Assembly: GCF_000833025.1 (NCBI RefSeq)
Contig: NZ_CP010817.1
Span: 3,348,001 to 3,412,000 of the forward strand
Length of the DNA stretch: 64,000 nucleotides
Reading direction: 5' to 3'
Source of the DNA: Myroides profundi
GTDB lineage: Bacteria; Bacteroidota; Bacteroidia; Flavobacteriales; Flavobacteriaceae
Shown here in pieces: positions 1 to 64,000 of this stretch. The notes beneath the pieces are model-generated. The model saw nothing but the letters and a program-made list of their open reading frames with translations. It was not told the DNA's origin and made no database searches. Position 1 is the stretch's first letter; the number at the start of each line of letters is the position of its first letter. A program made the position numbers and the translations under genes.

Positions 1-1161
1 ATAATGTGCACTAACTACATATCTACCTTCTCCCATACTCAGTACTACAGGTTCTTCATTGTCGTATTCATCTTGGATCTCTCCTACCAATTCCTCTAGA
101 ATATCCTCCATAGTCACAATACCAGTAAACTCTCCTACTTCATTGGTAGCAATGGCCATCTGTAAGTGTTTTGCTTGGAATTGTTTTAATACATTTTTAA
201 TAAGTGCGTTCTCTGAGATATAAATAGGTTCACGTAGTAATGACGCTAGATCAGTGTTACTCTTATCTTGAATCATTGCTTTCATCAAGTCTTTGGTATA
301 AATAACACCTTTAATATTATCTAAATTATCTTCATATACTGGAAAACGAGAATATCCTTCATTGATTGCATAATCGATAGCATCCATTACACTTGTATTA
401 ATCTCAATAGCTGAGACATTCTTACGCAAGCTTTGAATATTATTTACACGTCTATCATCAAAGTCGAATACATTCTGAATCAGAACACGTTCTGTTTCTT
501 CAATAGCTCCTCCCTCTTGACTCTCTGTAATAATCATCTTTAGCTCTTCTTCTGTATGGATATCAGCACCGTGAATTGGGCTAATACCTACAATACGTAA
601 TATCCCATTAGCTAAACCGTTCATCAACCAAATAATAGGTCTAAAAACGAAATAGAATATACGCAATGGTAGAGCTACTGTAAATGTAGTCTTCGTCGGA
701 AAGTGAATAGCCAAAGACTTTGGCGCTAACTCACCAAAAACGATATGTAATATTGTAATGATAGCAAAGGCTACTGGAAAAGAAACACTTTTAGCTATAC
801 CGTACCACTCAGGTCCAGTGAATCCAAAAGCTTCAAACAAATACATAATTACAGGTGTTAATGAGCTTTCTCCAACCCATCCTAACCCTAGTGAAGCAAG
901 GGTAATACCTAATTGTGTAGCTGCTAAATATGCATCAAGATTAGTCACTATATTCTTAGCAATACCTGCTACTTTAGAATTTAGTTCTTGATGAACTTCT
1001 ATTTGAGAAGTACGAACTTTCACAATTGCAAACTCTGCTGCAACGAAAAAACCGTTTAAGAAAACTAAAAATAAAGTAAGTAATAATTTACCTACTGAAA
1101 TCTCTTCGTGTACAATGTTAGAACCAGCCAACATTGTAATGATCTGGGCGTATGTATCCAT
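1..1161 (-). CDS. CNNM/CorC-family CBS-domain membrane protein (3' end outside window)
   Basis: 387 codons are present and the frame is still open at the window edge, so the C-terminal transporter-associated domain is missing. The N-terminal half is a CNNM (DUF21) transmembrane domain with the family's FVAAEFAIVKVR segment near residue 40. Two CBS modules follow at about residues 215-345 (SRFPVYEDNLDNIKGV, then FTGIVTMEDILEELVGE). Relatives are annotated as hemolysin-like or CorC/HlyC proteins and have been linked to magnesium or cobalt efflux; in flavobacteria the GldE protein belongs to the same superfamily. Which of these this one is cannot be decided here. The start ATG gives a normal N-terminus before the first membrane helix. 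Confidence 0.85.
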   Translation of the reverse strand, partial: MDTYAQIITMLAGSNIVHEEISVGKLLLTLFLVFLNGFFVAAEFAIVKVRTSQIEVHQELNSKVAGIAKNIVTNLDAYLAATQLGITLASLGLGWVGESSLTPVIMYLFEAFGFTGPEWYGIAKSVSFPVAFAIITILHIVFGELAPKSLAIHFPTKTTFTVALPLRIFYFVFRPIIWLMNGLANGILRIVGISPIHGADIHTEEELKMIITESQEGGAIEETERVLIQNVFDFDDRRVNNIQSLRKNVSAIEINTSVMDAIDYAINEGYSRFPVYEDNLDNIKGVIYTKDLMKAMIQDKSNTDLASLLREPIYISENALIKNVLKQFQAKHLQMAIATNEVGEFTGIVTMEDILEELVGEIQDEYDNEEPVVLSMGEGRYVVSAHY

Positions 1162-1211
1162 TTTAAGAATTAAAAAAAGCCAATGGTTAAATATTTTTTA
1201 ATGGCTTAAGG

Positions 1212-1232
1212 TTTATATCATTGTGATATAAA
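1212..1232. promoter_or_regulatory. Perfect 9-bp-arm palindrome upstream of the CBS-domain gene
   Basis: TTTATATCA, three bases, then TGATATAAA. It lies 51-71 bases upstream of the ATG at 1161, in a 238-base gene-free stretch between the CBS-domain gene and cdd. There is no T-run, so it looks more like a protein-binding site than a terminator. A second weaker inverted repeat (AAGCCA/TGGCTT, about 1178-1207) lies between it and the start codon. Confidence 0.4.
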
Positions 1233-1399
1233 TCTCGTATCAAAATTAATAATTTAATTGACACAGTATCTATCAATATTTACTAATTTTTAAAAAATAT
1301 CACAATGCTTATAAATATAGTCAACTTTGCACTAATGTTATAGTACAAATCGAAACTCACTTAACAAAATAAATGCGATTAGCTCTTTTTTTACATCTT

Positions 1400-1882
1400 T
1401 TACATCGAGTCTTTATCGAAATGGAAAGGCAAGATATTTACTAACGAAGGAGAATAACACACTTTACCTTCTGCTCCCATAAAGAACATTTCTATAGCAG
1501 AGTCTTGTTTTGTCTCATATTCTAAAATACTTTGTCTACACGCTCCACATGGAGGGATTGGAGTACTCGTAACTTTTAAATCTGATGATGCAGAAATAGC
1601 TATCTTTAAGATTCTCTGATCTGGATAATTAGCCCCTACATAGAATATAGCAGTACGTTCTGCACATAACCCTGAAGGGAAAGCTGCATTCTCTTGATTA
1701 GATCCCACTACGATAGTTCCGTCTTCTAATAAGATAGCTGCACCTACTCTAAACTTAGAATAAGGAGCATAAGCCTTCTTTCTCACTTCTACAGCCCTAT
1801 TCATTAACTCTTGATCTTTTTGTTCTAATTCTGCTATTGAATCATATTCTAAGAACGTTGTTACGATTTCTATTTTTTTCAT
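1400..1882 (-). CDS. cdd: Cytidine deaminase
   Basis: 160 residues, a normal length for tetrameric cytidine deaminases. It converts cytidine and deoxycytidine to the uridine forms in pyrimidine salvage, in the cytosol. The zinc site is complete: Cys73-Ala-Glu75 (CAERTAIF) with the catalytic glutamate, and Cys112/Cys115 in PCGACRQ. The N-terminal part carries YAPYSKFRVGAAI, the usual substrate-binding strand. It lies directly downstream of porV on the same strand (81-base gap). In other flavobacteria cdd, the por genes and gldJ are also neighbours, so this is a conserved linkage rather than a functional one. Confidence 0.95.
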   Translation of the reverse strand: MKKIEIVTTFLEYDSIAELEQKDQELMNRAVEVRKKAYAPYSKFRVGAAILLEDGTIVVGSNQENAAFPSGLCAERTAIFYVGANYPDQRILKIAISASSDLKVTSTPIPPCGACRQSILEYETKQDSAIEMFFMGAEGKVCYSPSLVNILPFHFDKDSM

Positions 1883-1963
1883 AATCCTTGACTATTAGAG
1901 ATAAAAAATCCAAACACATCTTGTTGGGGATGGTTTGGATTCAATACAAATATACTATTTTTT

Positions 1964-3103
1964 TTAACCTCTTCGATAAGTTTTTCTACCTAAATCGAAT
2001 GTTAATGAGAATCTCAGTGTATTCTCCATTGGGTTATTTATTTTTGATGTTGAAAATAAATACGATAGATCTATAGCCATCATATTATATTTAAATCCTG
2101 CTCCTAAAGTTGCATATTGTCTAGCTCCTTTTTCTGGGCTTTCGTGGAAGTATCCTGTTCTAAAAGCAAATTTATTGTCATACCAATACTCTGCCCCTAG
2201 AGACCATGCTACCTCTTTCATTTCTTCACTGAATCCATTAGGCGCATCACCGAATGATTTAATCACTCCTTTAAGCCACCCAGTATCATTATACTCTATT
2301 AATGCATTTGGATCATTTCTATGTTCTGGTGGTGTTGGCACTAATAACTTATTAAGTTCTCCAGAGATAGTCAATGTATTCTGTTGATCAATAATAAAGT
2401 CAAAACTACCTCCTAGTTTTAAGTTAGCAGGAAGAAAAGATCCATACTGCTCATCTTCATACTTTATCTTAGGACCTAGATTCTGAATATTAAAACCAGC
2501 TCTCCATCTACCGTCAAAAGTACTAAAACGGACTATATCTGATTCGTAGAAACCTGCTATATCTACTGCCACTTGACTAGCCATAGAGTTAGAACCATCT
2601 ACTTCAGGCATTCTAAGATTAGAGTTAATAAAACGTCCTACTACTGCCATACCAAAGCGGTCACTTAATTTCAATGAATAAGAAATATCAACAGCGAACT
2701 CATTAGGCTTTTTTATAATTGAACTTGATTGGTAACTATCTCTAAACTCCATTTCTCCCATTCCAAAATAACGTAAACTCGCTCCAATAGCACTACGTTC
2801 ATTGAATTTATTAAAATAGGTTAATTGACCTAAAGCCATATCACTACTCACTTTAGACATATATGGACTATAGTTTACAGAAAATCCTTGTGCTTGTGTA
2901 GCAAATGCATACTTCGCGGCATTGTGTTGTTGAGAAAACACGTCACTAGAAGTTGCAACCCCGATATCCCCCATTCCTGATGATCTCGCATCTCCAGATA
3001 TTAATAAGAAAGGTACTCCAGTAGTTATAGGTCTTACTACTTTCTGAGCGTATATAAACTGCCCCGCTAAAACAGTAAGAAATAAGGCTGTAACTTTTTT
3101 CAT
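1964..3103 (-). CDS. porV: Type IX secretion outer-membrane protein PorV (LptO family)
   Basis: About 379 residues from the ATG at 3103. An in-frame start 21 bases upstream exists, but MKKVTALFLTVLAGQFIYAQ gives a clean signal peptide ending AQ. The mature part begins RPITTGVPFLLISGDARSSGMGDIGVATSSD, the PorV signature, followed by alternating beta-strands of a FadL-like 14-strand barrel and a terminal aromatic pattern. PorV shuttles type IX cargo at the cell surface and anchors the sortase PorU. In related species porU lies between porV and gldJ; here that position is a 640-base gene-free gap. Confidence 0.92.
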   Translation of the reverse strand: MKKVTALFLTVLAGQFIYAQKVVRPITTGVPFLLISGDARSSGMGDIGVATSSDVFSQQHNAAKYAFATQAQGFSVNYSPYMSKVSSDMALGQLTYFNKFNERSAIGASLRYFGMGEMEFRDSYQSSSIIKKPNEFAVDISYSLKLSDRFGMAVVGRFINSNLRMPEVDGSNSMASQVAVDIAGFYESDIVRFSTFDGRWRAGFNIQNLGPKIKYEDEQYGSFLPANLKLGGSFDFIIDQQNTLTISGELNKLLVPTPPEHRNDPNALIEYNDTGWLKGVIKSFGDAPNGFSEEMKEVAWSLGAEYWYDNKFAFRTGYFHESPEKGARQYATLGAGFKYNMMAIDLSYLFSTSKINNPMENTLRFSLTFDLGRKTYRRG

Positions 3104-3743
3104 CTTTATTTTTTTAAGATTCACAAATATAATCTTTTTAACATTACTAAAATCTCACTCTAGCTATTATTATAACTTACAAAAACAACAATTATTATTT
3201 TGATCTTCATTATAAACGAAATATAATACTTTACTATACAAGAAATAAAGACTCTTTACTTTTGACTATTAATCATTTGTCTAAAACAGAGTAAACATAA
3301 TACTATTTTTATTCAATCTTAGGTCTATTCCTTGTATAATTCAAAGATTCTAAAGTCATTTTTATACTATTAAAAGAATCTACTCTATATTCTTATTATT
3401 AATGCTCTCCTAACCTCATTAATGTATTATATTCATTTAATTAAACATAGAAATAGATTCAAGTTCGCAAGAGACAACACGAGGTTTTCCACCTACATAA
3501 TCAATTATTATTCGCCTCATTTAACTAATTCGAGCTACATTTGCACTGCGTATAAATTCATGCTTTATACAGAACAATTATTTTTTCATTAAGCAATACA
3601 AAATACTTTTAGACGTTATAAGTGTAATTGCTTATTAAAAAATAAAAATTATTGATACTTTTTCGATTAAATGAAAGTATTCACATTGCTAATTAAACGT
3701 TAATTATTAAATTGCGTACAATTTTATATCCATTTATAACGAG
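3104..3743. other. Gene-free region between porV and gldJ
   Basis: 640 bases separate the divergent porV and gldJ. No reading frame or recognisable porU remnant was seen. The part nearest gldJ holds a TACATTTG -7 box at 3536-3543, about 200 bases before the ATG, and a 16-bp perfect palindrome (AAATTG-CGTA-CAATTT, 3709-3724) just before the gldJ start. The rest is AT-rich without clear structure. Confidence 0.5.
3536..3543 (+). promoter_or_regulatory. Candidate -7 box of the gldJ promoter
   Basis: TACATTTG matches the Bacteroidota consensus TAnnTTTG exactly. No convincing TTG -33 element lies 17-23 bases upstream. It would give a leader of roughly 190 bases before gldJ, which contains the 16-bp palindrome at 3709-3724. 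Confidence 0.4.
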
Positions 3744-5264
3744 ATGAAGATTAAAGAACTTTTAAACTTTCGATTACTGGCAGGTATATTAGTTGCTGCT
3801 AGTATTACGAGTTGTGGAAATTCAAACAGCAACGTATCAACGGCTACTGGTTGGAAAATCAATGATAGTAAAGGTGGTTTTCAATACAACACCAAATACG
3901 AACAACGTACTCCTAAAGGAATGGTTGCTGTAGAAGGAGGTACATTTACAATGGGACGTATACAAGAGGATATCCTTGCTGATTGGAATAACAATCCTAA
4001 AGAAATGTACGTACAATCGTTTTATATGGATGAAACAGAAACTACCAATATTATGTATAATGAATACTTATACTGGTTGCGTACTGTATATCCTCAAAAC
4101 AATGAATTATATCAAGAGATTTATAAAAGTGCTATTCCTGATACGACAGTATGGAGAGGTCCTTCTGGGTTCAACGAATCACTTATCACTAGCTATTTAA
4201 GACACCCTGCTTATGCTAACTATCCTGTAGTAGGTGTTACTTGGGTGCAAGCAAATGACTATGCTAAATGGAGAACTGACCGTGTTAACGAATTAGCTCT
4301 AGAAAAAGCAGGTTATTTAAAGAAAGATGCTAAAATTCTTGAAGCAGGATCTGATGCTCACTTTAGCACAGATACTTACCTTATTTCTCCAGAGTCTGTT
4401 TATGGAGGGAATAGCGATATCGCTTATAAAGGAAAAGGAAACAAAGCACAAGAAGGTGATCGTAACTTATATGCTACACAAAACTCTGGTTTATTCACTT
4501 CACAGTTTAGACTTCCAACAGAAGCTGAATGGGAATACGCTGCTATAGGATTAGTAGGTAACAGAGAGTACAACAACTATAAAGGCCGTAAAAAATACCC
4601 TTGGGATAAAAGTAGCAAACGCAAAAAAGGAAGACCAATCGTTCAGAACACTAAATATGCTAACTATAAACAAGGTCGTGGTGACTATGGTGGTATAGCA
4701 GGATGGGCTACTGACAATGGTGATATCACTAATGCAGTAAAATCATATCCTCCTAATGATTTCGGTTTATATGACATGTCTGGTAACGTTGCTGAATGGG
4801 TAGCTGACGTTTATGATCCGAATATTGATCTAAACGATACTGACTTCAACTTCTATAAAGGAAATGTTTACTATAAAAACAAAATAGGTGCTGATGGTAA
4901 AATTGAAATCACAACAAATGAAACTGTGAAGTTTGATACATTAAGCACTGGTAAATTAAGAGTTCGCAATCTACCTGGACAAATTGCTCAAGAAGAATTA
5001 GATCCTTCTATATTTGATGACAATATCCAGACAGGTTTAGGTGGTAAAATAAAAGGTGAAGGTCCTAAAGCACTTAAAAAGGTTACTCTTTATGATGAGA
5101 AATCTCGTGTTATTAAAGGAGGTTCTTGGAAAGATAGAGCATATTGGTTAGACCCTGCTACTAGAAGATTCTTCCCAGAAGATCAAGCTACAGATTATAT
5201 TGGATTCAGATTAGTAATGACTAAAGTAGGTCCTAAATCAGATAAACGTAAAACGAAGAATTAA
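3744..5264 (+). CDS. gldJ: Gliding motility / type IX secretion lipoprotein GldJ
   Basis: 506 residues. The lipobox (AASITSC, Cys24) marks an outer-membrane-directed lipoprotein. The body is a formylglycine-generating-enzyme-like (SUMF/FGE) fold: GGTFTMGR near residue 68, RLPTEAEWEYAA, DMSGNVAEWVADVYDP, and the C-terminal VIKGGSWKDRAYWLDPATRRF and GFRLVM. In Flavobacterium johnsoniae GldJ is needed for gliding and stabilises GldK and the type IX motor. The insertions between FGE blocks and the basic tail are typical of GldJ. A strong terminator follows at 5291-5319, so it is probably transcribed alone. Confidence 0.93.
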   Translation: MKIKELLNFRLLAGILVAASITSCGNSNSNVSTATGWKINDSKGGFQYNTKYEQRTPKGMVAVEGGTFTMGRIQEDILADWNNNPKEMYVQSFYMDETETTNIMYNEYLYWLRTVYPQNNELYQEIYKSAIPDTTVWRGPSGFNESLITSYLRHPAYANYPVVGVTWVQANDYAKWRTDRVNELALEKAGYLKKDAKILEAGSDAHFSTDTYLISPESVYGGNSDIAYKGKGNKAQEGDRNLYATQNSGLFTSQFRLPTEAEWEYAAIGLVGNREYNNYKGRKKYPWDKSSKRKKGRPIVQNTKYANYKQGRGDYGGIAGWATDNGDITNAVKSYPPNDFGLYDMSGNVAEWVADVYDPNIDLNDTDFNFYKGNVYYKNKIGADGKIEITTNETVKFDTLSTGKLRVRNLPGQIAQEELDPSIFDDNIQTGLGGKIKGEGPKALKKVTLYDEKSRVIKGGSWKDRAYWLDPATRRFFPEDQATDYIGFRLVMTKVGPKSDKRKTKN

Positions 5265-5290
5265 CATATTTTAAAATATTCTTTTTTCAA

Positions 5291-5319
5291 AAGCCCTAAT
5301 TGTATTAGGGCTTTTTTTT
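5291..5319 (+). terminator. Intrinsic terminator after gldJ
   Basis: AAGCCCTAA, a short loop, TTAGGGCTT and then a run of eight T. It ends only two bases before the murF -7 box. Confidence 0.9.
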
Positions 5320-5320
5320 A

Positions 5321-5328
5321 TACTTTTG
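5321..5328 (+). promoter_or_regulatory. -7 box of the murF promoter, four bases before the ATG
   Basis: TACTTTTG fits TAnnTTTG exactly. The murF ATG is at 5333. With the usual 5-8 base spacing from this box, transcription would begin at or beside the start codon, implying a leaderless or nearly leaderless message. Confidence 0.55.
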
Positions 5329-5332
5329 ATTC

Positions 5333-6634
5333 ATGGATATTACTGAAATTTACCAATGTTTTTTACAGTGTGATGGTGTATCTACTGATACTAGAAACAT
5401 ACATCCTAACTCTCTTTTTTTCGCATTAAAAGGAGATAACTTTGATGCTAACGAGTTTGCTCAAGACGCACTTAATAAAGGTGCTGCCTTTGTGATTATG
5501 GACAATAAAAAGCTGATTACTGATCCAGCTAAAATGCTTTATGTACCAGATGCCTTAGGAGCTTTACAACAGTTAGCTAAACACCATAGACAACAACTAG
5601 GCTTACCTATTATAGCGCTAACAGGTAGTAATGGAAAGACTACTTCTAAAGAACTTATCGCTACAGTACTAAGCAAAAAATATAAAGTAACGGCTACTAA
5701 AGGAAACCTAAACAACCATATTGGTGTACCGCTTACATTACTTTCACTTACAGAAGAGACAGACTTAGGTATTATAGAAATGGGGGCTAACCACAAACAA
5801 GAAATAGCTTTCTTATGTGAATTAGCTGATCCTGACTTCGGGTACATTACTAACTTTGGAAAAGCACATTTAGATGGCTTTGGGGGCTTTGAAGGAGTTA
5901 TTAAGGCTAAAAGCGAATTATACGACTATTTAGAAGATAACTATAAAACAGCTTTTGTCAACTTAGATGACCCTAGACAAGATGCAAAAACTATGACCTT
6001 TAGTCGTTATACTTTTGGTAGAGATTCTTCTGCTGATATCGTTATTGAACAATTAGAAGCTCAACCTAACGCTACAGTATACTATAAAGGAGAGATAATT
6101 AACTCTAACCTTACAGGAATCTATAACGCAACTAATATAGCTGCTGCATTAACTATCGGTCAATTCTTCAATGTGGATTTAAACGATATTAAAGAAGCCA
6201 TAGAACACTATATCCCTACTAATAATAGATCACAGTGGATTACTAAAGAAGACTCTATGATCTTATTAGATGCTTATAATGCTAACCCTAGCAGTATGGA
6301 CGCTGTATTGACTAACTTTGATCAACTAAATGATCAACGTGATAAAGTATTCGTCTTAGGAGATATGCTTGAGCTAGGAAAAGAAGGCTATAAAGAGCAC
6401 AAAGATATTGTAACTAGATTAAGTGATGTCAAAAACAAAACAGCATACTTTATAGGAAGAGAGTTCTTTAAAGCATCTATTAATGTCACACAAAAAGACA
6501 TACACTTCTTCGAAACGTTTGACTTGTTTAAACAACATATTCTTGACCATTCTAACGAAGTATTTAAGAATAAGCTAATCTTGATTAAAGGATCAAGAGG
6601 AATAGCACTAGAAAGAACCTTAGACTTAATATAA
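5333..6634 (+). CDS. murF: UDP-N-acetylmuramoyl-tripeptide--D-alanyl-D-alanine ligase
   Basis: 433 residues, normal for MurF. This cytosolic ATP-dependent ligase adds D-Ala-D-Ala to the UDP-MurNAc-tripeptide, the last soluble step of peptidoglycan precursor synthesis. The N-terminal substrate domain has VSTDTRNIHPNSLFFALKG, typical of MurE/MurF. The P-loop is ALTGSNGKTTSKEL (about residues 98-111). The central domain has LGIIEMGANHKQEI and YITNFGKAHLDGFGG, and the C-terminal domain has LLDAYNANPSSMDAVL and VFVLGDMLELG, which separate MurF from its relatives. The adjacent promoter and terminators suggest a single-gene unit. Confidence 0.96.
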   Translation: MDITEIYQCFLQCDGVSTDTRNIHPNSLFFALKGDNFDANEFAQDALNKGAAFVIMDNKKLITDPAKMLYVPDALGALQQLAKHHRQQLGLPIIALTGSNGKTTSKELIATVLSKKYKVTATKGNLNNHIGVPLTLLSLTEETDLGIIEMGANHKQEIAFLCELADPDFGYITNFGKAHLDGFGGFEGVIKAKSELYDYLEDNYKTAFVNLDDPRQDAKTMTFSRYTFGRDSSADIVIEQLEAQPNATVYYKGEIINSNLTGIYNATNIAAALTIGQFFNVDLNDIKEAIEHYIPTNNRSQWITKEDSMILLDAYNANPSSMDAVLTNFDQLNDQRDKVFVLGDMLELGKEGYKEHKDIVTRLSDVKNKTAYFIGREFFKASINVTQKDIHFFETFDLFKQHILDHSNEVFKNKLILIKGSRGIALERTLDLI

Positions 6635-6636
6635 CA

Positions 6637-6672
6637 AAAAAAGAGCTTAAATAATTATTTAAGCTCTTTTTT
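6637..6672. terminator. Bidirectional terminator between murF and the convergent operon
   Basis: AAAAAAGAGCTTAAAT and ATTTAAGCTCTTTTTT form a 16-bp stem around a 4-base loop, with T-runs on both strands. The right arm touches the stop codon of the minus-strand gene. Confidence 0.92.
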
Positions 6673-7711
6673 ATTTGTCTTCTTGGCTATCGACTTCCAG
6701 TCTTGTAATTAACGGGAAGTGATCCGAATTTTTAAACTCTGGATAAGTCTTAAATGACTTTACATGAATACGAGGATCTACGAACACATAGTCGATACGC
6801 ATCGGATAAGCGAAGTCATACGTCTTCCCAAATCCTGTTCCCCCTTCCACAAATGCATCATTCAGATTTCCTTTAATATTTCTATACACATACGAGAATG
6901 CACTATTATTCATATCTCCACAGATAATCTTAGGGATAGACACATCATTCATATGAGATTCTATTAACTCAGATTGCATCTGCTGTTCTTTAAACGCCTT
7001 TGCTATACGATTAACGATTAGCTTAGACTTAGCCTCATCAATACTCTCATGGATATCAGGGCTAATACTGATAGACTGTAGGTGAATACTATACACTCTT
7101 ATCGTATCCTGATCTTTCAGAATATCTGCAAAAATCACATTGTTATTAGAGCTAGGTAAGTTAATCTCCCCTTTATCAATAATTCTAAACTTAGAATAGA
7201 TAGCCTGTCCCGTTTTTATCTTATTCCCATGTGAGGTAATAAACTTATAAGGATATTGACTGAACTTTATATTTGTATTCTTAGAATATTCTTGAAAGCA
7301 CAATACATCAGGATCATGAAGATCTACGAACTCTTTTATCTTATCAGGAACATGCTCATCTGGAATCCAATTAAACAAATTAAAAAGACGAACATTATAA
7401 CTCATTAAAGTGAACTCCTTTTCTCCGACCTCTTCATTTCTACCTGAGAACTTATAAAACTTATTAGCAAAAGTAATCCCAAGTACTAGAATTAAAGAAG
7501 ACAACCATATTTGCCTTTTTAATTGAATTAACCAATAGATAAAGAACGCTAGATTAATAATCAAAAAGAAAGGTAATATTAGCGTAAATACAGATAATAA
7601 AGGAAATAACTTAGGCGCTAAAAAAGGCAAAAAATACCCTACTAATGACATAATCGCCATTAGTATATTAGTCCCAAATACAAACTTGTTAAACCAAGAT
7701 AGGTTCTTCAT
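6671..7711 (-). CDS. Membrane-anchored endonuclease/exonuclease/phosphatase (EEP) family protein
   Basis: 346 residues. Three hydrophobic helices occupy about residues 10-85. A DNase I-like EEP domain follows: LMSYNVRLFN (metal Asn), DVLCFQEYS (metal Glu), CGDMNNSAFSYVYR, RIDYVFVDPRI, and the terminal KNSDHFPLITRLE with the catalytic Asp-His pair. All core EEP residues are present, so it should be an active phosphoesterase, with a nucleic acid or phospholipid head group as substrate. The domain probably faces the periplasm, inferred from the three-helix layout. It is the last gene of the mutL-rhomboid-rhomboid-EEP operon and starts 3 bases after the preceding gene. Confidence 0.85.
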   Translation of the reverse strand: MKNLSWFNKFVFGTNILMAIMSLVGYFLPFLAPKLFPLLSVFTLILPFFLIINLAFFIYWLIQLKRQIWLSSLILVLGITFANKFYKFSGRNEEVGEKEFTLMSYNVRLFNLFNWIPDEHVPDKIKEFVDLHDPDVLCFQEYSKNTNIKFSQYPYKFITSHGNKIKTGQAIYSKFRIIDKGEINLPSSNNNVIFADILKDQDTIRVYSIHLQSISISPDIHESIDEAKSKLIVNRIAKAFKEQQMQSELIESHMNDVSIPKIICGDMNNSAFSYVYRNIKGNLNDAFVEGGTGFGKTYDFAYPMRIDYVFVDPRIHVKSFKTYPEFKNSDHFPLITRLEVDSQEDK

Positions 7712-7714
7712 ATT

Positions 7715-8569
7715 TTACTCTTTTCCAGCTCTAAACAGAAAGTCTTTCTCTTCTTTGGTAAGGCTTTCATATCCAGATTTACTGATTTTATCTAATATCT
7801 TATCTATTTTCTGTTGTCTCTCATCCTTGTTTTCACTGACTGTTGCTTCTCGGCGATTCTCCTTATTATTTACATATACTTTCTTAAAACGAGTTCCTTG
7901 ATTTCGTTTAAATAAATTACTTATTTTATCAAAGATAATGCTTAAATCGGTTCCTGCTTCTAACATTTTAATATAGATCAATCCCATTAGTGCACCACCT
8001 AAGTGAGCCAGATGTCCTCCTACGTTACTTGTATTCAACTGGATAATATCTAAAATAATAATAAAAGTAGCAATATGCCACATCTTTACATTTCCGATTA
8101 AAGCTAATCGTACTTGCATCATAGGAGCATGTACTGCCACCCCTACTAATGGAGCTATAGTAGCTGCTGAAGCGCCTACTAGTATAGACCCTGTCGACAT
8201 AAACATTCCTCCTAGCAAGAAGATCACTCCACCTAATAAAGCACCTAATAAATACAAAGTTAAAAACTGCTTGTCTGTAAAGAAAGTAGCAAATAATCTT
8301 CCTACAAAAAACAAGACAATCATATTAAATAGAAGGTGAATCACTCCTGCATGTACGAATGAATACGTCAATAACGTCCATGGTTTATACAATAGTGACA
8401 TAGGGTTGCTCCCAAGAGCTAACCAAGATAATAAACTAGCGCTAAAGGAAGAAAAGAATACTTGCAACAACATAATGATTACTGAAATACCTACATTCCA
8501 GTAAATCAACTTTTGTACAATACCACCAGCTCTATACTGGTACTTCAAATCATCTAATAGCTTACTCAT
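7715..8569 (-). CDS. Rhomboid-family intramembrane serine protease (second of two)
   Basis: 284 residues with about six membrane helices. The catalytic pair is visible: Ser in GASAATIAPLVG and His in HLAHLGGALMGLIYIK. The conserved Asn of the oxyanion region is in HLLFNMIVLFFVGRLFA. The motif GASAA replaces the more usual GASGA. The C-terminal tail from about residue 215 is charged and soluble and ends KSGYESLTKEEKDFLF, a short motif found in many Bacteroidota rhomboids. Its start codon overlaps the stop of the upstream rhomboid by one base (TAATG), so the two are translationally coupled. Confidence 0.9.
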   Translation of the reverse strand: MSKLLDDLKYQYRAGGIVQKLIYWNVGISVIIMLLQVFFSSFSASLLSWLALGSNPMSLLYKPWTLLTYSFVHAGVIHLLFNMIVLFFVGRLFATFFTDKQFLTLYLLGALLGGVIFLLGGMFMSTGSILVGASAATIAPLVGVAVHAPMMQVRLALIGNVKMWHIATFIIILDIIQLNTSNVGGHLAHLGGALMGLIYIKMLEAGTDLSIIFDKISNLFKRNQGTRFKKVYVNNKENRREATVSENKDERQQKIDKILDKISKSGYESLTKEEKDFLFRAGKE

Positions 8570-9318
8570 TATCTATCCCAACGGTTATTGTTAAACTGTG
8601 TCTTCTTATAATACATCATTAATAAATACCCCATCAATGCTCCCCCTATATGAGCGAAGTGAGCGATACCTCCACCTCCACCGAATAGACTGAAGCTACC
8701 TGCAACACCTCCGTATAAATCTATCAATAAAATACCTGGTACAAAATATTTAGCTTTAATAGGCACAGGAATAAACATCATCATTAACTCTGCATTAGGG
8801 AACATAAACGCAAAGGCTACTAACAACCCATACACAGCTCCCGAAGCCCCTACTACAGGCGTATTATATGCAGATAGAAAATTATGTAACTGACCATCTC
8901 CTAGTATACCTCCCCATCTTAGATCATACTTTCCTTCTTTTAATAGCGCCATTACATCACTAGCATTATACCCATTATCTGTAAGAGTAGACACAGCAGA
9001 GTGAACACTAAAATAATTCACTCCTGTATGTAACAGAGCCGCTCCAAATCCACATAGTAAGTAAAAAGTAAGAAACTTCTTACCTCCCCACATCGTCTCT
9101 AACGTACTACCAAAAGAGAACAAAGCAAACATATTAAACAGAATATGCATGATACTCCCATGCATAAACATATGAGTTAAAGGTTGCCAAACATAGAATG
9201 ATGGACTTTCAAAATAATACATTGCGAATAACTCTTTGATCGCTGGTATAAACATACTAGCTCCGAAGAAGATTACATTCACTATAATTAAATGCTTTAC
9301 TGTCTCTGATATTCTCAT
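8569..9318 (-). CDS. Rhomboid-family intramembrane serine protease (first of two)
   Basis: About 249 residues from the ATG at 9318, chosen because it forms a TAATG overlap with the mutL stop and begins MRISETVKHLIIVNVIFF. An in-frame start 87 bases further up would lie inside mutL. Six membrane helices are apparent. The catalytic Ser lies in VVGASGAVYGLLVAFAF and the catalytic His in HFAHIGGALMGYLL. The loop after helix 2 (DNGYNASDVMALLKEGKYDL) is an insertion seen in flavobacterial rhomboids. Two rhomboids of different length after mutL is a conserved arrangement in the family; substrates are unknown. Confidence 0.9.
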   Translation of the reverse strand: MRISETVKHLIIVNVIFFGASMFIPAIKELFAMYYFESPSFYVWQPLTHMFMHGSIMHILFNMFALFSFGSTLETMWGGKKFLTFYLLCGFGAALLHTGVNYFSVHSAVSTLTDNGYNASDVMALLKEGKYDLRWGGILGDGQLHNFLSAYNTPVVGASGAVYGLLVAFAFMFPNAELMMMFIPVPIKAKYFVPGILLIDLYGGVAGSFSLFGGGGGIAHFAHIGGALMGYLLMMYYKKTQFNNNRWDR

Positions 9319-11603
9319 TATAATGCGAATTTTTTTTCTATATCCTCTACTTTCATCGTTACAAAAGTAGGTTTCATAAAAGGTGATACACTTGGTTCTT
9401 GACAAGCGAATAATGAGTTCACAATATTCTCTTGTTCTTCATCATTTAACACAGTTCCTGTCTTCACAGATAAGCTATGTGCTAATGATTTGGCAATGCG
9501 ATCACTCTGTCCCATTGCTGTCTTAGGTACTCCATCTTGGAAGTCACTAATCAAATCTTCTAATACGATAGAAGCCTCACTCTCTGATATATTAACAGGC
9601 AGTCCTGAGATAACCACATAATCTTGTGTCATGTGTTCAAACCCAAAACCAGTCTGTTGTAACATCGGGTATAACTCTCTTAGTATTTCTACCTCATAAG
9701 GAGAGTAATACAACGTCAATGGAAATAATAACTGTTGAGAAGAAGCTGTATGATTCTGTATACTCTCCATAAACTTCTCATACAATATACGCTGATGCGC
9801 TCTCCCCTGATCGATGATTACCATTCCCGACTTTATCGGACTGACAATGTATTTTCTATTAATCTGGAAGCGTTTCACTCCCGTGATTTCTTCTTGTTTA
9901 TTTTCGAACAGATTCCCTGTCACAAAATCACTCTCTAATTTTATGCCAGAAACATCTAAATCTTCTCCAGAAGAACGAAGTCCTTCATAGAGATTCTCCC
10001 ATCCTTCTATATTACTCTTAGAAGACAAGGCTCCTTTAGAGAATGAGGATGACGAACTCTTCTTCACAGAAGGTTTATTAAACTTAGATTCTATAACATC
10101 TGGTTCTCTATTTACTTTAGATCCCAGTGTGATTTCCTCTTCATATCTATCCTCTACGGTATTATTTCCTTTGCTCTCTAGTACTTCACCTAGATCATCA
10201 GTATAACTTAAAAAGCTATGATTACTTTTACTCTCTAACGTCTCACCTAAAGAAATATTTTCTTCCGTATTACTTTTACTTTCTAGAACATCTATAAAGC
10301 GGTTATTCTCTATATCATTCCCCTTATTCGTCACCTTATCCCCGAACGGATTCATGGATACATACGTCTCATTATTCTCCAGATCATCTATAAAGCGAGT
10401 GTTCTCTATACTACTATCTGTAGCTCCGATAAACATAGCCGCATTATTATCAAATGGATTATATTCAAACTTATCTGACTCTGTAAGTAGCTCCCTGTGA
10501 AAAGGGTTAAAGTTCCTATCTACTTCTATAGTAGGAGTTGATGCTTCTTTTCCCTCGAAGTCATACGGAGTATCTAAACTAGCATCTCTCTGAAAATCTA
10601 ATACCGGCGCTACATTAAACTGTCCTAGACTATGCTTAATGATAGAGCGAAGAATACTGTATAAGGCCTGTTCATCGTCGAACTTTACCTCAGTCTTCGT
10701 TGGATGTATATTGATATCTATACTATCTGGTGGTACACTAAAGTAGATGAAATAGCTAGGGTGTGTTCCTTCTTTTAAAAGTCCTTCATAAGCCGCCATA
10801 ATAGCATGGTGTAAATAACCACTTTTAACAAAGCGATCATTCACAAAGAAGAATTGCTCTCCTCTACTCTTTTTAGCAAACTCAGGTTTCCCCACAAATC
10901 CTGTCACCTCTACGATCTCTGTATTCTCTTTAATAGGTACTAACTTTTCGTTTGTTCTAGTACCGAATACATTGACTATACGCTGACGAGCATTCGTAGG
11001 CAATAGATTAAACACTTCGCTACCATTGTGTATTAAAGAGAAATGTATATTGTGATGCACTAATACGATTCTCTCAAACTCATCAATAATATTTCTAAAC
11101 TCTACATTATCGGACTTTAAGAAATTGCGTCGTGCGGGTATATTAAAAAATAAATTCTTTACTGAAAATGAAGTCCCTGCAGGAGTAACAGCTACTTCCT
11201 GACTCACTAGTTTAGTCCCTTCTATAACAATATGGGTACCTAGCTCAGCCTCATGTGTACGAGTCTTTAACTCCACATGAGCAATCGCTGCGATAGAAGC
11301 CAAGGCCTCTCCTCTAAATCCTTTAGTACTTAACGCAAATAAATCCTCTGCTTTGGAAATCTTAGAAGTAGCATGACGCTCGAATGACATACGCGCATCG
11401 ACATCACTCATACCCTTTCCATTATCAATAACCTGTATTAAAGTTTTACCAGCTTCTTTTAGAATCAACTTAATCTCTGTAGCTCCAGCATCGACAGAGT
11501 TCTCTATCAATTCCTTAACCACAGACGAAGGGCGTTGTACTACTTCCCCTGCTGCTATCTGATTCGCTACGTGATCTGGTAGTAAACGAATAATATCTGA
11601 CAT
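9318..11603 (-). CDS. mutL: DNA mismatch repair protein MutL
   Basis: 761 residues, longer than usual because of a long linker. The N-terminal GHKL ATPase is complete: IAAGEVVQRPSSVVKELIENSVDAGA, IDNGKGM, FERHATSKI and TKGFRGEALASIAA. The linker (about 345-580) is acidic and contains several degenerate copies of a LESK/SN unit (VLESKSN, TLESKSN, VLESKGN, VIESKFN). In the C-terminal domain the endonuclease motif DQHA-x2-E-x4-E reads DQGRAHQRILYE (residues 598-609), so three of its key positions are altered, and the late Cys/His zinc motif reads ACQEPSVSP. It probably recruits other repair factors and lacks nicking activity. It heads a four-gene operon. Confidence 0.95.
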   Translation of the reverse strand: MSDIIRLLPDHVANQIAAGEVVQRPSSVVKELIENSVDAGATEIKLILKEAGKTLIQVIDNGKGMSDVDARMSFERHATSKISKAEDLFALSTKGFRGEALASIAAIAHVELKTRTHEAELGTHIVIEGTKLVSQEVAVTPAGTSFSVKNLFFNIPARRNFLKSDNVEFRNIIDEFERIVLVHHNIHFSLIHNGSEVFNLLPTNARQRIVNVFGTRTNEKLVPIKENTEIVEVTGFVGKPEFAKKSRGEQFFFVNDRFVKSGYLHHAIMAAYEGLLKEGTHPSYFIYFSVPPDSIDINIHPTKTEVKFDDEQALYSILRSIIKHSLGQFNVAPVLDFQRDASLDTPYDFEGKEASTPTIEVDRNFNPFHRELLTESDKFEYNPFDNNAAMFIGATDSSIENTRFIDDLENNETYVSMNPFGDKVTNKGNDIENNRFIDVLESKSNTEENISLGETLESKSNHSFLSYTDDLGEVLESKGNNTVEDRYEEEITLGSKVNREPDVIESKFNKPSVKKSSSSSFSKGALSSKSNIEGWENLYEGLRSSGEDLDVSGIKLESDFVTGNLFENKQEEITGVKRFQINRKYIVSPIKSGMVIIDQGRAHQRILYEKFMESIQNHTASSQQLLFPLTLYYSPYEVEILRELYPMLQQTGFGFEHMTQDYVVISGLPVNISESEASIVLEDLISDFQDGVPKTAMGQSDRIAKSLAHSLSVKTGTVLNDEEQENIVNSLFACQEPSVSPFMKPTFVTMKVEDIEKKFAL

Positions 11604-12402
11604 CTATTTGCTCCTCTATTATTAATCTAATTGTTTAGATAAATTCCACTTAAAGGACAAATTTAAAGAATTAAAAATTCCTTTACTATTTCTCTATTGT
11701 AATTTATTTCTAAAATATAGAGGACACTTTCTGAATTATAGAATTAAACACTATTTACTTCATCCTATGACAACCTTTTTTTAAATACTTATCTAGTAAA
11801 TAACATTGCTGATAAGTTCTAGACTAATTATGATGATAGTACTTCCACTCCACTTGTCATTCTGAGCTTGCGAAGAATCTCATCCTATATGTTTGTGGAG
11901 TTATTAGCGAGATGCTCCTCACATACTCTGTTTTCGCAGACTTTGTCAGCATAGTAGTTTAGAGGAGAATGCTCTGAGAATAAAAGGAACATCCTTGGAC
12001 AAACACGCGCTCTCCTCCACTAAATACGGAGTATTGTCCATGTATTGTCGAAGGATTTCAGTAGAACCCCCTATTTATATGGGCTGAAAGCCTATACAAG
12101 TAAAACACAAATTTGACCTAAAAACAAATAAATAACTACAAATCAATAACTTAATAAAAACACAAGACTAAAAAAAAGCATATACTTTTTTTAATTTAAA
12201 GCCCAAAAAGAAGGAAAATAGAGGGTAAAGAGTAAAAAAGTAGGATTAGTTCTCTTTAAATCGCTAAAAAAAGTGTTGAAATATATCCATTTTTAAAAAA
12301 AATAAGAAGGATTATTTTAGAAAAGAAAAAATATAAAGAAAAGGGGTACTCACTAAACAGTATTAATAGTCTGACACCCCCTCTTACAGAAAAATATAAA
12401 AC
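11604..12402. other. Gene-free region with intergenic repeat-like sequence
   Basis: About 800 bases between mutL and the ribH terminator with no credible gene. Around 11856-11880 the sequence TCATTCTGAGCTTGCGAAG, followed by AATCT, resembles short intergenic repeats seen widely in flavobacterial genomes. A less AT-rich block, about 11860-12085, includes further hairpin-prone words. From 12160 onward the plus strand is purine-rich with no clear structure. Confidence 0.45.
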
Positions 12403-12438
12403 AAAAAAAGAGAATTTCTATTGCTAGAAATCCTCTAT
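12403..12438 (-). terminator. Intrinsic terminator of the ribH operon
   Basis: On the minus strand AGAGGATTTCTA, GCAA, TAGAAATTCTCT and a run of seven T, starting 26 bases after the ribH stop. Confidence 0.9.
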
Positions 12439-12463
12439 CTTATATCCTATAAATAGATTGCGC

Positions 12464-12955
12464 TTACGCTTTTCTATTTAAATCTATCATTTTTAAAGCT
12501 GCGATAGCTGCTTCTGTACCTTTGTTTCCGTGTTCTCCACCACTACGAGCAATAGATTGTTCGATATGGTTATCTGTCAGTAGACAGAAGATTACAGGGA
12601 TATCAGAAATTAGGTTAAGGTCTTTAATACCATGTGTTACTCCTTCGCATACGAAGTCGAAATGCATCGTCTCTCCCTTAATCACACACCCTACTACAAT
12701 AACTGCATCTAAGGTCTCATCTACTTCTATCATTTTTTTTGCTCCGAAAATTAATTCAAAGCTACCTGGTACATTCCAGCGAACTATGTTTTCAGCTAAT
12801 AGACCACAGTCTAATAAGGCTGCTTCTGCACCAGAATACAATCCATTAGTGATTTGGTCATTCCATTCTGAAACTACGATACCTACTCTAAAATCTTTCC
12901 CATCAGGAAGTGTAGTTTTATCGTATTCAGATAAGTTTTTATTTGCTGTTGCCAT
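12464..12955 (-). CDS. ribH: 6,7-dimethyl-8-ribityllumazine synthase
   Basis: 163 residues, the normal length. It condenses 5-amino-6-ribitylaminouracil with 3,4-dihydroxybutanone phosphate in riboflavin synthesis and normally assembles into pentamers or a 60-mer shell. Visible landmarks are VSEWNDQITNGLYSGA, the phosphate-binding WNVPGSFELIFGAK, the VVGCVIKGETMHFDFVCEG segment and the C-terminal RSGGEHGNKGTEAAIAAL. It is separated from the upstream TPR gene by two bases and so is co-transcribed with it. No FMN riboswitch is visible upstream. Confidence 0.96.
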   Translation of the reverse strand: MATANKNLSEYDKTTLPDGKDFRVGIVVSEWNDQITNGLYSGAEAALLDCGLLAENIVRWNVPGSFELIFGAKKMIEVDETLDAVIVVGCVIKGETMHFDFVCEGVTHGIKDLNLISDIPVIFCLLTDNHIEQSIARSGGEHGNKGTEAAIAALKMIDLNRKA

Positions 12956-12957
12956 AC

Positions 12958-13743
12958 TTATTGTGCTAAACCTATCAAGGCATCTACTCCTCTGTATTCT
13001 ACAGAACCTTGGTAGTTATTTTTAATCTCGTTGAAGTTCTTAAGCGCTTCTTCTTTTTTACCTAATTCTAAAGCAACTAAACCTGCTTTATTTAAATACC
13101 TAGGTGTAGTAAAATCATTTTTCTGCTTAGCAGCTGCTTTTTGATAATACTCTAAAGATTGTTCTTGTTGCCCTAATTCAGAGAAAGCATCACCAATAGC
13201 TCCTAAAGCTAATGGTGCTAATACTGCATCATTTCCTTTGAATTTCTCTAAATGCTCGATTGCTTTAGCGAAATCTCCTTTATGTAAATATGCTGTACCC
13301 GCATAGTAGTTTGCTAAATCCGCAGACTGTGTACCACCGTAATTTTCTATAATTCCTAAGAATCCTAGTTTACCTTCTCCACCGTTAAGTGCTAAGTTAA
13401 ATAAAGAGTCTTTAGCAGTACCATTCATTAAAGCATCGTTATAATAACTCTGTGCCTGAAACATTTCGTTCGCAGCGTCATCATTTTTTGGCTCAACAAC
13501 AAATTTGTCATAACCAACATACCCCAAAGTAGCCAAAGCAACAGCACCTACGATACCAAAAATTACTTTTTGATTGCGCACTACCCAGCTTTCCATTCTA
13601 TTTGCTCCTTGATCTAAAGAGTTAAATACCTCAGCTGTCTTACTGTTAGATGAATCAATATTGTTATATTGTTCAAACTCATTATCTTCTTTTTCTTGTT
13701 CAGGTTTAGGGGCTTTATAACCTCTTTTATTATAAGTTGCCAT
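12958..13743 (-). CDS. Single-pass TPR protein (YfgM/Tol-Pal-like type)
   Basis: 261 residues. A charged N-terminal cytoplasmic segment of about 55 residues is followed by one membrane helix (VIFGIVGAVALATLGYVGY, about 60-78) and a periplasmic array of TPR-like helices from about residue 95. Examples are ANYYAGTAYLHKGDFAKAIEHL, reading across residues 140-165, and the later AIGDAFSELGQQEQSLEYYQ and AGLVALELGKKEEALKNF. The topology matches the YfgM-type ancillary proteins of the Sec/BamB region, which act in envelope protein handling. The linkage to ribH is common in flavobacteria and probably has no functional meaning. Confidence 0.8.
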   Translation of the reverse strand: MATYNKRGYKAPKPEQEKEDNEFEQYNNIDSSNSKTAEVFNSLDQGANRMESWVVRNQKVIFGIVGAVALATLGYVGYDKFVVEPKNDDAANEMFQAQSYYNDALMNGTAKDSLFNLALNGGEGKLGFLGIIENYGGTQSADLANYYAGTAYLHKGDFAKAIEHLEKFKGNDAVLAPLALGAIGDAFSELGQQEQSLEYYQKAAAKQKNDFTTPRYLNKAGLVALELGKKEEALKNFNEIKNNYQGSVEYRGVDALIGLAQ

Positions 13744-13765
13744 TTATACAAAGTTTAATGAGTCG

Positions 13766-13773
13766 CAAAAATA
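13766..13773 (-). promoter_or_regulatory. -7 box of the TPR-ribH operon
   Basis: On the minus strand TATTTTTG (TAnnTTTG), 23 bases upstream of the TPR start codon, giving a short leader of about 16 bases. Confidence 0.5.
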
Positions 13774-13809
13774 GGATTTTTATTGTAATATAAAAGTGCT
13801 TTCTATCTA

Positions 13810-13817
13810 TATTTTTG
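13810..13817 (+). promoter_or_regulatory. -7 box of the recF promoter
   Basis: TATTTTTG on the plus strand, about 60 bases before the recF GTG. It is back to back with the TPR promoter in a 134-base divergent intergenic region. Confidence 0.45.
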
Positions 13818-13877
13818 ATAATTTGCACCAAAATTTGATAAAGCACTCTCTAAAACGTTAAAATAACTAGTAACCAC

Positions 13878-14972
13878 GTGTATTTAAAAAAATTAAACAT
13901 ATTAAATTTCAAGAATATTAGCGATAATACTTTCTCTTTTGACCAGAAAATAAACTGTTTTATTGGGTTAAACGGAGTTGGTAAAACCAATATCTTAGAT
14001 GCTATATATTATATGGCTTACGGGAAGAGTTACTTCAACCCTATAGCCGTACAGAATATCAAACACAACGAAGATTTTTTTGTAATCGATGGTACATTCA
14101 TTAGAGATGAAAAGGAAGAGCACATCGTATGTAGCCTAAAAAAAGGACAGAAAAAAATCCTGAAGAGAAACAATAAAAACTACGAACGATTCTCTGATCA
14201 CTTTGGCTTTATTCCCCTAGTGATTATCTCTCCTTCTGACAGCGACTTAATTACAGAAGGAAGTGAGACTAGACGTAAGTTTATCGATAGTGTGATCTCT
14301 CAGATGGATGGCAACTATCTACAACTGCTTATACAATACCAGAAGCTAATCAGTCAGCGTAATGCGCTTCTTAAGAGTTTCGCTCAGAATCACTATTTCG
14401 ACGGAGAGACGTTGGCAGTCTATAATGAGCAGATTGCAGAACTGGCACACCCTATTCACGAGAAAAGAAGAGATTTCATCAAAGAATTCACTCCTATATT
14501 CTCTCATTATCACAGTCTGATCACAGAGAATAAAGATGATGTATCTCTAGAATATGAGACGCAGTTAGATGATAAATCTATGTTAGACCTATTCGCAGAG
14601 AATCTTGCCAAAGACCGTATGCTACAGTACACTTCTGTCGGAATACATAAAGATGACTTGGCATTCGAACTGACAGGACATCCTATTAAAAAGTTTGGTT
14701 CACAAGGACAGCAAAAGTCATTCTTAATCGCACTAAAATTAGCTCAATTTGAGTTTTTAAAAACACAGCGAGGCGTAGCTCCTATCCTCTTATTTGACGA
14801 TATCTTTGACAAATTAGACGAGAATAGAGTCCGCAAGATTTTAGAGCTAGTTAATTTAGATACCTTTGGTCAACTCTTTATTTCGGATACACACGCTGAT
14901 CGAACAGAAAGCCTGTTAAATAGTGTAAACCAAGGTTACGAGATTTTTAAAATTCAACAAAACGAAGAATAA
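13878..14972 (+). CDS. recF: DNA replication and repair protein RecF
   Basis: 364 residues from a GTG start, which gives the canonical [15 protein letters not shown]-terminus. The Walker A motif is GLNGVGKT (residues 30-37). The ABC signature region is [20 protein letters not shown] and Walker B is [16 protein letters not shown], followed by FISDTHADR. RecF loads RecA at single-strand gaps with RecO and RecR. Only 21 bases separate it from murB downstream, so the two are probably co-transcribed. Confidence 0.96.
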
Positions 14973-14993
14973 ACTAATAATACCCCTAAGACA

Positions 14994-16007
14994 ATGAATA
15001 TTCACGAGAATGTATCGCTAAAACCATATAATACGTTTGGATTAGATGTAATGGCTAAATATTTTATTGAAATAAAACAGATAAATGATCTAAAAGAAAT
15101 AGTCAAGGCTAATAAAAGTGACAAGCTATTCATCTTAGGAGGAGGTAGTAATATGCTACTAACACAAGACATCAATAAGATCGTCATCAAGCTAGATCTA
15201 AAAGGAATCAATATCATCAATGAGGATGACGACTATGTATATGTAGAGGCTGAGGCTGGAGAGAATTGGCATGAGTTCGTCCTATGGTGTATCGAGCACA
15301 ACTATGGAGGTGTAGAGAACTTATCTCTTATACCTGGTAATGTAGGGACTACGCCTATCCAGAATATTGGTGCTTATGGAGTAGAAATTAAAGATGTGCT
15401 ACACAGCTGTAAAGCTCTTAATATGGAGACACTACAGGTGGTAGACTTCACGAATGCTGAATGTGAGTTTGACTATAGAGAAAGTGTATTTAAAAATGCG
15501 CTAAAGAATCAATACATCATTCTATCTGCAACGTACAAACTAACTAAACAAAATCACAATCTTAAAGTAGAATACGGCGCTATAAAAAGTCAATTAGATG
15601 CTGATAATATTACCTCTCCTAGTATTAGAGATATTAGTAATGCTGTGATCTCTATCAGACAGAGTAAGCTGCCTGATCCTAAAGAAATCGGTAATAGTGG
15701 TAGCTTCTTTAAAAACCCTATCGTAGACAGAGACTCCTTCGAGAGACTGTATAGAGTATACCCTAGCATGCCTCATTATGTCATCAATGAACAGGAGGTA
15801 AAAATACCTGCAGGATGGCTAATCGAGACCAGTGGCTTTAAGGGATACCGACTAGGTGATGCTGGTGTACATGAGAAACAAGCTCTAGTGCTAGTTAATT
15901 ATGGAAAAGCAGAAGGCGAGCAAATCAAGAAATTAGCAGAGACTGTACAACGAGAAGTCTTTAATCTATTTGGCATTTCTATTCACGCAGAAGTCAATAT
16001 CTTTTAA
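14994..16007 (+). CDS. murB: UDP-N-acetylenolpyruvoylglucosamine reductase
   Basis: 337 residues, type I MurB. It reduces UDP-GlcNAc-enolpyruvate to UDP-MurNAc with FAD and NADPH in the cytosol. The start MNIHENVSLKPYNTFGLDV is typical. FAD-binding landmarks are LGGGSNML and LSLIPGNVGTTPIQNIGAYG. The catalytic serine lies in GNSGSFFKNP, and the C-terminal AGWLIETSGFKGYRLGDAGVH includes the substrate-contact region. It follows recF in the same transcription unit. Confidence 0.96.
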   Translation: MNIHENVSLKPYNTFGLDVMAKYFIEIKQINDLKEIVKANKSDKLFILGGGSNMLLTQDINKIVIKLDLKGINIINEDDDYVYVEAEAGENWHEFVLWCIEHNYGGVENLSLIPGNVGTTPIQNIGAYGVEIKDVLHSCKALNMETLQVVDFTNAECEFDYRESVFKNALKNQYIILSATYKLTKQNHNLKVEYGAIKSQLDADNITSPSIRDISNAVISIRQSKLPDPKEIGNSGSFFKNPIVDRDSFERLYRVYPSMPHYVINEQEVKIPAGWLIETSGFKGYRLGDAGVHEKQALVLVNYGKAEGEQIKKLAETVQREVFNLFGISIHAEVNIF

Positions 16008-16202
16008 AAATGTATTTAGCTTGTTTAAAATACTTTTATAGGTAAATATATATCCCTTTTTGAGGTGAATTACTGCATATTTTCTTTTAGATAATTATAT
16101 CTATCTAATAAAATACAATACAGTTATAACCCAAAAGCAGTGTATTCAAAATATATAAACTATTTTTAAACAAGCTTCTATATTCTTTTAACAGATTAAT
16201 CG

Positions 16203-16210
16203 TACATTTG
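16203..16210 (+). promoter_or_regulatory. -7 box upstream of the glycosyltransferase
   Basis: TACATTTG, 27 bases before the ATG at 16238 in a 230-base AT-rich gap after murB. The -33 element is not clear. Confidence 0.5.
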
Positions 16211-16237
16211 CAGACCTTACGGGAATAGATATTCACT

Positions 16238-17344
16238 ATGCTAACACTTTTATTTTACATTTTCATTGCTGTTATAGTTATAGAAATATTACAGTATATT
16301 ATCATCTATGGACCACTAGCTATGTCTAATAGCCTTCCGACTAAACGATATGCTGATCTAGAACCTATTTCTGTCATTGCCTATGTAAAAGACCAACAAG
16401 AGAAGTTAGAGAACTTTCTATCTGTTCTTATACAACAAGATTATCCTGAATACGAACTTATACTAGTCTATAGTGCATCTGATGACGAAAGCTTAGAAAT
16501 ATTAGAGAAATTCTGTTTAACTTATCCTAATACTAGACTAGTCAATGTAGAAAATATAGAGGCCTTCTGGGGCAATAAGAAGTATGCCTTAACTCTAGGG
16601 ATGAAGGTGGCTAAGTATGAGCGCTTCATCTTTACAGAACCTGCTGTTACTCCTATATCTGATAAATGGTTGCTAGCGATAAGCAAAGGATTCTCTTCTA
16701 CTAAGAAAGTAATACTAGGACATACTAAAATCGAAAAAAAGAAAAGGTCTTTTATCAATCAATTAATCCGTTTCCAAAATACGTATAAGACAATAAACCT
16801 ATTCTCATGGGTGTCGTATGGTAGACCTATCCACGGCAATGCTTATAATCAAGGATACAATAAAGAGTTGTTCTTTAAAGTAAACGGGTTTATAGACCAT
16901 ATGAAAACTCCTTATGGAGATGAGTATGCCTTCATCAATCAAATAGGGACAAGTAGTAATACAACAACCGCACATGACCGCGACAGCTTCGTTTGCTTAC
17001 AAGTGGAGAGCAAGACTAGTACATGGACAGGTAATATAAAGAAGTATGACTTACTTCTTAGAACCTCATCTATCTTTACACAATTTAAAATTAGATTCTT
17101 TAGTCTATGTCACCTTCTGTTCTTCGGGCTATTCACTACGCTGATTAGTTTTCTTTTTAACTGGGAGATTGTACTAGGGTTATTTGTATTCCGTTATTTG
17201 ATTATATACATCTATAACTATAAGTTATTTAAAGTATTTGATGATAAAGATTTGGTGTGGACACTGCCATTCTTAGAAATTATTCATATTTTTATCACTA
17301 CGTATTACTCAATACTACATTTTATTACACGTAAAAAAATTTGA
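16238..17344 (+). CDS. Membrane-bound family 2 glycosyltransferase
   Basis: 368 residues. There is one N-terminal membrane helix (about 4-25), a GT-A domain at about 45-250 (PISVIAYVKDQQEKLENFL, DYPEYELILVYSASDDES), and two or three C-terminal membrane helices from about 280. The usual DxD and QxxRW motifs are weak: the acceptor region reads TEPAVTPIS and there is no clear QxxRW. The protein is therefore a divergent GT2, perhaps acting on a lipid-linked sugar at the inner membrane. Its stop codon overlaps the start of the sigma factor gene. Confidence 0.75.
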   Translation: MLTLLFYIFIAVIVIEILQYIIIYGPLAMSNSLPTKRYADLEPISVIAYVKDQQEKLENFLSVLIQQDYPEYELILVYSASDDESLEILEKFCLTYPNTRLVNVENIEAFWGNKKYALTLGMKVAKYERFIFTEPAVTPISDKWLLAISKGFSSTKKVILGHTKIEKKKRSFINQLIRFQNTYKTINLFSWVSYGRPIHGNAYNQGYNKELFFKVNGFIDHMKTPYGDEYAFINQIGTSSNTTTAHDRDSFVCLQVESKTSTWTGNIKKYDLLLRTSSIFTQFKIRFFSLCHLLFFGLFTTLISFLFNWEIVLGLFVFRYLIIYIYNYKLFKVFDDKDLVWTLPFLEIIHIFITTYYSILHFITRKKI

Positions 17345-17916
17345 AAAACTTAGTTCAAGAAAATATCCTAGCAGCTCAAAAGGGAGACCAGATAGCGTTT
17401 ACCTTCTTGCTAAACCATTATTGGTCTGAAGTATATAACTTTATGCTTAAAAGAACAGCAAATGAAGTGGATGCTGAAGATATTACTATTGAAACTTTTT
17501 CGAAGGCATTTACCAGCATCAGTAAGTACGATCCTACTTACGCCTTTAATACTTGGCTGATCAGCATTGCTAAAAATGTGCATATTGATATGATCAGAAA
17601 ACGTAAGAATATGTCTTTCTTAGATATCAATGACGAGGAGAATCAACAGTATCACGATATCATAGATGATACGATGAACAAAGAAGATGAACTGATACAA
17701 GAACAGAATCTAGTGATCTTTAAAAGTTATATCAACTTACTTAAACCCCATTATCAAGAAGTAATAGATATGCGTTTCTTCCAAGAAATGTCTTATAACG
17801 AAATCGCAGAAGCCTTAAATGAACCTTTAAACAATGTCAAGGTCAAGATTATGCGTGCTAAAAAACTATTAGCAGAGATTATCCTTAAACAGATAGATCA
17901 AAACTTCTCTATCTAA
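17341..17916 (+). CDS. RNA polymerase sigma-70 family (ECF-type) factor
   Basis: 191 residues from a TTG start that overlaps the glycosyltransferase stop by four bases (TTGA), which suggests translational coupling. Sigma region 2 is NFMLKRTANEVDAEDITIETFSKAFTSI in residues 32-60, with NTWLISIAKNVHIDMIRKRK following. Region 4 is the C-terminal YQEVIDMRFFQEMSYNEIAEALN, a helix-turn-helix. No anti-sigma gene is adjacent. The pairing of a GT2 with this sigma factor recurs in Flavobacteriaceae. Confidence 0.9.
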   Translation: MKNLVQENILAAQKGDQIAFTFLLNHYWSEVYNFMLKRTANEVDAEDITIETFSKAFTSISKYDPTYAFNTWLISIAKNVHIDMIRKRKNMSFLDINDEENQQYHDIIDDTMNKEDELIQEQNLVIFKSYINLLKPHYQEVIDMRFFQEMSYNEIAEALNEPLNNVKVKIMRAKKLLAEIILKQIDQNFSI

Positions 17917-18156
17917 TCTTCACAAACTATAATACCCTATAATTAGGTATAAATTTTCGCTTCTAATAATCACAGTATGTGAAGTGACTTTAAAAATATT
18001 AGTATTATTTTTATTTACCATCCTTTATTTCACACGCAAGATTAGCAATACACCTCTATAATATACAGCTATTTAGCTAAAATAACTCCAATCCTATAAT
18101 TATTTCATAACGAGTAAAAAAAGCTCATTCCATTTTTAAAAACTGATATTTATCAC

Positions 18157-18182
18157 AATAAAAGACAACAAGGTCTTTTATC
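18157..18182 (+). promoter_or_regulatory. Candidate Rrf2/NsrR-type operator of nirK, overlapping the -7 box
   Basis: Two 10-base arms, AATAAAAGAC and GTCTTTTATC, flank a 6-base spacer; 9 of 10 arm positions pair. The right arm runs into TATCTTTG (18179-18186), an exact TAnnTTTG -7 box 31 bases before the nirK ATG. A protein bound here would block polymerase. The same palindrome lies upstream of norB and of the Rrf2 gene. Confidence 0.7.
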
Positions 18183-18186
18183 TTTG
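18179..18186 (+). promoter_or_regulatory. -7 box of the nirK promoter
   Basis: TATCTTTG, predicting transcription from about 18193. This rules out the in-frame TTG at 18184 as a start codon and supports the ATG at 18217. Confidence 0.65.
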
Positions 18187-18216
18187 GTATACAAAAATGA
18201 ACAAAAGAACACAGTT

Positions 18217-19683
18217 ATGAATACAAAGGTACAAACACTAAAAACCAAACTTGGAGTACTACTATTATCTCTAGGTTTACTAACAATTGGAGGTTGTCAA
18301 CAGAAGGACAAGGCTCCTACAAAGATGACTCCAGAGATGGCTGAACAAATAGTAGTCAAAGGAGAAGCTGAAGCTGAACTAACTGCACCTCCCCTAGTAC
18401 CTAAACCTGTAGGAAAAAGGGATGCGACGAAACTAATTGTTAATCTAGAGATCTTAGAACAAGAAGGTGAAATGGTAGATGGAGTAAAATACATGTATTG
18501 GACTTTCGGTGGTACTGTACCTGGTAGCTTTATCCGTACCCGCGTAGGTGATGAAGTAGAGTTCACTCTTAAAAATCACCCTGACAATAAACTTCCTCAC
18601 AATATTGACCTTCACGCTGTGACAGGTCCTGGAGGTGGAGCTGCATCATCATTAGTAGCGCCTGGACACGAGGTAACGTTCTCTTTTAAAACACTACATC
18701 CTGGTCTATATGTATACCACTGTGCTACTGCTCCAGTAGGGATGCATATCGCTAATGGGATGTATGGTCTAATCTTAGTAGAGCCTGAAGGTGGACTACC
18801 ACCTGTAGACAAAGAATACTATGTGATGCAAGGGGACTTTTATACGAAAGGGAACTATGGAGAGAAAGGACTACAACCATTCGACATGAATAAAGCATTA
18901 AAAGAACAGCCTGATTATGTAGTATTCAATGGGCATGTAAACGGATTAGTCAATGAAAATGCAATAACTGCTAAAGTAGGAGAAACAGTAAGATTATACG
19001 TAGGTAATGGTGGACCTAACTTAGTGAGTTCTTTCCACGTAATCGGAGAGATCTTCGATAGAGTACATGTAGAAGGAGCTGATCTAATCAACGAAAACGT
19101 ACAGACTACACTTATACCTGCAGGAGGTGCAGCGATAGTAGAATTTAAAGTAAATACACCTGGTACATTTGTATTAGTAGACCACTCTATCTTTAGAGCC
19201 TTTAATAAAGGAGCACTGGGAATGCTGAAAGTAGAAGGAGACGAAAATCAGAAAGTATTTGCAGGTAAAATAAAAGAAGGAATATACTTACCTGAAGGAG
19301 GTACTATACAAAATATGCCTAAAGAACCGGCTAAAAAAGAAGTAATAGAAAACAAAACGCTTGCACAACAAATAGCTGATGGTAAGAGTGTGTTTACTAG
19401 AACATGTTTTGCTTGTCACCAATCTGAAGGACAAGGTATAGAGAAAATATTCCCTCCTCTAGCAAAATCTGATTACTTAAATGCAGATGTGAATAGAGCG
19501 ATAAAAACAGTTATAAACGGACTACAAGGAGAGATTACAGTTAATAAAGTAAAATATAACTCTATCATGACGAGTCAAAACTTAAGTGACCAAGAGATAG
19601 CTGACGTATTAACTTATGTGTACAATAGTTGGGGAAATAATAAAACTGTAGTGAGCCCTCAAATGGTTCAAAAAAATAGATAA
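18217..19683 (+). CDS. nirK: Copper nitrite reductase with C-terminal cytochrome c domain, lipoprotein
   Basis: 488 residues. It reduces nitrite to NO in the periplasm. The signal ends LLTIGGC (Cys27), so it is a lipoprotein like AniA. The two cupredoxin domains hold all copper ligands: LPHNIDLH (type 1 His, catalytic Asp, type 2 His), YVYHCATAPVGMHIANGMYG (His-Cys, His, Met), SSFHVIG (catalytic His) and VDHSIF (type 2 His). The spacing is that of AniA-type class II enzymes. A cytochrome c domain follows with CFACH at 397-401 and a likely distal Met in YNSIMTSQNL, so the protein can take electrons without a separate cytochrome. It is first in the nirK-nirV-sco unit. Confidence 0.96.
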   Translation: MNTKVQTLKTKLGVLLLSLGLLTIGGCQQKDKAPTKMTPEMAEQIVVKGEAEAELTAPPLVPKPVGKRDATKLIVNLEILEQEGEMVDGVKYMYWTFGGTVPGSFIRTRVGDEVEFTLKNHPDNKLPHNIDLHAVTGPGGGAASSLVAPGHEVTFSFKTLHPGLYVYHCATAPVGMHIANGMYGLILVEPEGGLPPVDKEYYVMQGDFYTKGNYGEKGLQPFDMNKALKEQPDYVVFNGHVNGLVNENAITAKVGETVRLYVGNGGPNLVSSFHVIGEIFDRVHVEGADLINENVQTTLIPAGGAAIVEFKVNTPGTFVLVDHSIFRAFNKGALGMLKVEGDENQKVFAGKIKEGIYLPEGGTIQNMPKEPAKKEVIENKTLAQQIADGKSVFTRTCFACHQSEGQGIEKIFPPLAKSDYLNADVNRAIKTVINGLQGEITVNKVKYNSIMTSQNLSDQEIADVLTYVYNSWGNNKTVVSPQMVQKNR

Positions 19684-19684
19684 A

Positions 19685-20464
19685 ATGTTTTTTCTTGATA
19701 AATCAAACTTCATTGTGTGTCTTCTGAGCATAGTAACCTTAACAGGAATATATGCTCAGAAAACGACACCGATGGTCACTATCAAAAGTGGAACTTTTGT
19801 TCCACTTTACGGTAGTACAGAAGAAGGCTATGTAAAAGTAGCTTCTTTCAAAATGGATCAATACGCTGTGACCAATGAACAGTATGTAGAGTTCTTAAAG
19901 AAAAACCCAAATTACCAACGCTCACAAATCAAAGCGTTATTCGCTAATAAAAGTTATTTATCTCATTGGAAAAGTGATTTAGACTATGGCGATTTAAAAC
20001 CTAATGCTCCTGTGACCAATGTATCTTGGTTCGCAGCTAAAAAATACTGTGAGTTACAAGGCAAAAGATTACCTACTATGGATGAATGGGAATATGTAGC
20101 CATGGCTGATGCTAAGAATATGGATGCTCGCCAAAAAGAAGAATATAATAAGTATATCCTCGCTTGGTACGAAACTCCTAAGACTTATGTCAATCCTGTA
20201 GGGAGCACCTTTAAAAATTACTGGGGTGTATATGATATGCATGGCTTAATATGGGAGTGGGTAGCAGACTATAATTCAATCTTCTTGTCTGGAGAAAGCC
20301 GTAAAGACAAGGGCAATGACGAGAACTTATTCTGTGGAAGTGCTTCTATTAATGCTTCTGACCTGATGGACTATGCTGCCTTTATGCGATACGGTTTTAG
20401 AGGTAGTCTTAGAGCTAATTTTACAACAAAAAACTTAGGTTTTAGATGTGCACAAAACCCTTAA
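19685..20464 (+). CDS. nirV: NirV-type FGE-sulfatase-domain protein
   Basis: 259 residues with an N-terminal signal peptide ending near IYAQ. It is a single SUMF/FGE-like domain: FKMDQYAVTNEQYVEFLKKN, APVTNVSWFAAKKYCELQGK, RLPTMDEWEYVA, GVYDMHGLIWEWVAD, then NLFCGSASINASDLMDYA and NLGFRCA. The Cys-Gly-Ser-Ala and DYAAFMRYGFRGSLRANFT pattern is the one seen in NirV proteins encoded beside nirK in many denitrifiers. The role of NirV is not settled; maturation of NirK has been suggested. It starts one base after the nirK stop. Confidence 0.9.
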   Translation: MFFLDKSNFIVCLLSIVTLTGIYAQKTTPMVTIKSGTFVPLYGSTEEGYVKVASFKMDQYAVTNEQYVEFLKKNPNYQRSQIKALFANKSYLSHWKSDLDYGDLKPNAPVTNVSWFAAKKYCELQGKRLPTMDEWEYVAMADAKNMDARQKEEYNKYILAWYETPKTYVNPVGSTFKNYWGVYDMHGLIWEWVADYNSIFLSGESRKDKGNDENLFCGSASINASDLMDYAAFMRYGFRGSLRANFTTKNLGFRCAQNP

Positions 20465-20479
20465 AAAAAGAACATCATT

Positions 20480-21103
20480 ATGAAAAAGACATTGATAGCA
20501 TTACTAAGTTGTTCTACTTTACTACTAACTAGTTGTAAAGAGACAAAAGCTACAGAAGAACAACCTCAAGCTACAGAACAGACTGCAGAGTCACAAGAGA
20601 TTTCTGATTTGTCTATTTACAATCTACCTTCTACCTGGACTACACAAGATGGTAAAGATATTGAGCTAAAAGACTTACAAGGTAATGTACTAGTTATGGT
20701 CATGATTTATACTTCTTGTAAAGCTGCATGTCCTCGATTAGTAGCTGATATGCGTAATATCGAGGAGAGAGTAAAAGGTAAAAACGAAGATAAAGTAAGA
20801 TATGTATTAGTCAGCATTGATCCACAAGTAGATACTCCTGAACGTCTAAAAGCATTTGCTAAAGAGAATCAAATGGATGGCCCTCAATGGATATTCTTAC
20901 GCTCTACTGAAGAAGACACAAGAGAATTTGCGGCTACTCTTGCTGTGAATTACAAAAAGATCTCTCCAATAGACTTCTCTCACTCTAATATCATTAGTGT
21001 GTTTAATACCAAAGGAGAATTGGATTATCAACAAGAGGGACTTGGTATAGACTATGCCCCTACTGTAAAAGAAATAGAGCGACAACTCGCTTTAATTAAA
21101 TAA
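20480..21103 (+). CDS. SCO1/SenC-family copper chaperone, lipoprotein
   Basis: 207 residues. Signal and lipobox are LLTSCKETK (Cys near 19). The thioredoxin-like fold has the copper-binding CxxxC in YTSCKAACPRLV and the conserved His in IDFSHSNIISVF, with VRYVLVSIDPQVDTPERLKAF between them. SCO proteins deliver copper to, or reduce thiols of, oxidase and copper enzyme sites. Its place 15 bases after nirV, and a terminator 25 bases after its stop, argue that it serves NirK copper loading. Confidence 0.92.
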   Translation: MKKTLIALLSCSTLLLTSCKETKATEEQPQATEQTAESQEISDLSIYNLPSTWTTQDGKDIELKDLQGNVLVMVMIYTSCKAACPRLVADMRNIEERVKGKNEDKVRYVLVSIDPQVDTPERLKAFAKENQMDGPQWIFLRSTEEDTREFAATLAVNYKKISPIDFSHSNIISVFNTKGELDYQQEGLGIDYAPTVKEIERQLALIK

Positions 21104-21128
21104 GAAAGTTAGTTATTAGTTTGATAAT

Positions 21129-21171
21129 ATACTGCTCTGCTTCATAATAGAAGTAGAGCAGTATTTTTTTT
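21129..21171 (+). terminator. Intrinsic terminator of the nirK-nirV-sco unit
   Basis: A 15-base stem (ATACTGCTCTGCTTC with GAAGTAGAGCAGTAT, one mismatch), a 6-base loop and a T-run. Confidence 0.92.
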
Positions 21172-21361
21172 GTACATAAAGTGCCTTTAATTCTAGTTAC
21201 TTATTTAAGAATATAAAATAGTTCCAATAATAAAAAGCTATTACTTGATCACTTCAAAAGTATAATCAAACAATAGCTTTATATATAATAATACTAACAG
21301 ATATTTTAATAGTTAAATAAATAAACCATTCAATACCTTTCAGTTATAAATTCATTCCTCT

Positions 21362-21814
21362 TTATATTCCTCCATATCTAATAAAGCTACCTAATATAAG
21401 CATCACAATACTAATAGTCGTAACAGATAAAATATGGAATGTCATTAAAGGAAGTTTCTTAATATCAGTCTTTAGACGAGGCAGTACGTAAAACTGAGCA
21501 CTTAGCGCAAATAAAGCTATAGTGAATAGACATGCTAATTTTAAAGAAACAACACGTTCTATTGGAGTTTCAAAAGCAAACCAACTCGCTAACTTTACAT
21601 TGTAAATATAGGCCATACGCACACCTGTCAGCAACATCACAAATAAAGCTGGCATACCAAACCACTCATATCTACTCTCAAAGTTAAATAACTTCTCTAC
21701 TGACTTCTCTTTCCATACTTGAGGTAATATCACCACGCTTAATAAGATATGTCCTCCTACCCATATAGTAGCCCCTAATAGGTGTAATATTAATAAAAGG
21801 TGTAATTCATTCAT
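21362..21814 (-). CDS. CopD-like four-helix membrane protein
   Basis: 150 residues with four predicted helices. Histidines sit at helix ends in LHLLGATIWVGGHILLSVV and in MTFHILSVTTISIVML, a pattern like that of the CopD/PcoD and DUF2269-type families that may bind haem or copper. It overlaps the preceding gene by four bases (ATGA). As the last gene of the norB-ric unit it probably supports NO reductase or NirK assembly; this is inferred from position only. Confidence 0.65.
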   Translation of the reverse strand: MNELHLLLILHLLGATIWVGGHILLSVVILPQVWKEKSVEKLFNFESRYEWFGMPALFVMLLTGVRMAYIYNVKLASWFAFETPIERVVSLKLACLFTIALFALSAQFYVLPRLKTDIKKLPLMTFHILSVTTISIVMLILGSFIRYGGI

Positions 21815-23013
21815 GACTTTCTAATTTTAATATATGATAATAATAAAAACAAGATACTGATAGGAAGTAATACAGATGCCCAAAATAAGAGTACAGGTGT
21901 ATTAGCTATCCAAACAACTCCTATAAAACCTTGTAATCCTTGTATAAACAAAATTATTTCTGTCAATACAAAACCTACTACTAAGAATAGTATTCCTGTC
22001 TTTAAACAAGTATTTACAACTATTCTTTTTTCTTGAACCATTAACCAAACTCCAAAACCACTCAAGACTCCTAACATATTCAAATGGATAAAACCAATGA
22101 TCCAACTGCGCAGAGCTTGTAATTGAATCGCTATTGATTCTGATATAGCTAATAACTGTGTGCCTATTCGCATTATAAGGCATATTCCTGCTAACACTAA
22201 TAAAAGCCAGACAAAGATGCTTTCATTATTATTTCGTTGCTTAAATACTTTAAAAAAGGGTTTAATTAAATATCCCACTGAATACAATTGCAATAAAACG
22301 CCTACAGCATTTAAGTAATGTAGTATAGGTAATTCTACATACCAACTCACGGGTAAAGCATAAGTGAGTATTACAGATACTATCCAAGTGTAATAAAAAG
22401 GTTTAAACTTAGATAAAGAGTATCCCTTAAACACAATGTCAAACAATAAGGCTAAAAAGGCAGTTAAGAACCATCCATCAAACTGAAAATGTAAGAAGAA
22501 CTGTATGCATATCTGATAGAAGGCACTAGCCTTCCCCATCATGCCTACTGCTGGTCCTAAGCACCAAACTCCTATGGTAGAAAATGCCATAAAGAACAAA
22601 GAGGTTTTTAGTAATGTACCTTGCTGTGTCTCTGAGGCAGTGTTGTTCTTCCATAAATGAATGACAAATACATAAGAACAAATAATGTGTAAAGTAGAAA
22701 AAGCAATAGATGCTGCGGCATATCCCATAAAAGGAAATGTCAGTGCCATTCCAAGCACAGCTAATTGAGTCATCCAAAAAAGTCGGGCATAAAACTTCTC
22801 TTCTTTAAGAGTTTTTATACCAAACTGTTGAACAAACAATACATAAACCAATAAATACAACCATCCTAATAAAGCAATATGAGAGTGTGTATGTAAAATA
22901 TACAAAAATGTCACTCCTTCTATCGGGTAGACGAACATACTTCTCAGCAAAAGTCCTAATAGGGCTGCTGTAAGAAAGTTGACCAAAGGAATGATATAAT
23001 AGACTGGTTTCAT
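21811..23013 (-). CDS. His-rich polytopic membrane protein related to NorB / haem-copper subunit I
   Basis: 400 residues and about 11-12 hydrophobic helices. Histidines cluster in membrane positions: LHTHSHIALLGWLYLL near residue 40, STLHIICSYVFVIH near 106-114, FFLHFQFDGWFLTAF near 190 and GFIHLNMLGVLSGFGVW near 312. The first of these resembles LHAHTALFGVYGMLGIG in the NO reductase next door. The family often accompanies nor genes in Bacteroidota. It is too short and too poor in conserved ligands to be called an oxidase. NnrS-like haem-copper membrane protein is an alternative label. Confidence 0.6.
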   Translation of the reverse strand: MKPVYYIIPLVNFLTAALLGLLLRSMFVYPIEGVTFLYILHTHSHIALLGWLYLLVYVLFVQQFGIKTLKEEKFYARLFWMTQLAVLGMALTFPFMGYAAASIAFSTLHIICSYVFVIHLWKNNTASETQQGTLLKTSLFFMAFSTIGVWCLGPAVGMMGKASAFYQICIQFFLHFQFDGWFLTAFLALLFDIVFKGYSLSKFKPFYYTWIVSVILTYALPVSWYVELPILHYLNAVGVLLQLYSVGYLIKPFFKVFKQRNNNESIFVWLLLVLAGICLIMRIGTQLLAISESIAIQLQALRSWIIGFIHLNMLGVLSGFGVWLMVQEKRIVVNTCLKTGILFLVVGFVLTEIILFIQGLQGFIGVVWIANTPVLLFWASVLLPISILFLLLSYIKIRKS

Positions 23014-23026
23014 AAGCTGTTATACA

Positions 23027-23060
23027 AGAAGTGCCTTAAACTTAAAGGTAAGGCACTTCT
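23027..23060 (-). other. Perfect 12-bp hairpin in the ric / membrane-protein junction
   Basis: AGAAGTGCCTTA and TAAGGCACTTCT around a 10-base loop, in the 64 bases between the ric stop and the next start. There is no T-run on the minus strand, so an mRNA processing or stability element is more likely than a terminator. Confidence 0.6.
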
Positions 23061-23077
23061 ATGAAATTTGAAAAAGA

Positions 23078-23791
23078 TTACTCGAATTTTTGTTCTAATA
23101 CTATTGCACTTGGAAACAAAATATTATTTTCTAAGTGAATGTGTTTATGTAGGTCATCTTCAAACTCTTTTAGCATAGCGTAAGTAACCTTATATGTATT
23201 ACATCCATCTGCTGGTGGTGTATAATTATTAGACAACTCTGCTATTTTTCGGAAACGCTCTCCTTCTCCATCATGTTCATGCATCATCATGGCAACTGGA
23301 TTTTGTACTGTACCAAAATGAGGCGTTTCTAAAGGTTGTCCTGAGATAGTTGAAGACACCATCTTACGAATAAATGGAAACAGAACAAGCTCTTCTTTTT
23401 TTAAGTGTTGGCTTAACTCCGCTGCACATCCAATAAACAATTCATTTATTTCAATTAACTCTGGGTGCCTATCTCCATGTACTCTACTCAGTTTATTTAA
23501 AAATTGTAATAATACTGGAATCTTCTCCTCTACATATCGATGGTGTGTCTTCTCAATATAATCAGCTAACAAATCTAAAGGCCAATGTCTAAAATCGATA
23601 TTATTCTCTGCTTGTTGTGTCAATAATCGTTCTAACTCTCCGATTAACTCTTCTCTATTGACTGATTTCTTTTCACATACCTCTTCAATAGTACGTCCTC
23701 CTTTACAACAAAAATCAATTCCATATCTATTGAATATTGCTGCTGTTCTAAAATCTTCTGCTACAAATGAGCCTACTGTTCTATTTATCAT
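23078..23791 (-). CDS. ric: Iron-sulfur cluster repair di-iron protein (Ric/ScdA/DnrN)
   Basis: 237 residues, the usual length. The N-terminal DUF542 domain has RTVGSFVAEDFRTAAIFNRYGIDFCCKGG with the Cys28-Cys29 pair. The hemerythrin-like domain carries the iron-ligand histidines and glutamates in THHRYVEEKIP, HLKKEELVLFP, MMHEHDGEGE and HKHIHLENNILFP. It repairs Fe-S clusters damaged by NO or peroxide. The gene overlaps the end of norB by 11 bases, so both are made from one message. Confidence 0.95.
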   Translation of the reverse strand: MINRTVGSFVAEDFRTAAIFNRYGIDFCCKGGRTIEEVCEKKSVNREELIGELERLLTQQAENNIDFRHWPLDLLADYIEKTHHRYVEEKIPVLLQFLNKLSRVHGDRHPELIEINELFIGCAAELSQHLKKEELVLFPFIRKMVSSTISGQPLETPHFGTVQNPVAMMMHEHDGEGERFRKIAELSNNYTPPADGCNTYKVTYAMLKEFEDDLHKHIHLENNILFPSAIVLEQKFE

Positions 23792-26027
23792 GATTGCTTT
23801 TTTTAAATGTTAATTTGAATACGAATAAGACGATAGCGAAAATACCTACTGTAAAGATTACGTCACCGATGGTACGTAGCCATTTCAGGGTATTCATAGC
23901 TGGTAGCTGCATAAGTTCGCTAGAACGCGCATACCACATACCATGTTGGATACTTTCAATCGCTTGCCATATACCAATAGGTAATAAACTTAAAAGTGCC
24001 ATTAATAATAACCCTAAGTTCAATCCCCAGAAGCCTATTTTCAACAACTTCTCATTCCATTTGATATCTCTATATATACTTCTTAATACGAATAGCATAA
24101 GTCCAATTCCCAACATTCCATATACTCCAAATAAAGCAGTATGTGCGTGAAGAGGTGTTGTATTAAGTCCTTGTACATAATACAGTGCTATTGGTGGATT
24201 AATAATAAATCCAAATACACCTGCTCCTAAGAAATTCCAGAATGCCACTGCTATCATAAAGTATATAGGCCATTTATAATCTTGTAACCATCCTTTATGT
24301 GTAGATATTTTATAGTTCTCATAAGCTTCATAACCTATCAAAGTCAAAGGCACCACTTCTAAAGCACTGAACGTTGCTCCTAATGCCATTACTGCAGTTG
24401 GCGTTCCTGAGAAATATAAGTGATGGAATGTACCTATAATTCCCCCTGACATAAATACAATAGTAGAGAACAATGCACCATTAGTAGCTGTCTTGGTTTT
24501 AATCAACCCCATTCGTACGAATAAGAACGCTAAAACGACAGTAGCAAACACTTCAAAGAAGCCCTCTACCCATAAATGCACTACCCACCATCTCCAATAT
24601 TCTGCAATGGCTAAATTGGTTTGTCTTCCCCACATTAGCCCTGCTCCATAGAATAAAGCAATTGCTCCACATGAGATTAAGAAAAGTATAATCAAATTGC
24701 GATGGCTTCCTTTTTCTTTCAATACAGGTAATAACGGTCTAATCATTAAAGCTAACCATACAAATAACCCTACAAATAAGAAGATCTGCCAGAAACGCCC
24801 TAAATCTACATATTCATATCCTTGATGTCCAAACCAGAAGTTCTGTACTAAGTTTAGTTTTTGCATAATACCAAACCACTGACCAATCATAGACCCCAAA
24901 ACAATAATCAATAAGGCTATAAATAGGAAGTTCACTCCGAATACTTGAAACTTAGGGTCTTTACCCCCTACTGCTGGTGAGATATATAATCCTGTTCCTA
25001 ACCAAGCAGTAGCTATCCAAAAAATAGCTAATTGAGTATGCCATGTACGCGTAACAGAGTAAGGTAAAATTTGATCTAATGGAATACCATATAACCCTTG
25101 TCCTTCTACTCCATAGTGAGCTGTTACAATTCCTAACCCTACTTGTAATAGCATCAATAAACATACTACCCAGAAATATTTCTTCAAGATAGTCATACTC
25201 TTAGTTACAGTTCCATTTGATACAGGGTCTTCCACTGGTACCATATCCTCTTCCTCTTGCTTAGAGGCTACATGATAATAAACGAGTACCCCTACAGCAA
25301 AAATCAATAAGATAACACTCACTCCAGACCAAGCGATAAGAGGTGTAGTAGCTACGTTACCTACTAACTCTTCTGCAGGCCAGTTATGCGTATAACTAAC
25401 ATCACTATCTGGTCTATTAGTTACAGTAGCCCATGTAGCCCAAAAGAAGAAAGCATTCATTTGTTTCAGTCTTGTTGGATCTGTTAGTGCATTATTAGGT
25501 ATTGCATAATCTTTACGCAGTTGCGTAAATTCTGGGTCATCTGTAAATAACTTAGTATAATACTCCTGAAGATATAAACGAGCTTTATTTCGTTCCTCTG
25601 TAATCGTCAGAACACCAGTTGCTTTGTCATAAGTATTAGCTCTAATATTAGCTTGTAGATGTGCTTTTAAATAAGCCTGTTCTTCTAATGAACTATCTTC
25701 ATAAGACTTATTATACTTCTCTTGAGCATAATACTCCAATAAATACAATGCCTCTCTATGCAGAAAATCAGCAGTCCAATCAGGAGCGACATAAGCTCCA
25801 TGTCCCCATACAGAGCCAACTTCTTGTCCTCCAATACTCTGCCAGACATTCTGACCGTCTTTTATATTACTAGCAGTTAATACAGTTTCACCATTAGTTG
25901 TTCTAACTTCTATAGGCACAGGTGGCGCCTCTTGATAAATTTCAATACCGAAATAGCCGAGTACCCCAAATGAGAATAACATTACTATCGTAAATGCTAT
26001 CCATAACTTTCTTTGTCTATTTTTCAT
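23781..26027 (-). CDS. norB: Quinol-dependent nitric oxide reductase (qNor)
   Basis: 748 residues, the fused qNor type with an N-terminal extension that mimics NorC. The first helix is followed by a periplasmic domain (NVWQSIGGQEVGSVWGHGAYVAPDW, reading across residues 60-84) without a haem c motif, as expected for qNor. The catalytic subunit has RTWHTQLAIFWIATAWLGTGLY, WWVVHLWVEGFFEVFATV with the FeB-region Glu, FHHLYFSG, and LHAHTALFGVYGMLGIGLM with the haem-ligand histidines. It reduces NO to N2O at the inner membrane using quinol. With NirK it makes a nitrite to N2O pathway; no nosZ is present in the window. Confidence 0.95.
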   Translation of the reverse strand: MKNRQRKLWIAFTIVMLFSFGVLGYFGIEIYQEAPPVPIEVRTTNGETVLTASNIKDGQNVWQSIGGQEVGSVWGHGAYVAPDWTADFLHREALYLLEYYAQEKYNKSYEDSSLEEQAYLKAHLQANIRANTYDKATGVLTITEERNKARLYLQEYYTKLFTDDPEFTQLRKDYAIPNNALTDPTRLKQMNAFFFWATWATVTNRPDSDVSYTHNWPAEELVGNVATTPLIAWSGVSVILLIFAVGVLVYYHVASKQEEEDMVPVEDPVSNGTVTKSMTILKKYFWVVCLLMLLQVGLGIVTAHYGVEGQGLYGIPLDQILPYSVTRTWHTQLAIFWIATAWLGTGLYISPAVGGKDPKFQVFGVNFLFIALLIIVLGSMIGQWFGIMQKLNLVQNFWFGHQGYEYVDLGRFWQIFLFVGLFVWLALMIRPLLPVLKEKGSHRNLIILFLISCGAIALFYGAGLMWGRQTNLAIAEYWRWWVVHLWVEGFFEVFATVVLAFLFVRMGLIKTKTATNGALFSTIVFMSGGIIGTFHHLYFSGTPTAVMALGATFSALEVVPLTLIGYEAYENYKISTHKGWLQDYKWPIYFMIAVAFWNFLGAGVFGFIINPPIALYYVQGLNTTPLHAHTALFGVYGMLGIGLMLFVLRSIYRDIKWNEKLLKIGFWGLNLGLLLMALLSLLPIGIWQAIESIQHGMWYARSSELMQLPAMNTLKWLRTIGDVIFTVGIFAIVLFVFKLTFKKSNHDK

Positions 26028-26034
26028 ACTTTTA

Positions 26035-26060
26035 AATAGAAGACTTTTTTATCCTTTATT
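26035..26060 (-). promoter_or_regulatory. Candidate Rrf2/NsrR-type operator of norB-ric
   Basis: Arms AATAGAAGAC and ATCCTTTATT around a 6-base spacer; 7 of 10 positions pair. It lies 8-33 bases upstream of the norB ATG. Seventeen of 21 positions match the site upstream of the Rrf2 gene when read in the same orientation. It is the least symmetrical of the three copies. Confidence 0.55.
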
Positions 26061-26097
26061 GTTTTGTAAAAAAAGGGAAGTTACTCCCCACGTATAG

Positions 26098-26532
26098 TTA
26101 CAACTTCAAGAAAGTATCACCAGACTTGGTACCATTGGCTAACTCTCGCAAAGTAGTAGTTTCTAACATATTTCTCAACCCTTCTCGGATTGCTTTAAAT
26201 TTAAAGTGAACAGGACATGGGTGCGTCTCAGAACATTGAGCTAATCCTAATCCACATCCCTTGTAGATAGAATCACCATCGATCACATTCACCACTTCAC
26301 ATAACTTAATATTGTCTAAGCTTGCTATCGGAATTTCAAATCCTCCTCCTACTCCTTTAACCGAGTCGATTATTCCACTCTTAGACAGCTTTTGAAGTAT
26401 CTTAGCTGTAAAAGCTTCTGGAGCATCTATCTCTTTTGCTATTTCTTTAAAACCTACACGCTCCCCTTTCAGTGAAGATACTGAGATAAAAACAACTGAA
26501 CGAATAGCGTATTCACAAGCTTTAGAAAACAT
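26098..26532 (-). CDS. Rrf2-family transcription regulator, probably NO-sensing (NsrR-like)
   Basis: 144 residues from the ATG at 26532 (MFSKACEYAIRSVVFIS). A longer in-frame version would start inside the promoter. The winged helix-turn-helix is followed by the Fe-S loop KGCGLGLAQCSETHPC, with a C-x6-C-x5-C spacing close to that of NsrR and IscR. The gene is divergent from nothing and lies just upstream of norB-ric on the same strand. Its own promoter carries the palindrome found at nirK and norB. NsrR-type repressors lose DNA binding when NO attacks the cluster, so release of nirK, norB and ric under NO would follow. Confidence 0.88.
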   Translation of the reverse strand: MFSKACEYAIRSVVFISVSSLKGERVGFKEIAKEIDAPEAFTAKILQKLSKSGIIDSVKGVGGGFEIPIASLDNIKLCEVVNVIDGDSIYKGCGLGLAQCSETHPCPVHFKFKAIREGLRNMLETTTLRELANGTKSGDTFLKL

Positions 26533-26551
26533 ATCATTTATTTTAATAGTA

Positions 26552-26559
26552 CAAATATA
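26552..26559 (-). promoter_or_regulatory. -7 box of the Rrf2 gene promoter
   Basis: On the minus strand TATATTTG, 19 bases upstream of the ATG at 26532. A TTG lies 22 bases further upstream, inside the spacer of the operator at 26573-26598, so the operator covers the -33 element. Confidence 0.65.
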
Positions 26560-26572
26560 AAACAATTCTACA

Positions 26573-26598
26573 TATAAAAGACAATAAAGTCCTTTATA
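26573..26598 (-). promoter_or_regulatory. Candidate autoregulatory operator of the Rrf2 gene
   Basis: Arms TATAAAAGAC and GTCCTTTATA separated by six bases; 9 of 10 positions pair. This is the same architecture as the nirK copy (10-6-10) with the shared core AAAGAC-N6-GTCyTTT. Confidence 0.68.
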
Positions 26599-26670
26599 TA
26601 TAAAATAAAAAAACAATATTAGTCTAATAGACTAATATTGCTTCCTATATAGATAATTATACATTATAAC

Positions 26671-26982
26671 TTATCTAAAAACTATTTCTTTTATTACCTC
26701 TCTCCCTAACTCTTCATTTATCATTCTAATTATCTTACTCTTACCATAAGTTAATTCCTCGCGTACGATAGGAGAAGATAAAGCTACATAAAGTACATCA
26801 CGTTTTAAGAGTATATCTAATGTATAATTAGCTATTCCTGGTCCTAATAGATTCTTCCAAGCGGCACGAACATCAAGATTATCAATCCCTTTATCTAAGT
26901 TATTCTCCTTTATAAAAATCTTTAAAAGATCCTGAATACTGCTCTCCTCTCTTAATCGTTTATTTACATCATACTTTTTCAA
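26671..26982 (-). CDS. DUF721/DciA-family protein
   Basis: 103 residues, the whole-length form usual in Bacteroidota. The landmark is AAWKNLLGPGIANYTLDILLKRDVLYVALSSP, read across residues 45-75, with the terminal LGREVIKEIVFR strand. DciA proteins help load the replicative helicase DnaB in bacteria lacking DnaC; whether this short flavobacterial version does so is inferred. It lies 8 bases downstream of a lipoprotein gene, in the usual recF-independent position near ftsY. Confidence 0.82.
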   Translation of the reverse strand: MKKYDVNKRLREESSIQDLLKIFIKENNLDKGIDNLDVRAAWKNLLGPGIANYTLDILLKRDVLYVALSSPIVREELTYGKSKIIRMINEELGREVIKEIVFR

Positions 26983-26990
26983 TGCTTACA

Positions 26991-27419
26991 TTATTTTAAG
27001 GTAAAAGGTACTGCCTTCTTATAATAATAGATAATATCACTTTCGTTCTTAACAACAAACTCATCCTCATCCAATTCTATTAACTCTTCTTTCCATTCAG
27101 CAAACTCAGTCTTATACATTAACCAAGTCTTCCCCTCTTCATTAACTATAGTAAGGTTTTCTTGCACCTCATTCGTTAAATACTCACCATTCACTTGTGG
27201 CATTACCTTCTGACGAAAACCAACTCCTTTATCATTTATCTCAAAGAAATCAATAGATGAATTAATAGTGTAATCTTTCACCTCACCATCTGGCAATTTT
27301 GCTTTCTCTATTTCCCAATAACCATTAATTATCTTTAAATCCTCAGGTGTAAATTCTTTCCCACAGCTTGCTACTAAAAAAAGTATACCTATGAAAAACA
27401 CTTTATATAATCTACTCAT
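26991..27419 (-). CDS. Small lipocalin-like lipoprotein
   Basis: 142 residues. Signal and lipobox are GILFLVASCGKE (Cys19). The remainder is predicted to be beta-rich, starting INGYWEIEKAKLPDG, a pattern of lipocalin-like families that begin with a GxW motif. Function unknown. It sits between ftsY (11-base gap) and the DUF721 gene, an arrangement conserved in flavobacteria. Confidence 0.75.
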   Translation of the reverse strand: MSRLYKVFFIGILFLVASCGKEFTPEDLKIINGYWEIEKAKLPDGEVKDYTINSSIDFFEINDKGVGFRQKVMPQVNGEYLTNEVQENLTIVNEEGKTWLMYKTEFAEWKEELIELDEDEFVVKNESDIIYYYKKAVPFTLK

Positions 27420-27430
27420 AATTAGTACTT

Positions 27431-28384
27431 CTATTTAAAAAATGAATCAACAAATTCAAATTTATTAAACACTTGCAAATCTTCGATTCCTTCTCCTACA
27501 CCTATATACTTAACAGGTATTTGGAATTGATCAGATATACCAATAACTACACCACCTTTAGCAGTTCCATCTAATTTAGTTACAGCCAAACAGTTTACTT
27601 CTGTTGCTGCTGTAAATTGCTTAGCTTGTTCAAAGGCGTTTTGTCCTGTAGAACCATCTAATACCAACATTACATCATGAGGTGCATCTGGAATAACTTT
27701 CTGCATAACACGTTTAACTTTAGTAAGCTCATTCATTAAGTTTACTTTATTGTGTAGACGACCTGCTGTATCTATAATTACAACATCAGCGTTCTGAGTT
27801 ACCGCAGACTGTAAAGTATCAAAAGCAACAGAAGCTGGATCACTTCCCATTTGTTGTCTTACAATCGGCACACCTACTCTATCTGCCCACACTTGTAATT
27901 GATCAATAGCAGCTGCTCTAAATGTATCTGCCGCACCTAATACAACATTCAATCCTGCTTTCTTAAATTGATAAGCTAATTTTCCTATAGTTGTTGTTTT
28001 TCCAGCACCATTTACCCCTACTACCATCAACACATAAGGTTTTTTATCTTTCGGAATTTCAAACTCTGTTGCTTCACCAGATTGAGTCTCTGATAACAAT
28101 CCTGCTATCTCATCTCTAAGAATCTGATTTAACTCATCTGTTCCAACATATTTATCTCTCGAAACACGCTCTTCAATACGCTCAATAATTTTCAATGTAG
28201 TATTAACACCTACATCAGATGACACAAGTATTTCTTCTAGATTATCAAGTACATCATCATCTACTTTTGACTTACCAGCAACTGCTTTAGTCAGTTTTGA
28301 GAAAAAAGAAGATTTAGACTTTTCTAAACCTTTATCTAAAGTTTCCTTCTTTTCCGAAGAAAATAACTTCTTAAAAAAACTCAT
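27431..28384 (-). CDS. ftsY: Signal recognition particle receptor FtsY
   Basis: 317 residues from the ATG at 28384 (MSFFKKLFSSEKKETLDKG). The open frame extends 81 bases further up, but that part lies in the leader. There is no long acidic A domain, as usual in this phylum. The NG domain has GVNGAGKTTTIGKLA (G1), AADTFRAAAIDQLQVWADR, DTAGRLHNKVNLM and CLAVTKLDGTAKGG. The GTPase docks SRP-ribosome complexes to the membrane. A terminator separates it from the ribosomal protein genes upstream. Confidence 0.96.
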   Translation of the reverse strand: MSFFKKLFSSEKKETLDKGLEKSKSSFFSKLTKAVAGKSKVDDDVLDNLEEILVSSDVGVNTTLKIIERIEERVSRDKYVGTDELNQILRDEIAGLLSETQSGEATEFEIPKDKKPYVLMVVGVNGAGKTTTIGKLAYQFKKAGLNVVLGAADTFRAAAIDQLQVWADRVGVPIVRQQMGSDPASVAFDTLQSAVTQNADVVIIDTAGRLHNKVNLMNELTKVKRVMQKVIPDAPHDVMLVLDGSTGQNAFEQAKQFTAATEVNCLAVTKLDGTAKGGVVIGISDQFQIPVKYIGVGEGIEDLQVFNKFEFVDSFFK

Positions 28385-28547
28385 ATTACTTTTATTAACT
28401 ACTGCAAATATAAAGAATAAAAAGTGAATCAATTTACCCAAATCACAGGATAAAAAAATAAACAACTTTTGTTCTTTTTATTATAAATGAAAAAAGCAGC
28501 CATAAAAGGTGCTTTCAAATAAAATTTGGTATCATAAATATATACAC

Positions 28548-28577
28548 AAAAAAAGCTGTCTATTATAGACAGCTTTT
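28548..28577 (-). terminator. Terminator after the rpmB-rpmG-DUF4295 operon
   Basis: On the minus strand AAAAGCTGTCTA, three bases, TAGACAGCTTTT, continuing into a T-run. It insulates ftsY, which must use its own promoter in the 28385-28547 interval. Confidence 0.92.
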
Positions 28578-28599
28578 CAAGATCTTTATAATGGTAAAA

Positions 28600-28752
28600 T
28601 TACTTCTTGTTTAAGAAATCATCCACAAAGTCAGGAGCCATAACAGCTTCAACGAATGTGTAAGCTCCAGTTTTAGGAGATTTAACCATTTTAATTGCTT
28701 TCGTCAACTTTTTAGAAGATGTTCTTAAAGTCGCTACGGTTTTCTTTGCCAT
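28600..28752 (-). CDS. DUF4295-family small basic protein
   Basis: 50 residues, starting MAKKTVATLRTSSKKLTKAI and ending VDDFLNKK. It begins 9 bases after the L33 stop, in the same operon as L28 and L33. This family is confined to Bacteroidota and always lies next to rpmG; the basic composition suggests a ribosome-associated protein, but no role has been shown to my knowledge. Confidence 0.9.
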   Translation of the reverse strand: MAKKTVATLRTSSKKLTKAIKMVKSPKTGAYTFVEAVMAPDFVDDFLNKK

Positions 28753-28761
28753 GACTAATAA

Positions 28762-28944
28762 TTATTTAATTTCTTTGTGAACTGTTACTTTCTTCATGAT
28801 AGGATTAAATTTTTTAATCTCTAATCTATCAGGTGTGTTTTTCTTATTCTTAGTCGTGATGTATCTTGAAGTTCCTGGTAAACCAGATGCTTTGTGTTCA
28901 GTACATTCTAAGATTACTTGAATTCTGTTCCCTTTCTTTGCCAT
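28762..28944 (-). CDS. rpmG: 50S ribosomal protein L33
   Basis: 60 residues. [21 protein letters not shown] and [22 protein letters not shown] are the typical L33 segments. It lacks the four zinc-binding cysteines (only one Cys remains), so it is the zinc-free form. Confidence 0.97.
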
Positions 28945-28970
28945 CGTATTCTATTTTTTAATGGTATGAA

Positions 28971-29207
28971 TTATTTTACTAATCCTTTTGCTTTTGCATC
29001 TTTCAATACAGCAGTAATACCTTTTTTGTTAATTGTTTTTAATGCAGACGTTGATAATTTCAATGTTACCCATCTGTCTTCTTCAGCAATGTAGAAACGT
29101 TTTTTAACTAAGTTCACAGAAAACTTTCTCTTAGTTTTATTCATCGCGTGAGAAACGTTGTTTCCAACCATTGCTCTTTTACCAGTAATTTCACAAACTC
29201 TTGACAT
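28971..29207 (-). CDS. rpmB: 50S ribosomal protein L28
   Basis: 78 residues. It begins [21 protein letters not shown] and has [19 protein letters not shown]. Only one N-terminal Cys is present. First gene of the rpmB-rpmG-DUF4295 operon. Upstream on the minus strand, TTACTTTG (one base off the -7 consensus) with a TTG about 20 bases before it is a likely promoter at about 29247-29254. Confidence 0.97.
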
Positions 29208-29288
29208 TATTTCTTATCTTTTATTTCAATATTCAAAATCAGGGTGCAAAGTAACGAAAAAGAAAATTATCTTACAAATTCTTTTAGG

Positions 29289-30533
29289 TTATTTTTTTAA
29301 TATTTCATTATATATCAATTCTAAACCCTTTGCTATAGCACTGTTTATAACCTTTTCTCTTGGTTGGCCTAATTCGTATTTTTTTGTAAACACTCCTGTT
29401 GGCGTTGCGATTCCTATACATACAGTTCCTACCTCGACATCAGAATCTCCCTTAGATGGTCCAGCATTTCCAGTAGTAGCAATTGCATAGTCACTATTAA
29501 ATTTTAATCGTGCTTGCTCAGCCATTTCCATAGCTACTTCTTCACTAACTACTGTATATTTATTTATTGTATCTTGATTGACTCCTAATATATTTACTTT
29601 ACTCTCGGTTGCATAACATACCATTCCTCCTTTAAAGTAAGCAGAAGACCCAGGTTTAGCATTAAACATAACAGCTAACCGTCCACCTGTACAACTTTCT
29701 GCAAAAGAAATAGTTTTATTTCTAATTTGCAACTCTTTTGTGATAATTTCAGGAAAGTCAATATCCTCATAAGCTCGAATATGTTCTTTTACTGACTCAG
29801 GCATCCTATCGATTTGCATTTCAATACTTTGAGACAAAAAATCCTGATTAAAACCTCTACTTGACAGACGTAATCTTACTTTACCAGGGCTTGGTAAATA
29901 AGCTAATTTTATATCTGACGGTAAATTATTCTCCCAATCTTCAAGATATTCTGCTAACAAACTTTCTCCAATACCATAAGTAATTATCGTTTTATGGATA
30001 TTAAATATCCCCTTAAAGTGATCTTTAATATAAGGGACTAATTGCTCGCTAAATATTGTTTTCATCTCAAAAGGAACTCCTGGGAAAGAAACAAAAGTAG
30101 TGTTGCCTTTTTGCATTAACATTCCTGGAGCTGTACCTACTGTATTAAATAAAACAGTAGAAGTAGAAGGCACTAAAGCTTGTTGTTTATTGACCTCTGA
30201 AATAGGCCTTTTAAAGTAATCCTCTATAAGAATTGTAACATGAGCTAAAACTTGCTCATCTACGACTAAATGATCCTCAAAAAAGTCACAAAACACTTTT
30301 TTAGTCACATCATCCTTAGTCGGTCCTAATCCTCCTGTCATTATAACTAAGTCCACCTGTCCTATCTGAAAAGACATAGCCTTCTCTATTGATTCTTTTT
30401 TATCAGAAATAGTTATAATTTCTGACACTTCGAACCCTAACAAATCAAGTTCCTTAGCTAAATACACCGAATTAGTATCTACAATCTGACCGATGAGAAT
30501 CTCATCTCCTATAGTGATTATACTTGCTTTCAT
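29289..30533 (-). CDS. cinA: CinA-family protein (nicotinamide-nucleotide amidase type)
   Basis: 414 residues. The N-terminal MoCF-like domain has IITIGDEILIGQIVDTNS and MTGGLGPTKDDVTKK. The C-terminal amidase domain has SFAESCTGGRLAV with the catalytic Ser and ATTGNAGPSKGDSDVEVGTV. CinA proteins hydrolyse ADP-ribose-type substrates and deamidate nicotinamide mononucleotide in pyridine nucleotide salvage. The next gene upstream ends 7 bases before this start. Confidence 0.94.
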   Translation of the reverse strand: MKASIITIGDEILIGQIVDTNSVYLAKELDLLGFEVSEIITISDKKESIEKAMSFQIGQVDLVIMTGGLGPTKDDVTKKVFCDFFEDHLVVDEQVLAHVTILIEDYFKRPISEVNKQQALVPSTSTVLFNTVGTAPGMLMQKGNTTFVSFPGVPFEMKTIFSEQLVPYIKDHFKGIFNIHKTIITYGIGESLLAEYLEDWENNLPSDIKLAYLPSPGKVRLRLSSRGFNQDFLSQSIEMQIDRMPESVKEHIRAYEDIDFPEIITKELQIRNKTISFAESCTGGRLAVMFNAKPGSSAYFKGGMVCYATESKVNILGVNQDTINKYTVVSEEVAMEMAEQARLKFNSDYAIATTGNAGPSKGDSDVEVGTVCIGIATPTGVFTKKYELGQPREKVINSAIAKGLELIYNEILKK

Positions 30534-30540
30534 ACTATTT

Positions 30541-30885
30541 CTATAAGCTAAAATCTTTCTGTATTTCTTTACGAGCTCTCTTTACTCTTTCTTTAAAGAT
30601 TTTAAAAGTCTCCTTTACAGCTTTAGTTTTTCCTTTTTCTTTTGCCCATTCTTCTATTAAAGAAGCCTCCTCGATAGCTTGTTCCATTCCTAAAAACTCT
30701 AATGAAGGCATCAGTATATTCATACTTTCTGCTACGTCATCATAGTTTTTTTCATTGATTCCTATCTTTATTTTTTTGACCAAATCTTTAGACTCTTCAA
30801 CAAAAACAATTAAACCAGCATTCACTAACGCCTGATCATCGTTATAAGTCTGTAATATAGGTCCTAAATCATAATGAAGTGCCAT
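30541..30885 (-). CDS. Hpt-like helical protein without the phosphoacceptor histidine
   Basis: 114 residues, all-helical. The layout resembles a small Hpt domain: a first helix ending FVEESKDLVKKIKIGINEKN, and then DDVAESMNILMPSLEFLGM where an Hpt would read His-x-x-Lys-Gly. Here the histidine position is Glu or Ser. The protein could be a dead Hpt or a scaffold. It sits between an FAH-family hydrolase (4-base gap) and cinA and is probably co-transcribed with both. Confidence 0.65.
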   Translation of the reverse strand: MALHYDLGPILQTYNDDQALVNAGLIVFVEESKDLVKKIKIGINEKNYDDVAESMNILMPSLEFLGMEQAIEEASLIEEWAKEKGKTKAVKETFKIFKERVKRARKEIQKDFSL

Positions 30886-30889
30886 ACGC

Positions 30890-31501
30890 TTATTTCACAT
30901 TTAGACGAAACAACTTTTTACCTGCTAGAGTTCCTTCTAGCACATCTCCCTCATTTACTTTTCCTACTCCTTTTGGAGTACCTGTGAAGATTAAATCTCC
31001 TTTCTTCAGAGTAAAGTATTTAGATACTTCTGCTATAGTTTCATCTATATTCCAAATCATCTGTGCAGTACTAGCTTCCTGTACTGTATTACCGTTTTGT
31101 ATTAATGAGAATGTAGTATCATAAAGATTATCTAATTCTTGCTTGTCAATAAACTCACCTAACATAGCAGATCCATCAAAAGCTTTCGCCTTTTCCCAAG
31201 GCAATCCTTTTTCTTTTAATTTGCTCTGCATATCTCTAGCTGTAAAATCAATCCCTACAGTAACCTCGTCATAATACTTATGAGCAAACTTAGGTTCAAT
31301 ATGCTTACCTACTTTAGTAATTTTCACCACTACTTCTACTTCATAATGAATATCATCAGAAAACTCAGGAATAGCAAATGGACACTCTCTACCCAATAAA
31401 GCAGAATCAGGTTTAATAAATAATACAGGCTCTGAAGGTCTTTCATTGTTCAGCTCTTCAATATGCTCTACATAATTTCTTCCAATACAAACTATCTTCA
31501 T
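30890..31501 (-). CDS. Fumarylacetoacetate hydrolase family protein
   Basis: 203 residues, the single-domain form. It begins MKIVCIGRNYVEHIEELNNE; metal-binding acidic residues are in DDIHYEVEVVVKITKVG and in TVGIDFTARDMQSKLKEKGLPWEKAKAF (read across residues 82-110). The C-terminal segment is LKKGDLIFTGTPKGVGKVNEGD. Members act as acylpyruvases or oxaloacetate decarboxylases. The substrate here is not determined. Confidence 0.9.
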   Translation of the reverse strand: MKIVCIGRNYVEHIEELNNERPSEPVLFIKPDSALLGRECPFAIPEFSDDIHYEVEVVVKITKVGKHIEPKFAHKYYDEVTVGIDFTARDMQSKLKEKGLPWEKAKAFDGSAMLGEFIDKQELDNLYDTTFSLIQNGNTVQEASTAQMIWNIDETIAEVSKYFTLKKGDLIFTGTPKGVGKVNEGDVLEGTLAGKKLFRLNVK

Positions 31502-31511
31502 AAAGACGTAA

Positions 31512-32285
31512 TTACAACTTATTATTTAATTTTCTCAATTTTAGACCAGTCAATACTTTCTTAGTATACAATGGAAAATCTGCATTCTGAATCCAACCAT
31601 AATATCCAGGTTCATTCTCTAATACTTCATCTACCAATGCTCCTTTGTGCTTTCCAAAAGTAAATATCTCTTTACCTTCTTCATTTAAAGCAATAAATCC
31701 TGCAAAATCAACACTTTTCTTACGAGTAGTATACTCAGACAACAATTTCATATCATTCTCTAAATCCTCATATCTATCTAATTGTGCTTTTAATATCTCA
31801 TAAGTAGCATTAGTATCTGCTGCTGCTGAGTGAGCATTATCTAGACTCTCATTACAATAAAAACGATAAGCAGCACTTAATGTACGCTCCTCTTTTTTAT
31901 GGAATATAGTCTGAATATCTACAGATACTCTATTCCCCATTTCGAAGTCTACTCCTGCTCTTAATAATTCTTCTGCTAATAATGGAATATCAAAACGATC
32001 TGAATTAAATCCAGCTAAATCAGAATCTTTAATCATATTATACACTAGCGGAGCTAATTCTTTAAACGTTGGCTCATTCGCTACCTTCTCATCCGTAATA
32101 CCATGTATAGCTGTAGACTGCGCTGGTATAGCTCTCTCTGGATTAACTAGCCATGTCTTACTCTCATTATTTCCGTTTGGAAACACTTTTAATATCGATA
32201 TCTCTACAATTCTGTCTCTTGCTACGTCTATACCTGTTGTCTCTAAATCAAAGAAACAAATCGGTCTATGTAATTTCAACTCCAT
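31512..32285 (-). CDS. DEDDh 3'-5' exonuclease (DnaQ-like)
   Basis: 257 residues. Exo I is CFFDLETTGIDVARDRIVEI (Asp, Glu), Exo II is DLAGFNSDRFDIPLLAEEL, and Exo III is NAHSAAADTNATYEIL with the His-x-x-x-x-Asp of the DEDDh class. The C-terminal extension from about residue 190 (FGKHKGALVDEVLENEPGYYGWIQNADF) is the DUF3820-like motif found in many Bacteroidota DnaQ-type exonucleases. It may act in proofreading or in general DNA trimming; it lies 10 bases upstream of the FAH gene. Confidence 0.92.
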   Translation of the reverse strand: MELKLHRPICFFDLETTGIDVARDRIVEISILKVFPNGNNESKTWLVNPERAIPAQSTAIHGITDEKVANEPTFKELAPLVYNMIKDSDLAGFNSDRFDIPLLAEELLRAGVDFEMGNRVSVDIQTIFHKKEERTLSAAYRFYCNESLDNAHSAAADTNATYEILKAQLDRYEDLENDMKLLSEYTTRKKSVDFAGFIALNEEGKEIFTFGKHKGALVDEVLENEPGYYGWIQNADFPLYTKKVLTGLKLRKLNNKL

Positions 32286-32432
32286 TATTCTATTTTTATT
32301 TAATTACAAATATAATAAATGTAAACTTTAGCAAATTAAAAACCAATGCTAACTTTTTTAACATTAATAACTAATATCAACATATTTACTTTTTATTATC
32401 TTCATGAATATATAACAATTATCACAAATAAT

Positions 32433-32461
32433 AAAGGCTATTCTTAAACAGAACAGCCTTT
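32433..32461 (-). terminator. Terminator-like hairpin after the cytochrome c peroxidase gene
   Basis: AAAGGCTATTCT and AGAACAGCCTTT form a 12-base stem with one mismatch, 36 bases after the stop. The T-run on the minus strand is weak. Confidence 0.6.
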
Positions 32462-32496
32462 AAATAAAACATTTAAAATAACATATTTAACCAAAC

Positions 32497-33528
32497 CTAT
32501 GACTCAAAAGGTGATTTTTTTACCTCATCTTTTATATCACTAGACAAACTTCCTAAGAATACTGTAATATCATCTATTTGCTCTTGGCTTAATTTTACAT
32601 TTGTTTGTAGACTAGCCATGATACGCACAGCCTCTTTTAGATCTTTCACAGAACCATCATGAAAATAAGGACCTGTATGTTCTATATTTCTTAACCCAGG
32701 TACTTTAAACAAATATTTCTCTGTATCCTTTTTACTTAAATCTGCTAATCCATTATCAATCTTCGCAGATTTAGTTTCTTGCCAATAGTCACCATACACT
32801 CCGAATTTTTGGAACATCTGTCCTCCTAGCGCTACTCCATTATGACAAGTAATACATCCTACAGAAATAAAAGTCTCTAATCCCTTTTGTTCTTGTGCAG
32901 TTAAAGCCGTTATATCCCCATCTAAGAATTTGTCAAATCTGCTTTCAGGCATTAATGTACGCTCAAATGCACCAATGGCATTCGTAATATTCTTAAATGT
33001 AATAGGTTCTTTATCTGATTTATATACTGCAGCAAATTTCTCCTTATACATATCTATTTTACGCAATCTATCTTCTAGTTCCTTTTCGTCTTTAATATTG
33101 TGTTCTACAGGATTTAGAATTGGCCCTCCAGCTTGTTCTTCTACATCTTTTGCTCTACCATCCCAAAACTGCATACTGTGCAAGGCTGCGTGAAACACTG
33201 TAGGAGAATTTCGTCCTCCTAATGATCCATCATCTCCAGGAGAGAATGCTAAATTATCCACTCCATAAGTATTTAAATTATGACATGAATTACAACTGAT
33301 ATTTCCATCCTTAGATAGATTTGTATCAAAATATAAATATTTCCCTAATGCTACTTTCTCTGGATCTAAATTTGTATTCTCTACAGAAGAGATAGGTTGA
33401 AAGTAAGCTGAGGCTTTTGTTAGTAATTCAGACTTTACTTCCCCTTTATCATCAGAATTACTTTTTTGCTCTTTTTTACAACTTACCAATGCCAATAAAA
33501 CAGTCAATAAAACTAGTCGCTTTTTCAT
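32497..33528 (-). CDS. Di-haem cytochrome c peroxidase, lipoprotein
   Basis: 343 residues. Lipobox LLALVSCKKEQ (Cys17). Two haem c sites are visible: SCNSCHNLNTYG (about 80-91) and GCITCHNGVALGG (about 224-236). Between them is GRNSPTVFHAALHSMQFWDGRAKDVEEQA, reading across residues 105-133, a signature of the MauG/CcpA family. It detoxifies hydrogen peroxide in the periplasm with electrons from a small cytochrome or copper protein. It is transcribed alone and no FNR-like site was recognised upstream. Confidence 0.93.
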   Translation of the reverse strand: MKKRLVLLTVLLALVSCKKEQKSNSDDKGEVKSELLTKASAYFQPISSVENTNLDPEKVALGKYLYFDTNLSKDGNISCNSCHNLNTYGVDNLAFSPGDDGSLGGRNSPTVFHAALHSMQFWDGRAKDVEEQAGGPILNPVEHNIKDEKELEDRLRKIDMYKEKFAAVYKSDKEPITFKNITNAIGAFERTLMPESRFDKFLDGDITALTAQEQKGLETFISVGCITCHNGVALGGQMFQKFGVYGDYWQETKSAKIDNGLADLSKKDTEKYLFKVPGLRNIEHTGPYFHDGSVKDLKEAVRIMASLQTNVKLSQEQIDDITVFLGSLSSDIKDEVKKSPFES

Positions 33529-33759
33529 ATTTAATACTTCTTTGATTTATGATATCAAGTTACTTAGTATAAAGAATAAGAAGAATGACATATATCACCT
33601 TACATCACTACTTATGGTTTTACTATTTTCTCAACTTTAATCCAATAGAATAATCATAAACTCAAAAAATGATATCAAAAAACAAACATTAACCAATTAA
33701 CATTTTGTTTTATTAAATATTTACTCTATTTTGGCTATAACCAACAACGATAAAATACT

Positions 33760-34209
33760 ATGAAAACAATTTATTCTCTTCTTATCCCTTTCTCTTTAGC
33801 GATAATTTGCACGAGTTGTCACACCACAGAAACAATAGTATCTTCACCTTATAAACTAAAGAATGAAAAAACAGTAGTCTATTCTGCTAAAACCTTTATG
33901 TTTAAAAATTACTTTTTCACCTATGAGAACGGTGAAGCTACTTTAGTATATCAACAAGATGCTAAACTAAATGAAAAGACAGAGCCTGTATACTTGACCC
34001 TAAGAGAAAATAAAGAAAATACGAGGTTTCAAGAGTTCACAGATAAGACTAAACAAATCACAGTTAAAATAATTAGCGATTATGAAGTGAGGCTACAACT
34101 AGACAAAGCCAGATACACACTCTATACATCAGAGCATCTAAAAGAAGTTAATGCTGATACGCAACGAATACTAGCGGATATCGCTTTATGGAAAAATGAC
34201 AGATACTAA
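33760..34209 (+). CDS. Unknown lipoprotein
   Basis: 149 residues. The signal has LAIICTSCHTTETIV with a lipobox Cys at about 20. The mature part is predicted to be mostly beta-strand and has no family motif that I recognise. The gene is isolated between a divergent peroxidase gene and a convergent thioesterase gene. Confidence 0.7.
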   Translation: MKTIYSLLIPFSLAIICTSCHTTETIVSSPYKLKNEKTVVYSAKTFMFKNYFFTYENGEATLVYQQDAKLNEKTEPVYLTLRENKENTRFQEFTDKTKQITVKIISDYEVRLQLDKARYTLYTSEHLKEVNADTQRILADIALWKNDRY

Positions 34210-34223
34210 TGATATTCATTTAT

Positions 34224-34263
34224 AAAAAAAGCAACTATAGTTCCATATATAGTTGCTTTTTTC
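34224..34263. terminator. Bidirectional terminator
   Basis: AAAAAGCAACTATA and TATAGTTGCTTTTT around an 8-base loop, with A-run and T-run at the two ends, between convergent genes. Confidence 0.9.
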
Positions 34264-34701
34264 TTATAATCCTGGTTCATAGTTTTCTATCTCTTCTCTT
34301 AACCAAGTCGGAATCTCTATTGTTTTTTTCTCTTTGATATCCATCATCACCTGCGTACTTGTACCTATGGCATGTAAGATTAGATCTCTATTCTCCCCTT
34401 CACTAACAATAGCATATTCAATCTCAAAACTCTTACCTCCCATTTTAGATATTCTTACCCCTATCTTAGGATGCCTTACATTTAACTTAATCTCCTTAAT
34501 ATAATTACACGAGATATTAGCTATCACAAACATATGTTTAAACCAATCCCATGTCTTACTAGCTTCATTCATATAATACCCTCTACCAATCTGAAAATAG
34601 TCGATATACATCACATTATTAACATGTCCCAAAGCATCCATATCACTCCATCTAATCTCTAAAGGATGGAAAAACCTAAAATCATTACTATTAAAATCCA
34701 T
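34264..34701 (-). CDS. Hot-dog acyl-CoA thioesterase (4HBT/FadM-like)
   Basis: 145 residues. HPLEIRWSDMDALGHVNNVMYIDYFQIGR, across residues 11-39, contains the Asp of the 4HBT active site and the helix of the hot-dog fold. Members hydrolyse acyl-CoA thioesters, and small versions like this one often act on long-chain or hydroxybenzoyl-CoA. Transcribed alone. Confidence 0.9.
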   Translation of the reverse strand: MDFNSNDFRFFHPLEIRWSDMDALGHVNNVMYIDYFQIGRGYYMNEASKTWDWFKHMFVIANISCNYIKEIKLNVRHPKIGVRISKMGGKSFEIEYAIVSEGENRDLILHAIGTSTQVMMDIKEKKTIEIPTWLREEIENYEPGL

Positions 34702-34817
34702 ATTTACTCATCTAAAGTTAGAGATTGAAGATATAAAAAACATATTAAAACACAACTCTACTTTCTGCATAATATCTAAACTCCTACTAAAAAGTTTTTT
34801 TCAAAAGTGTATGGATA

Positions 34818-35837
34818 TTATTCTTCATTTATAGCATTGTTCACATCATTTCTTTTACTTCCAAATATCGCTTCCTTCCAATTGTAATCTTTCTTAAGAA
34901 ATTTAATTTCCTTTTTTAAATTAAATCTTTTGATAACAGTAAAGTTAAATGTGCTTGCCAACAACCCCGTTTGATAATCCTTCTTCATGTTTAAGAACAA
35001 CCCATTAGCTACTGCAGATGCACTAACAATCCACTCCTCCCCTATATAACCAAGAGAGAATCTTCCTACCACAGAAGGGTTAACTGTAAAAACAGTCTTG
35101 TTCGTTAATAAATTCTCTTCTATTGCACCATTCACACCAAATGTAAACGCGCCTGCTACCAATACTTTTTTATAAGGCACCCAGTTATACCCATACCCTA
35201 TATTCGGACCAAAATGGTAAGTACGCTTATCATAATCGTTTAACTCTTCTGAAAGAACCGGAATATTTCGAAGCGATGAATAAAACATCCCTCCTCCTAA
35301 TAGTAGAGATCCAGCTGACTTCATTTGTACTTTGCTTAAATCGTATGCTGCACCTAATGAGTACTTCTCATTATTCCACACATATTGAAATAAAGCTCCA
35401 TACATATGAATTTTAAAATCTGGAAAAATATCTTCTGCTGTAGGAGTGTCATCCTTATGATTTTCTTTATATCTATAAAATCCCTTATTGCGTTTATAAT
35501 ATAAGTCTATCAGAAATTTATCTCCATAATGATGGTATTGGAAATCTGTTGCTTTTGTCTTACCCTTTTCCTTCTCTCTCATAAAAGAAAAACCATGACT
35601 AAAACTAAAAGAAGAACTTCCCCATAAAAAACCTACACCTATGCTCACTGGTTTATTAGACTCAAATGTCTGTGTACTCTTTTTATCTTCTAGAGTATAA
35701 TCTAGTGCCAATACATCTTTACCTATAGCAAACTTAACACCATAAGGTTTTATATGATCTTTCACATAAGTAGAATCAACCTGTGCAAAAACAGAGATTG
35801 AAAAAAGAAAGAATACTAGCGCTTTTAAATATCTCAC
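34818..35837 (-). CDS. DUF4421-family outer-membrane-like protein
   Basis: About 339 residues if translation begins at the GTG at 35837, which yields MRYLKALVFFLFSISVFAQ as a signal peptide; an upstream in-frame GTG at 35861 is less likely. The mature protein is made of amphipathic beta-strands (GVGFLWGSSSFSFSHGFSF, GNTGYG-like turns), consistent with a beta-barrel. The family is found in Bacteroidota and has no assigned role. Transcribed alone. Confidence 0.78.
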   Translation of the reverse strand: MRYLKALVFFLFSISVFAQVDSTYVKDHIKPYGVKFAIGKDVLALDYTLEDKKSTQTFESNKPVSIGVGFLWGSSSFSFSHGFSFMREKEKGKTKATDFQYHHYGDKFLIDLYYKRNKGFYRYKENHKDDTPTAEDIFPDFKIHMYGALFQYVWNNEKYSLGAAYDLSKVQMKSAGSLLLGGGMFYSSLRNIPVLSEELNDYDKRTYHFGPNIGYGYNWVPYKKVLVAGAFTFGVNGAIEENLLTNKTVFTVNPSVVGRFSLGYIGEEWIVSASAVANGLFLNMKKDYQTGLLASTFNFTVIKRFNLKKEIKFLKKDYNWKEAIFGSKRNDVNNAINEE

Positions 35838-35873
35838 TATAGCTAAACAATTAATTATCACGAAACAATATTA

Positions 35874-35905
35874 ATAAAAAAACCTCTAGTTTATCACTAG
35901 AGGTT
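35874..35905 (-). terminator. Terminator of the 134-residue unknown gene
   Basis: On the minus strand AACCTCTAGT, five bases, ACTAGAGGTT and a T-run, 28 bases after the stop. Confidence 0.88.
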
Positions 35906-35932
35906 CATTAAGTTTTTAATAGACTAAAAGAG

Positions 35933-36337
35933 TTAGTTTACATCATAATAGTCATATACATGATATTCATTGAATGCAACTTCTTCGTCACATTCTAAAG
36001 TTGAGTAATGCTTCTCACCAGCATCAAATAAAACAAGATTTAAACGTTTAAACAATAAATGCAACATTTCTTTTTGTCCTTCTTCGTCCAACTCTAAGGT
36101 CAATTTTACAATATGCTCTTTACTCTCTGTGCTTTTTTCTTTATCTACACAGATTAGAGTTACTTTAAAGTCACTGATTCCTGTTAAAGATAATCCTACA
36201 ACTTTAAATCTCTCTTGATCCACATCAAAGTACTCCCCAATACTGCTGATGTAATTCCCTTTTTTTGCAGCGATGATATCTGATATATCAGCCGCGATAC
36301 TTCCTGTGAAGTCATTGAATTGTACTTCTGCTTTCAT
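35933..36337 (-). CDS. Unknown cytosolic protein
   Basis: 134 residues, acidic, no signal or membrane segment. Starts MKAEVQFNDFTGSIAADISDII and ends VAFNEYHVYDYYDVN. Not recognised. Its own terminator lies just downstream. Confidence 0.7.
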   Translation of the reverse strand: MKAEVQFNDFTGSIAADISDIIAAKKGNYISSIGEYFDVDQERFKVVGLSLTGISDFKVTLICVDKEKSTESKEHIVKLTLELDEEGQKEMLHLLFKRLNLVLFDAGEKHYSTLECDEEVAFNEYHVYDYYDVN

Positions 36338-36815
36338 AAAACAACAAAATTTAATTTTCTTTTCATTGATAAAGATAGTAAAACATTAGTTCTCACAACA
36401 TTATATATTATTTTTAAATTACTATCCATTTTTAAGAAACTTTGAGACTGTATAACTTATTTTTTTAGATAAAAAATAACATTAAAATCAATTATATCTT
36501 AAACAATTCAAATTATTTTCATTTTTTTAATATACAGCAATACGTTTTAAAAAAGTCAAACTCCTATTTTTATCAAAAACACAAAAAATAAACATATAAT
36601 ATACACAATAGTTTATTTTCAAACAATAACCGAATCAATAAACCAATATAATTTCACTTTTAAATTCACATCCGAATAAAAAGTATTAAAATAAGATAAC
36701 AAAAAAGTAAAAAACAACACTAACAATTCACATTACGTCAATTATTGACATTAAAGAAATCTCATAAAAGAGCGAAACAATGCATTTTTATTAAAAAAAC
36801 TTATTTATTTCTAAT
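36338..36815. other. AT-rich gene-free region
   Basis: 478 bases, extremely AT-rich, with no gene, strong hairpin or repeat that I could identify. Confidence 0.6.
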
Positions 36816-37607
36816 TCATAGGCTTCGTTTAGCCTTCTTTATAATATACTGAATTCCCTTAGAATTATTTTGTTTTTCCCATTTATCACAGACTTCTAAC
36901 ACAAAAGCAGGTTGTGTTTTAGCAGCATCATTTAGCCAATTACCTACACTATCCATCACATACTTAGAAGAATCCTCTTTTAAAGCTTCTAATAAAGGAA
37001 GGCCTACTTCTGGATTTTCTTTTAACCTATCAATATGCTTACACCATACTCCTCTAGGTCTTGTAGACTCAGTCACAAATCTTCTTATATATTCATTCTC
37101 ATCCTTAGTCCACGTAAGTAATATTGTTATACTTTCGTCTAACTTATCTATAATATCAGCACGTACAGCCATCCAACAAATCTCTCTAACTCCAAAATGC
37201 CCATCCCCTGCAAAGTATTTAATTTCTTCTAGCTTCTCATTTATACTTAATGCATCATTATAACCTATAAAATAAGTCGCCCAACATCGTACTAAATCAC
37301 TTTTATGCTTTTTTAATAATTCAAACAATTCTCTATCTTCATTTTCCTTTGCTAAACAATACAAAGTATAACCTATACATTGATTAATAGAATTTACAGT
37401 TGGCTTTTTTATGCTTTCTATAGCATCTAATACGATGCTCGTATACATATCTTTTTTTAAATCCAACAATACATATTGGACGAGTTGCCTTTGATCAATC
37501 GCCAACCACTCTGTCAAATTCACACTTGACAACTCACCTTTATTTAACATCGCTAAAACACCTTCAGGAATATCTTTAATTGACCTTGCTCCTTTTCTAT
37601 TCTCCAT
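36816..37607 (-). CDS. HEAT-repeat DNA alkylation repair protein (AlkC/AlkD-like)
   Basis: About 263 residues from the ATG at 37607 (MENRKGARSIKDIPEGVLAML); an ATG three codons earlier is possible. It is entirely helical. The segments FVTESTRPRGVWCKHIDRL, PLLEALKEDSSKYVMDSVGNWLNDAA and the end IIKKAKRSL follow the AlkC/AlkD pattern, in which HEAT repeats cradle damaged DNA. These glycosylases excise positively charged alkylated bases such as N3- and N7-alkylpurines. The catalytic Asp/Trp set was not verified residue by residue. Confidence 0.75.
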   Translation of the reverse strand: MENRKGARSIKDIPEGVLAMLNKGELSSVNLTEWLAIDQRQLVQYVLLDLKKDMYTSIVLDAIESIKKPTVNSINQCIGYTLYCLAKENEDRELFELLKKHKSDLVRCWATYFIGYNDALSINEKLEEIKYFAGDGHFGVREICWMAVRADIIDKLDESITILLTWTKDENEYIRRFVTESTRPRGVWCKHIDRLKENPEVGLPLLEALKEDSSKYVMDSVGNWLNDAAKTQPAFVLEVCDKWEKQNNSKGIQYIIKKAKRSL

Positions 37608-37628
37608 AATGAACATTCTTAAAACAAA

Positions 37629-37652
37629 ATAAAGCTCTTACGAGCTTTATTC
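37629..37652 (-). terminator. Terminator of the peroxiredoxin-like gene
   Basis: AATAAAGCTC, four bases, GAGCTTTATT followed on the minus strand by TTGTTTT. It lies between the peroxiredoxin-like gene and the AlkC/D-like gene. Confidence 0.75.
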
Positions 37653-37706
37653 CTTATCTATATAATAATAGGACTCTACTGTAAAGATAAATATACAGTC
37701 TAAATG

Positions 37707-38342
37707 TTACAAAACATTAATTACCTCTTTCAATTCTAAACGATTACCATAATTCACATCCATATATCTAAAGCTGATTCTTCCCTCATCATCTATTATA
37801 TAAACAGCAGGTATATTTAATTCTGTCTTTTCTGTTTGATTCAAATGTTTTAGATCTATTCCAAGCATCTCATAATGAGGCTGTACAAAATCTTGTAATT
37901 CAAATTTGATATCTAATGCCTTACCTAATACTAAGTTTTTATCTTGAACAATTGGAAAAGACATCTTATTCTCACTCTTCCAATCTTTAAGGAGCTCTAT
38001 ATTCATTGGTGACACTACTATTACCTCAACGCCTTTATCCTGTAACATTGGATAATAACTCATTAAATGAGCCATCTCTATATTACAAAAAGGACACCAA
38101 TTTCCTCTTACAAAACTAACTAAAGTCTTTTTACCTTTAAACAAATCAACAATAGGAATCTGCTGATTACTTTCTGTCACTACCTCTACTGAAGGAAACA
38201 TCATTCCTACTTCTGATGTTGTTCCAAAACTTTTTGTGTGCAAATCCATAATAGAATTACCAAAAGCATTCATAGTTTCTACAGGCACTTGAGACTGCAT
38301 CCCTTGAGTCATTGTATCTAAAGCTTGTTTTATTTCTTTCAT
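37707..38342 (-). CDS. Peroxiredoxin-like (AhpC/TSA) protein
   Basis: 211 residues with a thioredoxin-like fold. The catalytic region reads VSFVRGNWCPFCNIEMAHL, a WCPFC motif between PrxQ and thioredoxin types. It probably reduces peroxides in the cytosol, as there is no signal peptide. It is divergent from an HxlR regulator across a 91-base region with a perfect palindrome, so it is probably that regulator's target. Confidence 0.88.
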   Translation of the reverse strand: MKEIKQALDTMTQGMQSQVPVETMNAFGNSIMDLHTKSFGTTSEVGMMFPSVEVVTESNQQIPIVDLFKGKKTLVSFVRGNWCPFCNIEMAHLMSYYPMLQDKGVEVIVVSPMNIELLKDWKSENKMSFPIVQDKNLVLGKALDIKFELQDFVQPHYEMLGIDLKHLNQTEKTELNIPAVYIIDDEGRISFRYMDVNYGNRLELKEVINVL

Positions 38343-38365
38343 ATTAAAGTCTTATTTTTGCAAAG

Positions 38366-38387
38366 ATGATAATCACTTTATTATCAT
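38366..38387. promoter_or_regulatory. Candidate HxlR operator between peroxiredoxin and hxlR genes
   Basis: ATGATAAT, six bases (CACTTT), ATTATCAT: perfect 8-base arms in the divergent intergenic region, 24 bases upstream of the peroxiredoxin start. Confidence 0.6.
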
Positions 38388-38433
38388 ACAATACCGCATA
38401 TATTCACCCCATAGGGATAAAAAAGTCACTTTT

Positions 38434-38778
38434 ATGAATACAAAGGCACGAGCAATAGAAGAAAAAATTTGTCCACTTGAATTTGCAGTGAATGCCATCA
38501 GTGGAAAGTGGAAAATTCCCATCGTTTGGCAAATTAACCAAGGACATAAACGCCCAAGCGAAATGCTTAAAGGAATTATGAAAGTAGACCGCCGCGTGCT
38601 TAATCAACAACTAAAAGAATTAGAACAAGATGGTGTTCTGTATAAAATAAGCTATAATGAACTTCCTCCAAGAGTAGAGTACCTCCTTACTCCACTAGGA
38701 GAACAATTGGTAGAAGTATTATGGAAATTAAATGCTTGGGGCGAGACCTTATTAAAAGAAAAAGAGACTACTGAATAG
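38434..38778 (+). CDS. HxlR-family winged-helix regulator
   Basis: 114 residues. The HxlR pattern is clear: CPLEFAVNAISGKWKIPIVW near the N-terminus with the conserved Cys, then GHKRPSEMLKGIMKVDRRVLNQQLKELEQDG (helix-turn-helix across residues 43-73), and RVEYLLTPLGEQL. Such proteins often sense thiol or aldehyde stress via the first Cys. Divergent from the peroxiredoxin-like gene. Confidence 0.92.
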   Translation: MNTKARAIEEKICPLEFAVNAISGKWKIPIVWQINQGHKRPSEMLKGIMKVDRRVLNQQLKELEQDGVLYKISYNELPPRVEYLLTPLGEQLVEVLWKLNAWGETLLKEKETTE

Positions 38779-38784
38779 TCTCTT
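38762..38784 (+). terminator. Terminator overlapping the hxlR stop codon
   Basis: AAGAGACTA, five bases, TAGTCTCTT and T-rich sequence. The stem includes the stop codon. Confidence 0.75.
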
Positions 38785-38796
38785 TTATTATTTTTA

Positions 38797-39459
38797 TTAA
38801 TATAGCTCTTTACTCTTTAAAGAAATCATCATTTCATTATCCTCTATGATCATCTCGGTGTTAGTAAACTTAGCAGGGATATTAGTAGGATACCAGTTGC
38901 GATCAGGTGTTACCATAATAATCAACCCTTGATCATCTCCGAGTGCCAAGAACTGTTCTGTAGGTTCTGCCTTTTTGAAGTAACTTAAATTGTATTCTTG
39001 AATTAACTTCTCTGCCGACTCCATTGGCTTCTCTACCACTACACCTATCTCACTAATACACGTAATCTGTACAGGATCAAAAGGTCCATTCAATGAAAGT
39101 AAAATATCTTCTCTCGCTATAAACTCTAAGATATTCCCGTTATTATCTGTAAAATAAATAGACTTTGCCTTCCATGCTTCAAAATGAGTAACCAAATTCC
39201 CTTCCACATTCTCTATTAAATCAACATGCTTTCTTGACCAGATTAATGCTTCTTCTATCTGATTAGAAGGAATATTAAAAGCAAAGTGATATACATTGAC
39301 AGGAGTATCTACCTCTTTAAACGTAAGAATAGTTTCTCCTGCTTGTACAGCAAAGCTCCCTTTCACCTCTTCAATAATATCAAAGTCTAATACCTCTGTA
39401 TAAAACGCTCTTGTTTCTTTTAATTGATTTGTCTCTATATCTAAATTTACTATATACAT
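38797..39459 (-). CDS. VOC-superfamily (glyoxalase-like) protein
   Basis: 220 residues with a VOC domain (MYIVNLDIETNQLKETRAFY, NVYHFAFNIPSNQIEEAL, SIYFTDNNGNILEFIARED). The C-terminal part looks like a second, weaker VOC half. Metal-ligand positions are His (VYHFAF) and Glu (LEFIAR). Substrate unknown. Confidence 0.8.
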   Translation of the reverse strand: MYIVNLDIETNQLKETRAFYTEVLDFDIIEEVKGSFAVQAGETILTFKEVDTPVNVYHFAFNIPSNQIEEALIWSRKHVDLIENVEGNLVTHFEAWKAKSIYFTDNNGNILEFIAREDILLSLNGPFDPVQITCISEIGVVVEKPMESAEKLIQEYNLSYFKKAEPTEQFLALGDDQGLIIMVTPDRNWYPTNIPAKFTNTEMIIEDNEMMISLKSKELY

Positions 39460-39567
39460 CTTCTATTCTTTTTTATAAAACAAATATCCTTAAACAGACT
39501 CATACTTACATATTAATTCCTCATCATTTATTTATATCTAGATAGATAAAGACTATTAATCTCTTAC

Positions 39568-40143
39568 TTAGCTTATATTACTATAAAGCATATAAGTAGT
39601 ATAGTACATCTCTCCATACTTACTATCACTTAGCAAAAAATCAAAACCAAAAATACAATCATACTTAACTTCTCCTGATTTTGCTTCGTATTTCTGAGCC
39701 AGTACCTTGACTTCTTTCTCATTAAATAAATGTATCTCTAGAGTAGATCGATCTATATCCATTGCAGCAACAGCTTGCATCTCTTTACCATCAAACAACA
39801 GCGGTATACGTACTTCATTTAATTCTAAACTTTCAATATAGTTTATTCTATTTTGCTTTAGGTCATACTCAGTAGTATGTTTCTTTTGAAACCAAATATT
39901 ATCAATTCCAGCGCGCTGTTCAGCAAGGCTATATCTAAAGTCTTTATTTAAAAAAGCATCTTTATCTTTAGCAGAATCATAATGATAACGATGTTGTCTT
40001 ACTTCTGCATTATCTAAAAAAGCAATAATTAATTCTTCCGAAACTAAAGTATACTCTTTGATAGGTATACGTTTCTTATCTGCGCTTTTTTTATAAAAAA
40101 CTATACCTCCTATAATTAAAACAATAAACAACAGATATATCAT
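39568..40143 (-). CDS. Unknown single-pass membrane protein
   Basis: 191 residues from the ATG at 40143; a TTG two codons earlier is less likely. One N-terminal helix (MIYLLFIVLIIGGIVFY) is followed by a soluble domain with the segment RQHRYHYDSAKDKDAFLN and the ending EMYYTTYMLYSNIS. Not recognised. Confidence 0.65.
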   Translation of the reverse strand: MIYLLFIVLIIGGIVFYKKSADKKRIPIKEYTLVSEELIIAFLDNAEVRQHRYHYDSAKDKDAFLNKDFRYSLAEQRAGIDNIWFQKKHTTEYDLKQNRINYIESLELNEVRIPLLFDGKEMQAVAAMDIDRSTLEIHLFNEKEVKVLAQKYEAKSGEVKYDCIFGFDFLLSDSKYGEMYYTTYMLYSNIS

Positions 40144-40270
40144 TACCAAAAACTTAAACTTGTTCCTCTAACTTAACCTATTACAATAAACAATTCTCCC
40201 CATTTACTCCTACTTCTTTTTTCATTCTGTAGTATTTATTGTAATATTAATTTCTATTCAATCACCTCAT

Positions 40271-40942
40271 CTATCTATAAGCTCCACCATTCCCTCTTAC
40301 CTCAAACTCATCACAACAATTTATCTCTTGTACCCACTCGATAAGATCACTTTCATCTACACATAAATCACTATAATCTTCTTTATTACCTACTTCAGTA
40401 TACTTTTGCTTAATATGCTTAAAGCACATCATTGTTCCAAAAGAGCTATTCCCATAAATACTATAATCTCCATATAAGCAACCATAACAGTTCATTAATG
40501 AATATCCCTGAGGCAATTGAGCCTTCAATTGATCAAATGCTACCTCAACAAATCCACTCTTCCCTACCAAAACCTTTTCCTTCCACGTCAATTCAGTCCT
40601 AACTTCTTCATGAAAACTTGTAGTATTGGATTCTATATTGCTACCATGACTAAAGCACATCATTAACTCTACAGGTTCTGTAATCCCATCTGATGACAAT
40701 AAGTATTGAGATACCGTAAATTCAAATTGACAATCTGTCAAACAGTTATCTAAATCTGAGGCGATAGTTATCCATGTACTATCAATAGTTTCCTCTTCTA
40801 AATCCCCTTGATAACCCAAATCAGTAAACTCTCTTCCTTTAAACAGTAATCCATCTATTTCTACAGAGAGATATTCTCCATCATTATGTATTTCTATAGG
40901 AATACTCTTATTCTTATGTGTATAAACACCTTGATACACCAT
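40271..40942 (-). CDS. Unknown protein, possibly DUF6304-like
   Basis: 223 residues, cytosolic. The middle contains NCYGCLYGDYSIYGNSSFGT and MMCFKHIKQKYTEV, a pattern I associate weakly with DUF6304. The end is CCDEFEVRGNGGAYR. Some families of this kind serve as immunity proteins, but no toxin gene is adjacent. Confidence 0.6.
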   Translation of the reverse strand: MVYQGVYTHKNKSIPIEIHNDGEYLSVEIDGLLFKGREFTDLGYQGDLEEETIDSTWITIASDLDNCLTDCQFEFTVSQYLLSSDGITEPVELMMCFSHGSNIESNTTSFHEEVRTELTWKEKVLVGKSGFVEVAFDQLKAQLPQGYSLMNCYGCLYGDYSIYGNSSFGTMMCFKHIKQKYTEVGNKEDYSDLCVDESDLIEWVQEINCCDEFEVRGNGGAYR

Positions 40943-41057
40943 CCTTAATCTTCTTTTATCTAATTTAGTATTTCAACAATAAACACTTTCTAAACAACTG
41001 AATTAGAACACAAATGTATAGCAAAATTGCAAAACAAGTTTATCTCTTTTGGATACT

Positions 41058-41444
41058 TTACATCGCTGTGCACAGCTCTATTAAGAAGCCATTATTTTCT
41101 AAAACATACCCTACTGTCTGTCCCCAAGGTTTTACTGTCATAGGCTCATATACTGTACCTCCTGCCTTTTCTACCTTCTGTATTGCTAATGCTACATCCT
41201 CCACTACAAAGCCTAACTCGATCCCAAAAGGTTTCTCTTTATTCACCTGTTGATATCCTTTACTCAAATTACTACTTGCCAACTCTACTTGTGCAAAAGC
41301 AATCGTAGTATCTCCTGATACCAACTCTCCATAATCAGCCTCCGGAGTAACGAACTTACGTACAAACCCAAATGCCTCTTCATAAAACCTTACAGTAGTC
41401 TCCACATCTACCACATACATAATGGTATAACTATATTTTATCAT
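41058..41444 (-). CDS. VOC-family protein
   Basis: 128 residues, single VOC domain: MIKYSYTIMYVVDVETTVRFYEEAFGF (across residues 1-27), then FGIELGFVVEDV and the Glu of FLIELCTAM. Close to small glyoxalase/bleomycin-resistance-like proteins. Substrate unknown. It starts 6 bases after the ABC ATPase ends and may be co-transcribed with it. Confidence 0.85.
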   Translation of the reverse strand: MIKYSYTIMYVVDVETTVRFYEEAFGFVRKFVTPEADYGELVSGDTTIAFAQVELASSNLSKGYQQVNKEKPFGIELGFVVEDVALAIQKVEKAGGTVYEPMTVKPWGQTVGYVLENNGFLIELCTAM

Positions 41445-41450
41445 TTCTTT

Positions 41451-42082
41451 CTATCTAAAAAATTCTTCTTCTATTTCTTTAAACTCCTCTTGCTCATAGC
41501 GTTTGATACCTTTATCCTTTATCATAAAAATAGCTTGACAATGTTTATATAACACATCTGCTATATGAGAAGAAATAAATACAATACTCTCTTGAGACAA
41601 ATGCTCTAGATACTTCATCAAATAATAATTAGCCTCTATATCTAGCCCATTAAAAGGTTCATCTAGTATATACATCTTATACTCTTTCTGAAGTACAGCA
41701 TTCAGATAGACCTTTTTCTTCATCCCTGTAGAGAATTCTTTTATTAACTTATCTGTAGGCAACTCAAATAACAATTGATTACCCTGTCCTTTTTGTTGTA
41801 TTAAATGTTGGTAAAAAGTATAAAACTCCTCTGCTGTTAACTCATCATATACAGCAGGTTCGGCACCACACCATCCTACCGCTTGCAGAGAAAGAATCTT
41901 GTCATTTAATTCAACAGTTCCTGTATATTTTTCTAAACCAAGCATGCATTTAAACAGTGTGGTCTTTCCCTCTCCATTTTTCCCATTACCCCATAAATAC
42001 CTGGTTTATCTGTAGTAAATTGAATGTCTTTTAGAACAAGATGATTACCATAACTCTTTTCTTTAATATTTACTTTCAACAT
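41451..42082 (-). pseudogene. ABC transporter ATP-binding protein, frameshifted in Walker A
   Basis: From the ATG at 42082 the frame reads MLKVNIKEKSYGNHLVLKDI and on to KPGIYGVMGK. It then leaves frame at an A-run of five on the coding strand (41977-41981). Restoring one A gives GVMGKNGEGKTTLFKCMLG, a perfect Walker A, which joins the downstream frame (41945-41451). That frame contains the signature FSTGMKKKVYLNAVL, Walker B KMYILDEPFNGLD and the H-loop SSHIAD. Everything else is intact, so the loss is recent, or the run is a phase-variable or slippage site, or a sequencing error. The start overlaps the permease gene by 20 bases. Confidence 0.85.
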
Positions 42083-42968
42083 TCTTTATCTGATTTAATT
42101 GACGAATTGCTCGTTTATACAAAAAAGGCATTGCTATTAGCGGTAAACCTATTCCTATAAAGCAACTTGCTATAAACAATTGATGTTTTAATTCACTCTT
42201 ATAAAAACGATACTTTAATACCGCATTACACATTGGTAAAACTAGAACTAATACTCCCCAAAACACATAATTCCAATCAAATGACAATACTAAAACCAAT
42301 AGTAAAACGGGCATTATAACTAGTAAAGAATTAAACATCTGAACTTTTACCTGTTGCTCTAAATACTCTCCCCCATTTAATACACTTGTCATAATCTCTG
42401 TTTCCCTTTCTCTTTCAAAAGTTGGTATCATTGTTAAGATTCCTGCTAATATCAAACTCCCTATAACCAAGTTTTCGTTACTGTGTTTCACTCCCATTAC
42501 ACTAAACAAAATCACAATAGGCAATATCCACAACAATTTAAACTTCCTAAAACTAATCCTCCAAAATGGATCGACTAAAGAAAAAGGATACTTAACCACA
42601 GTTGACTGTTTCTTGGGGATAAAAGATAAGAGGTAGTATAACACGACTACACTTCCTAATCCTATATATTCTTGGTTTACTATCAGCACAACTAAAAAAG
42701 GAAAACTATACAACAGATATTCAAACCACAGTAATATCCGATAATGCTTATATACTTTTAATAATTCTATATCTATTCTACTCATGTGATATAGAATAGC
42801 ATCTAGAAACACAAAATAAAATATACCTTTTACTATGGCGTAATTAAAATAGGCTAATACCGCAGTACCTATATAAAGTCCACAGATTAGCATCATCGCT
42901 ACGTAATCTCCTTTAGACACATATTTCCTAAATCGTATTTCTATTAAATACTTCAAGAGAGTTAGCAT
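42063..42968 (-). CDS. ABC transporter permease-like membrane protein
   Basis: 301 residues from the ATG at 42968 (MLTLLKYLIEIRFRKYVSKG). Six to eight membrane helices are apparent. It overlaps the frameshifted ATPase, so the pair forms one exporter-type ABC transporter. No substrate clue is visible. If the ATPase is not made in full, this permease is without function. Confidence 0.75.
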   Translation of the reverse strand: MLTLLKYLIEIRFRKYVSKGDYVAMMLICGLYIGTAVLAYFNYAIVKGIFYFVFLDAILYHMSRIDIELLKVYKHYRILLWFEYLLYSFPFLVVLIVNQEYIGLGSVVVLYYLLSFIPKKQSTVVKYPFSLVDPFWRISFRKFKLLWILPIVILFSVMGVKHSNENLVIGSLILAGILTMIPTFERERETEIMTSVLNGGEYLEQQVKVQMFNSLLVIMPVLLLVLVLSFDWNYVFWGVLVLVLPMCNAVLKYRFYKSELKHQLFIASCFIGIGLPLIAMPFLYKRAIRQLNQIKNVESKY

Positions 42969-43029
42969 ATCTTTTAATTTATACCACAAGATAGGTATTA
43001 AAATGATCTATTTATTACAGATAACAAAC

Positions 43030-43063
43030 AAAAAAGTCGAAGCACTAACTTCGACTTTTTTTA
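43030..43063 (-). terminator. Terminator between two minus-strand units
   Basis: AAAAAGTCGAAG, six bases, CTTCGACTTTTT. It ends the unit starting at the lipoprotein gene at 43652. Confidence 0.9.
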
Positions 43064-43115
43064 TATCTTTTCATTAGTCCCTGTGAACTATTAACAGTAC
43101 ACTGTAGACCAATTC

Positions 43116-43652
43116 TTATCCCTCAAAATCACCACAATCATGAACATCAAAAGACTCTAATAAGCTCTTTAAAGTATAAAAGCCTGCAGGTCTATACAGT
43201 TCTTGATCGATTACTTGTCCTTTTACAGTTAATTGATACACAGGATAATCATCTACTCTTTCAAAAACGAACTCATTTAATGGAGTATGTATGGTTATTG
43301 TCTTATCCTTCTCCTCTATTTTAGTAATCTTATAAGAGATTTGTGTTTGCAAATCACATGCGTTCATCAAGTTTATCATTTCTCCATCTATGATAATATT
43401 AGCAACATCACAAGCGTAGCAACTTCCTCCAAACTCTAATCCATACTTCTTAGTCACTTCTTTAGCCTCTTTATCACTAATCTCCATTGGAACCAATAAC
43501 TCGCTTTGTAACTGCTTTACTTTCTCACTCTCATGAACAGAAACTATCGTCTCCGCACCAGTCTGTTCTACAGTTTTCTCCTCAGTTGTATTATTCTGTT
43601 TGCAGCTCATCGTTATAGCTACTATACATATAAGCATTAACGCTCTTTTCAT
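43116..43652 (-). CDS. Unknown lipoprotein
   Basis: 178 residues from the ATG at 43652. The frame extends further up, but a TACATTTG -7 box lies at 43670-43677, so the longer start would precede transcription. Lipobox VAITMSC (about Cys17). The mature part has a FGGSCYACDVANIIIDG segment with paired cysteines and ends VHDCGDFEG. Not recognised. Confidence 0.75.
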   Translation of the reverse strand: MKRALMLICIVAITMSCKQNNTTEEKTVEQTGAETIVSVHESEKVKQLQSELLVPMEISDKEAKEVTKKYGLEFGGSCYACDVANIIIDGEMINLMNACDLQTQISYKITKIEEKDKTITIHTPLNEFVFERVDDYPVYQLTVKGQVIDQELYRPAGFYTLKSLLESFDVHDCGDFEG

Positions 43653-43669
43653 ACCTTCTATATTTTCAG

Positions 43670-43677
43670 CAAATGTA
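43670..43677 (-). promoter_or_regulatory. -7 box of the 178-residue lipoprotein gene
   Basis: TACATTTG on the minus strand, 18 bases upstream of the ATG at 43652; this decides the start codon. Confidence 0.6.
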
Positions 43678-43828
43678 GATATTATTACCACTAAACAGCA
43701 TCCCTAAAAACAACTAATTTGAATACTTTCTCTAAACCCAGAATCAACGATAGGCAGTAACTATACAAAACAGGCCTGAATTAGTAATAAAACACACTTT
43801 AGTACTAGAACTATTAAGTACTATTTAA

Positions 43829-44662
43829 TTAACGCTGGCTCTTGGGCTTTATCTGATAAGGATATAATTCATAAATAGCATTCGCTTCATTGATAGAGTA
43901 TCCCATCTTATTATATTCCACGAATAACTTAAATGTATCATTTGCTACATTATCGTTTAGCTTATCTTGACAAAGAGCTTTATAATAATAGGCATCCGAA
44001 AACTCTTTATACTCCTTAATTGCCTTATCAAAATAGTCAATTGCTTCTTGATATAGTTCTTGTTCATACTTGATAATACCTAAATAAAACAAATCAACAT
44101 GGTGTATATCTTGAAACACTTCTTTCTGTTTCTCTACTGCTCGTAAAAAGTATTGTTCTGCTGTATCAAATTCATTCAATTGTAAATAAGACAATCCAAT
44201 ATAGAAGGTATACGTATGATCCATTTCATACCTGTCTCCCCAGCGAATTAGACATTCTTCAAAATCTGCAATTGCATCTTTATAAGTCTTAAGAAATACA
44301 CACTTAATAAAAGCCCTATAAGACAAATAACGCTTCACATCATAGCGTACAGCTTTATCTAGGTACTCCATACCTACCTCATACTTCCTATTTTTAAAAT
44401 AAGGCATTGCTTTCTGTTGCCATAGATAAGCTACTGTACTATCCTGCTTCAACCCTTCATCTAAATTGGTTTGCCACTTATTCATATCTAAGTAATAATG
44501 ATACTGATGAGCTCCATTAGTAGCATATTGAGTGATAATACTATCTTGTTTCACTACTTGCGCCTCACTAAGTTGGAGTTCTTCAATATATTTATTCTTT
44601 TCTATAGATGATTGACATCCTACTAATACAAATAATCCAAAGACAATAAAAAGGTATTTCAT
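43829..44662 (-). CDS. TPR-repeat lipoprotein
   Basis: 277 residues. Lipobox FVLVGCQSS (Cys16). Several TPR units follow: AYLWQQKAMPYFKNRKYEVG, HTYTFYIGLSYLQLNEFDTA, FYLGIIKYEQELYQEAIDYF and DAYYYKALCQDKLND. Such proteins scaffold complexes at the outer membrane. No partner can be named from the context. Confidence 0.8.
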   Translation of the reverse strand: MKYLFIVFGLFVLVGCQSSIEKNKYIEELQLSEAQVVKQDSIITQYATNGAHQYHYYLDMNKWQTNLDEGLKQDSTVAYLWQQKAMPYFKNRKYEVGMEYLDKAVRYDVKRYLSYRAFIKCVFLKTYKDAIADFEECLIRWGDRYEMDHTYTFYIGLSYLQLNEFDTAEQYFLRAVEKQKEVFQDIHHVDLFYLGIIKYEQELYQEAIDYFDKAIKEYKEFSDAYYYKALCQDKLNDNVANDTFKLFVEYNKMGYSINEANAIYELYPYQIKPKSQR

Positions 44663-44711
44663 AACTATCTACATCTAAATTAGTTATTTAAAAATACTCT
44701 TTTTAAACTAC

Positions 44712-44951
44712 TTATTCGTCTTTATTCATTATTTCTATCTTATACATAATCAAATCTATTGCTTCATTTCTCCAAATAATATCTCCATACTCTACGATAG
44801 CCTCACTATCTATAAAAATTCCTGTAGGATTACTCCAACACAACCATGCGATCATTTCTTCTCTTGTCCAGGTAGACAATTCTTCTTTTATCTCCACTGG
44901 AGACATACTACAAATCCTGTAATTAGGATGTAAGTGAGCTTCTATATCCAT
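44712..44951 (-). CDS. Unknown small protein
   Basis: 79 residues if it starts at MDIEAHLHPNYRICSMSPVE; in-frame starts up to 69 bases further upstream are possible. It contains TREEMIAWLCWSNPTGIFID. Not recognised. The adjacent TPR lipoprotein gene is 49 bases downstream. Confidence 0.55.
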   Translation of the reverse strand: MDIEAHLHPNYRICSMSPVEIKEELSTWTREEMIAWLCWSNPTGIFIDSEAIVEYGDIIWRNEAIDLIMYKIEIMNKDE

Positions 44952-45040
44952 AACTAAGTACTTTAAAACTAAACACTTATTCATCATCAAAGAACATTCC
45001 AAATCAATGAATAATATCAAAATAATTATCTTTTACCCAC

Positions 45041-45069
45041 AAAAAAAGCACTGTCATAAACAGCGCTTC
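45041..45069 (-). terminator. Terminator after the Fic-fold gene
   Basis: On the minus strand AAGCGCTGT, five bases, ACAGTGCTT (one mismatch) and a run of seven T. Confidence 0.85.
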
Positions 45070-45095
45070 TCTTCTACTATATCTTCTAAAGATAC

Positions 45096-46586
45096 TTATA
45101 TCTCATTGATTTTTTTGACAATCAATTCGCAAGTATAATCACTAATAGCTTTTATATCCTGCGTTTCTAATTGCTGATCGTACTCTTTTTCGAATACTGT
45201 ACCATTGCCTAAGTCTATCACATAAGTCAATTCAGTAAATACACAAGCTAAACCTACTTCTATAGCTTCTGCTCCTTCTATTAGTTTGAATCCATCTAAA
45301 CGGATAATAGATTGTATTCCTTCTGCTCTATTCCATACAATACTTGGATTGTCTAAATCTATTTCATTAGAAATCTCTTCTCCTACTTCATCCTCTTCTG
45401 ATACCTCATCTTCGTTAATCTCCTCTTCAGTAGCAACACTTTCTTCCTCTACTACCACTTCCTCCTCACTAGTCATAGGCTCTTCTTCTACTGCTTGCTC
45501 TTCATTAGTGATAGACTCCTCTTCTTGGTGCTCTATAGTATCAGAAAGTAATTCTTCTAGCTCTTCTTCTGAAACATCTAAAGTATACTGTCCTATGATC
45601 TCATCGAATAAGTCTCCAAAACTATCTTTTACGTTATTCTCTACTTCTGTAAATAAAGGACGTATCGAATGTATAAATACAGACTCTAACCATGCAGCTG
45701 ATTTCACCTTACTCTGCTCTTCCTCTTTCGCTTTTAATTGACGCTTAAGCATTTCTATTTGGTTGTAGAACTTCTCAGATTCTTCAATAGACTTCCCTTC
45801 TTGAATATCCACCACCATCTGTTGCGAACGAAGAATTTGTTGACCGATATGACCAAACAAATCATCTTTAGCTCCCTCATAACATAATACATCCGCAAGG
45901 TATTGCTCATACGCTTTGTTCTCCTTATCTGTAATCCAAAACGGAGTATATACGAATGCAATCAAAATCTGATTACTCAGCATACGTGCGATAACTCTAT
46001 TCCCTCTATCAAAAGGGCTAATCTTCAAGAAATCAACATGAAAGTTTAATGCCACATCGATAGGGTGCGGTGCATATTTCTTTCCTTTCAGTATGTAATC
46101 GATAGCCTCATTCGTACGATTGATCAGTTCCTTCATCTCAGCTTTGACCTCTGCCACTCCCGTATAAGGATATTTATCCCCCTTATAAGTAACCATCTCA
46201 TTAGGAGATTGCTTCCATTGTCCTATCGTTAGTTTCTTCTCTGCATCTTCTTCATACATCAGCTTAGCGTGAAGCTCTTTGATATACTTCTCAGACAGAT
46301 GTACTTCTACTAATCCTCCACCTAACATATCTTTTAAGACCTCATCGTGCTTCTTGATTTCCATCAAATCACGAAGAGGCTTATTCTCCACATTCACCAT
46401 TCCCGCAATCATGCTGCGTATCTCTTCTTTAGTCAGTGTATTTCCCTCTGTACCGTTAGAGTAATAGTTACACTCTAATCTATACTTCTCTGACAGCGTT
46501 ACAAATTGCTCACTATTCAATCCTCCTAGTGCCTCTACCTGTTGCTGTAAGTTATCTATCTTTATTTTTACCTCTGTATAAGTCAT
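45096..46586 (-). CDS. Fic-fold protein with degenerate active site
   Basis: 496 residues from the ATG at 46586; a GTG two codons earlier is also in frame. Residues about 30-270 have the class II Fic layout: inhibitory helix YYSNGTEGNTLTKEEI (the S-x-x-x-E-G motif) followed by the Fic core. The catalytic loop should read HPFxxGNGRxxR but is ISPFDRGNRVIAR, with Ser190 in place of the catalytic His and the G-R pair also changed. AMP transfer is therefore unlikely. After a coiled coil (about 275-305), residues about 355-410 are almost pure Glu/Val/Ser/Thr, a low-complexity acidic linker, before a small beta-rich end domain. Confidence 0.8.
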   Translation of the reverse strand: MTYTEVKIKIDNLQQQVEALGGLNSEQFVTLSEKYRLECNYYSNGTEGNTLTKEEIRSMIAGMVNVENKPLRDLMEIKKHDEVLKDMLGGGLVEVHLSEKYIKELHAKLMYEEDAEKKLTIGQWKQSPNEMVTYKGDKYPYTGVAEVKAEMKELINRTNEAIDYILKGKKYAPHPIDVALNFHVDFLKISPFDRGNRVIARMLSNQILIAFVYTPFWITDKENKAYEQYLADVLCYEGAKDDLFGHIGQQILRSQQMVVDIQEGKSIEESEKFYNQIEMLKRQLKAKEEEQSKVKSAAWLESVFIHSIRPLFTEVENNVKDSFGDLFDEIIGQYTLDVSEEELEELLSDTIEHQEEESITNEEQAVEEEPMTSEEEVVVEEESVATEEEINEDEVSEEDEVGEEISNEIDLDNPSIVWNRAEGIQSIIRLDGFKLIEGAEAIEVGLACVFTELTYVIDLGNGTVFEKEYDQQLETQDIKAISDYTCELIVKKINEI

Positions 46587-46881
46587 CTTCACTGATTAAT
46601 TTAAATCTATATACCTGATTCTATTTATCTTATAAAATCCAGCGTATATAACCTCGCTATTTCTAATCTCACACCCTTTATTTAGCACAAAATACAAATA
46701 GCTAAACAGCCCTCTAAGTCCTATTGTTTACTACAAAAACAACCTTCTTATGAACTGTTTCTTTTCGGCAGGCGAAGTTAAGAATTATCCCTCATCCTAA
46801 AAAATCATGTAGTATACTATTTAGATAATATTCTGAGAAAAAATAAGCCCTGAAGTTTTATACAATGGTATACTATTCTAA
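46587..46881. other. Gene-free region
   Basis: About 295 bases between the Fic-fold gene and the helicase terminator; no gene, clear promoter or repeat was found. Confidence 0.5.
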
Positions 46882-46918
46882 ACAACAAAAGGATGCGCAA
46901 GTGACATCCTTTTGTTGT
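46882..46918 (-). terminator. Terminator-like 14-bp hairpin after the helicase gene
   Basis: ACAACAAAAGGATG, nine bases, CATCCTTTTGTTGT: a perfect stem 15 bases after the stop codon, without a long T-run. Confidence 0.75.
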
Positions 46919-46933
46919 AGTTAAATTAGTTAT

Positions 46934-49900
46934 TTAACCTATTCGCATTTTTAAAGTTTCCTTCCACATATAATTTGGAATAGGTTCTTCTAATTGCCAT
47001 ACTATAGACATAGGTTTAGAACCTTCATGTTTTACAAAATCTGCATAACCTAAAAACACATAACCTTGTGTTTTTTTAAACTCATTATACTTTCCCTCAC
47101 GTACAAATAAAGCTATCTTCTTATCATTCTCTTTTTGGTTTATATATGAAAGTCCTTTGCTTGTATTCTCTCCTATAATACTCTGTGATTGCCAATGAAA
47201 CAATACTTCATTAATTGCATAATCATCATACATTGTAGTTGGAGAAAAGTCTTCTTCAGTTTTTTGTAAATTAATAAACAATACTTCTGTATTCAGATCT
47301 GGATTTTCAGCTACACCTTCTCTATTAGGAGACTTTTTTTCTAATGTACTCAATTGGTAAGCAACTAAAATCTGTTCTCTTGTATATCTACTATGAATCC
47401 TCAACGGTAGCACATAAGACAATCCATCATACTTTATTTCTTCAAAAGTCAACAGTTCAATTTTATACAAAAGAAACTCTTTCATTTCTCCTACCATAGT
47501 TTTATCACTACCTATAATATACAATGATTCTTGTATAGACATAGTAGTTGAGGCTTTCTTCCAAAAATCATAATGAAGCATTAAAGCCATTAACTCAATT
47601 TCTTTTTTATTCCCTTTTACTTTACTTAAATCAAAACCTTGCTCTATTAACTGTAATACAAATTGAAAGTAATGATAAGATTCAGTAACCGCCCATTTAT
47701 TAGTAAACATAGAAATATAGTGTTTACTTAACTCTTTATTCAGCCTTAAATCAACTCCTAAAGCATCTTCTTTTAAAATACTAAATAAACAATTCTTATA
47801 CAGATGTTGTAAATCAATACAATAAAAAGTACAGAAATTCTGTATAGTTAATGGAAGAGTAGTATCCTGCCCAAAGCGTTTCAAGTATTTCAATAAACTT
47901 CCCTTATTAAAATTAGTAGCTTGTTTGATATTATTAAGTATATACTCCTTCGCTTGTTTTTCTAATACAATAGAACAACCTAAAGGTAGATGTGGAAAAT
48001 CTTGTTCTATCTCATTTAACACGGTTGTATTCGTTTTACCTATCAATGCTCTAAACTTTTGTTCAAAATCATATTCTGAACGGGAGTTCCCAATAAAATC
48101 CAGTACTGTTAATACTTCCTTTCCCTCATTTAATCTCAATCCTCTTCCTAATTGTTGTAAGAAAATTGTTAAACTCTCTGTTGGTCTTAAAAACAGGACT
48201 GTATCTATTTCAGGGACATCTATTCCTTCATTAAAAATATCTACAACAAATAGATAATTAATTTCTCTTCTCTTTAACTTCCCTATTAATTCATCTCGTT
48301 TATTAGATTGATCTGATGTTAAAACTTCTGACTTCAAGTTTTTTTCTTGAAATCTTCTATTCATAAACTCTGCATGCTCCTTGCTTACACAAAATCCTAA
48401 AGCTGTAATATCTCCTAAACCTTTTGTATACTTATCAATATTATAAATAATCTCGCCTACTCGGATATCATTAGTTGTATATACCTTTGTTAATTGATTA
48501 GTATCATATTTACCTTGTTTCCATATCACATCTGTCAAATCTATACTATCTGAAATAGCAAAATATTGAAACGGACATAACAATTTATTGTTTAAAGCAT
48601 CTGGTAAACGTATTTCTGCTGCTATTCTATTATTAAAATCCTCTACTATATTTCCCCCATCCATTCGTTCTGGTGTAGCTGTTAGCCCTAACAAAATATT
48701 ACTCTTAAAGTAATTAAGTACTTTTTGATAGGTAGAAGCCTTAACATGATGTACTTCATCAAAAACGATATAATCATAATAATCTAAAGTAACTCCTTCT
48801 CCCTTCTGTATTTCATTATTTAAAGTTTGAATAGTAGAGAATACATGCTTCTTATTTCCCACTTCATATCCATCACCTTGCAGTTCACCAAAATTATTAT
48901 CTCGCAACACTTGTCTAAACTTTGTTCTTGCTTGTTTCAAAATATCTATACGATGTGCTATAAACAACATCTTTGCATTAGGTTTACTTCTTAAATAAGC
49001 TTTAAAGTCAAATGCTGCTATCATAGTTTTACCAGTTCCTGTTGCAGCTACAACTAGGTTTTTAGTAGACTTATGAAGTGACCTTTCTACATTTAATTTT
49101 TCTAATATCTCTTTCTGATAATAATAAGGTTTCAGATCAAAAAATGTCATCACTTCAGTGTTATCAGATTTTCCTATTTTACTCTGTTTTAATGCCTCAG
49201 TTATTTTTATATAATCAATAGAACTACTATAACTCTCAAATTCTTCACTATTCCAATAAGATTCAAAAGTCTTCTTAAACTTATTAATTATCTGAGGTAT
49301 TTCTTTAGTAGTCACTTTTACATTCCATTCTAAACCATCAGTTAATGCTGACCTAGAAAAATTAGAAGAACCAATATATGCTGTATGAAAACCTGTATTT
49401 CTATAAAACATATAGGCCTTAGCGTGTAAACGTTCATTACCTATGTTATATGAAATCTTTATTTCTGTATTTGGTAATTTAGACAGTTCTTCAATAGCCT
49501 TAGCATCAGTTGCCCCCATATAAGTTGTTGTCAATACTCTCAACTTACCACCTTTACTTGTGAATGCCTCCAAAGCAGGTCGTAGTAACACAATAGCTTT
49601 CCACTTAATAAACGAAACTAAAAGATCAACTCTATCAGAAGACAAAATTTCTTTCTTCAACTCACTATCTAAAGACAAACCTAAGTTCCCTCCAGTAAAT
49701 AGTTCACTTTGCGTTAATCGCGAAACAGGTATTACTTCCTTTAAGTATTCTGATACATCCTTATAATCACATTCTAGTCTATCTATTACACCTGTCAATA
49801 TTTGTCCATCTGCATTAATTATATCAGATGTAAAATCATAAGCCTCTATCTCTTGATGCAAATAAGTAATTAACTTATTAACCATTTCAATTTGACAAGA

Positions 49901-50095
49901 AACATGCTCTTCTTTTTTTACACCTTTAATAACATCAAAAGCTTTAGACAAAGCAGATGTAAAATGCTGAGCCAAATAAAAAGTTGCCTCTTCTATATCT
50001 AATTGCTTGTTCTCTACATAATAGTTAGGACCTAAAGTCGATAACCTTTTCTTTAAAGATTCTGTGATTAAACTCTCGTATATTCCTGTTTGCAT
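46934..50095 (-). CDS. PLD nuclease - SF2 helicase - DUF3427 protein
   Basis: 1053 residues. The N-terminal phospholipase D-like domain has HAK (224-226) and GSSN (242-245), the H-K and G-S-x-N parts of an HKD active site. The helicase core follows: Walker A ATGTGKT (351-357), DEVHH (about 446-450), GLTATPERMDG, and motif VI FLQQLGRGLRLNEGKEVL. The remainder (about 750-1050) is a DUF3427-type region. This three-domain architecture is widespread in bacteria as a stand-alone gene and is suspected to act in DNA processing or anti-phage defence; neither is shown here. No modification or other defence gene is adjacent. Confidence 0.9.
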   Translation of the reverse strand: MQTGIYESLITESLKKRLSTLGPNYYVENKQLDIEEATFYLAQHFTSALSKAFDVIKGVKKEEHVSCQIEMVNKLITYLHQEIEAYDFTSDIINADGQILTGVIDRLECDYKDVSEYLKEVIPVSRLTQSELFTGGNLGLSLDSELKKEILSSDRVDLLVSFIKWKAIVLLRPALEAFTSKGGKLRVLTTTYMGATDAKAIEELSKLPNTEIKISYNIGNERLHAKAYMFYRNTGFHTAYIGSSNFSRSALTDGLEWNVKVTTKEIPQIINKFKKTFESYWNSEEFESYSSSIDYIKITEALKQSKIGKSDNTEVMTFFDLKPYYYQKEILEKLNVERSLHKSTKNLVVAATGTGKTMIAAFDFKAYLRSKPNAKMLFIAHRIDILKQARTKFRQVLRDNNFGELQGDGYEVGNKKHVFSTIQTLNNEIQKGEGVTLDYYDYIVFDEVHHVKASTYQKVLNYFKSNILLGLTATPERMDGGNIVEDFNNRIAAEIRLPDALNNKLLCPFQYFAISDSIDLTDVIWKQGKYDTNQLTKVYTTNDIRVGEIIYNIDKYTKGLGDITALGFCVSKEHAEFMNRRFQEKNLKSEVLTSDQSNKRDELIGKLKRREINYLFVVDIFNEGIDVPEIDTVLFLRPTESLTIFLQQLGRGLRLNEGKEVLTVLDFIGNSRSEYDFEQKFRALIGKTNTTVLNEIEQDFPHLPLGCSIVLEKQAKEYILNNIKQATNFNKGSLLKYLKRFGQDTTLPLTIQNFCTFYCIDLQHLYKNCLFSILKEDALGVDLRLNKELSKHYISMFTNKWAVTESYHYFQFVLQLIEQGFDLSKVKGNKKEIELMALMLHYDFWKKASTTMSIQESLYIIGSDKTMVGEMKEFLLYKIELLTFEEIKYDGLSYVLPLRIHSRYTREQILVAYQLSTLEKKSPNREGVAENPDLNTEVLFINLQKTEEDFSPTTMYDDYAINEVLFHWQSQSIIGENTSKGLSYINQKENDKKIALFVREGKYNEFKKTQGYVFLGYADFVKHEGSKPMSIVWQLEEPIPNYMWKETLKMRIG

Positions 50096-50783
50096 CCAAT
50101 ACTTTTTACTGTCAATATATTAATGACTAAGTTCATACTTTCTTATAATATTTAGTAAAAATATTTTTCAAGTTATCTCTTAATACCCTAAAATAACTTA
50201 GGATTCTATTTACCCCCAAAATCAAAATTAATCATATTTATCAAAAGAAACTCATTTATCCGTTTCCTTAACTCCATATGTTTCTTATCAAAATACAATA
50301 AATAGTTCAATACTCTCTTATATTTTCATTCGAACTTAACTAAACTATTATCTTCTTATATGGGGTTTTCCGTAACCAACATCAACTCCCTCCCACCAAT
50401 TCAAAAATTACACCCTATTTTATTCTTCAAAAAAACACCCTACCTTTCACCATATCAAAACATTACATAGATAATACGTTCTTTTATACTAAGCAGTTAT
50501 GTATGGATGAAGGTAGACTGTGTCTAGCTTTAAGCGAAGTCCTTCAACACTTCTTCAACAATACTCCAAGATTGCTCTAGGAGAGAGGTAGTTTATTGAA
50601 AGAATCTTGAAGAAGTATTGAGGCAGTGTTGAAGAAATTAGATACGATCTTCAGAGGCGATAGTATCACAAATCAAAGTTTTAAAGCGATATAACCTCCT
50701 TATTTACAGATAATATGTTTGATTCCTTTATTTTATAAACAGCTGATTATCTATACCTTGTATAAAACTAAAAAACGATAATT
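50096..50783. other. Gene-free region before the DUF6266 gene
   Basis: 688 bases without a credible gene. Its striking content is the large imperfect inverted repeat at 50542-50634 (separate entry). The rest is AT-rich. Confidence 0.55.
50542..50634. repeat. Large imperfect inverted repeat upstream of the DUF6266 gene
   Basis: Two 32-base arms (50542-50573 and 50603-50634) pair at 26 of 32 positions without gaps, around a 29-base loop. The arm is itself repetitive, with the words CTTCAACA and CTTCTTCAACA. It lies 150 bases before the DUF6266 start codon. Confidence 0.75.
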
Positions 50784-51440
50784 ATGGCAGAAATTAAAGA
50801 AGGTATCCTAGGTGGTGTACAGGGTAAGGTAGGTACAGTAGTTGGGTATAAATACAGAGGAAAGAATATAATCAGAAGTTTAGCCCCAAAAAGCACAAAG
50901 GAGGCTAGCGAAAAACAAATTATACAGCGAAGTAAATTAACGATAGTAGTCAAATTCTTGAAAGGGATAAAGGACTTCGTCAATATGCATTACCCTGTAT
51001 TGGAGACCGAGGATAAGACTAAAACGGGCTATGATCAGATTCGCTCTGAGATCATGAAGAACGGAGTATTTCTGATTGATAATATGATTCATATAATTCC
51101 TCAGAGAGTATTATTATCCATAGGGGTACTAACTCCAGCGGCGATACAGAAGATTAGCTTTTTAAAAGAGAATAAGGTCAAAGTCAAATGGGATGATTCA
51201 TTCATTAATTCGTTGACGAATACTGATGATCAATTGACGATGATTGCTTTTAACGATGAACTTAACGCCTTCTATATCGCTGAGAATATTGGCAAAAGAG
51301 CGGATAAATACACGCATTTTGAGCTTCCTGCTAATTGGCAGACGGGTACTATTCACTTCTGGAGTGTGTGGAGATCTGCTAATCATGCTATGCACAGCAC
51401 TAGTGTATATCACGCACCTATAGAGTTAATCCGAAAATGA
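50784..51440 (+). CDS. DUF6266-family protein
   Basis: 218 residues. MAEIKEGILGGVQGKVGTVV at the N-terminus and the basic YKYRGKNIIRSLAPKSTKEA after it are typical of DUF6266, a Bacteroidota-restricted family that often occurs in several copies per genome. Function unknown. The first 30 residues are glycine- and basic-rich, suggesting nucleic-acid or surface contact. Confidence 0.85.
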   Translation: MAEIKEGILGGVQGKVGTVVGYKYRGKNIIRSLAPKSTKEASEKQIIQRSKLTIVVKFLKGIKDFVNMHYPVLETEDKTKTGYDQIRSEIMKNGVFLIDNMIHIIPQRVLLSIGVLTPAAIQKISFLKENKVKVKWDDSFINSLTNTDDQLTMIAFNDELNAFYIAENIGKRADKYTHFELPANWQTGTIHFWSVWRSANHAMHSTSVYHAPIELIRK

Positions 51441-51572
51441 TATGAAGCTGCTAAAGTCATAAATCAATAAGCGATGCAATAAATAAGGTACTAAAACGTA
51501 TTGACTAGGATAGAGTTCTTTATCAGCTAAGAATAAAGAACTCTACCTTAATCATCTAGATCATCATTGACA

Positions 51573-52025
51573 ATGAACAAAAGATTAATTCTATTATTAG
51601 GACTTATGTTATGCCTAATGAGCTTTACAGCTTATCAATCTCCTGTCTTACCATCACTCCCTCTATCGGAGGCCATCCTCATCGGAAAATGGAGATTAGA
51701 CAAGGTGAACTTATACGATAAGGACAATACATTACTAGAAACAATCTCTCCTGAAACTTCTTCAGAAATAAAACCTAGTATCATAGAGATTCTCCCTAAT
51801 CATAAAGTCAAGGTAATAGATAGTGGCTTAATTACAGAAGAAGGTAGTTCGTACCTACAGTTATGGTCTTTAGATAAAAATAGGCTTATCATTAAAAGCA
51901 AAAGAAAAGAAATGTTGTTAAAGATATCCTATTATACCTCTAGGCAATTAACTCTAGAAATGGCCAATCCTAACCCTTCTAATAAACAGTCTAAAGCGAT
52001 TCTATTTCTAAAAAAACTTGATTAA
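51573..52025 (+). CDS. Unknown secreted small protein (lipocalin-like)
   Basis: 150 residues from the ATG at 51573; a TTG two codons earlier gives nothing better. The signal peptide is MNKRLILLLGLMLCLMSFTAY. The mature part has IGKWRLDKVNLYD, a G-x-W start typical of lipocalin-like small proteins, followed by beta-strands. Not recognised further. Confidence 0.7.
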   Translation: MNKRLILLLGLMLCLMSFTAYQSPVLPSLPLSEAILIGKWRLDKVNLYDKDNTLLETISPETSSEIKPSIIEILPNHKVKVIDSGLITEEGSSYLQLWSLDKNRLIIKSKRKEMLLKISYYTSRQLTLEMANPNPSNKQSKAILFLKKLD

Positions 52026-52182
52026 TACTTAGTCTTATTTGCTAAACAATAGGCTGATGAATGGGGAAGTTCACGATAACAATCTGTAAGTTCAACTGCG
52101 TTTTATGATAGTTCGCACTATTTAGCTAAGCTGTAGTATAGTATATATGTAGATTCACGGGCTAAAATCAGAATAAGGACCT

Positions 52183-52692
52183 ATGAATACATACAATCCA
52201 CACTTTATGTCACGTGCGATAGAACTATCTCAGCAAGCTTATCACTCTCAAAAAGGATTGCCCATAGGCTGTGTTATCGTAAAAGATGGCAAAATTATAG
52301 GTGAAGGCCACAATGAGATATTTAGTAGAATGATACCGACTGCTCATGGAGAAATGGTCGCGATCGAAAATGCGTGTCAGAACCTAAACCAACTTCTATT
52401 AGAGGGTTGTGAATTATACACTACGCTTGAGCCCTGCCCTATGTGCTTCAGTGCGATTTATTGGGCTAAGATTAAAACAGTGTATTACGCTTGTAGTAAC
52501 GAAGATGCTGCTACCATAGGTTTTGACGACTCTTTTATACTTGACCAAATGAAGAAGAAAAAGTCAGAACAATTAATTCCTATGACTCAGGTAGAGAATA
52601 CAGCTGCTTTTAAAGTACTACTAGACTGGCAAGACTTAGCTCAAGATGCTTCTCAACCCTGGCAAAATGAATACTCAAGAATGTCTCCTTAG
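52183..52692 (+). CDS. Zinc-dependent nucleoside/nucleobase deaminase (guanine deaminase-like)
   Basis: 169 residues. The zinc site is HGE (in TAHGEMVAIENA) and PCPMC (in LEPCPMCFSAIYWAKI). The more usual HAE is HGE here, a conservative change. The C-terminal tail, ending WQDLAQDASQPWQNEYSRMSP across residues 149-169, resembles that of bacterial guanine deaminases, which supply xanthine in purine salvage. A tRNA adenosine deaminase is less likely because TadA lacks this tail. Confidence 0.8.
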   Translation: MNTYNPHFMSRAIELSQQAYHSQKGLPIGCVIVKDGKIIGEGHNEIFSRMIPTAHGEMVAIENACQNLNQLLLEGCELYTTLEPCPMCFSAIYWAKIKTVYYACSNEDAATIGFDDSFILDQMKKKKSEQLIPMTQVENTAAFKVLLDWQDLAQDASQPWQNEYSRMSP

Positions 52693-52940
52693 GCATAAGC
52701 AGTTCATTATTTACTATATTTCAACATCATTATTACAACATTTAACATTAATCAATAGTATTAAAACAAAAAAAGCACAAATTAACATGTACTTTTCAGC
52801 ATAATGTCCAATAAACTCATCTAAAAGTCTTTTAAAGACAAGTTTATTCTATTTAAACTTGATACATTTGCATCCTTTAGAAGTTTTACTTCTAAAAAAT
52901 TAATATATTCGCAATAGAAGCTTATGATACATTTGCTTTA

Positions 52941-53026
52941 ACGAATTAGGGAGTGATTAAAAACTCTCAACAAAACACACCACTGATTTAGCCTATTAGA
53001 ATGCCTCTCTTTATAGAGGCATTTTT
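52941..53026 (+). ncRNA. Candidate small RNA of about 85 nt
   Basis: TACATTTG (52928-52935) predicts a start near 52941. The intrinsic terminator ATGCCTCT, six bases, AGAGGCAT and TTTTT at 53001-53026 predicts the end. No open frame longer than a few codons lies between. The neighbouring gene is on the other strand and cannot own this promoter. Family unknown. Confidence 0.45.
53000..53026 (+). terminator. Orphan intrinsic terminator on the plus strand
   Basis: ATGCCTCT, six bases, AGAGGCAT and then TTTTT. The T-run is on the plus strand, where no gene precedes it within 300 bases. Confidence 0.8.
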
Positions 53027-53034
53027 ACTTTTAT

Positions 53035-53955
53035 CTATGGTCGATGTTGTATCATACACTTCTCATATAAGCTAAGGATATTCGCTCGTGGAGTTACAGC
53101 AGATAGAGGTTTATACTTTTCCTCTTCTTTATAATAAATATAAGCCTCAGTGAATTGCTGGACAAAATAAGCTGTTAAGAAAAAGTCTTCTTTCTGTTCT
53201 TTTACTAAAAAAGGAGCTGCTTTCTGATTTGCTGTAGAGCATTTCTGTCTGATATCTGGTAGCATACTAATACTGACATTGTTCTCTCTCACTAATTTTA
53301 AGTTATAGAACTGTTCTGTCATCTCAGAGTCTATCGCTAGTTTATCATTATTATTGACACTAAAACTGTATCTATAATTACGAGGATCATCATACTTTAG
53401 TACAGTATTATATTCATATTGAAGAATATTGATCAGTCTATCCTTATGCTCATTAGGTACAAAGACTAATTTCTGATGAGAGACTACTTCTTTATGATCT
53501 ACCTCCCCTGTCTTGAGAATATCTACTGTGATATTCAGTTCTATATTCTTATTATAGATATAAGGTTGGTCAAAGCTAATAACTGGATAAAACGAAACAT
53601 CTGCTTGATAATCCCAAGCCTGCTTCGCTACTCCTGAGAGGATAATCTCACCACCTTCATTTAATATAGCTATACACACATTCCAAGATGAGGTGCTCGA
53701 AGTCTGATAGGGAATAAGATAAACAAAATGGGAGGCTGTAAGTGTGCTCTCCTTAAGAGCAATATTATCAAAATCTACGTATTGATAATAAGCGTCAATA
53801 TCTAAATGAGTCATGATGAGCTCTACACTATGCTGTAGTTCATTAGAAGCTATAGTCTCCATCTGTTTATCGATATATACATGCTCTTGCCTAGCATAAA
53901 TATGATTTATACTGATAAGTAAAAGAAAAAAAGCAATACGACTAAAAACCTTCAT
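53035..53955 (-). CDS. Unknown secreted protein
   Basis: 306 residues with a signal peptide (RIAFFLLLISINHIYARQ). The mature part has many predicted beta-strands and no family motif that I recognise. Confidence 0.7.
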   Translation of the reverse strand: MKVFSRIAFFLLLISINHIYARQEHVYIDKQMETIASNELQHSVELIMTHLDIDAYYQYVDFDNIALKESTLTASHFVYLIPYQTSSTSSWNVCIAILNEGGEIILSGVAKQAWDYQADVSFYPVISFDQPYIYNKNIELNITVDILKTGEVDHKEVVSHQKLVFVPNEHKDRLINILQYEYNTVLKYDDPRNYRYSFSVNNNDKLAIDSEMTEQFYNLKLVRENNVSISMLPDIRQKCSTANQKAAPFLVKEQKEDFFLTAYFVQQFTEAYIYYKEEEKYKPLSAVTPRANILSLYEKCMIQHRP

Positions 53956-54224
53956 TAACTTAAATTAGACACCTATACAACATCAATTAACTAATTTAAC
54001 AAATATATACGTTTTCAATAAGCTAAAACCATATAATCCTAAATAATTTTTTAACACTTACATCTAGATTACTTCATTACTTTAAATAAATCTATTCATT
54101 TGCGTTTATAGAGCTATACTTTATTCCATAGCATAACTATTTGCTCCATGATAGCAGTAAGAGAAAAGGGGAAAAAGAAGGTTATTCTATCAAGATTCAG
54201 GTTTAATCATATCTAGCCTTAAGC

Positions 54225-54668
54225 TTACTCCTGACAATACTTATACAGTCTAAAAGAAATAAAAATATAGATCAGCAATGTACTTACTATAGGGATCAGA
54301 CTATAATCTAAAGTATAATAAACAGATTCTCTAATAGAGTAAGTACTCCATGAAGCTTCACGGTCTATAAAAACACTTAGGTTCTGTAGAAACCATAACC
54401 CCACTAGTAGAATACTATGAACAATAATCTGAATACTAAAGCGTGAAATCTTATGAATAAAATACAACAGTAAAATATAAAATAGGCTAACGAATAAAGA
54501 GCCTACAAATACATCTTGAAAGAAATTAAACGTAAGATCTCCTGAAGGTTGATCTTTAAAACGATACATCGCAATACTAGTTTGTGCAAAAGAAGTGATG
54601 AGAAACAATAGTCCATAATACATTAGGCAACGCCACTTTTTTATTGTTTTTTGTTTATTCTGGTTCAT
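54225..54668 (-). CDS. Unknown four-helix membrane protein
   Basis: 147 residues with four hydrophobic helices (about 15-35, 52-72, 78-98 and 118-142). Starts MNQNKQKTIKKWRCLMYYGL. Not recognised. Divergent from the DUF1963 gene. Confidence 0.7.
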   Translation of the reverse strand: MNQNKQKTIKKWRCLMYYGLLFLITSFAQTSIAMYRFKDQPSGDLTFNFFQDVFVGSLFVSLFYILLLYFIHKISRFSIQIIVHSILLVGLWFLQNLSVFIDREASWSTYSIRESVYYTLDYSLIPIVSTLLIYIFISFRLYKYCQE

Positions 54669-54721
54669 CTTTGTTACAATGACTATTTACTATATTGCTG
54701 CATATTTTAAAAACGAAACCA

Positions 54722-55438
54722 ATGTACGATAACCCTTTTGATATTATAAAATTTTCTGCTGATAAACGTCAGTATATACCAGCTTCACTAGGGAGACAAA
54801 GTTGGATGAAAGAAACAGATGTATTACACACAGAGATAGATATTCCACTAGGTCAATCTCGCTATGGCGGCCCAGTCATCGACTTACCTCCTGGAGTAGA
54901 TCATCCTCAAGGACTATACTATGCAGGTCAAATAGATTTGGCAGTATGTTCTCCACATGATAAAACAGGGATGTTACCCAAAACGGGGCAACTCATCTTC
55001 TTCGCAGACATTATGACTGATACGGGTAAAGTCATCTATACAGACGTACCTAATCATCATTTGGTAAGGCATATCGTAGAGCATGAGGACAATTTCTTCT
55101 ATGGGGTACTGATCAATGAAGTCACTGCTGATACAGAGCCTTTCTCTGATCGATATAGAGAGCCTGAGGATGAATATGAAGAAGACGATGTAGATGAGGA
55201 TGGAATGTACTGGGATTATTTCGGAGGAACATATCTGTCTAAAATATTCGGTATATTCACTCATTGCCAATTAGGGAAAGAAGAGATAGAAGAGTTTATT
55301 CATTCAGATAAACTAGTACTGTGGCAGATAGGTGAGAATAACTTTAATGACGATGGGGTGTTCAGTGTACTGATCAAAGAAGAGGACTTAAAAAACCTAA
55401 ACTTTGACAACTGCGAATTCTATTGGGCACAGTCTTAA
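54722..55438 (+). CDS. DUF1963-family protein (YwqG-like)
   Basis: 238 residues from the ATG at 54722 (MYDNPFDIIKFSADKRQYIP); the TTG at 54695 is less likely because the N-terminus then has no family match. DUF1963 hallmarks are RYGGPVIDLPPG, GLYYAGQIDL, LIFFADIM and the end NNFNDDGVFSVLIKEEDLKN. An acidic linker sits at about residues 150-165. Function unknown; related proteins have been proposed as immunity factors, but no toxin is adjacent. Confidence 0.85.
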   Translation: MYDNPFDIIKFSADKRQYIPASLGRQSWMKETDVLHTEIDIPLGQSRYGGPVIDLPPGVDHPQGLYYAGQIDLAVCSPHDKTGMLPKTGQLIFFADIMTDTGKVIYTDVPNHHLVRHIVEHEDNFFYGVLINEVTADTEPFSDRYREPEDEYEEDDVDEDGMYWDYFGGTYLSKIFGIFTHCQLGKEEIEEFIHSDKLVLWQIGENNFNDDGVFSVLIKEEDLKNLNFDNCEFYWAQS

Positions 55439-55529
55439 AAGGAGAGTCAAAATAGAAAAGTAAATACAACTTTAAAGATATTTCCTTGTTAAAATAAATT
55501 ATCTTTAAGGCTAAATCAACCAACAAATT

Positions 55530-56786
55530 ATGACAATAAAAAGAGCTTTATTAAGCTTGTTTATACTGGCTTCCTTAACAAGTATAGCACAAGATAAAGA
55601 AGTTATCCCTTTCTCTTATAACAAGAACATCAATCAATACAAGGGACTCTCTCCTATCACTAATGCTATAAAAGATCATACAATAGTAGCGCTAGGTGAA
55701 GGGACTCATGGTACTAAAGAGTTCAATACGCTAAGAATAGAATTAATCAAAGACTTAGTCACTAATCATAATTTTAGAATTATCTCTTTTGAAAATGCTT
55801 ATGGAGATACTTATATGATTAATAAGGCTATTAACTCTAATGGAGATCTACAAAAAGAGATGAAAACAAACTTAGTCTCTGTATGGCAAACCAAAGAGAT
55901 AGAGAATCTATTCTTATGGATAAGATCTTATAATAAAAAGAATAAAGAAAAGGTTATTCTAACTGGTGTTGACACCAACTTTCTTCACAATAGTGCCTTG
56001 ATTCTATTAAGTGAAAAAGATTTAGCACGCAATAAAACTTACTATGAGAACTGCTTAAAGCTAGCTGAAGCCGCTAAAGTAATGGATTACAATTGGGCAA
56101 AATCTAATGATGAAACCTTTGAAAAAGATTATGACAACTTAATCAAAGTGGGAACAGAAGCATTTCAATTAACAAAAGAAATGACTACTAAATACGGTGA
56201 TAAACTTTCTAAACACGCAAAGATTGCATTATACAATTTAGAACTAGGATTTAGAATGTTCTATGAAGTTGGTCAAAGAAATGAGAGTTATACTCGAGAT
56301 TATGCTATGGCTGAGATAGCAAAGAGAACACAATCTCTACTTAATCAGAAGATGATTATCATCGCTCATAATGCCCATATTGGTCTTACTCCATCTTTTA
56401 TTGACCCAATGGGAGAATACATCAAAAAGCAATATGGTGACCAGTTTTACTCTTTAGCAACTTTTACTGCACATGGTACTTTTAGTGCTATGAACGATAA
56501 TATAGATGTAAAAGAAAGTAAATACGCTTCATATGACTTACCTACTGTGCAAGATAATTCATTAGAACAACAGATGGAGCAGTACACTGAGAAGAACTAT
56601 TTTGTCAACTTTAAAAATACTCCTTCAAGTATATTTGATACACCTAAAAAAATGAATTGGATAGGGTATAAAATAATGACTGAAGAAGAACAAACAAAAT
56701 ACATGACTATTCCTAATGTGAAACTAAGAGAACACTTCGATGGTTTTATCTTTATGAATACAACGAACGCTTCAGAACATTTTTAA
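55530..56786 (+). CDS. Erythromycin esterase family protein
   Basis: 418 residues with a signal peptide (ALLSLFILASLTSIAQ). The family core is visible: VALGEGTHGTKEFNTLRIEL, ISFENAYGDTYMIN, HNAHIGLTPSF with conserved His, and QFYSLATFTAHGTFSAM. Members include macrolide esterases but most are of unknown substrate. A signal peptide is unusual for resistance esterases and suggests an envelope role. No resistance claim is made. Confidence 0.85.
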   Translation: MTIKRALLSLFILASLTSIAQDKEVIPFSYNKNINQYKGLSPITNAIKDHTIVALGEGTHGTKEFNTLRIELIKDLVTNHNFRIISFENAYGDTYMINKAINSNGDLQKEMKTNLVSVWQTKEIENLFLWIRSYNKKNKEKVILTGVDTNFLHNSALILLSEKDLARNKTYYENCLKLAEAAKVMDYNWAKSNDETFEKDYDNLIKVGTEAFQLTKEMTTKYGDKLSKHAKIALYNLELGFRMFYEVGQRNESYTRDYAMAEIAKRTQSLLNQKMIIIAHNAHIGLTPSFIDPMGEYIKKQYGDQFYSLATFTAHGTFSAMNDNIDVKESKYASYDLPTVQDNSLEQQMEQYTEKNYFVNFKNTPSSIFDTPKKMNWIGYKIMTEEEQTKYMTIPNVKLREHFDGFIFMNTTNASEHF

Positions 56787-56803
56787 TTACTAAAAAATAT
56801 ACT

Positions 56804-57313
56804 ATGGGAATGATTGGAAACCTGCTTCGAGTAAGTCAAGCAGAACTAACAAGCTATGTACAGGATAGCAATTTATTTGAAGAAAGAATCTACAAAGATT
56901 ACGATGAGAACGATATAGATGAAGCTTTGGTAGATATAGATAAGTCTTGGGAAGCAATTGCTTTTTTATTTGGAAACAATGCAGATGACTACTTAGATCA
57001 TCCGTTAGCTACTGCAATATTTGGTTCACATACTTTAGATGAGAATCAGGATATAGGTTATGGCCCTGCTAGTTTTGTGACAACAGAACAAGTCAAAGAA
57101 ATTCACAATCTACTGACTCAACTATCAAATGAAGAATTGAGAAAGAGGTTCTCTCCTCAAAAACTTAATGAAGAAGAAATATATCCTTCATTTTGGTCAG
57201 AAGCAGATAAAGAAGAAATATGGGAACACCTATCTGCTAACATCAATACAATACGAGAGGTTTATAGTACTGCTGCAAAAAACAATGAGGCTGTAATTAC
57301 ATTTATCAATTAA
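56804..57313 (+). CDS. DUF1877-family protein
   Basis: 169 residues. MGMIGNLLRVSQAELTSYVQ and VDIDKSWEAIAFLFGNNADDY and YGPASFVTTEQVKEIHNLL follow the DUF1877 pattern. It starts 17 bases after the esterase stop, so the two are probably co-transcribed. Function unknown. Confidence 0.88.
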   Translation: MGMIGNLLRVSQAELTSYVQDSNLFEERIYKDYDENDIDEALVDIDKSWEAIAFLFGNNADDYLDHPLATAIFGSHTLDENQDIGYGPASFVTTEQVKEIHNLLTQLSNEELRKRFSPQKLNEEEIYPSFWSEADKEEIWEHLSANINTIREVYSTAAKNNEAVITFIN

Positions 57314-57317
57314 ACTA

Positions 57318-57353
57318 AAAAAGCCTACTGAATATTCTATTAGTAGGCTTCTT
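57318..57353 (+). terminator. Bidirectional terminator between DUF1877 and the convergent gene
   Basis: AAAAAAGCCTACT, a loop, AGTAGGCTTCTTT. It sits between convergent genes. Confidence 0.85.
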
Positions 57354-57356
57354 TGA

Positions 57357-57770
57357 TTATTTCTTATCAATACATTTTACTAAAGATTCAAAAGCTTTAG
57401 TATCTATTTTTAATTTTTTAAAGTCTGGTTCTTCAGGATCTAGAGCATTCATAGATTGATATATTCCATCTCGCTGAGGCTGTATAATAAACCAAGACAC
57501 TACACTTTCTACCATCTGTGGTTGTTTAGGATTATCAGATAGATTATTTCGAACATAAGCTTTAATGATCACAGTCCCTCCGGTGGTATCTTCTATTCTA
57601 ACATAATAATCCTTATTGGGATACTCAAAATCACTGTGTTTTATTATTTGAGCTAATTGAGTATTACAATCTTGCTTTACTGTATTTTTCCTCTCTTTTG
57701 CGAATACACTTATACTACATACCAAAAGAAATATAGTTAAATAACTTCTTATATCTTTTCTCTTCTCCAT
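57357..57770 (-). CDS. Unknown secreted protein
   Basis: 137 residues from the ATG at 57770 (MEKRKDIRSYLTIFLLVCSISVFA), which gives a signal peptide; a longer in-frame version lacks one. The mature part carries YVRIEDTTGGTVIIKAYVRN and PQRDGIYQSM. Not recognised. Confidence 0.65.
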   Translation of the reverse strand: MEKRKDIRSYLTIFLLVCSISVFAKERKNTVKQDCNTQLAQIIKHSDFEYPNKDYYVRIEDTTGGTVIIKAYVRNNLSDNPKQPQMVESVVSWFIIQPQRDGIYQSMNALDPEEPDFKKLKIDTKAFESLVKCIDKK

Positions 57771-58038
57771 AGATCTCCATTTTTTATTTCTAACAAAGTA
57801 ATCATAATTACAATAAGAAACGCTAAAAAACGACATTCATTATATATAATATTCACTTTTAACACAATGTAGTCTATAAAAAAAACACTTCAATGATAAT
57901 AATGAAATATTACACAACAACAACCTAAACCCACTCCGAAAGATGTACAATTCTTATCATTTACAGAAAAATACATTTTAATCAATATATTCTCTTTCTT
58001 AGTAAAAAAACAACCTTTTCTAATGTTCACTTTATAAT
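57771..58038. other. Gene-free region
   Basis: About 270 AT-rich bases, no feature recognised, ending at the rtcB terminator. Confidence 0.5.
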
Positions 58039-58078
58039 TAAACAAAACAAGGCCACTAACTCTTGTCAGTAACCTTGT
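58039..58078 (-). terminator. Terminator-like hairpin after rtcB
   Basis: AACAAGG with CCTTGTT and CACT with AGT(G) form an imperfect stem about 25 bases past the rtcB stop; T-run weak. Confidence 0.6.
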
Positions 58079-58099
58079 TATACATATTTTTATAATCTA

Positions 58100-59530
58100 T
58101 TAATCCTCTTTACTCCCATCATCAGCCATTCTGACAATCTTAGGTGTAAACATCGCTACTACATCGACTAACTCTCCCTGTGCAGCCATCACCTGATGAA
58201 TATCTTTATAAGCCATAGGAGCTTCATCTTTACCTGCTCCTATTAACTCTACACCATGATCTGACAATACTGCTTTTATATCAGCTGCTTTCAGAGTCTT
58301 GATAGCTTGTGTTCTGCTCATCTGACGTCCAGCACCATGTGAAGCAGAGTTTAAAGCTTCCTCTTCTCCTTTACCTCTCACTAAGAATCCTGGCGCAGTC
58401 ATAGAGCCTGGTATAATCCCCATCACTCCTTTACTCGCAGGAGTAGCTCCTTTACGGTGTACAATAACCTCTCTACCTTGGTACATCTCCTTCCACGCAA
58501 AATTATGGTGATTCTCCACTTTAGCTAATACCTCAGCACCTATTGCTTTAGTTAGTTTATCATGAATAACCTCATGACAAGCTGAAGCATAATCCCCTGC
58601 CAAGTTCATCATCGTCCAATACTCTTGCCCTGCCTCTGAGTTTAAATCAAGGTAAGCTAAGTTCTTTGCTTCATAAGGTAACTTACAGATATCTTTAGCG
58701 ATTTGCGTATATCTACCTGCTATAGTCGCTCCCATTCCTCGTGAACCTGAATGTGTTAATAAAGCTAAGTAAGTTCCTTTATCTATATTCAATACCTCAT
58801 CTCTCTCCATGAACTCCATCAATCCCCATTCTACAAAGTGGTTACCTCCACCTGAAGACCCCAGTTGTTCCCAAGCTTTATCTTGTAAGCTCTTAATAAA
58901 AGGGTTGAGATTAAACTCTCCTCTATCTAAGATATCATGTTGTGCTTTATATTGTCCTTGGAATCCATGCCCTGCTCCAAACTTAGTATGCTTAACCAAC
59001 TGTTCTTTCAGTAAATCTTCCATACCGTAGAACTCCACACCTTTAATATCAAAAATAGACAACGCCATTCTACACCCAATATCTACTCCTACACCATAAG
59101 GTATCACAGCATTCTCAGTAGCTAATACTCCTCCGATAGGTAATCCATATCCTTGATGTGCATCAGGCATTAACGCACCTGCTACAGCCACAGGTAGCTT
59201 CACTGCAGTTTGCATCTGCTTAATCGCTCCGTCTTCTATATGATCGGCACCGTATACAGTATACCCTACAGCCTCCTCTCTCAGTGGAATAACCTCTTCT
59301 TCTACACGTTGTCCCACGCCTTCTATAATAGCAGTAGCCAACTTCCCGAATACCTTATCGTTTAAGTAATCTTCTGCATTAGTCAGCACAGCTTTATAAT
59401 GTGCTAACATCTCCACCTTCGTATAACCTGTTCTTTTCTTATTCGCTTTTAGAGCAATACCCAATAACTCTGTTTGTGGGTATCCTAAAACAATTAAATC
59501 ATTTCCATTAATTGGTGTATTATCTTTCAT
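58100..59530 (-). CDS. rtcB: RNA-splicing ligase RtcB
   Basis: 476 residues. RtcB joins 2',3'-cyclic phosphate and 5'-OH RNA ends with GTP and manganese. The active site is complete: PDAHQGYGLPIGGVLA, GVGVDIGCRMAL with the metal Cys, GSSGGGNHFVEW, LTHSGSRGMG and SASHGAGRQMSRTQA with the guanylated His, ending KDEAPMAYKDIHQVM. It lies 66 bases after a PQQ-propeller lipoprotein gene. The slipin, tRNA-like RNA and WYL gene upstream fit a RNA-repair context known for bacterial rtcB loci. Confidence 0.97.
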   Translation of the reverse strand: MKDNTPINGNDLIVLGYPQTELLGIALKANKKRTGYTKVEMLAHYKAVLTNAEDYLNDKVFGKLATAIIEGVGQRVEEEVIPLREEAVGYTVYGADHIEDGAIKQMQTAVKLPVAVAGALMPDAHQGYGLPIGGVLATENAVIPYGVGVDIGCRMALSIFDIKGVEFYGMEDLLKEQLVKHTKFGAGHGFQGQYKAQHDILDRGEFNLNPFIKSLQDKAWEQLGSSGGGNHFVEWGLMEFMERDEVLNIDKGTYLALLTHSGSRGMGATIAGRYTQIAKDICKLPYEAKNLAYLDLNSEAGQEYWTMMNLAGDYASACHEVIHDKLTKAIGAEVLAKVENHHNFAWKEMYQGREVIVHRKGATPASKGVMGIIPGSMTAPGFLVRGKGEEEALNSASHGAGRQMSRTQAIKTLKAADIKAVLSDHGVELIGAGKDEAPMAYKDIHQVMAAQGELVDVVAMFTPKIVRMADDGSKED

Positions 59531-59562
59531 AGTTTCTCAATTTACAGTCAACGGTTTACGCT

Positions 59563-59591
59563 GTGAACTGTAAACCGTCCACCGTTAACCA
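59563..59591. repeat. 29-base direct repeat, copy 1
   Basis: GTGAACTGTAAACCGTCCAC followed by CGTTAACCA. It matches the copy at 61298-61326 at 24 of 29 positions in the same orientation. It lies between rtcB and the PQQ lipoprotein gene and is flanked by inverted relatives (CAACGGTTTAC). Confidence 0.7.
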
Positions 59592-59596
59592 ATTAA

Positions 59597-60862
59597 CTAA
59601 TTCTTAAAATATTTTATATAAGCTGTATTGTGATACTCCTCTTTTGTTTCATAAGCAATGAGTACCTTAGCCTGTTTACTTGTTTTATCTATTGTTGTTA
59701 CTCCTCGTATTGTTAAGAACACCAACTGTCCATCTTTTGTTTCTTCAATATTGGTCAATGGTTTAAACTCCTCTGTGATTGGGTAAGTTGCTAATTCTTT
59801 ACCTTGAAAGTCTAATACAAACACCTTAGTCATAGTGTACCCTACAAGATGCTCTCCTGATTTGTGCCAATTCACAATTTCTTCTGTTGAACCGTAACTC
59901 CATTGCTCTTCACCTGTCTTAGCATTTAGCCCTATTAGAGCTTGAGCATCACTATCTGATTTGCGTACATGTATAACATACGTTTTTCCGTACAATACTG
60001 TATTACTATCAAAATTAGTTGCTAACCTTGGGTATTCTTTAGACTGATACCTCCATTTATAAATAGATAGATTATCCTTAAAGTTGTTCTTTGGATCCAT
60101 AATATCATCATTATCTCCCTTCACATTTCCATCTTGATTAAATGGTATTGCATAGAACTTACCATCTTCTTCTCCGAAGTACAATGTCTCATCATCACTT
60201 CGCATTTGTGTATAAAGTGGACTATCAAACGTAATTCCTTCATACATTCCATAGCTCGTAGGTGTACCACGTAATGAATACTTGTTTAAGTAAATAGCAG
60301 AATTAACGAATATGTTCTCTTGACATAACACAGGTTGATACATATTGAATTTTGTCTCTATACCTTCCGCTTTAAACTCCGTACCATCCTCTTTATTTAA
60401 TATAACAAAGTAAGGATAACTACCTCCACCTGTAGTTACTGTATAAACCTTATCTTGGTATTGCAAAGGTTGTCCCATAAAGTATGGTTCACTACCAGCT
60501 TCTGTATCAAAGCCACCTGAAGTATCATCTACTGCCACATCCATCATACCTATCTGCCCTGCTTCATACATCCACTTTTCTTTCCCTGTTAGGATATCTA
60601 AAGCGACAAACTTACCACTCTCGAAAGGCATATATAGAGTAGTCTCATCGAAGTCAAACTTATTTCTGTTTCCTTCTCCATCTTGTGTAGAGGTATATTC
60701 CCACACTACTTTTTTATTGTCTAAGTCAAAATTGACTACCTTGCCATTAAAACTGAATACAACAGTCTGATTTGGTACATTAACGACAGTATCTTGCGTC
60801 TGTTTATTCTGACATCCAAAGAAGGCAAATAGCGCTGTAAGTGATACTAAGAGTTTTTTCAT
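59597..60862 (-). CDS. PQQ-binding-like beta-propeller lipoprotein
   Basis: 421 residues. Lipobox LFAFFGCQNK (Cys17). The rest is a beta-propeller of PQQ-like blades: VVWEYTSTQDG, LDILTGKEKWMYEAGQIG, LNAKTGEEQWSYGSTE and similar repeats of the form W-x-Y. It has no catalytic dehydrogenase residues and resembles BamB-like scaffold proteins. It sits upstream of rtcB on the same strand with 66 bases between, so co-transcription is possible but the functions differ (envelope against cytosol). Confidence 0.82.
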   Translation of the reverse strand: MKKLLVSLTALFAFFGCQNKQTQDTVVNVPNQTVVFSFNGKVVNFDLDNKKVVWEYTSTQDGEGNRNKFDFDETTLYMPFESGKFVALDILTGKEKWMYEAGQIGMMDVAVDDTSGGFDTEAGSEPYFMGQPLQYQDKVYTVTTGGGSYPYFVILNKEDGTEFKAEGIETKFNMYQPVLCQENIFVNSAIYLNKYSLRGTPTSYGMYEGITFDSPLYTQMRSDDETLYFGEEDGKFYAIPFNQDGNVKGDNDDIMDPKNNFKDNLSIYKWRYQSKEYPRLATNFDSNTVLYGKTYVIHVRKSDSDAQALIGLNAKTGEEQWSYGSTEEIVNWHKSGEHLVGYTMTKVFVLDFQGKELATYPITEEFKPLTNIEETKDGQLVFLTIRGVTTIDKTSKQAKVLIAYETKEEYHNTAYIKYFKN

Positions 60863-60983
60863 ATTGTTTTGTTGTTTTTTAAACTGCTCGCAAATATATT
60901 ATTTTTCACAATTCACTAAGCAGTGAATTAACTCACTTATTCAATAAAATCCTCTTATCTTTATCGTTCTAATCTCAGAATGA

Positions 60984-61265
60984 ATGAAAGAACCCCGTCT
61001 ATATGTTGACTTCAATGAAATGATAGATTTCAACATAGTACTACTCTCCCAAACGGACTATAAAACTAACTCCTTAGGTAACGCTATTTATTTACAGGAA
61101 GGCAACACTGTGCTAATCTATATGGATGATTCTGATGAATATGACACCCCTGATAACTTACTCGCTGAAGGTATTGTTATCCTTAACCCAATACCTAACC
61201 ACATTGCTAAATGGTGTTGCTTAATCAACGACAAGGGTATTTATTACGAATCTGATGAAAGGTAA
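60984..61265 (+). CDS. Unknown small protein
   Basis: 93 residues. MKEPRLYVDFNEMIDFNIVL and IAKWCCLINDKGIYYESDER at the ends. Not recognised. It lies alone on the plus strand between slipin and the PQQ lipoprotein gene. Confidence 0.6.
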   Translation: MKEPRLYVDFNEMIDFNIVLLSQTDYKTNSLGNAIYLQEGNTVLIYMDDSDEYDTPDNLLAEGIVILNPIPNHIAKWCCLINDKGIYYESDER

Positions 61266-61297
61266 ACAATGATTCATGGTATACCAGCTCACAGTCC

Positions 61298-61326
61298 GTA
61301 AACTGTGAACCGTCAACTGTTAACTA
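61298..61326. repeat. 29-base direct repeat, copy 2
   Basis: GTAAACTGTGAACCGTCAAC followed by TGTTAACTA, 24 of 29 identical to copy 1 at 59563. It overlaps and supplies the stop codon of the slipin gene. Confidence 0.7.
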
Positions 61327-62418
61327 TCTCGAAAACACCTCTTTCAATTGTTTCAAGACATTCCCACCACCAGACAAACTAATCTCTCCTACTTTATCAG
61401 CGATTTTCTCGATGTATTCCATCTCTTTTAATCGCATTAGCATCTCGTTCTCTTCCATCAGCTTCGCTGTGTTTAACAAGCTACGTGTAGCAGCAGTCTC
61501 TTCTCTACGAGTGATCATATTTGCCTGAGCTTTTTTCTCAGCGATTAACACCTGATTCATAATCTCTCTTATATCCCCTGGTAAGATGATATCTTTGATA
61601 CCACAGTTTTTCACTTCGATACCTAAAGATACTATCTCTTCTTTCACCCCATTCAAGATTTCAGAAGACAAGTTCTCTTTGTTCTCCATCAATTCGTCAA
61701 AAGACATTCTACCGACTTTCTCTCTCAACATCAATTGCACCACATTATACATCTGTTTCTCCACCTCTTTGTTGTCCACATAAGCTTTCAACAAATCTTT
61801 TACTTGGTACACCAAGTTGAAGTTGATACGCAGCTGTACTTTATCTTTCGTCAAGATCTCTTGTCCATTCATATCCATCACTTGCTGACGTACATCGACA
61901 AGAGTAATTTGTACCTTGATATCATTCTTCCAATATCTGTATTCACCTGCATTCAAAATCTCTTGGAACTGTCCATCCACGAATAACAATCCTTTCTCAT
62001 TAGCCCCTACCGTGTACATTCTCACGAAGTTTGACATATTGCCTTTCCCCATGATATTACGTGCGATAGCCTTGTTCACTTCTAATTCATCTGTAGTATA
62101 TCGCTCAAAAGAGTACTCAGTAGCTGCCTTCCAGTAGATATGTCTACCAGCACCTAATGCTACGTTGAACACTTTATTCTTATACACCAACACCACTTCG
62201 TTATCCATCACATCGATCACCTCTAACATTCCTCTTAACTCTGTATTTAATAACAGAGCATCTATATCTCTACGCATACCGAAGTACTCAGACATATTGT
62301 ATTCCATCACCTCTTTCTCACCCCATAACCAGTATTCACCAGCAGTATATACTCTCTGTAATTCTCCTTGTTTAAACACTAAGGCAACGTGATTTGTTTT
62401 TACTTGTAACTTTTTCAT
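61324..62418 (-). CDS. Slipin (SPFH/Band 7) protein without a membrane anchor
   Basis: 364 residues. The SPFH core (about 130-300) has VRMYTVGANEKGLLFVDGQF, VRQQVMDMNGQEILTKDKVQ and VKNCGIKDIILPGDIREIMNQVLIAE (across residues 272-297), then a coiled-coil tail. Unlike most slipins there is no N-terminal membrane helix. The N-terminal part instead repeats the SPFH entry strand three times: TAGEYWLWGEKEVMEYN, GAGRHIYWKAATEYSFERY and NAGEYRYWKNDIKVQITLVD. Band 7 proteins of this type occur beside rtcB and Y RNAs in other bacteria. The tRNA-like RNA lies about 330 bases upstream on the same strand. Confidence 0.9.
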   Translation of the reverse strand: MKKLQVKTNHVALVFKQGELQRVYTAGEYWLWGEKEVMEYNMSEYFGMRRDIDALLLNTELRGMLEVIDVMDNEVVLVYKNKVFNVALGAGRHIYWKAATEYSFERYTTDELEVNKAIARNIMGKGNMSNFVRMYTVGANEKGLLFVDGQFQEILNAGEYRYWKNDIKVQITLVDVRQQVMDMNGQEILTKDKVQLRINFNLVYQVKDLLKAYVDNKEVEKQMYNVVQLMLREKVGRMSFDELMENKENLSSEILNGVKEEIVSLGIEVKNCGIKDIILPGDIREIMNQVLIAEKKAQANMITRREETAATRSLLNTAKLMEENEMLMRLKEMEYIEKIADKVGEISLSGGGNVLKQLKEVFSR

Positions 62419-62730
62419 AACTGTATATTTTTAATATTTTACGTCTTTATCATAAAGAACAGTCTAAATAGGCTTCACTTATCTCAGGCGGAAAATGAAG
62501 TAAACTGTACAATAGAATAGTTTGTGTATAGTCCTGAATGACTCACTGAGCAAGTCATTCACTCTATATCATCCCCTATTCCTCTTCTACAACATAACTT
62601 GTTTTTACAGGCTTTGATAAGTTGTCTTTTATTCCCTTAGTCTAAGACTGTAAGAAGAAAAGACAGAAACACTATTTGACTGAACCTTTTTTATATGGAG
62701 AGGATTTTTAATGAAGTTCCTCTTCTTCTC
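62419..62730. other. Leader region between the tRNA-like RNA and slipin
   Basis: About 310 bases without a coding frame. A hairpin with 8-base arms (GAATGACT / AGTCATTC, 62536-62560) and a CTCC/GGAG-rich imperfect hairpin near 62696-62734 are visible. It may belong to the same transcript as the tRNA-like element. Confidence 0.5.
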
Positions 62731-62931
62731 CCAAAATTGCTTAAAAGGCAATTGTTCTGATCTAACCGCTAATCTATATTACCCTGAGGTAATAGTAGGA
62801 TTCGAACCTACGACATGAACATTTTACTAATCCCATATTAGTTGTTCTTCTGATTACAAACAGGATAAGGTAAACTACTGTCCCTCACTTCTGCGCTATA
62901 CCGAAACGCTTCCAAGGTTTGTATCTTTCGA
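62731..62931 (-). ncRNA. tRNA-mimicking Y RNA (YrlA-like), circularly permuted tRNA fold
   Basis: Minus strand. The core (62821 to 62753) reads, in order: TGTTC (anticodon-stem 3' strand), ATGTC (variable loop, C48), T-arm GTAGG-TTCGAAT-CCTAC (62795-62811), TATTACC (acceptor 3' strand), loop TCAG, GGTAATA (acceptor 5' strand, 7 of 7 pairs), TA (positions 8-9), D-arm GATT-AGCGGTTA-GATC (62759-62774), A, and GAACA (62753-62757, pairing with TGTTC). U8, A14, G15-C48, G18-G19, A21 and TTC-x-A of the T-loop are all present. It is a tRNA opened in the anticodon loop with its acceptor sealed, as in YrlA bacterial Y RNAs. A 5' domain of about 110 bases precedes it. The ends are inferred from a promoter and a weak hairpin. 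Confidence 0.85.
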
Positions 62932-62937
62932 ACAGTA

Positions 62938-62945
62938 CAAAGATG
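62938..62945 (-). promoter_or_regulatory. -7 box of the tRNA-like RNA promoter
   Basis: CATCTTTG on the minus strand, one base off TAnnTTTG, with a TTG 18 bases upstream (62964-62966) inside operator copy A. It predicts a start near 62931. Confidence 0.5.
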
Positions 62946-62954
62946 CACACCTAC

Positions 62955-62975
62955 CTACGCAATCAAATTGCGCAC
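62955..62975. promoter_or_regulatory. Shared palindromic operator, copy A
   Basis: CTACGCAAT, then CAA, then ATTGCGCAC. CGCAAT and ATTGCG are perfect inverted arms. It covers the -33 region of the tRNA-like RNA promoter. Seventeen of 21 positions match copy B at 63055. Confidence 0.7.
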
Positions 62976-63054
62976 TAATAAATATTTGTAAAATGTTCTA
63001 TTAAACACTAAATATCAATTAATTACAATCACAAATAATTCAAACAAAAAACAA

Positions 63055-63075
63055 CTACGCAATTACACTGCGTAC
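63055..63075. promoter_or_regulatory. Shared palindromic operator, copy B
   Basis: CTACGCAAT, then TAC, then ACTGCGTAC. TACGCA and TGCGTA form the arms. It covers the -33 region of the WYL gene promoter, 50 bases before its ATG. It is presumably bound by the WYL protein. Confidence 0.7.
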
Positions 63076-63092
63076 GTAAAGAGAAGAATATG

Positions 63093-63100
63093 TATATTTG
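63093..63100 (+). promoter_or_regulatory. -7 box of the WYL gene promoter
   Basis: TATATTTG, exact match to TAnnTTTG, 24 bases before the ATG at 63125. Confidence 0.7.
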
Positions 63101-63124
63101 AAGTGAATAAAACGCTAAAAAGTA

Positions 63125-64000
63125 ATGGCAACGAATAAATTAGCATTATTGCGCTATCGAATTATCGATGAATGTCTACGAAACAGATTCAGAAAATGGA
63201 CGCTTAACGACCTTATCGAAAAAGTAGCTGATGGACTATACGAATACGAAGGTATAGACACTGGTATCAGCAAGCGTACAATACAGCTCGACATACAAGC
63301 GATGCGCAGTGATAGTCTAGGATATAATGCTCCTATCATCGTAGTAGATAGAAAATACTATACCTATGAGGATGCTAACTACAGTATCAAAAACTCTCCT
63401 ATCAACGATGCAGATACAGAAAAGCTAAAAGAAGTAGTCGCTATACTAAAGCACCTCAACGGATTCAGTCAAGTAGATGAGATGAGTGAAGTCATTGCGA
63501 AGTTGGATAATAGTTTACTGACCCGTAGTACGAAAGCGCCCAACTATATACAGATGGAAGGCAATAGTTTGCTAAAGGGAATTAAATTCATCAGTCCACT
63601 ATATAATGCGATTAAGAACAAACAAACCTTACTGATAGAATACAAATCTTTTAAGTCTAAGGAAGCCACTAAGAATATCTACTATCCTTACTTATTAAAA
63701 GAGTATCGCAATAGATGGTTTGTAGTCGTACGCAGTAGTACTCATAAGCATTTACTGACGTTAGCACTTGACCGTATCATCAACGTATATGCCTTAGCAA
63801 ACGAACCTTATAAAGAATATGAAGGAGTAGACTTTGACCGATATTATAACGATACCCTTGGAGTGACTAAGACGGAACAGGACCGAGCTCAGAAAGTAAT
63901 ACTATGGGTGAATGCCTATAATGTTCCTTACGTAAAGACCAAACCCCTACACCATTCTCAGCAAGTATTAGAGGAAGATGAGGCAGGTATGAAGATACGC
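63125..64000 (+). CDS. WYL-domain transcription regulator (3' end outside window)
   Basis: 292 codons present, frame open at the window edge. The N-terminal helix-turn-helix is MATNKLALLRYRIIDECLRN followed by WTLNDLIEKVADGL and GISKRTIQLDIQAMRSDSLGY (across residues 46-66). The WYL domain begins about residue 170: YKSFKSKEATKNIYYPYLLK and YRNRWFVVVRSSTHKHLLTLALDRI, the W-x-V and A-L-D-R-I parts. WYL domains are thought to bind nucleic acids or nucleotide ligands. It diverges from the tRNA-like RNA and slipin, and both promoters carry the same palindrome, so it probably regulates them and itself. Confidence 0.92.
   Translation, partial: MATNKLALLRYRIIDECLRNRFRKWTLNDLIEKVADGLYEYEGIDTGISKRTIQLDIQAMRSDSLGYNAPIIVVDRKYYTYEDANYSIKNSPINDADTEKLKEVVAILKHLNGFSQVDEMSEVIAKLDNSLLTRSTKAPNYIQMEGNSLLKGIKFISPLYNAIKNKQTLLIEYKSFKSKEATKNIYYPYLLKEYRNRWFVVVRSSTHKHLLTLALDRIINVYALANEPYKEYEGVDFDRYYNDTLGVTKTEQDRAQKVILWVNAYNVPYVKTKPLHHSQQVLEEDEAGMKIR

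Follow-up and report, generated by a model that had tools for sequence, protein, structure and literature searches.

The bacterial RNAs that most resemble the one described here are the YrlA RNAs (RF02553), which are 90–150 nt long and combine a T-arm, a sealed acceptor hairpin and a D-arm into a permuted tRNA-like domain; another class, tmRNA, consists of a tRNA-like part plus pseudoknots. YrlA occurs in RNA-repair operons together with the RNA ligase RtcB (PMC8394870 and PMC7790460, in the portions available). In Salmonella the operon rsr-yrlBA-rtcBA, which stands under the control of RtcR and includes this tRNA-mimic RNA, is induced by cut tRNAs, and the available part of the same report raises competitive inhibition by the tRNA-like domain of YrlA as a possibility (PMC7790460). 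The accessible text on Anabaena describes a regulator, TrcR, whose repression of a tRNA operon and of rtcB is relieved by translation stress, and whose mutation raises the expression of a slipin gene about 42-fold (PMC10272220). Permuted gene order, with the 3' half ahead of the 5' half, is known from tRNA genes of algae and archaea, and a permuted order is also found for two-piece tmRNA (both from the available portion of PMC3978253).

In Myroides profundi, the conserved region upstream of a slipin gene, about 500 nt long, is, judging from its sequence and that of its relatives, almost certainly a slipin-linked RNA in which tRNA bodies are laid out in permuted order. From 5' to 3', its parts are a 5' domain, then one or two permuted tRNAs in tandem, a tRNA-like anticodon arm and a predicted pseudoknot, and finally a 3' domain that extends to slipin. 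Its T-arm, sealed acceptor hairpin and D-arm are those of YrlA, but it differs from YrlA in its length, in its one or two tandem modules, in its anticodon-arm hairpins and predicted pseudoknot, in its slipin neighbour and in the usual absence of Rsr. The Salmonella operon likewise includes a tRNA-mimic RNA but has Rsr, not slipin, and separate small RNAs. The Anabaena regulon is similar in grouping slipin, RtcB and spare tRNA genes, which there rise upon loss of the regulator, and differs in that the regulator is an RHH protein, the genes are dispersed and, in the available part of the report, no permuted RNA is described (PMC10272220). Algal and archaeal permuted tRNAs are processed to ordinary tRNAs, whereas the slipin-linked RNA has a sealed acceptor; and, unlike two-piece tmRNA, it has two tRNA bodies. 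The RNA thus appears to work like the tRNA-like half of YrlA, while its whole architecture and its linkage to slipin seem new: they had no counterpart in searches of Rfam 15, and no description of a slipin-linked tRNA-like RNA was found in the literature searched, which mostly left aside subscription papers and preprints.

The circularly permuted tRNA module occupies positions 62753-62821 (minus strand) of the window, that is, of the whole 64,000-nucleotide stretch of DNA that was analysed, and was delimited by sequence parsing, Rfam alignment and a strict pattern. Read 5' to 3', it consists of the 3' strand of an anticodon stem (TGTTC, 62821-62817), a 5-nt variable loop (ATGTC, 62816-62812), a T-arm (GTAGG-TTCGAAT-CCTAC, 62795-62811), an acceptor hairpin with 7/7 pairs (TATTACC/GGTAATA, 62777-62794; pairing checked in relatives), U8-A9 (62776-62775), a D-arm whose last pair is T-G (GATT-AGCGGTTA-GATC, 62759-62774), A26, and the 5' strand of the anticodon stem (GAACA, 62757-62753), all on the minus strand. 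The acceptor is sealed by the tetraloop TCAG (62787-62784, minus strand), and there is neither a free 3' end nor a CCA. The module is a tRNA whose opening lies in the anticodon loop and whose acceptor end is closed. Every stem of the permuted scaffold that the preliminary description had drawn on the minus strand was located where it had been placed, and the main tertiary-contact bases (U8, A14, G15, G18G19, C48 and T54-A58, in what we take to be the standard tRNA numbering) are indeed all present. The strict pattern, which combines a 5-bp T-arm with a TTCRANY loop, a sealed acceptor and a 4-bp D-arm with GG, matched once in the 64-kb window, at this module, and did not match in 150 dinucleotide-shuffled windows (9.6 Mb, both strands). 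Folding the window sequence alone is uninformative: the minimum free energy (MFE) of 62731-62945 has a z-score of −0.66, with 50 of 200 shuffles as stable or more so, and the anticodon stem is not formed in that single-sequence structure.

A search of 62418-63125 against Rfam gave YrlA, the family named in the preliminary description, as best match (E 0.0006; 28.4 bits; model positions 23–87 of 114), and the tRNA model reached 20.1 bits against a cut-off of 29, with broken acceptor pairs; YrlA did come first, but both models remained below their own cut-offs. Rfam 15 gave no match in the window at gathering level, YrlA and tRNA being the only plausible families beneath it; in 11 related loci, the matches near slipin that did reach that level were tRNA calls. 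An ordinary tRNA gene was rejected on the tRNA score, its broken acceptor pairs and the absence of any tRNA call by ARAGORN over the window, and a tmRNA on the lack of a tmRNA call by ARAGORN (run in tRNA and tmRNA modes) and of an Rfam gathering match there.

Two elements overlooked in the preliminary description follow the module on the minus strand. Directly after it lies an anticodon-arm hairpin of 5 bp with a 7-nt loop (ATTGC-CTTTTAA-GCAAT, 62736-62752), with anticodon UUU at 62745-62743 and a loop that is presumably that of tRNA-Lys(UUU); locus L068 has the same arm, and L069-L070 have it with another anticodon. Beyond the arm, a pattern search predicts an H-type pseudoknot (S1 GAAG/CTTC, S2 GAGGA/TCCTC; 62700-62728). 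The search fitted this pattern in 45 of 48 regions, among which L072, L102 and L112 look unlike the common motif; a separate comparison used mononucleotide shuffles only. The 3' domain or leader (62419-62699) is defined by conservation, which extends to the slipin start codon. The 5' domain (62848-62934), drawn from conservation and from the fold of Flavobacterium-type relatives, begins with an invariant TGTTC (62934-62930) and is preceded by a candidate −7 box (CATCTTTG, 62938-62945), likewise on the minus strand. CATCTTTGTA is found in 15/15 Myroides-type loci, and with TAnnTTTG taken as the Bacteroidota consensus a transcription start near 62930 is predicted. A palindrome, CGCAATCAAATTGCG, lies before the RNA at 62958-62972 and a second, CGCAATTACACTGCG, before the WYL gene at 63058-63072. 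The form CGCA-N7-TGCG, a candidate WYL operator, stands ahead of the RNA in most loci, in counts that include matches to acceptor hairpins (L090, L105 and one of two in L074). The hairpin ACTAAT/ATTAGT of the preliminary description is present at 62842-62826 (minus strand) and, with an adjoining GAACA strand (62847-62843), makes up an element spanning 62826-62847. Comparison with relatives by eye suggests that it is likely what remains of the D-arm of a second module further upstream, which is intact in other species.

Pfam assignments bear out the RtcB-slipin-WYL locus of the preliminary description. Slipin, an SPFH/Band_7 protein of 364 aa, is encoded at 61324-62418 (minus); RtcB at 58100-59530 (minus; PF01139, E 2e-81); and a WYL-domain transcriptional regulator on the plus strand from 63125 to 64000 and beyond the window end (344 aa in the genome). 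By eye, the slipin N-terminus seems to hold three short-motif repeats (about 9–30, 74–96 and 139–163) before the SPFH domain. A 421-aa reading frame (59597-60862) separates slipin and RtcB in the window, and in L067 the two genes are about 0.4 kb apart. Tandem tRNA genes imitate the permuted order, and so slipin, not the RNA, served as the query for relatives, which yielded 50 loci in 49 of 199 genomes of the genus. Slipin is the steady neighbour of the RNA; genes often found nearby are those for RtcB, for WYL (RtcR in Citrobacter) and for RNA ligases, along with spare tRNA genes. WYL, RNA, slipin and RtcB occur together in 11 of the 50 loci; RtcB was encoded in the fetched stretch in 11 of the 50, with one further partial match. 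The other 38 genomes have a WYL homologue in 36 cases and RtcB in 35; 29 of these 36 WYL genes, and 23 of the 25 closer RtcB genes, are found no more than 40 kb away on the contig that carries slipin. Canonical tRNA genes, mainly for Asp, Pro, Leu(UAG), Arg, His, Phe, Tyr and Asn, stand upstream in 30 of the 50 loci (31 by raw ARAGORN calls), at least three of them in 25, the ARAGORN counts including calls inside the RNA in L090 (its sole call), L087, L092, L098 and L114; none stands upstream in the 11 WYL-adjacent loci. Flavobacterium-type RNA-repair islands such as L078, L105, L082 and L088, among others, hold up to ten spare tRNA genes, with a bias towards the same Asp, Pro, Leu, Arg, His, Phe, Tyr and Asn. 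Recurring neighbour clusters, identified by scanning representatives only, are RLIG1 RNA ligase (9 loci), Rnl2 RNA ligase (5), an RNase_T-type exonuclease (18) and a metallophosphoesterase (5).

Upstream of slipin, two T-arms lie 50–95 nt apart in 45 of the 50 loci. One good T-arm only was found in the Myroides-type loci L066 (that of the window), L067 and L071 and in L115, and L097 stops at a contig edge. The usual layout is module A, module B, an anticodon-arm hairpin and the predicted pseudoknot, with the 5' domain before them and the 3' domain running to slipin. Module A resembles the window module, its ends leaving through an anticodon-type stem (for example UCUAU/AUAGA); it usually lacks a closed anticodon loop, and in some loci is Leu-like with a closed anticodon arm of its own. 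The loops that seal the acceptor stems are short and often GCAA, GTAA, TTCG or TGCG. Of the 45 loci in which T-arms are paired in this way, 32 went into an alignment, A2, whose structure was taken from one row, L104; those omitted were six of Leu type, L068-L070 of Myroides type, L111, and also L072, L102 and L110, which lack an anticodon arm. Across 37 pairs, 95.8% of cells are paired; two-sided changes occur at 24 pairs, against 15.4 after shuffling, and in 185 cells, against 50.2, and at every counted pair of both acceptor hairpins, the D-stem of module B being weak (64.9% of cells paired). The covariation score is 0.460 against 0.165 in shuffles, none of 500 of which reaches it, and against 0.037–0.072 for slid structures, a comparison that somewhat favours the unslid structure because the structure was read from L104, a training locus of the covariance model R1 introduced below. 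Pairing of the ordinary tRNA acceptor kind between neighbouring modules stands at 45.0%, against 48.5% when shuffled. Since covariation is strong and ordinary acceptor pairing lies at shuffle level, what has been conserved is the sealed and permuted topology. RNAalifold over the whole region, run on the 44 non-Myroides loci less six without the pattern-defined 5' motif, gave local helices only.

The Myroides-type series reaches the window module itself. Among 15 such sequences the anticodon stem, complete in 14, changes in step from UGUUC/GAACA through UAUUC/GAAUA to UAUUU/AAAUA; paired changes are seen in the acceptor, D and T stems too (in the T-stem once), and breaks are confined to one sequence at one acceptor pair and one at one anticodon-stem pair. 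The compensatory changes on which the preliminary description had staked its proposal are accordingly found in all four stems. Of 90 distinct module-A sequences, 74 have G-C and 14 have A-U as the tertiary pair 15-48, the two exceptions being L110 and L136 (Fisher p 2.5e-14, uncorrected for relatedness; one locus unparsed), and this covariation speaks for a real tRNA-like L-shape.

The anticodon arm changes in a different manner. Its loop is CTTTTAA in seven of the 15 Myroides-type sequences, CTTAAAA in five, CTCAAAA in one and CTGTCAC, which we take to be the loop of tRNA-Asp, in one; the arm is absent in M. phaeus L174 and was not found in L072, L102, L110 and L111. In A2 the entropy at wobble position 34 is 1.97 of 2 bits, compared with 0 at 37–38 and at most 0.45 at 32–33 (rows L094 and L099, 2 of 32, being shifted in the alignment). 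A fast-changing anticodon in a near-fixed frame is the expected look of a bait, although other causes are possible.

In the light of the structure and the Anabaena regulon, the likeliest reading, and the best explanation as a whole with a probability of roughly 0.5, is a tRNA look-alike that is induced by stress and acts with slipin. The RNA would be transcribed under the WYL regulator (RtcR in Citrobacter) while tRNAs are being cut, and would act in trans with slipin in an RNA-protein assembly. As a tRNA look-alike that could be neither charged nor used in translation, it might draw anticodon nucleases to the slipin assembly, or hold RtcB or ATP-dependent RNA ligases there, while the tRNA pool was restored by RtcB and, in other species, by spare tRNA genes. 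What we infer in this scheme is transcription, the WYL signal, slipin binding and a role as bait or scaffold; a trans-acting decoy or scaffold role, taken by itself, has a little less than an even chance. The slipin-type SPFH proteins of RNA-repair loci would thereby gain a candidate RNA partner and a link to tRNA damage, and the RNA may shield or sense damaged tRNAs. Tandem permuted tRNAs with a free wobble base in otherwise near-constant loops suggest an arms race with anticodon nucleases. A bolder version, which we put forward only tentatively, sees in these RNAs a widespread and new class of non-chargeable permuted tRNAs with evolvable anticodons that serve on slipin, under WYL/RtcR control, as bait and alarm for anticodon nucleases, whether of phage defence, of phages or among rival toxins; that proposal extends to E. 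coli, about 30% of whose complete genomes have a related slipin locus.

The strongest rival is a role in cis, in which the RNA is the slipin 5' leader and cleavage of the arm, or a tRNA-recognising protein, reshapes the leader and alters slipin expression. It keeps its place because the RNA sits in the slipin leader, on the slipin strand just ahead of the start codon, to which conservation extends. The window also has strands that could make up a switch, two TGTTC-like and two GAACA-like, and its MFE structure prefers both alternative partners: GAACA 62757-62753 pairs with the TGTTC of the 5' domain, and the TGTTC of the module with the upstream GAACA. These alternatives are kept among the 15 Myroides-type sequences, the upstream strand offering 5/5 pairs in 10 and 4/5 in the other 5, and the 5' TGTTC being able to form 5/5 pairs with the downstream strand in 12. 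Matching two-sided changes, however, are seen in the anticodon stem only and in neither alternative pairing. The competition for the TGTTC strand envisaged in the preliminary description is therefore more extensive than stated there, while the changes in step fall to the anticodon stem; a switch between competing strands is possible. Moreover, a leader needs less than two full tRNA bodies with tertiary covariation, and other species keep the upstream module intact. On balance we consider a cis sensor unlikely.

A true YrlA-type Y RNA, tethering PNPase or another RNase with slipin in place of Rsr, is rather less probable than the cis sensor. The permuted domain of YrlA, with its T-arm, sealed acceptor and D-arm, is present in the window, YrlA is the top Rfam match to the module, and known homologues of both Rsr and slipin are rings. 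The window MFE structure has a 5-bp pairing of 5' and 3' strands that might stand for a basal Y RNA stem but shows no matching changes in the Myroides-type series, and TGTTCGAAAG at this TGTTC/GAACA pairing is one base off what we take to be the Rsr-binding motif of the YrlA basal stem (GNCGAAN(0-1)G-like). In two loci of the same genus, L116 and L117, Rsr and RtcB accompany a YrlA-like RNA, which reaches 48.8 bits in the one and 42.7 bits in the other with R1, and a WYL gene lies divergent to them. Against this, no Rsr (TROVE) protein, which the preliminary description had thought might lie elsewhere, is encoded in the window's own genome, and Rsr is missing from 40 of the 49 slipin genomes of the genus; the other nine have both, so slipin does not simply replace Rsr. 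Length and anticodon arms differ as well, and the YrlA gathering score of 69 bits was reached neither by the window (28.4) nor in any of 61 genus genomes. At E 1 the YrlA model 'matches' 57 of these 61 but also 11 of 14 control genomes, and 21 of the 30 loci that it fetched contain ARAGORN tRNAs; as a genus-wide finder it was dropped, since it matches tandem tRNA genes and controls. The YrlA label fits the module only, not the whole RNA. Membership of the Y RNA family, the first proposal of the preliminary description, is not supported, in view of the missing Rsr, the longer region, the anticodon arms, the slipin neighbour and the sub-threshold score, and among its readings the best fit is its alternative, a new relative that acts with slipin.

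The RNA might instead be a precursor of working tRNAs, its permuted genes being opened, joined by RtcB or another ligase, and charged, as in red algae. RtcB and RNA ligases are indeed available in the locus or the genome, some modules carry full Lys-, Tyr-, Asn- or Leu-like anticodon arms, and in L086 and L087 the Rfam tRNA model exceeds its cut-off inside the RNA, so that a canonical fold is possible there. The short loops that close the acceptor stems, however, leave no space for a CCA end, the wobble position is near saturation, and module A is mostly without a closed anticodon loop, which together make a precursor very improbable. A decayed, functionless tRNA array, or a pattern artefact of adjacent tRNA genes, draws on the mimicry of YrlA-type order by tandem tRNA genes and on the canonical tRNA genes near many loci, but is scarcely credible given strong covariation within modules and at the tertiary pair, no ordinary acceptor pairing, and a slipin linkage conserved across many genera.

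That linkage was followed with a covariance model, R1, built from 32 genus loci picked upstream of slipin, with the structure of L104. Over the 199 genus genomes all 36 places scoring at least 88 bits lie on the slipin strand, 262–498 nt before the start codon, the next score being 75; as 32 of these places are training loci and the slipin search also supplied the other four, the genus matches are largely the training set and show mainly that there is no strong match without slipin. The window itself scores 41.9 bits, within the range reached by tandem tRNAs; R1 finds it weakly because it has one intact module. The mark of the slipin-linked group, a permuted module encoded ahead of slipin and on its strand, is present in the window and in its relatives, and the window is assigned to the group on the grounds of synteny, the Myroides-type series and the strict pattern. 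At E 1e-9 or better, R1 matched 21 of 249 genomes in a family search and 10 of 296 in a phylum search. Slipin lies downstream in 26 of the 27 loci newly examined (the 21 of the family and six of the ten of the phylum, leaving out L151-L153, which are training loci, and L128, already counted); the exception, L157 (63.9 bits), consists of two tandem tRNA-Asn genes without slipin, and L148, weak at 69.0 bits, has slipin beside it. Ten of ten non-Myroides loci fetched through slipin alone, from Pedobacter, Flexithrix, Chitinophagales and Flammeovirgaceae, carry the RNA (R1 77–104 bits).

Beyond the Bacteroidota, eight stretches from plasmid and E. coli collections were inspected, and simpler relatives in E. 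coli, Citrobacter and a Firmicute are possible. A T-arm plus sealed acceptor lies upstream of slipin in E. coli L187 and in Citrobacter, and Subdoligranulum has a T-arm with a sealed acceptor of 8/9 pairs. The E. coli module is less clear than the Bacteroidota forms: L187 scores only 13.4 bits with R1, and in L192 no T-arm with at least four pairs was found. In Photobacterium two upstream units are called tRNAs by ARAGORN and Rfam. Two Burkholderia loci have two T-arms in what, by eye, seems ordinary order, a third Burkholderia stretch being uninformative owing to a wrong start point. In Burkholderia L189 (about 5640-5740) and L194 a tRNA-like unit ahead of slipin can be seen by eye, with a GAAA-closed hairpin at the anticodon-arm site. 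A 1571-nt query taken from L187 (5560-7130; slipin and a 440-nt upstream stretch) is covered to at least 80% by 1621 of 5426 complete E. coli genomes, and the presence of a related locus there makes tests possible in a tractable organism. In Citrobacter L191 (960-4913), rtcR stands divergent to the tRNA-like stretch, slipin and a nucleotidyltransferase gene, within a 7-kb stretch that holds no rtcBA. The upstream stretch of L187 combines a sealed tRNA-like module with what we take, from the consensus, to be a sigma-54-like promoter. Downstream of slipin, both L187 and L192 have a nucleotidyltransferase gene, located between yjbD (DUF3811) and lysC.
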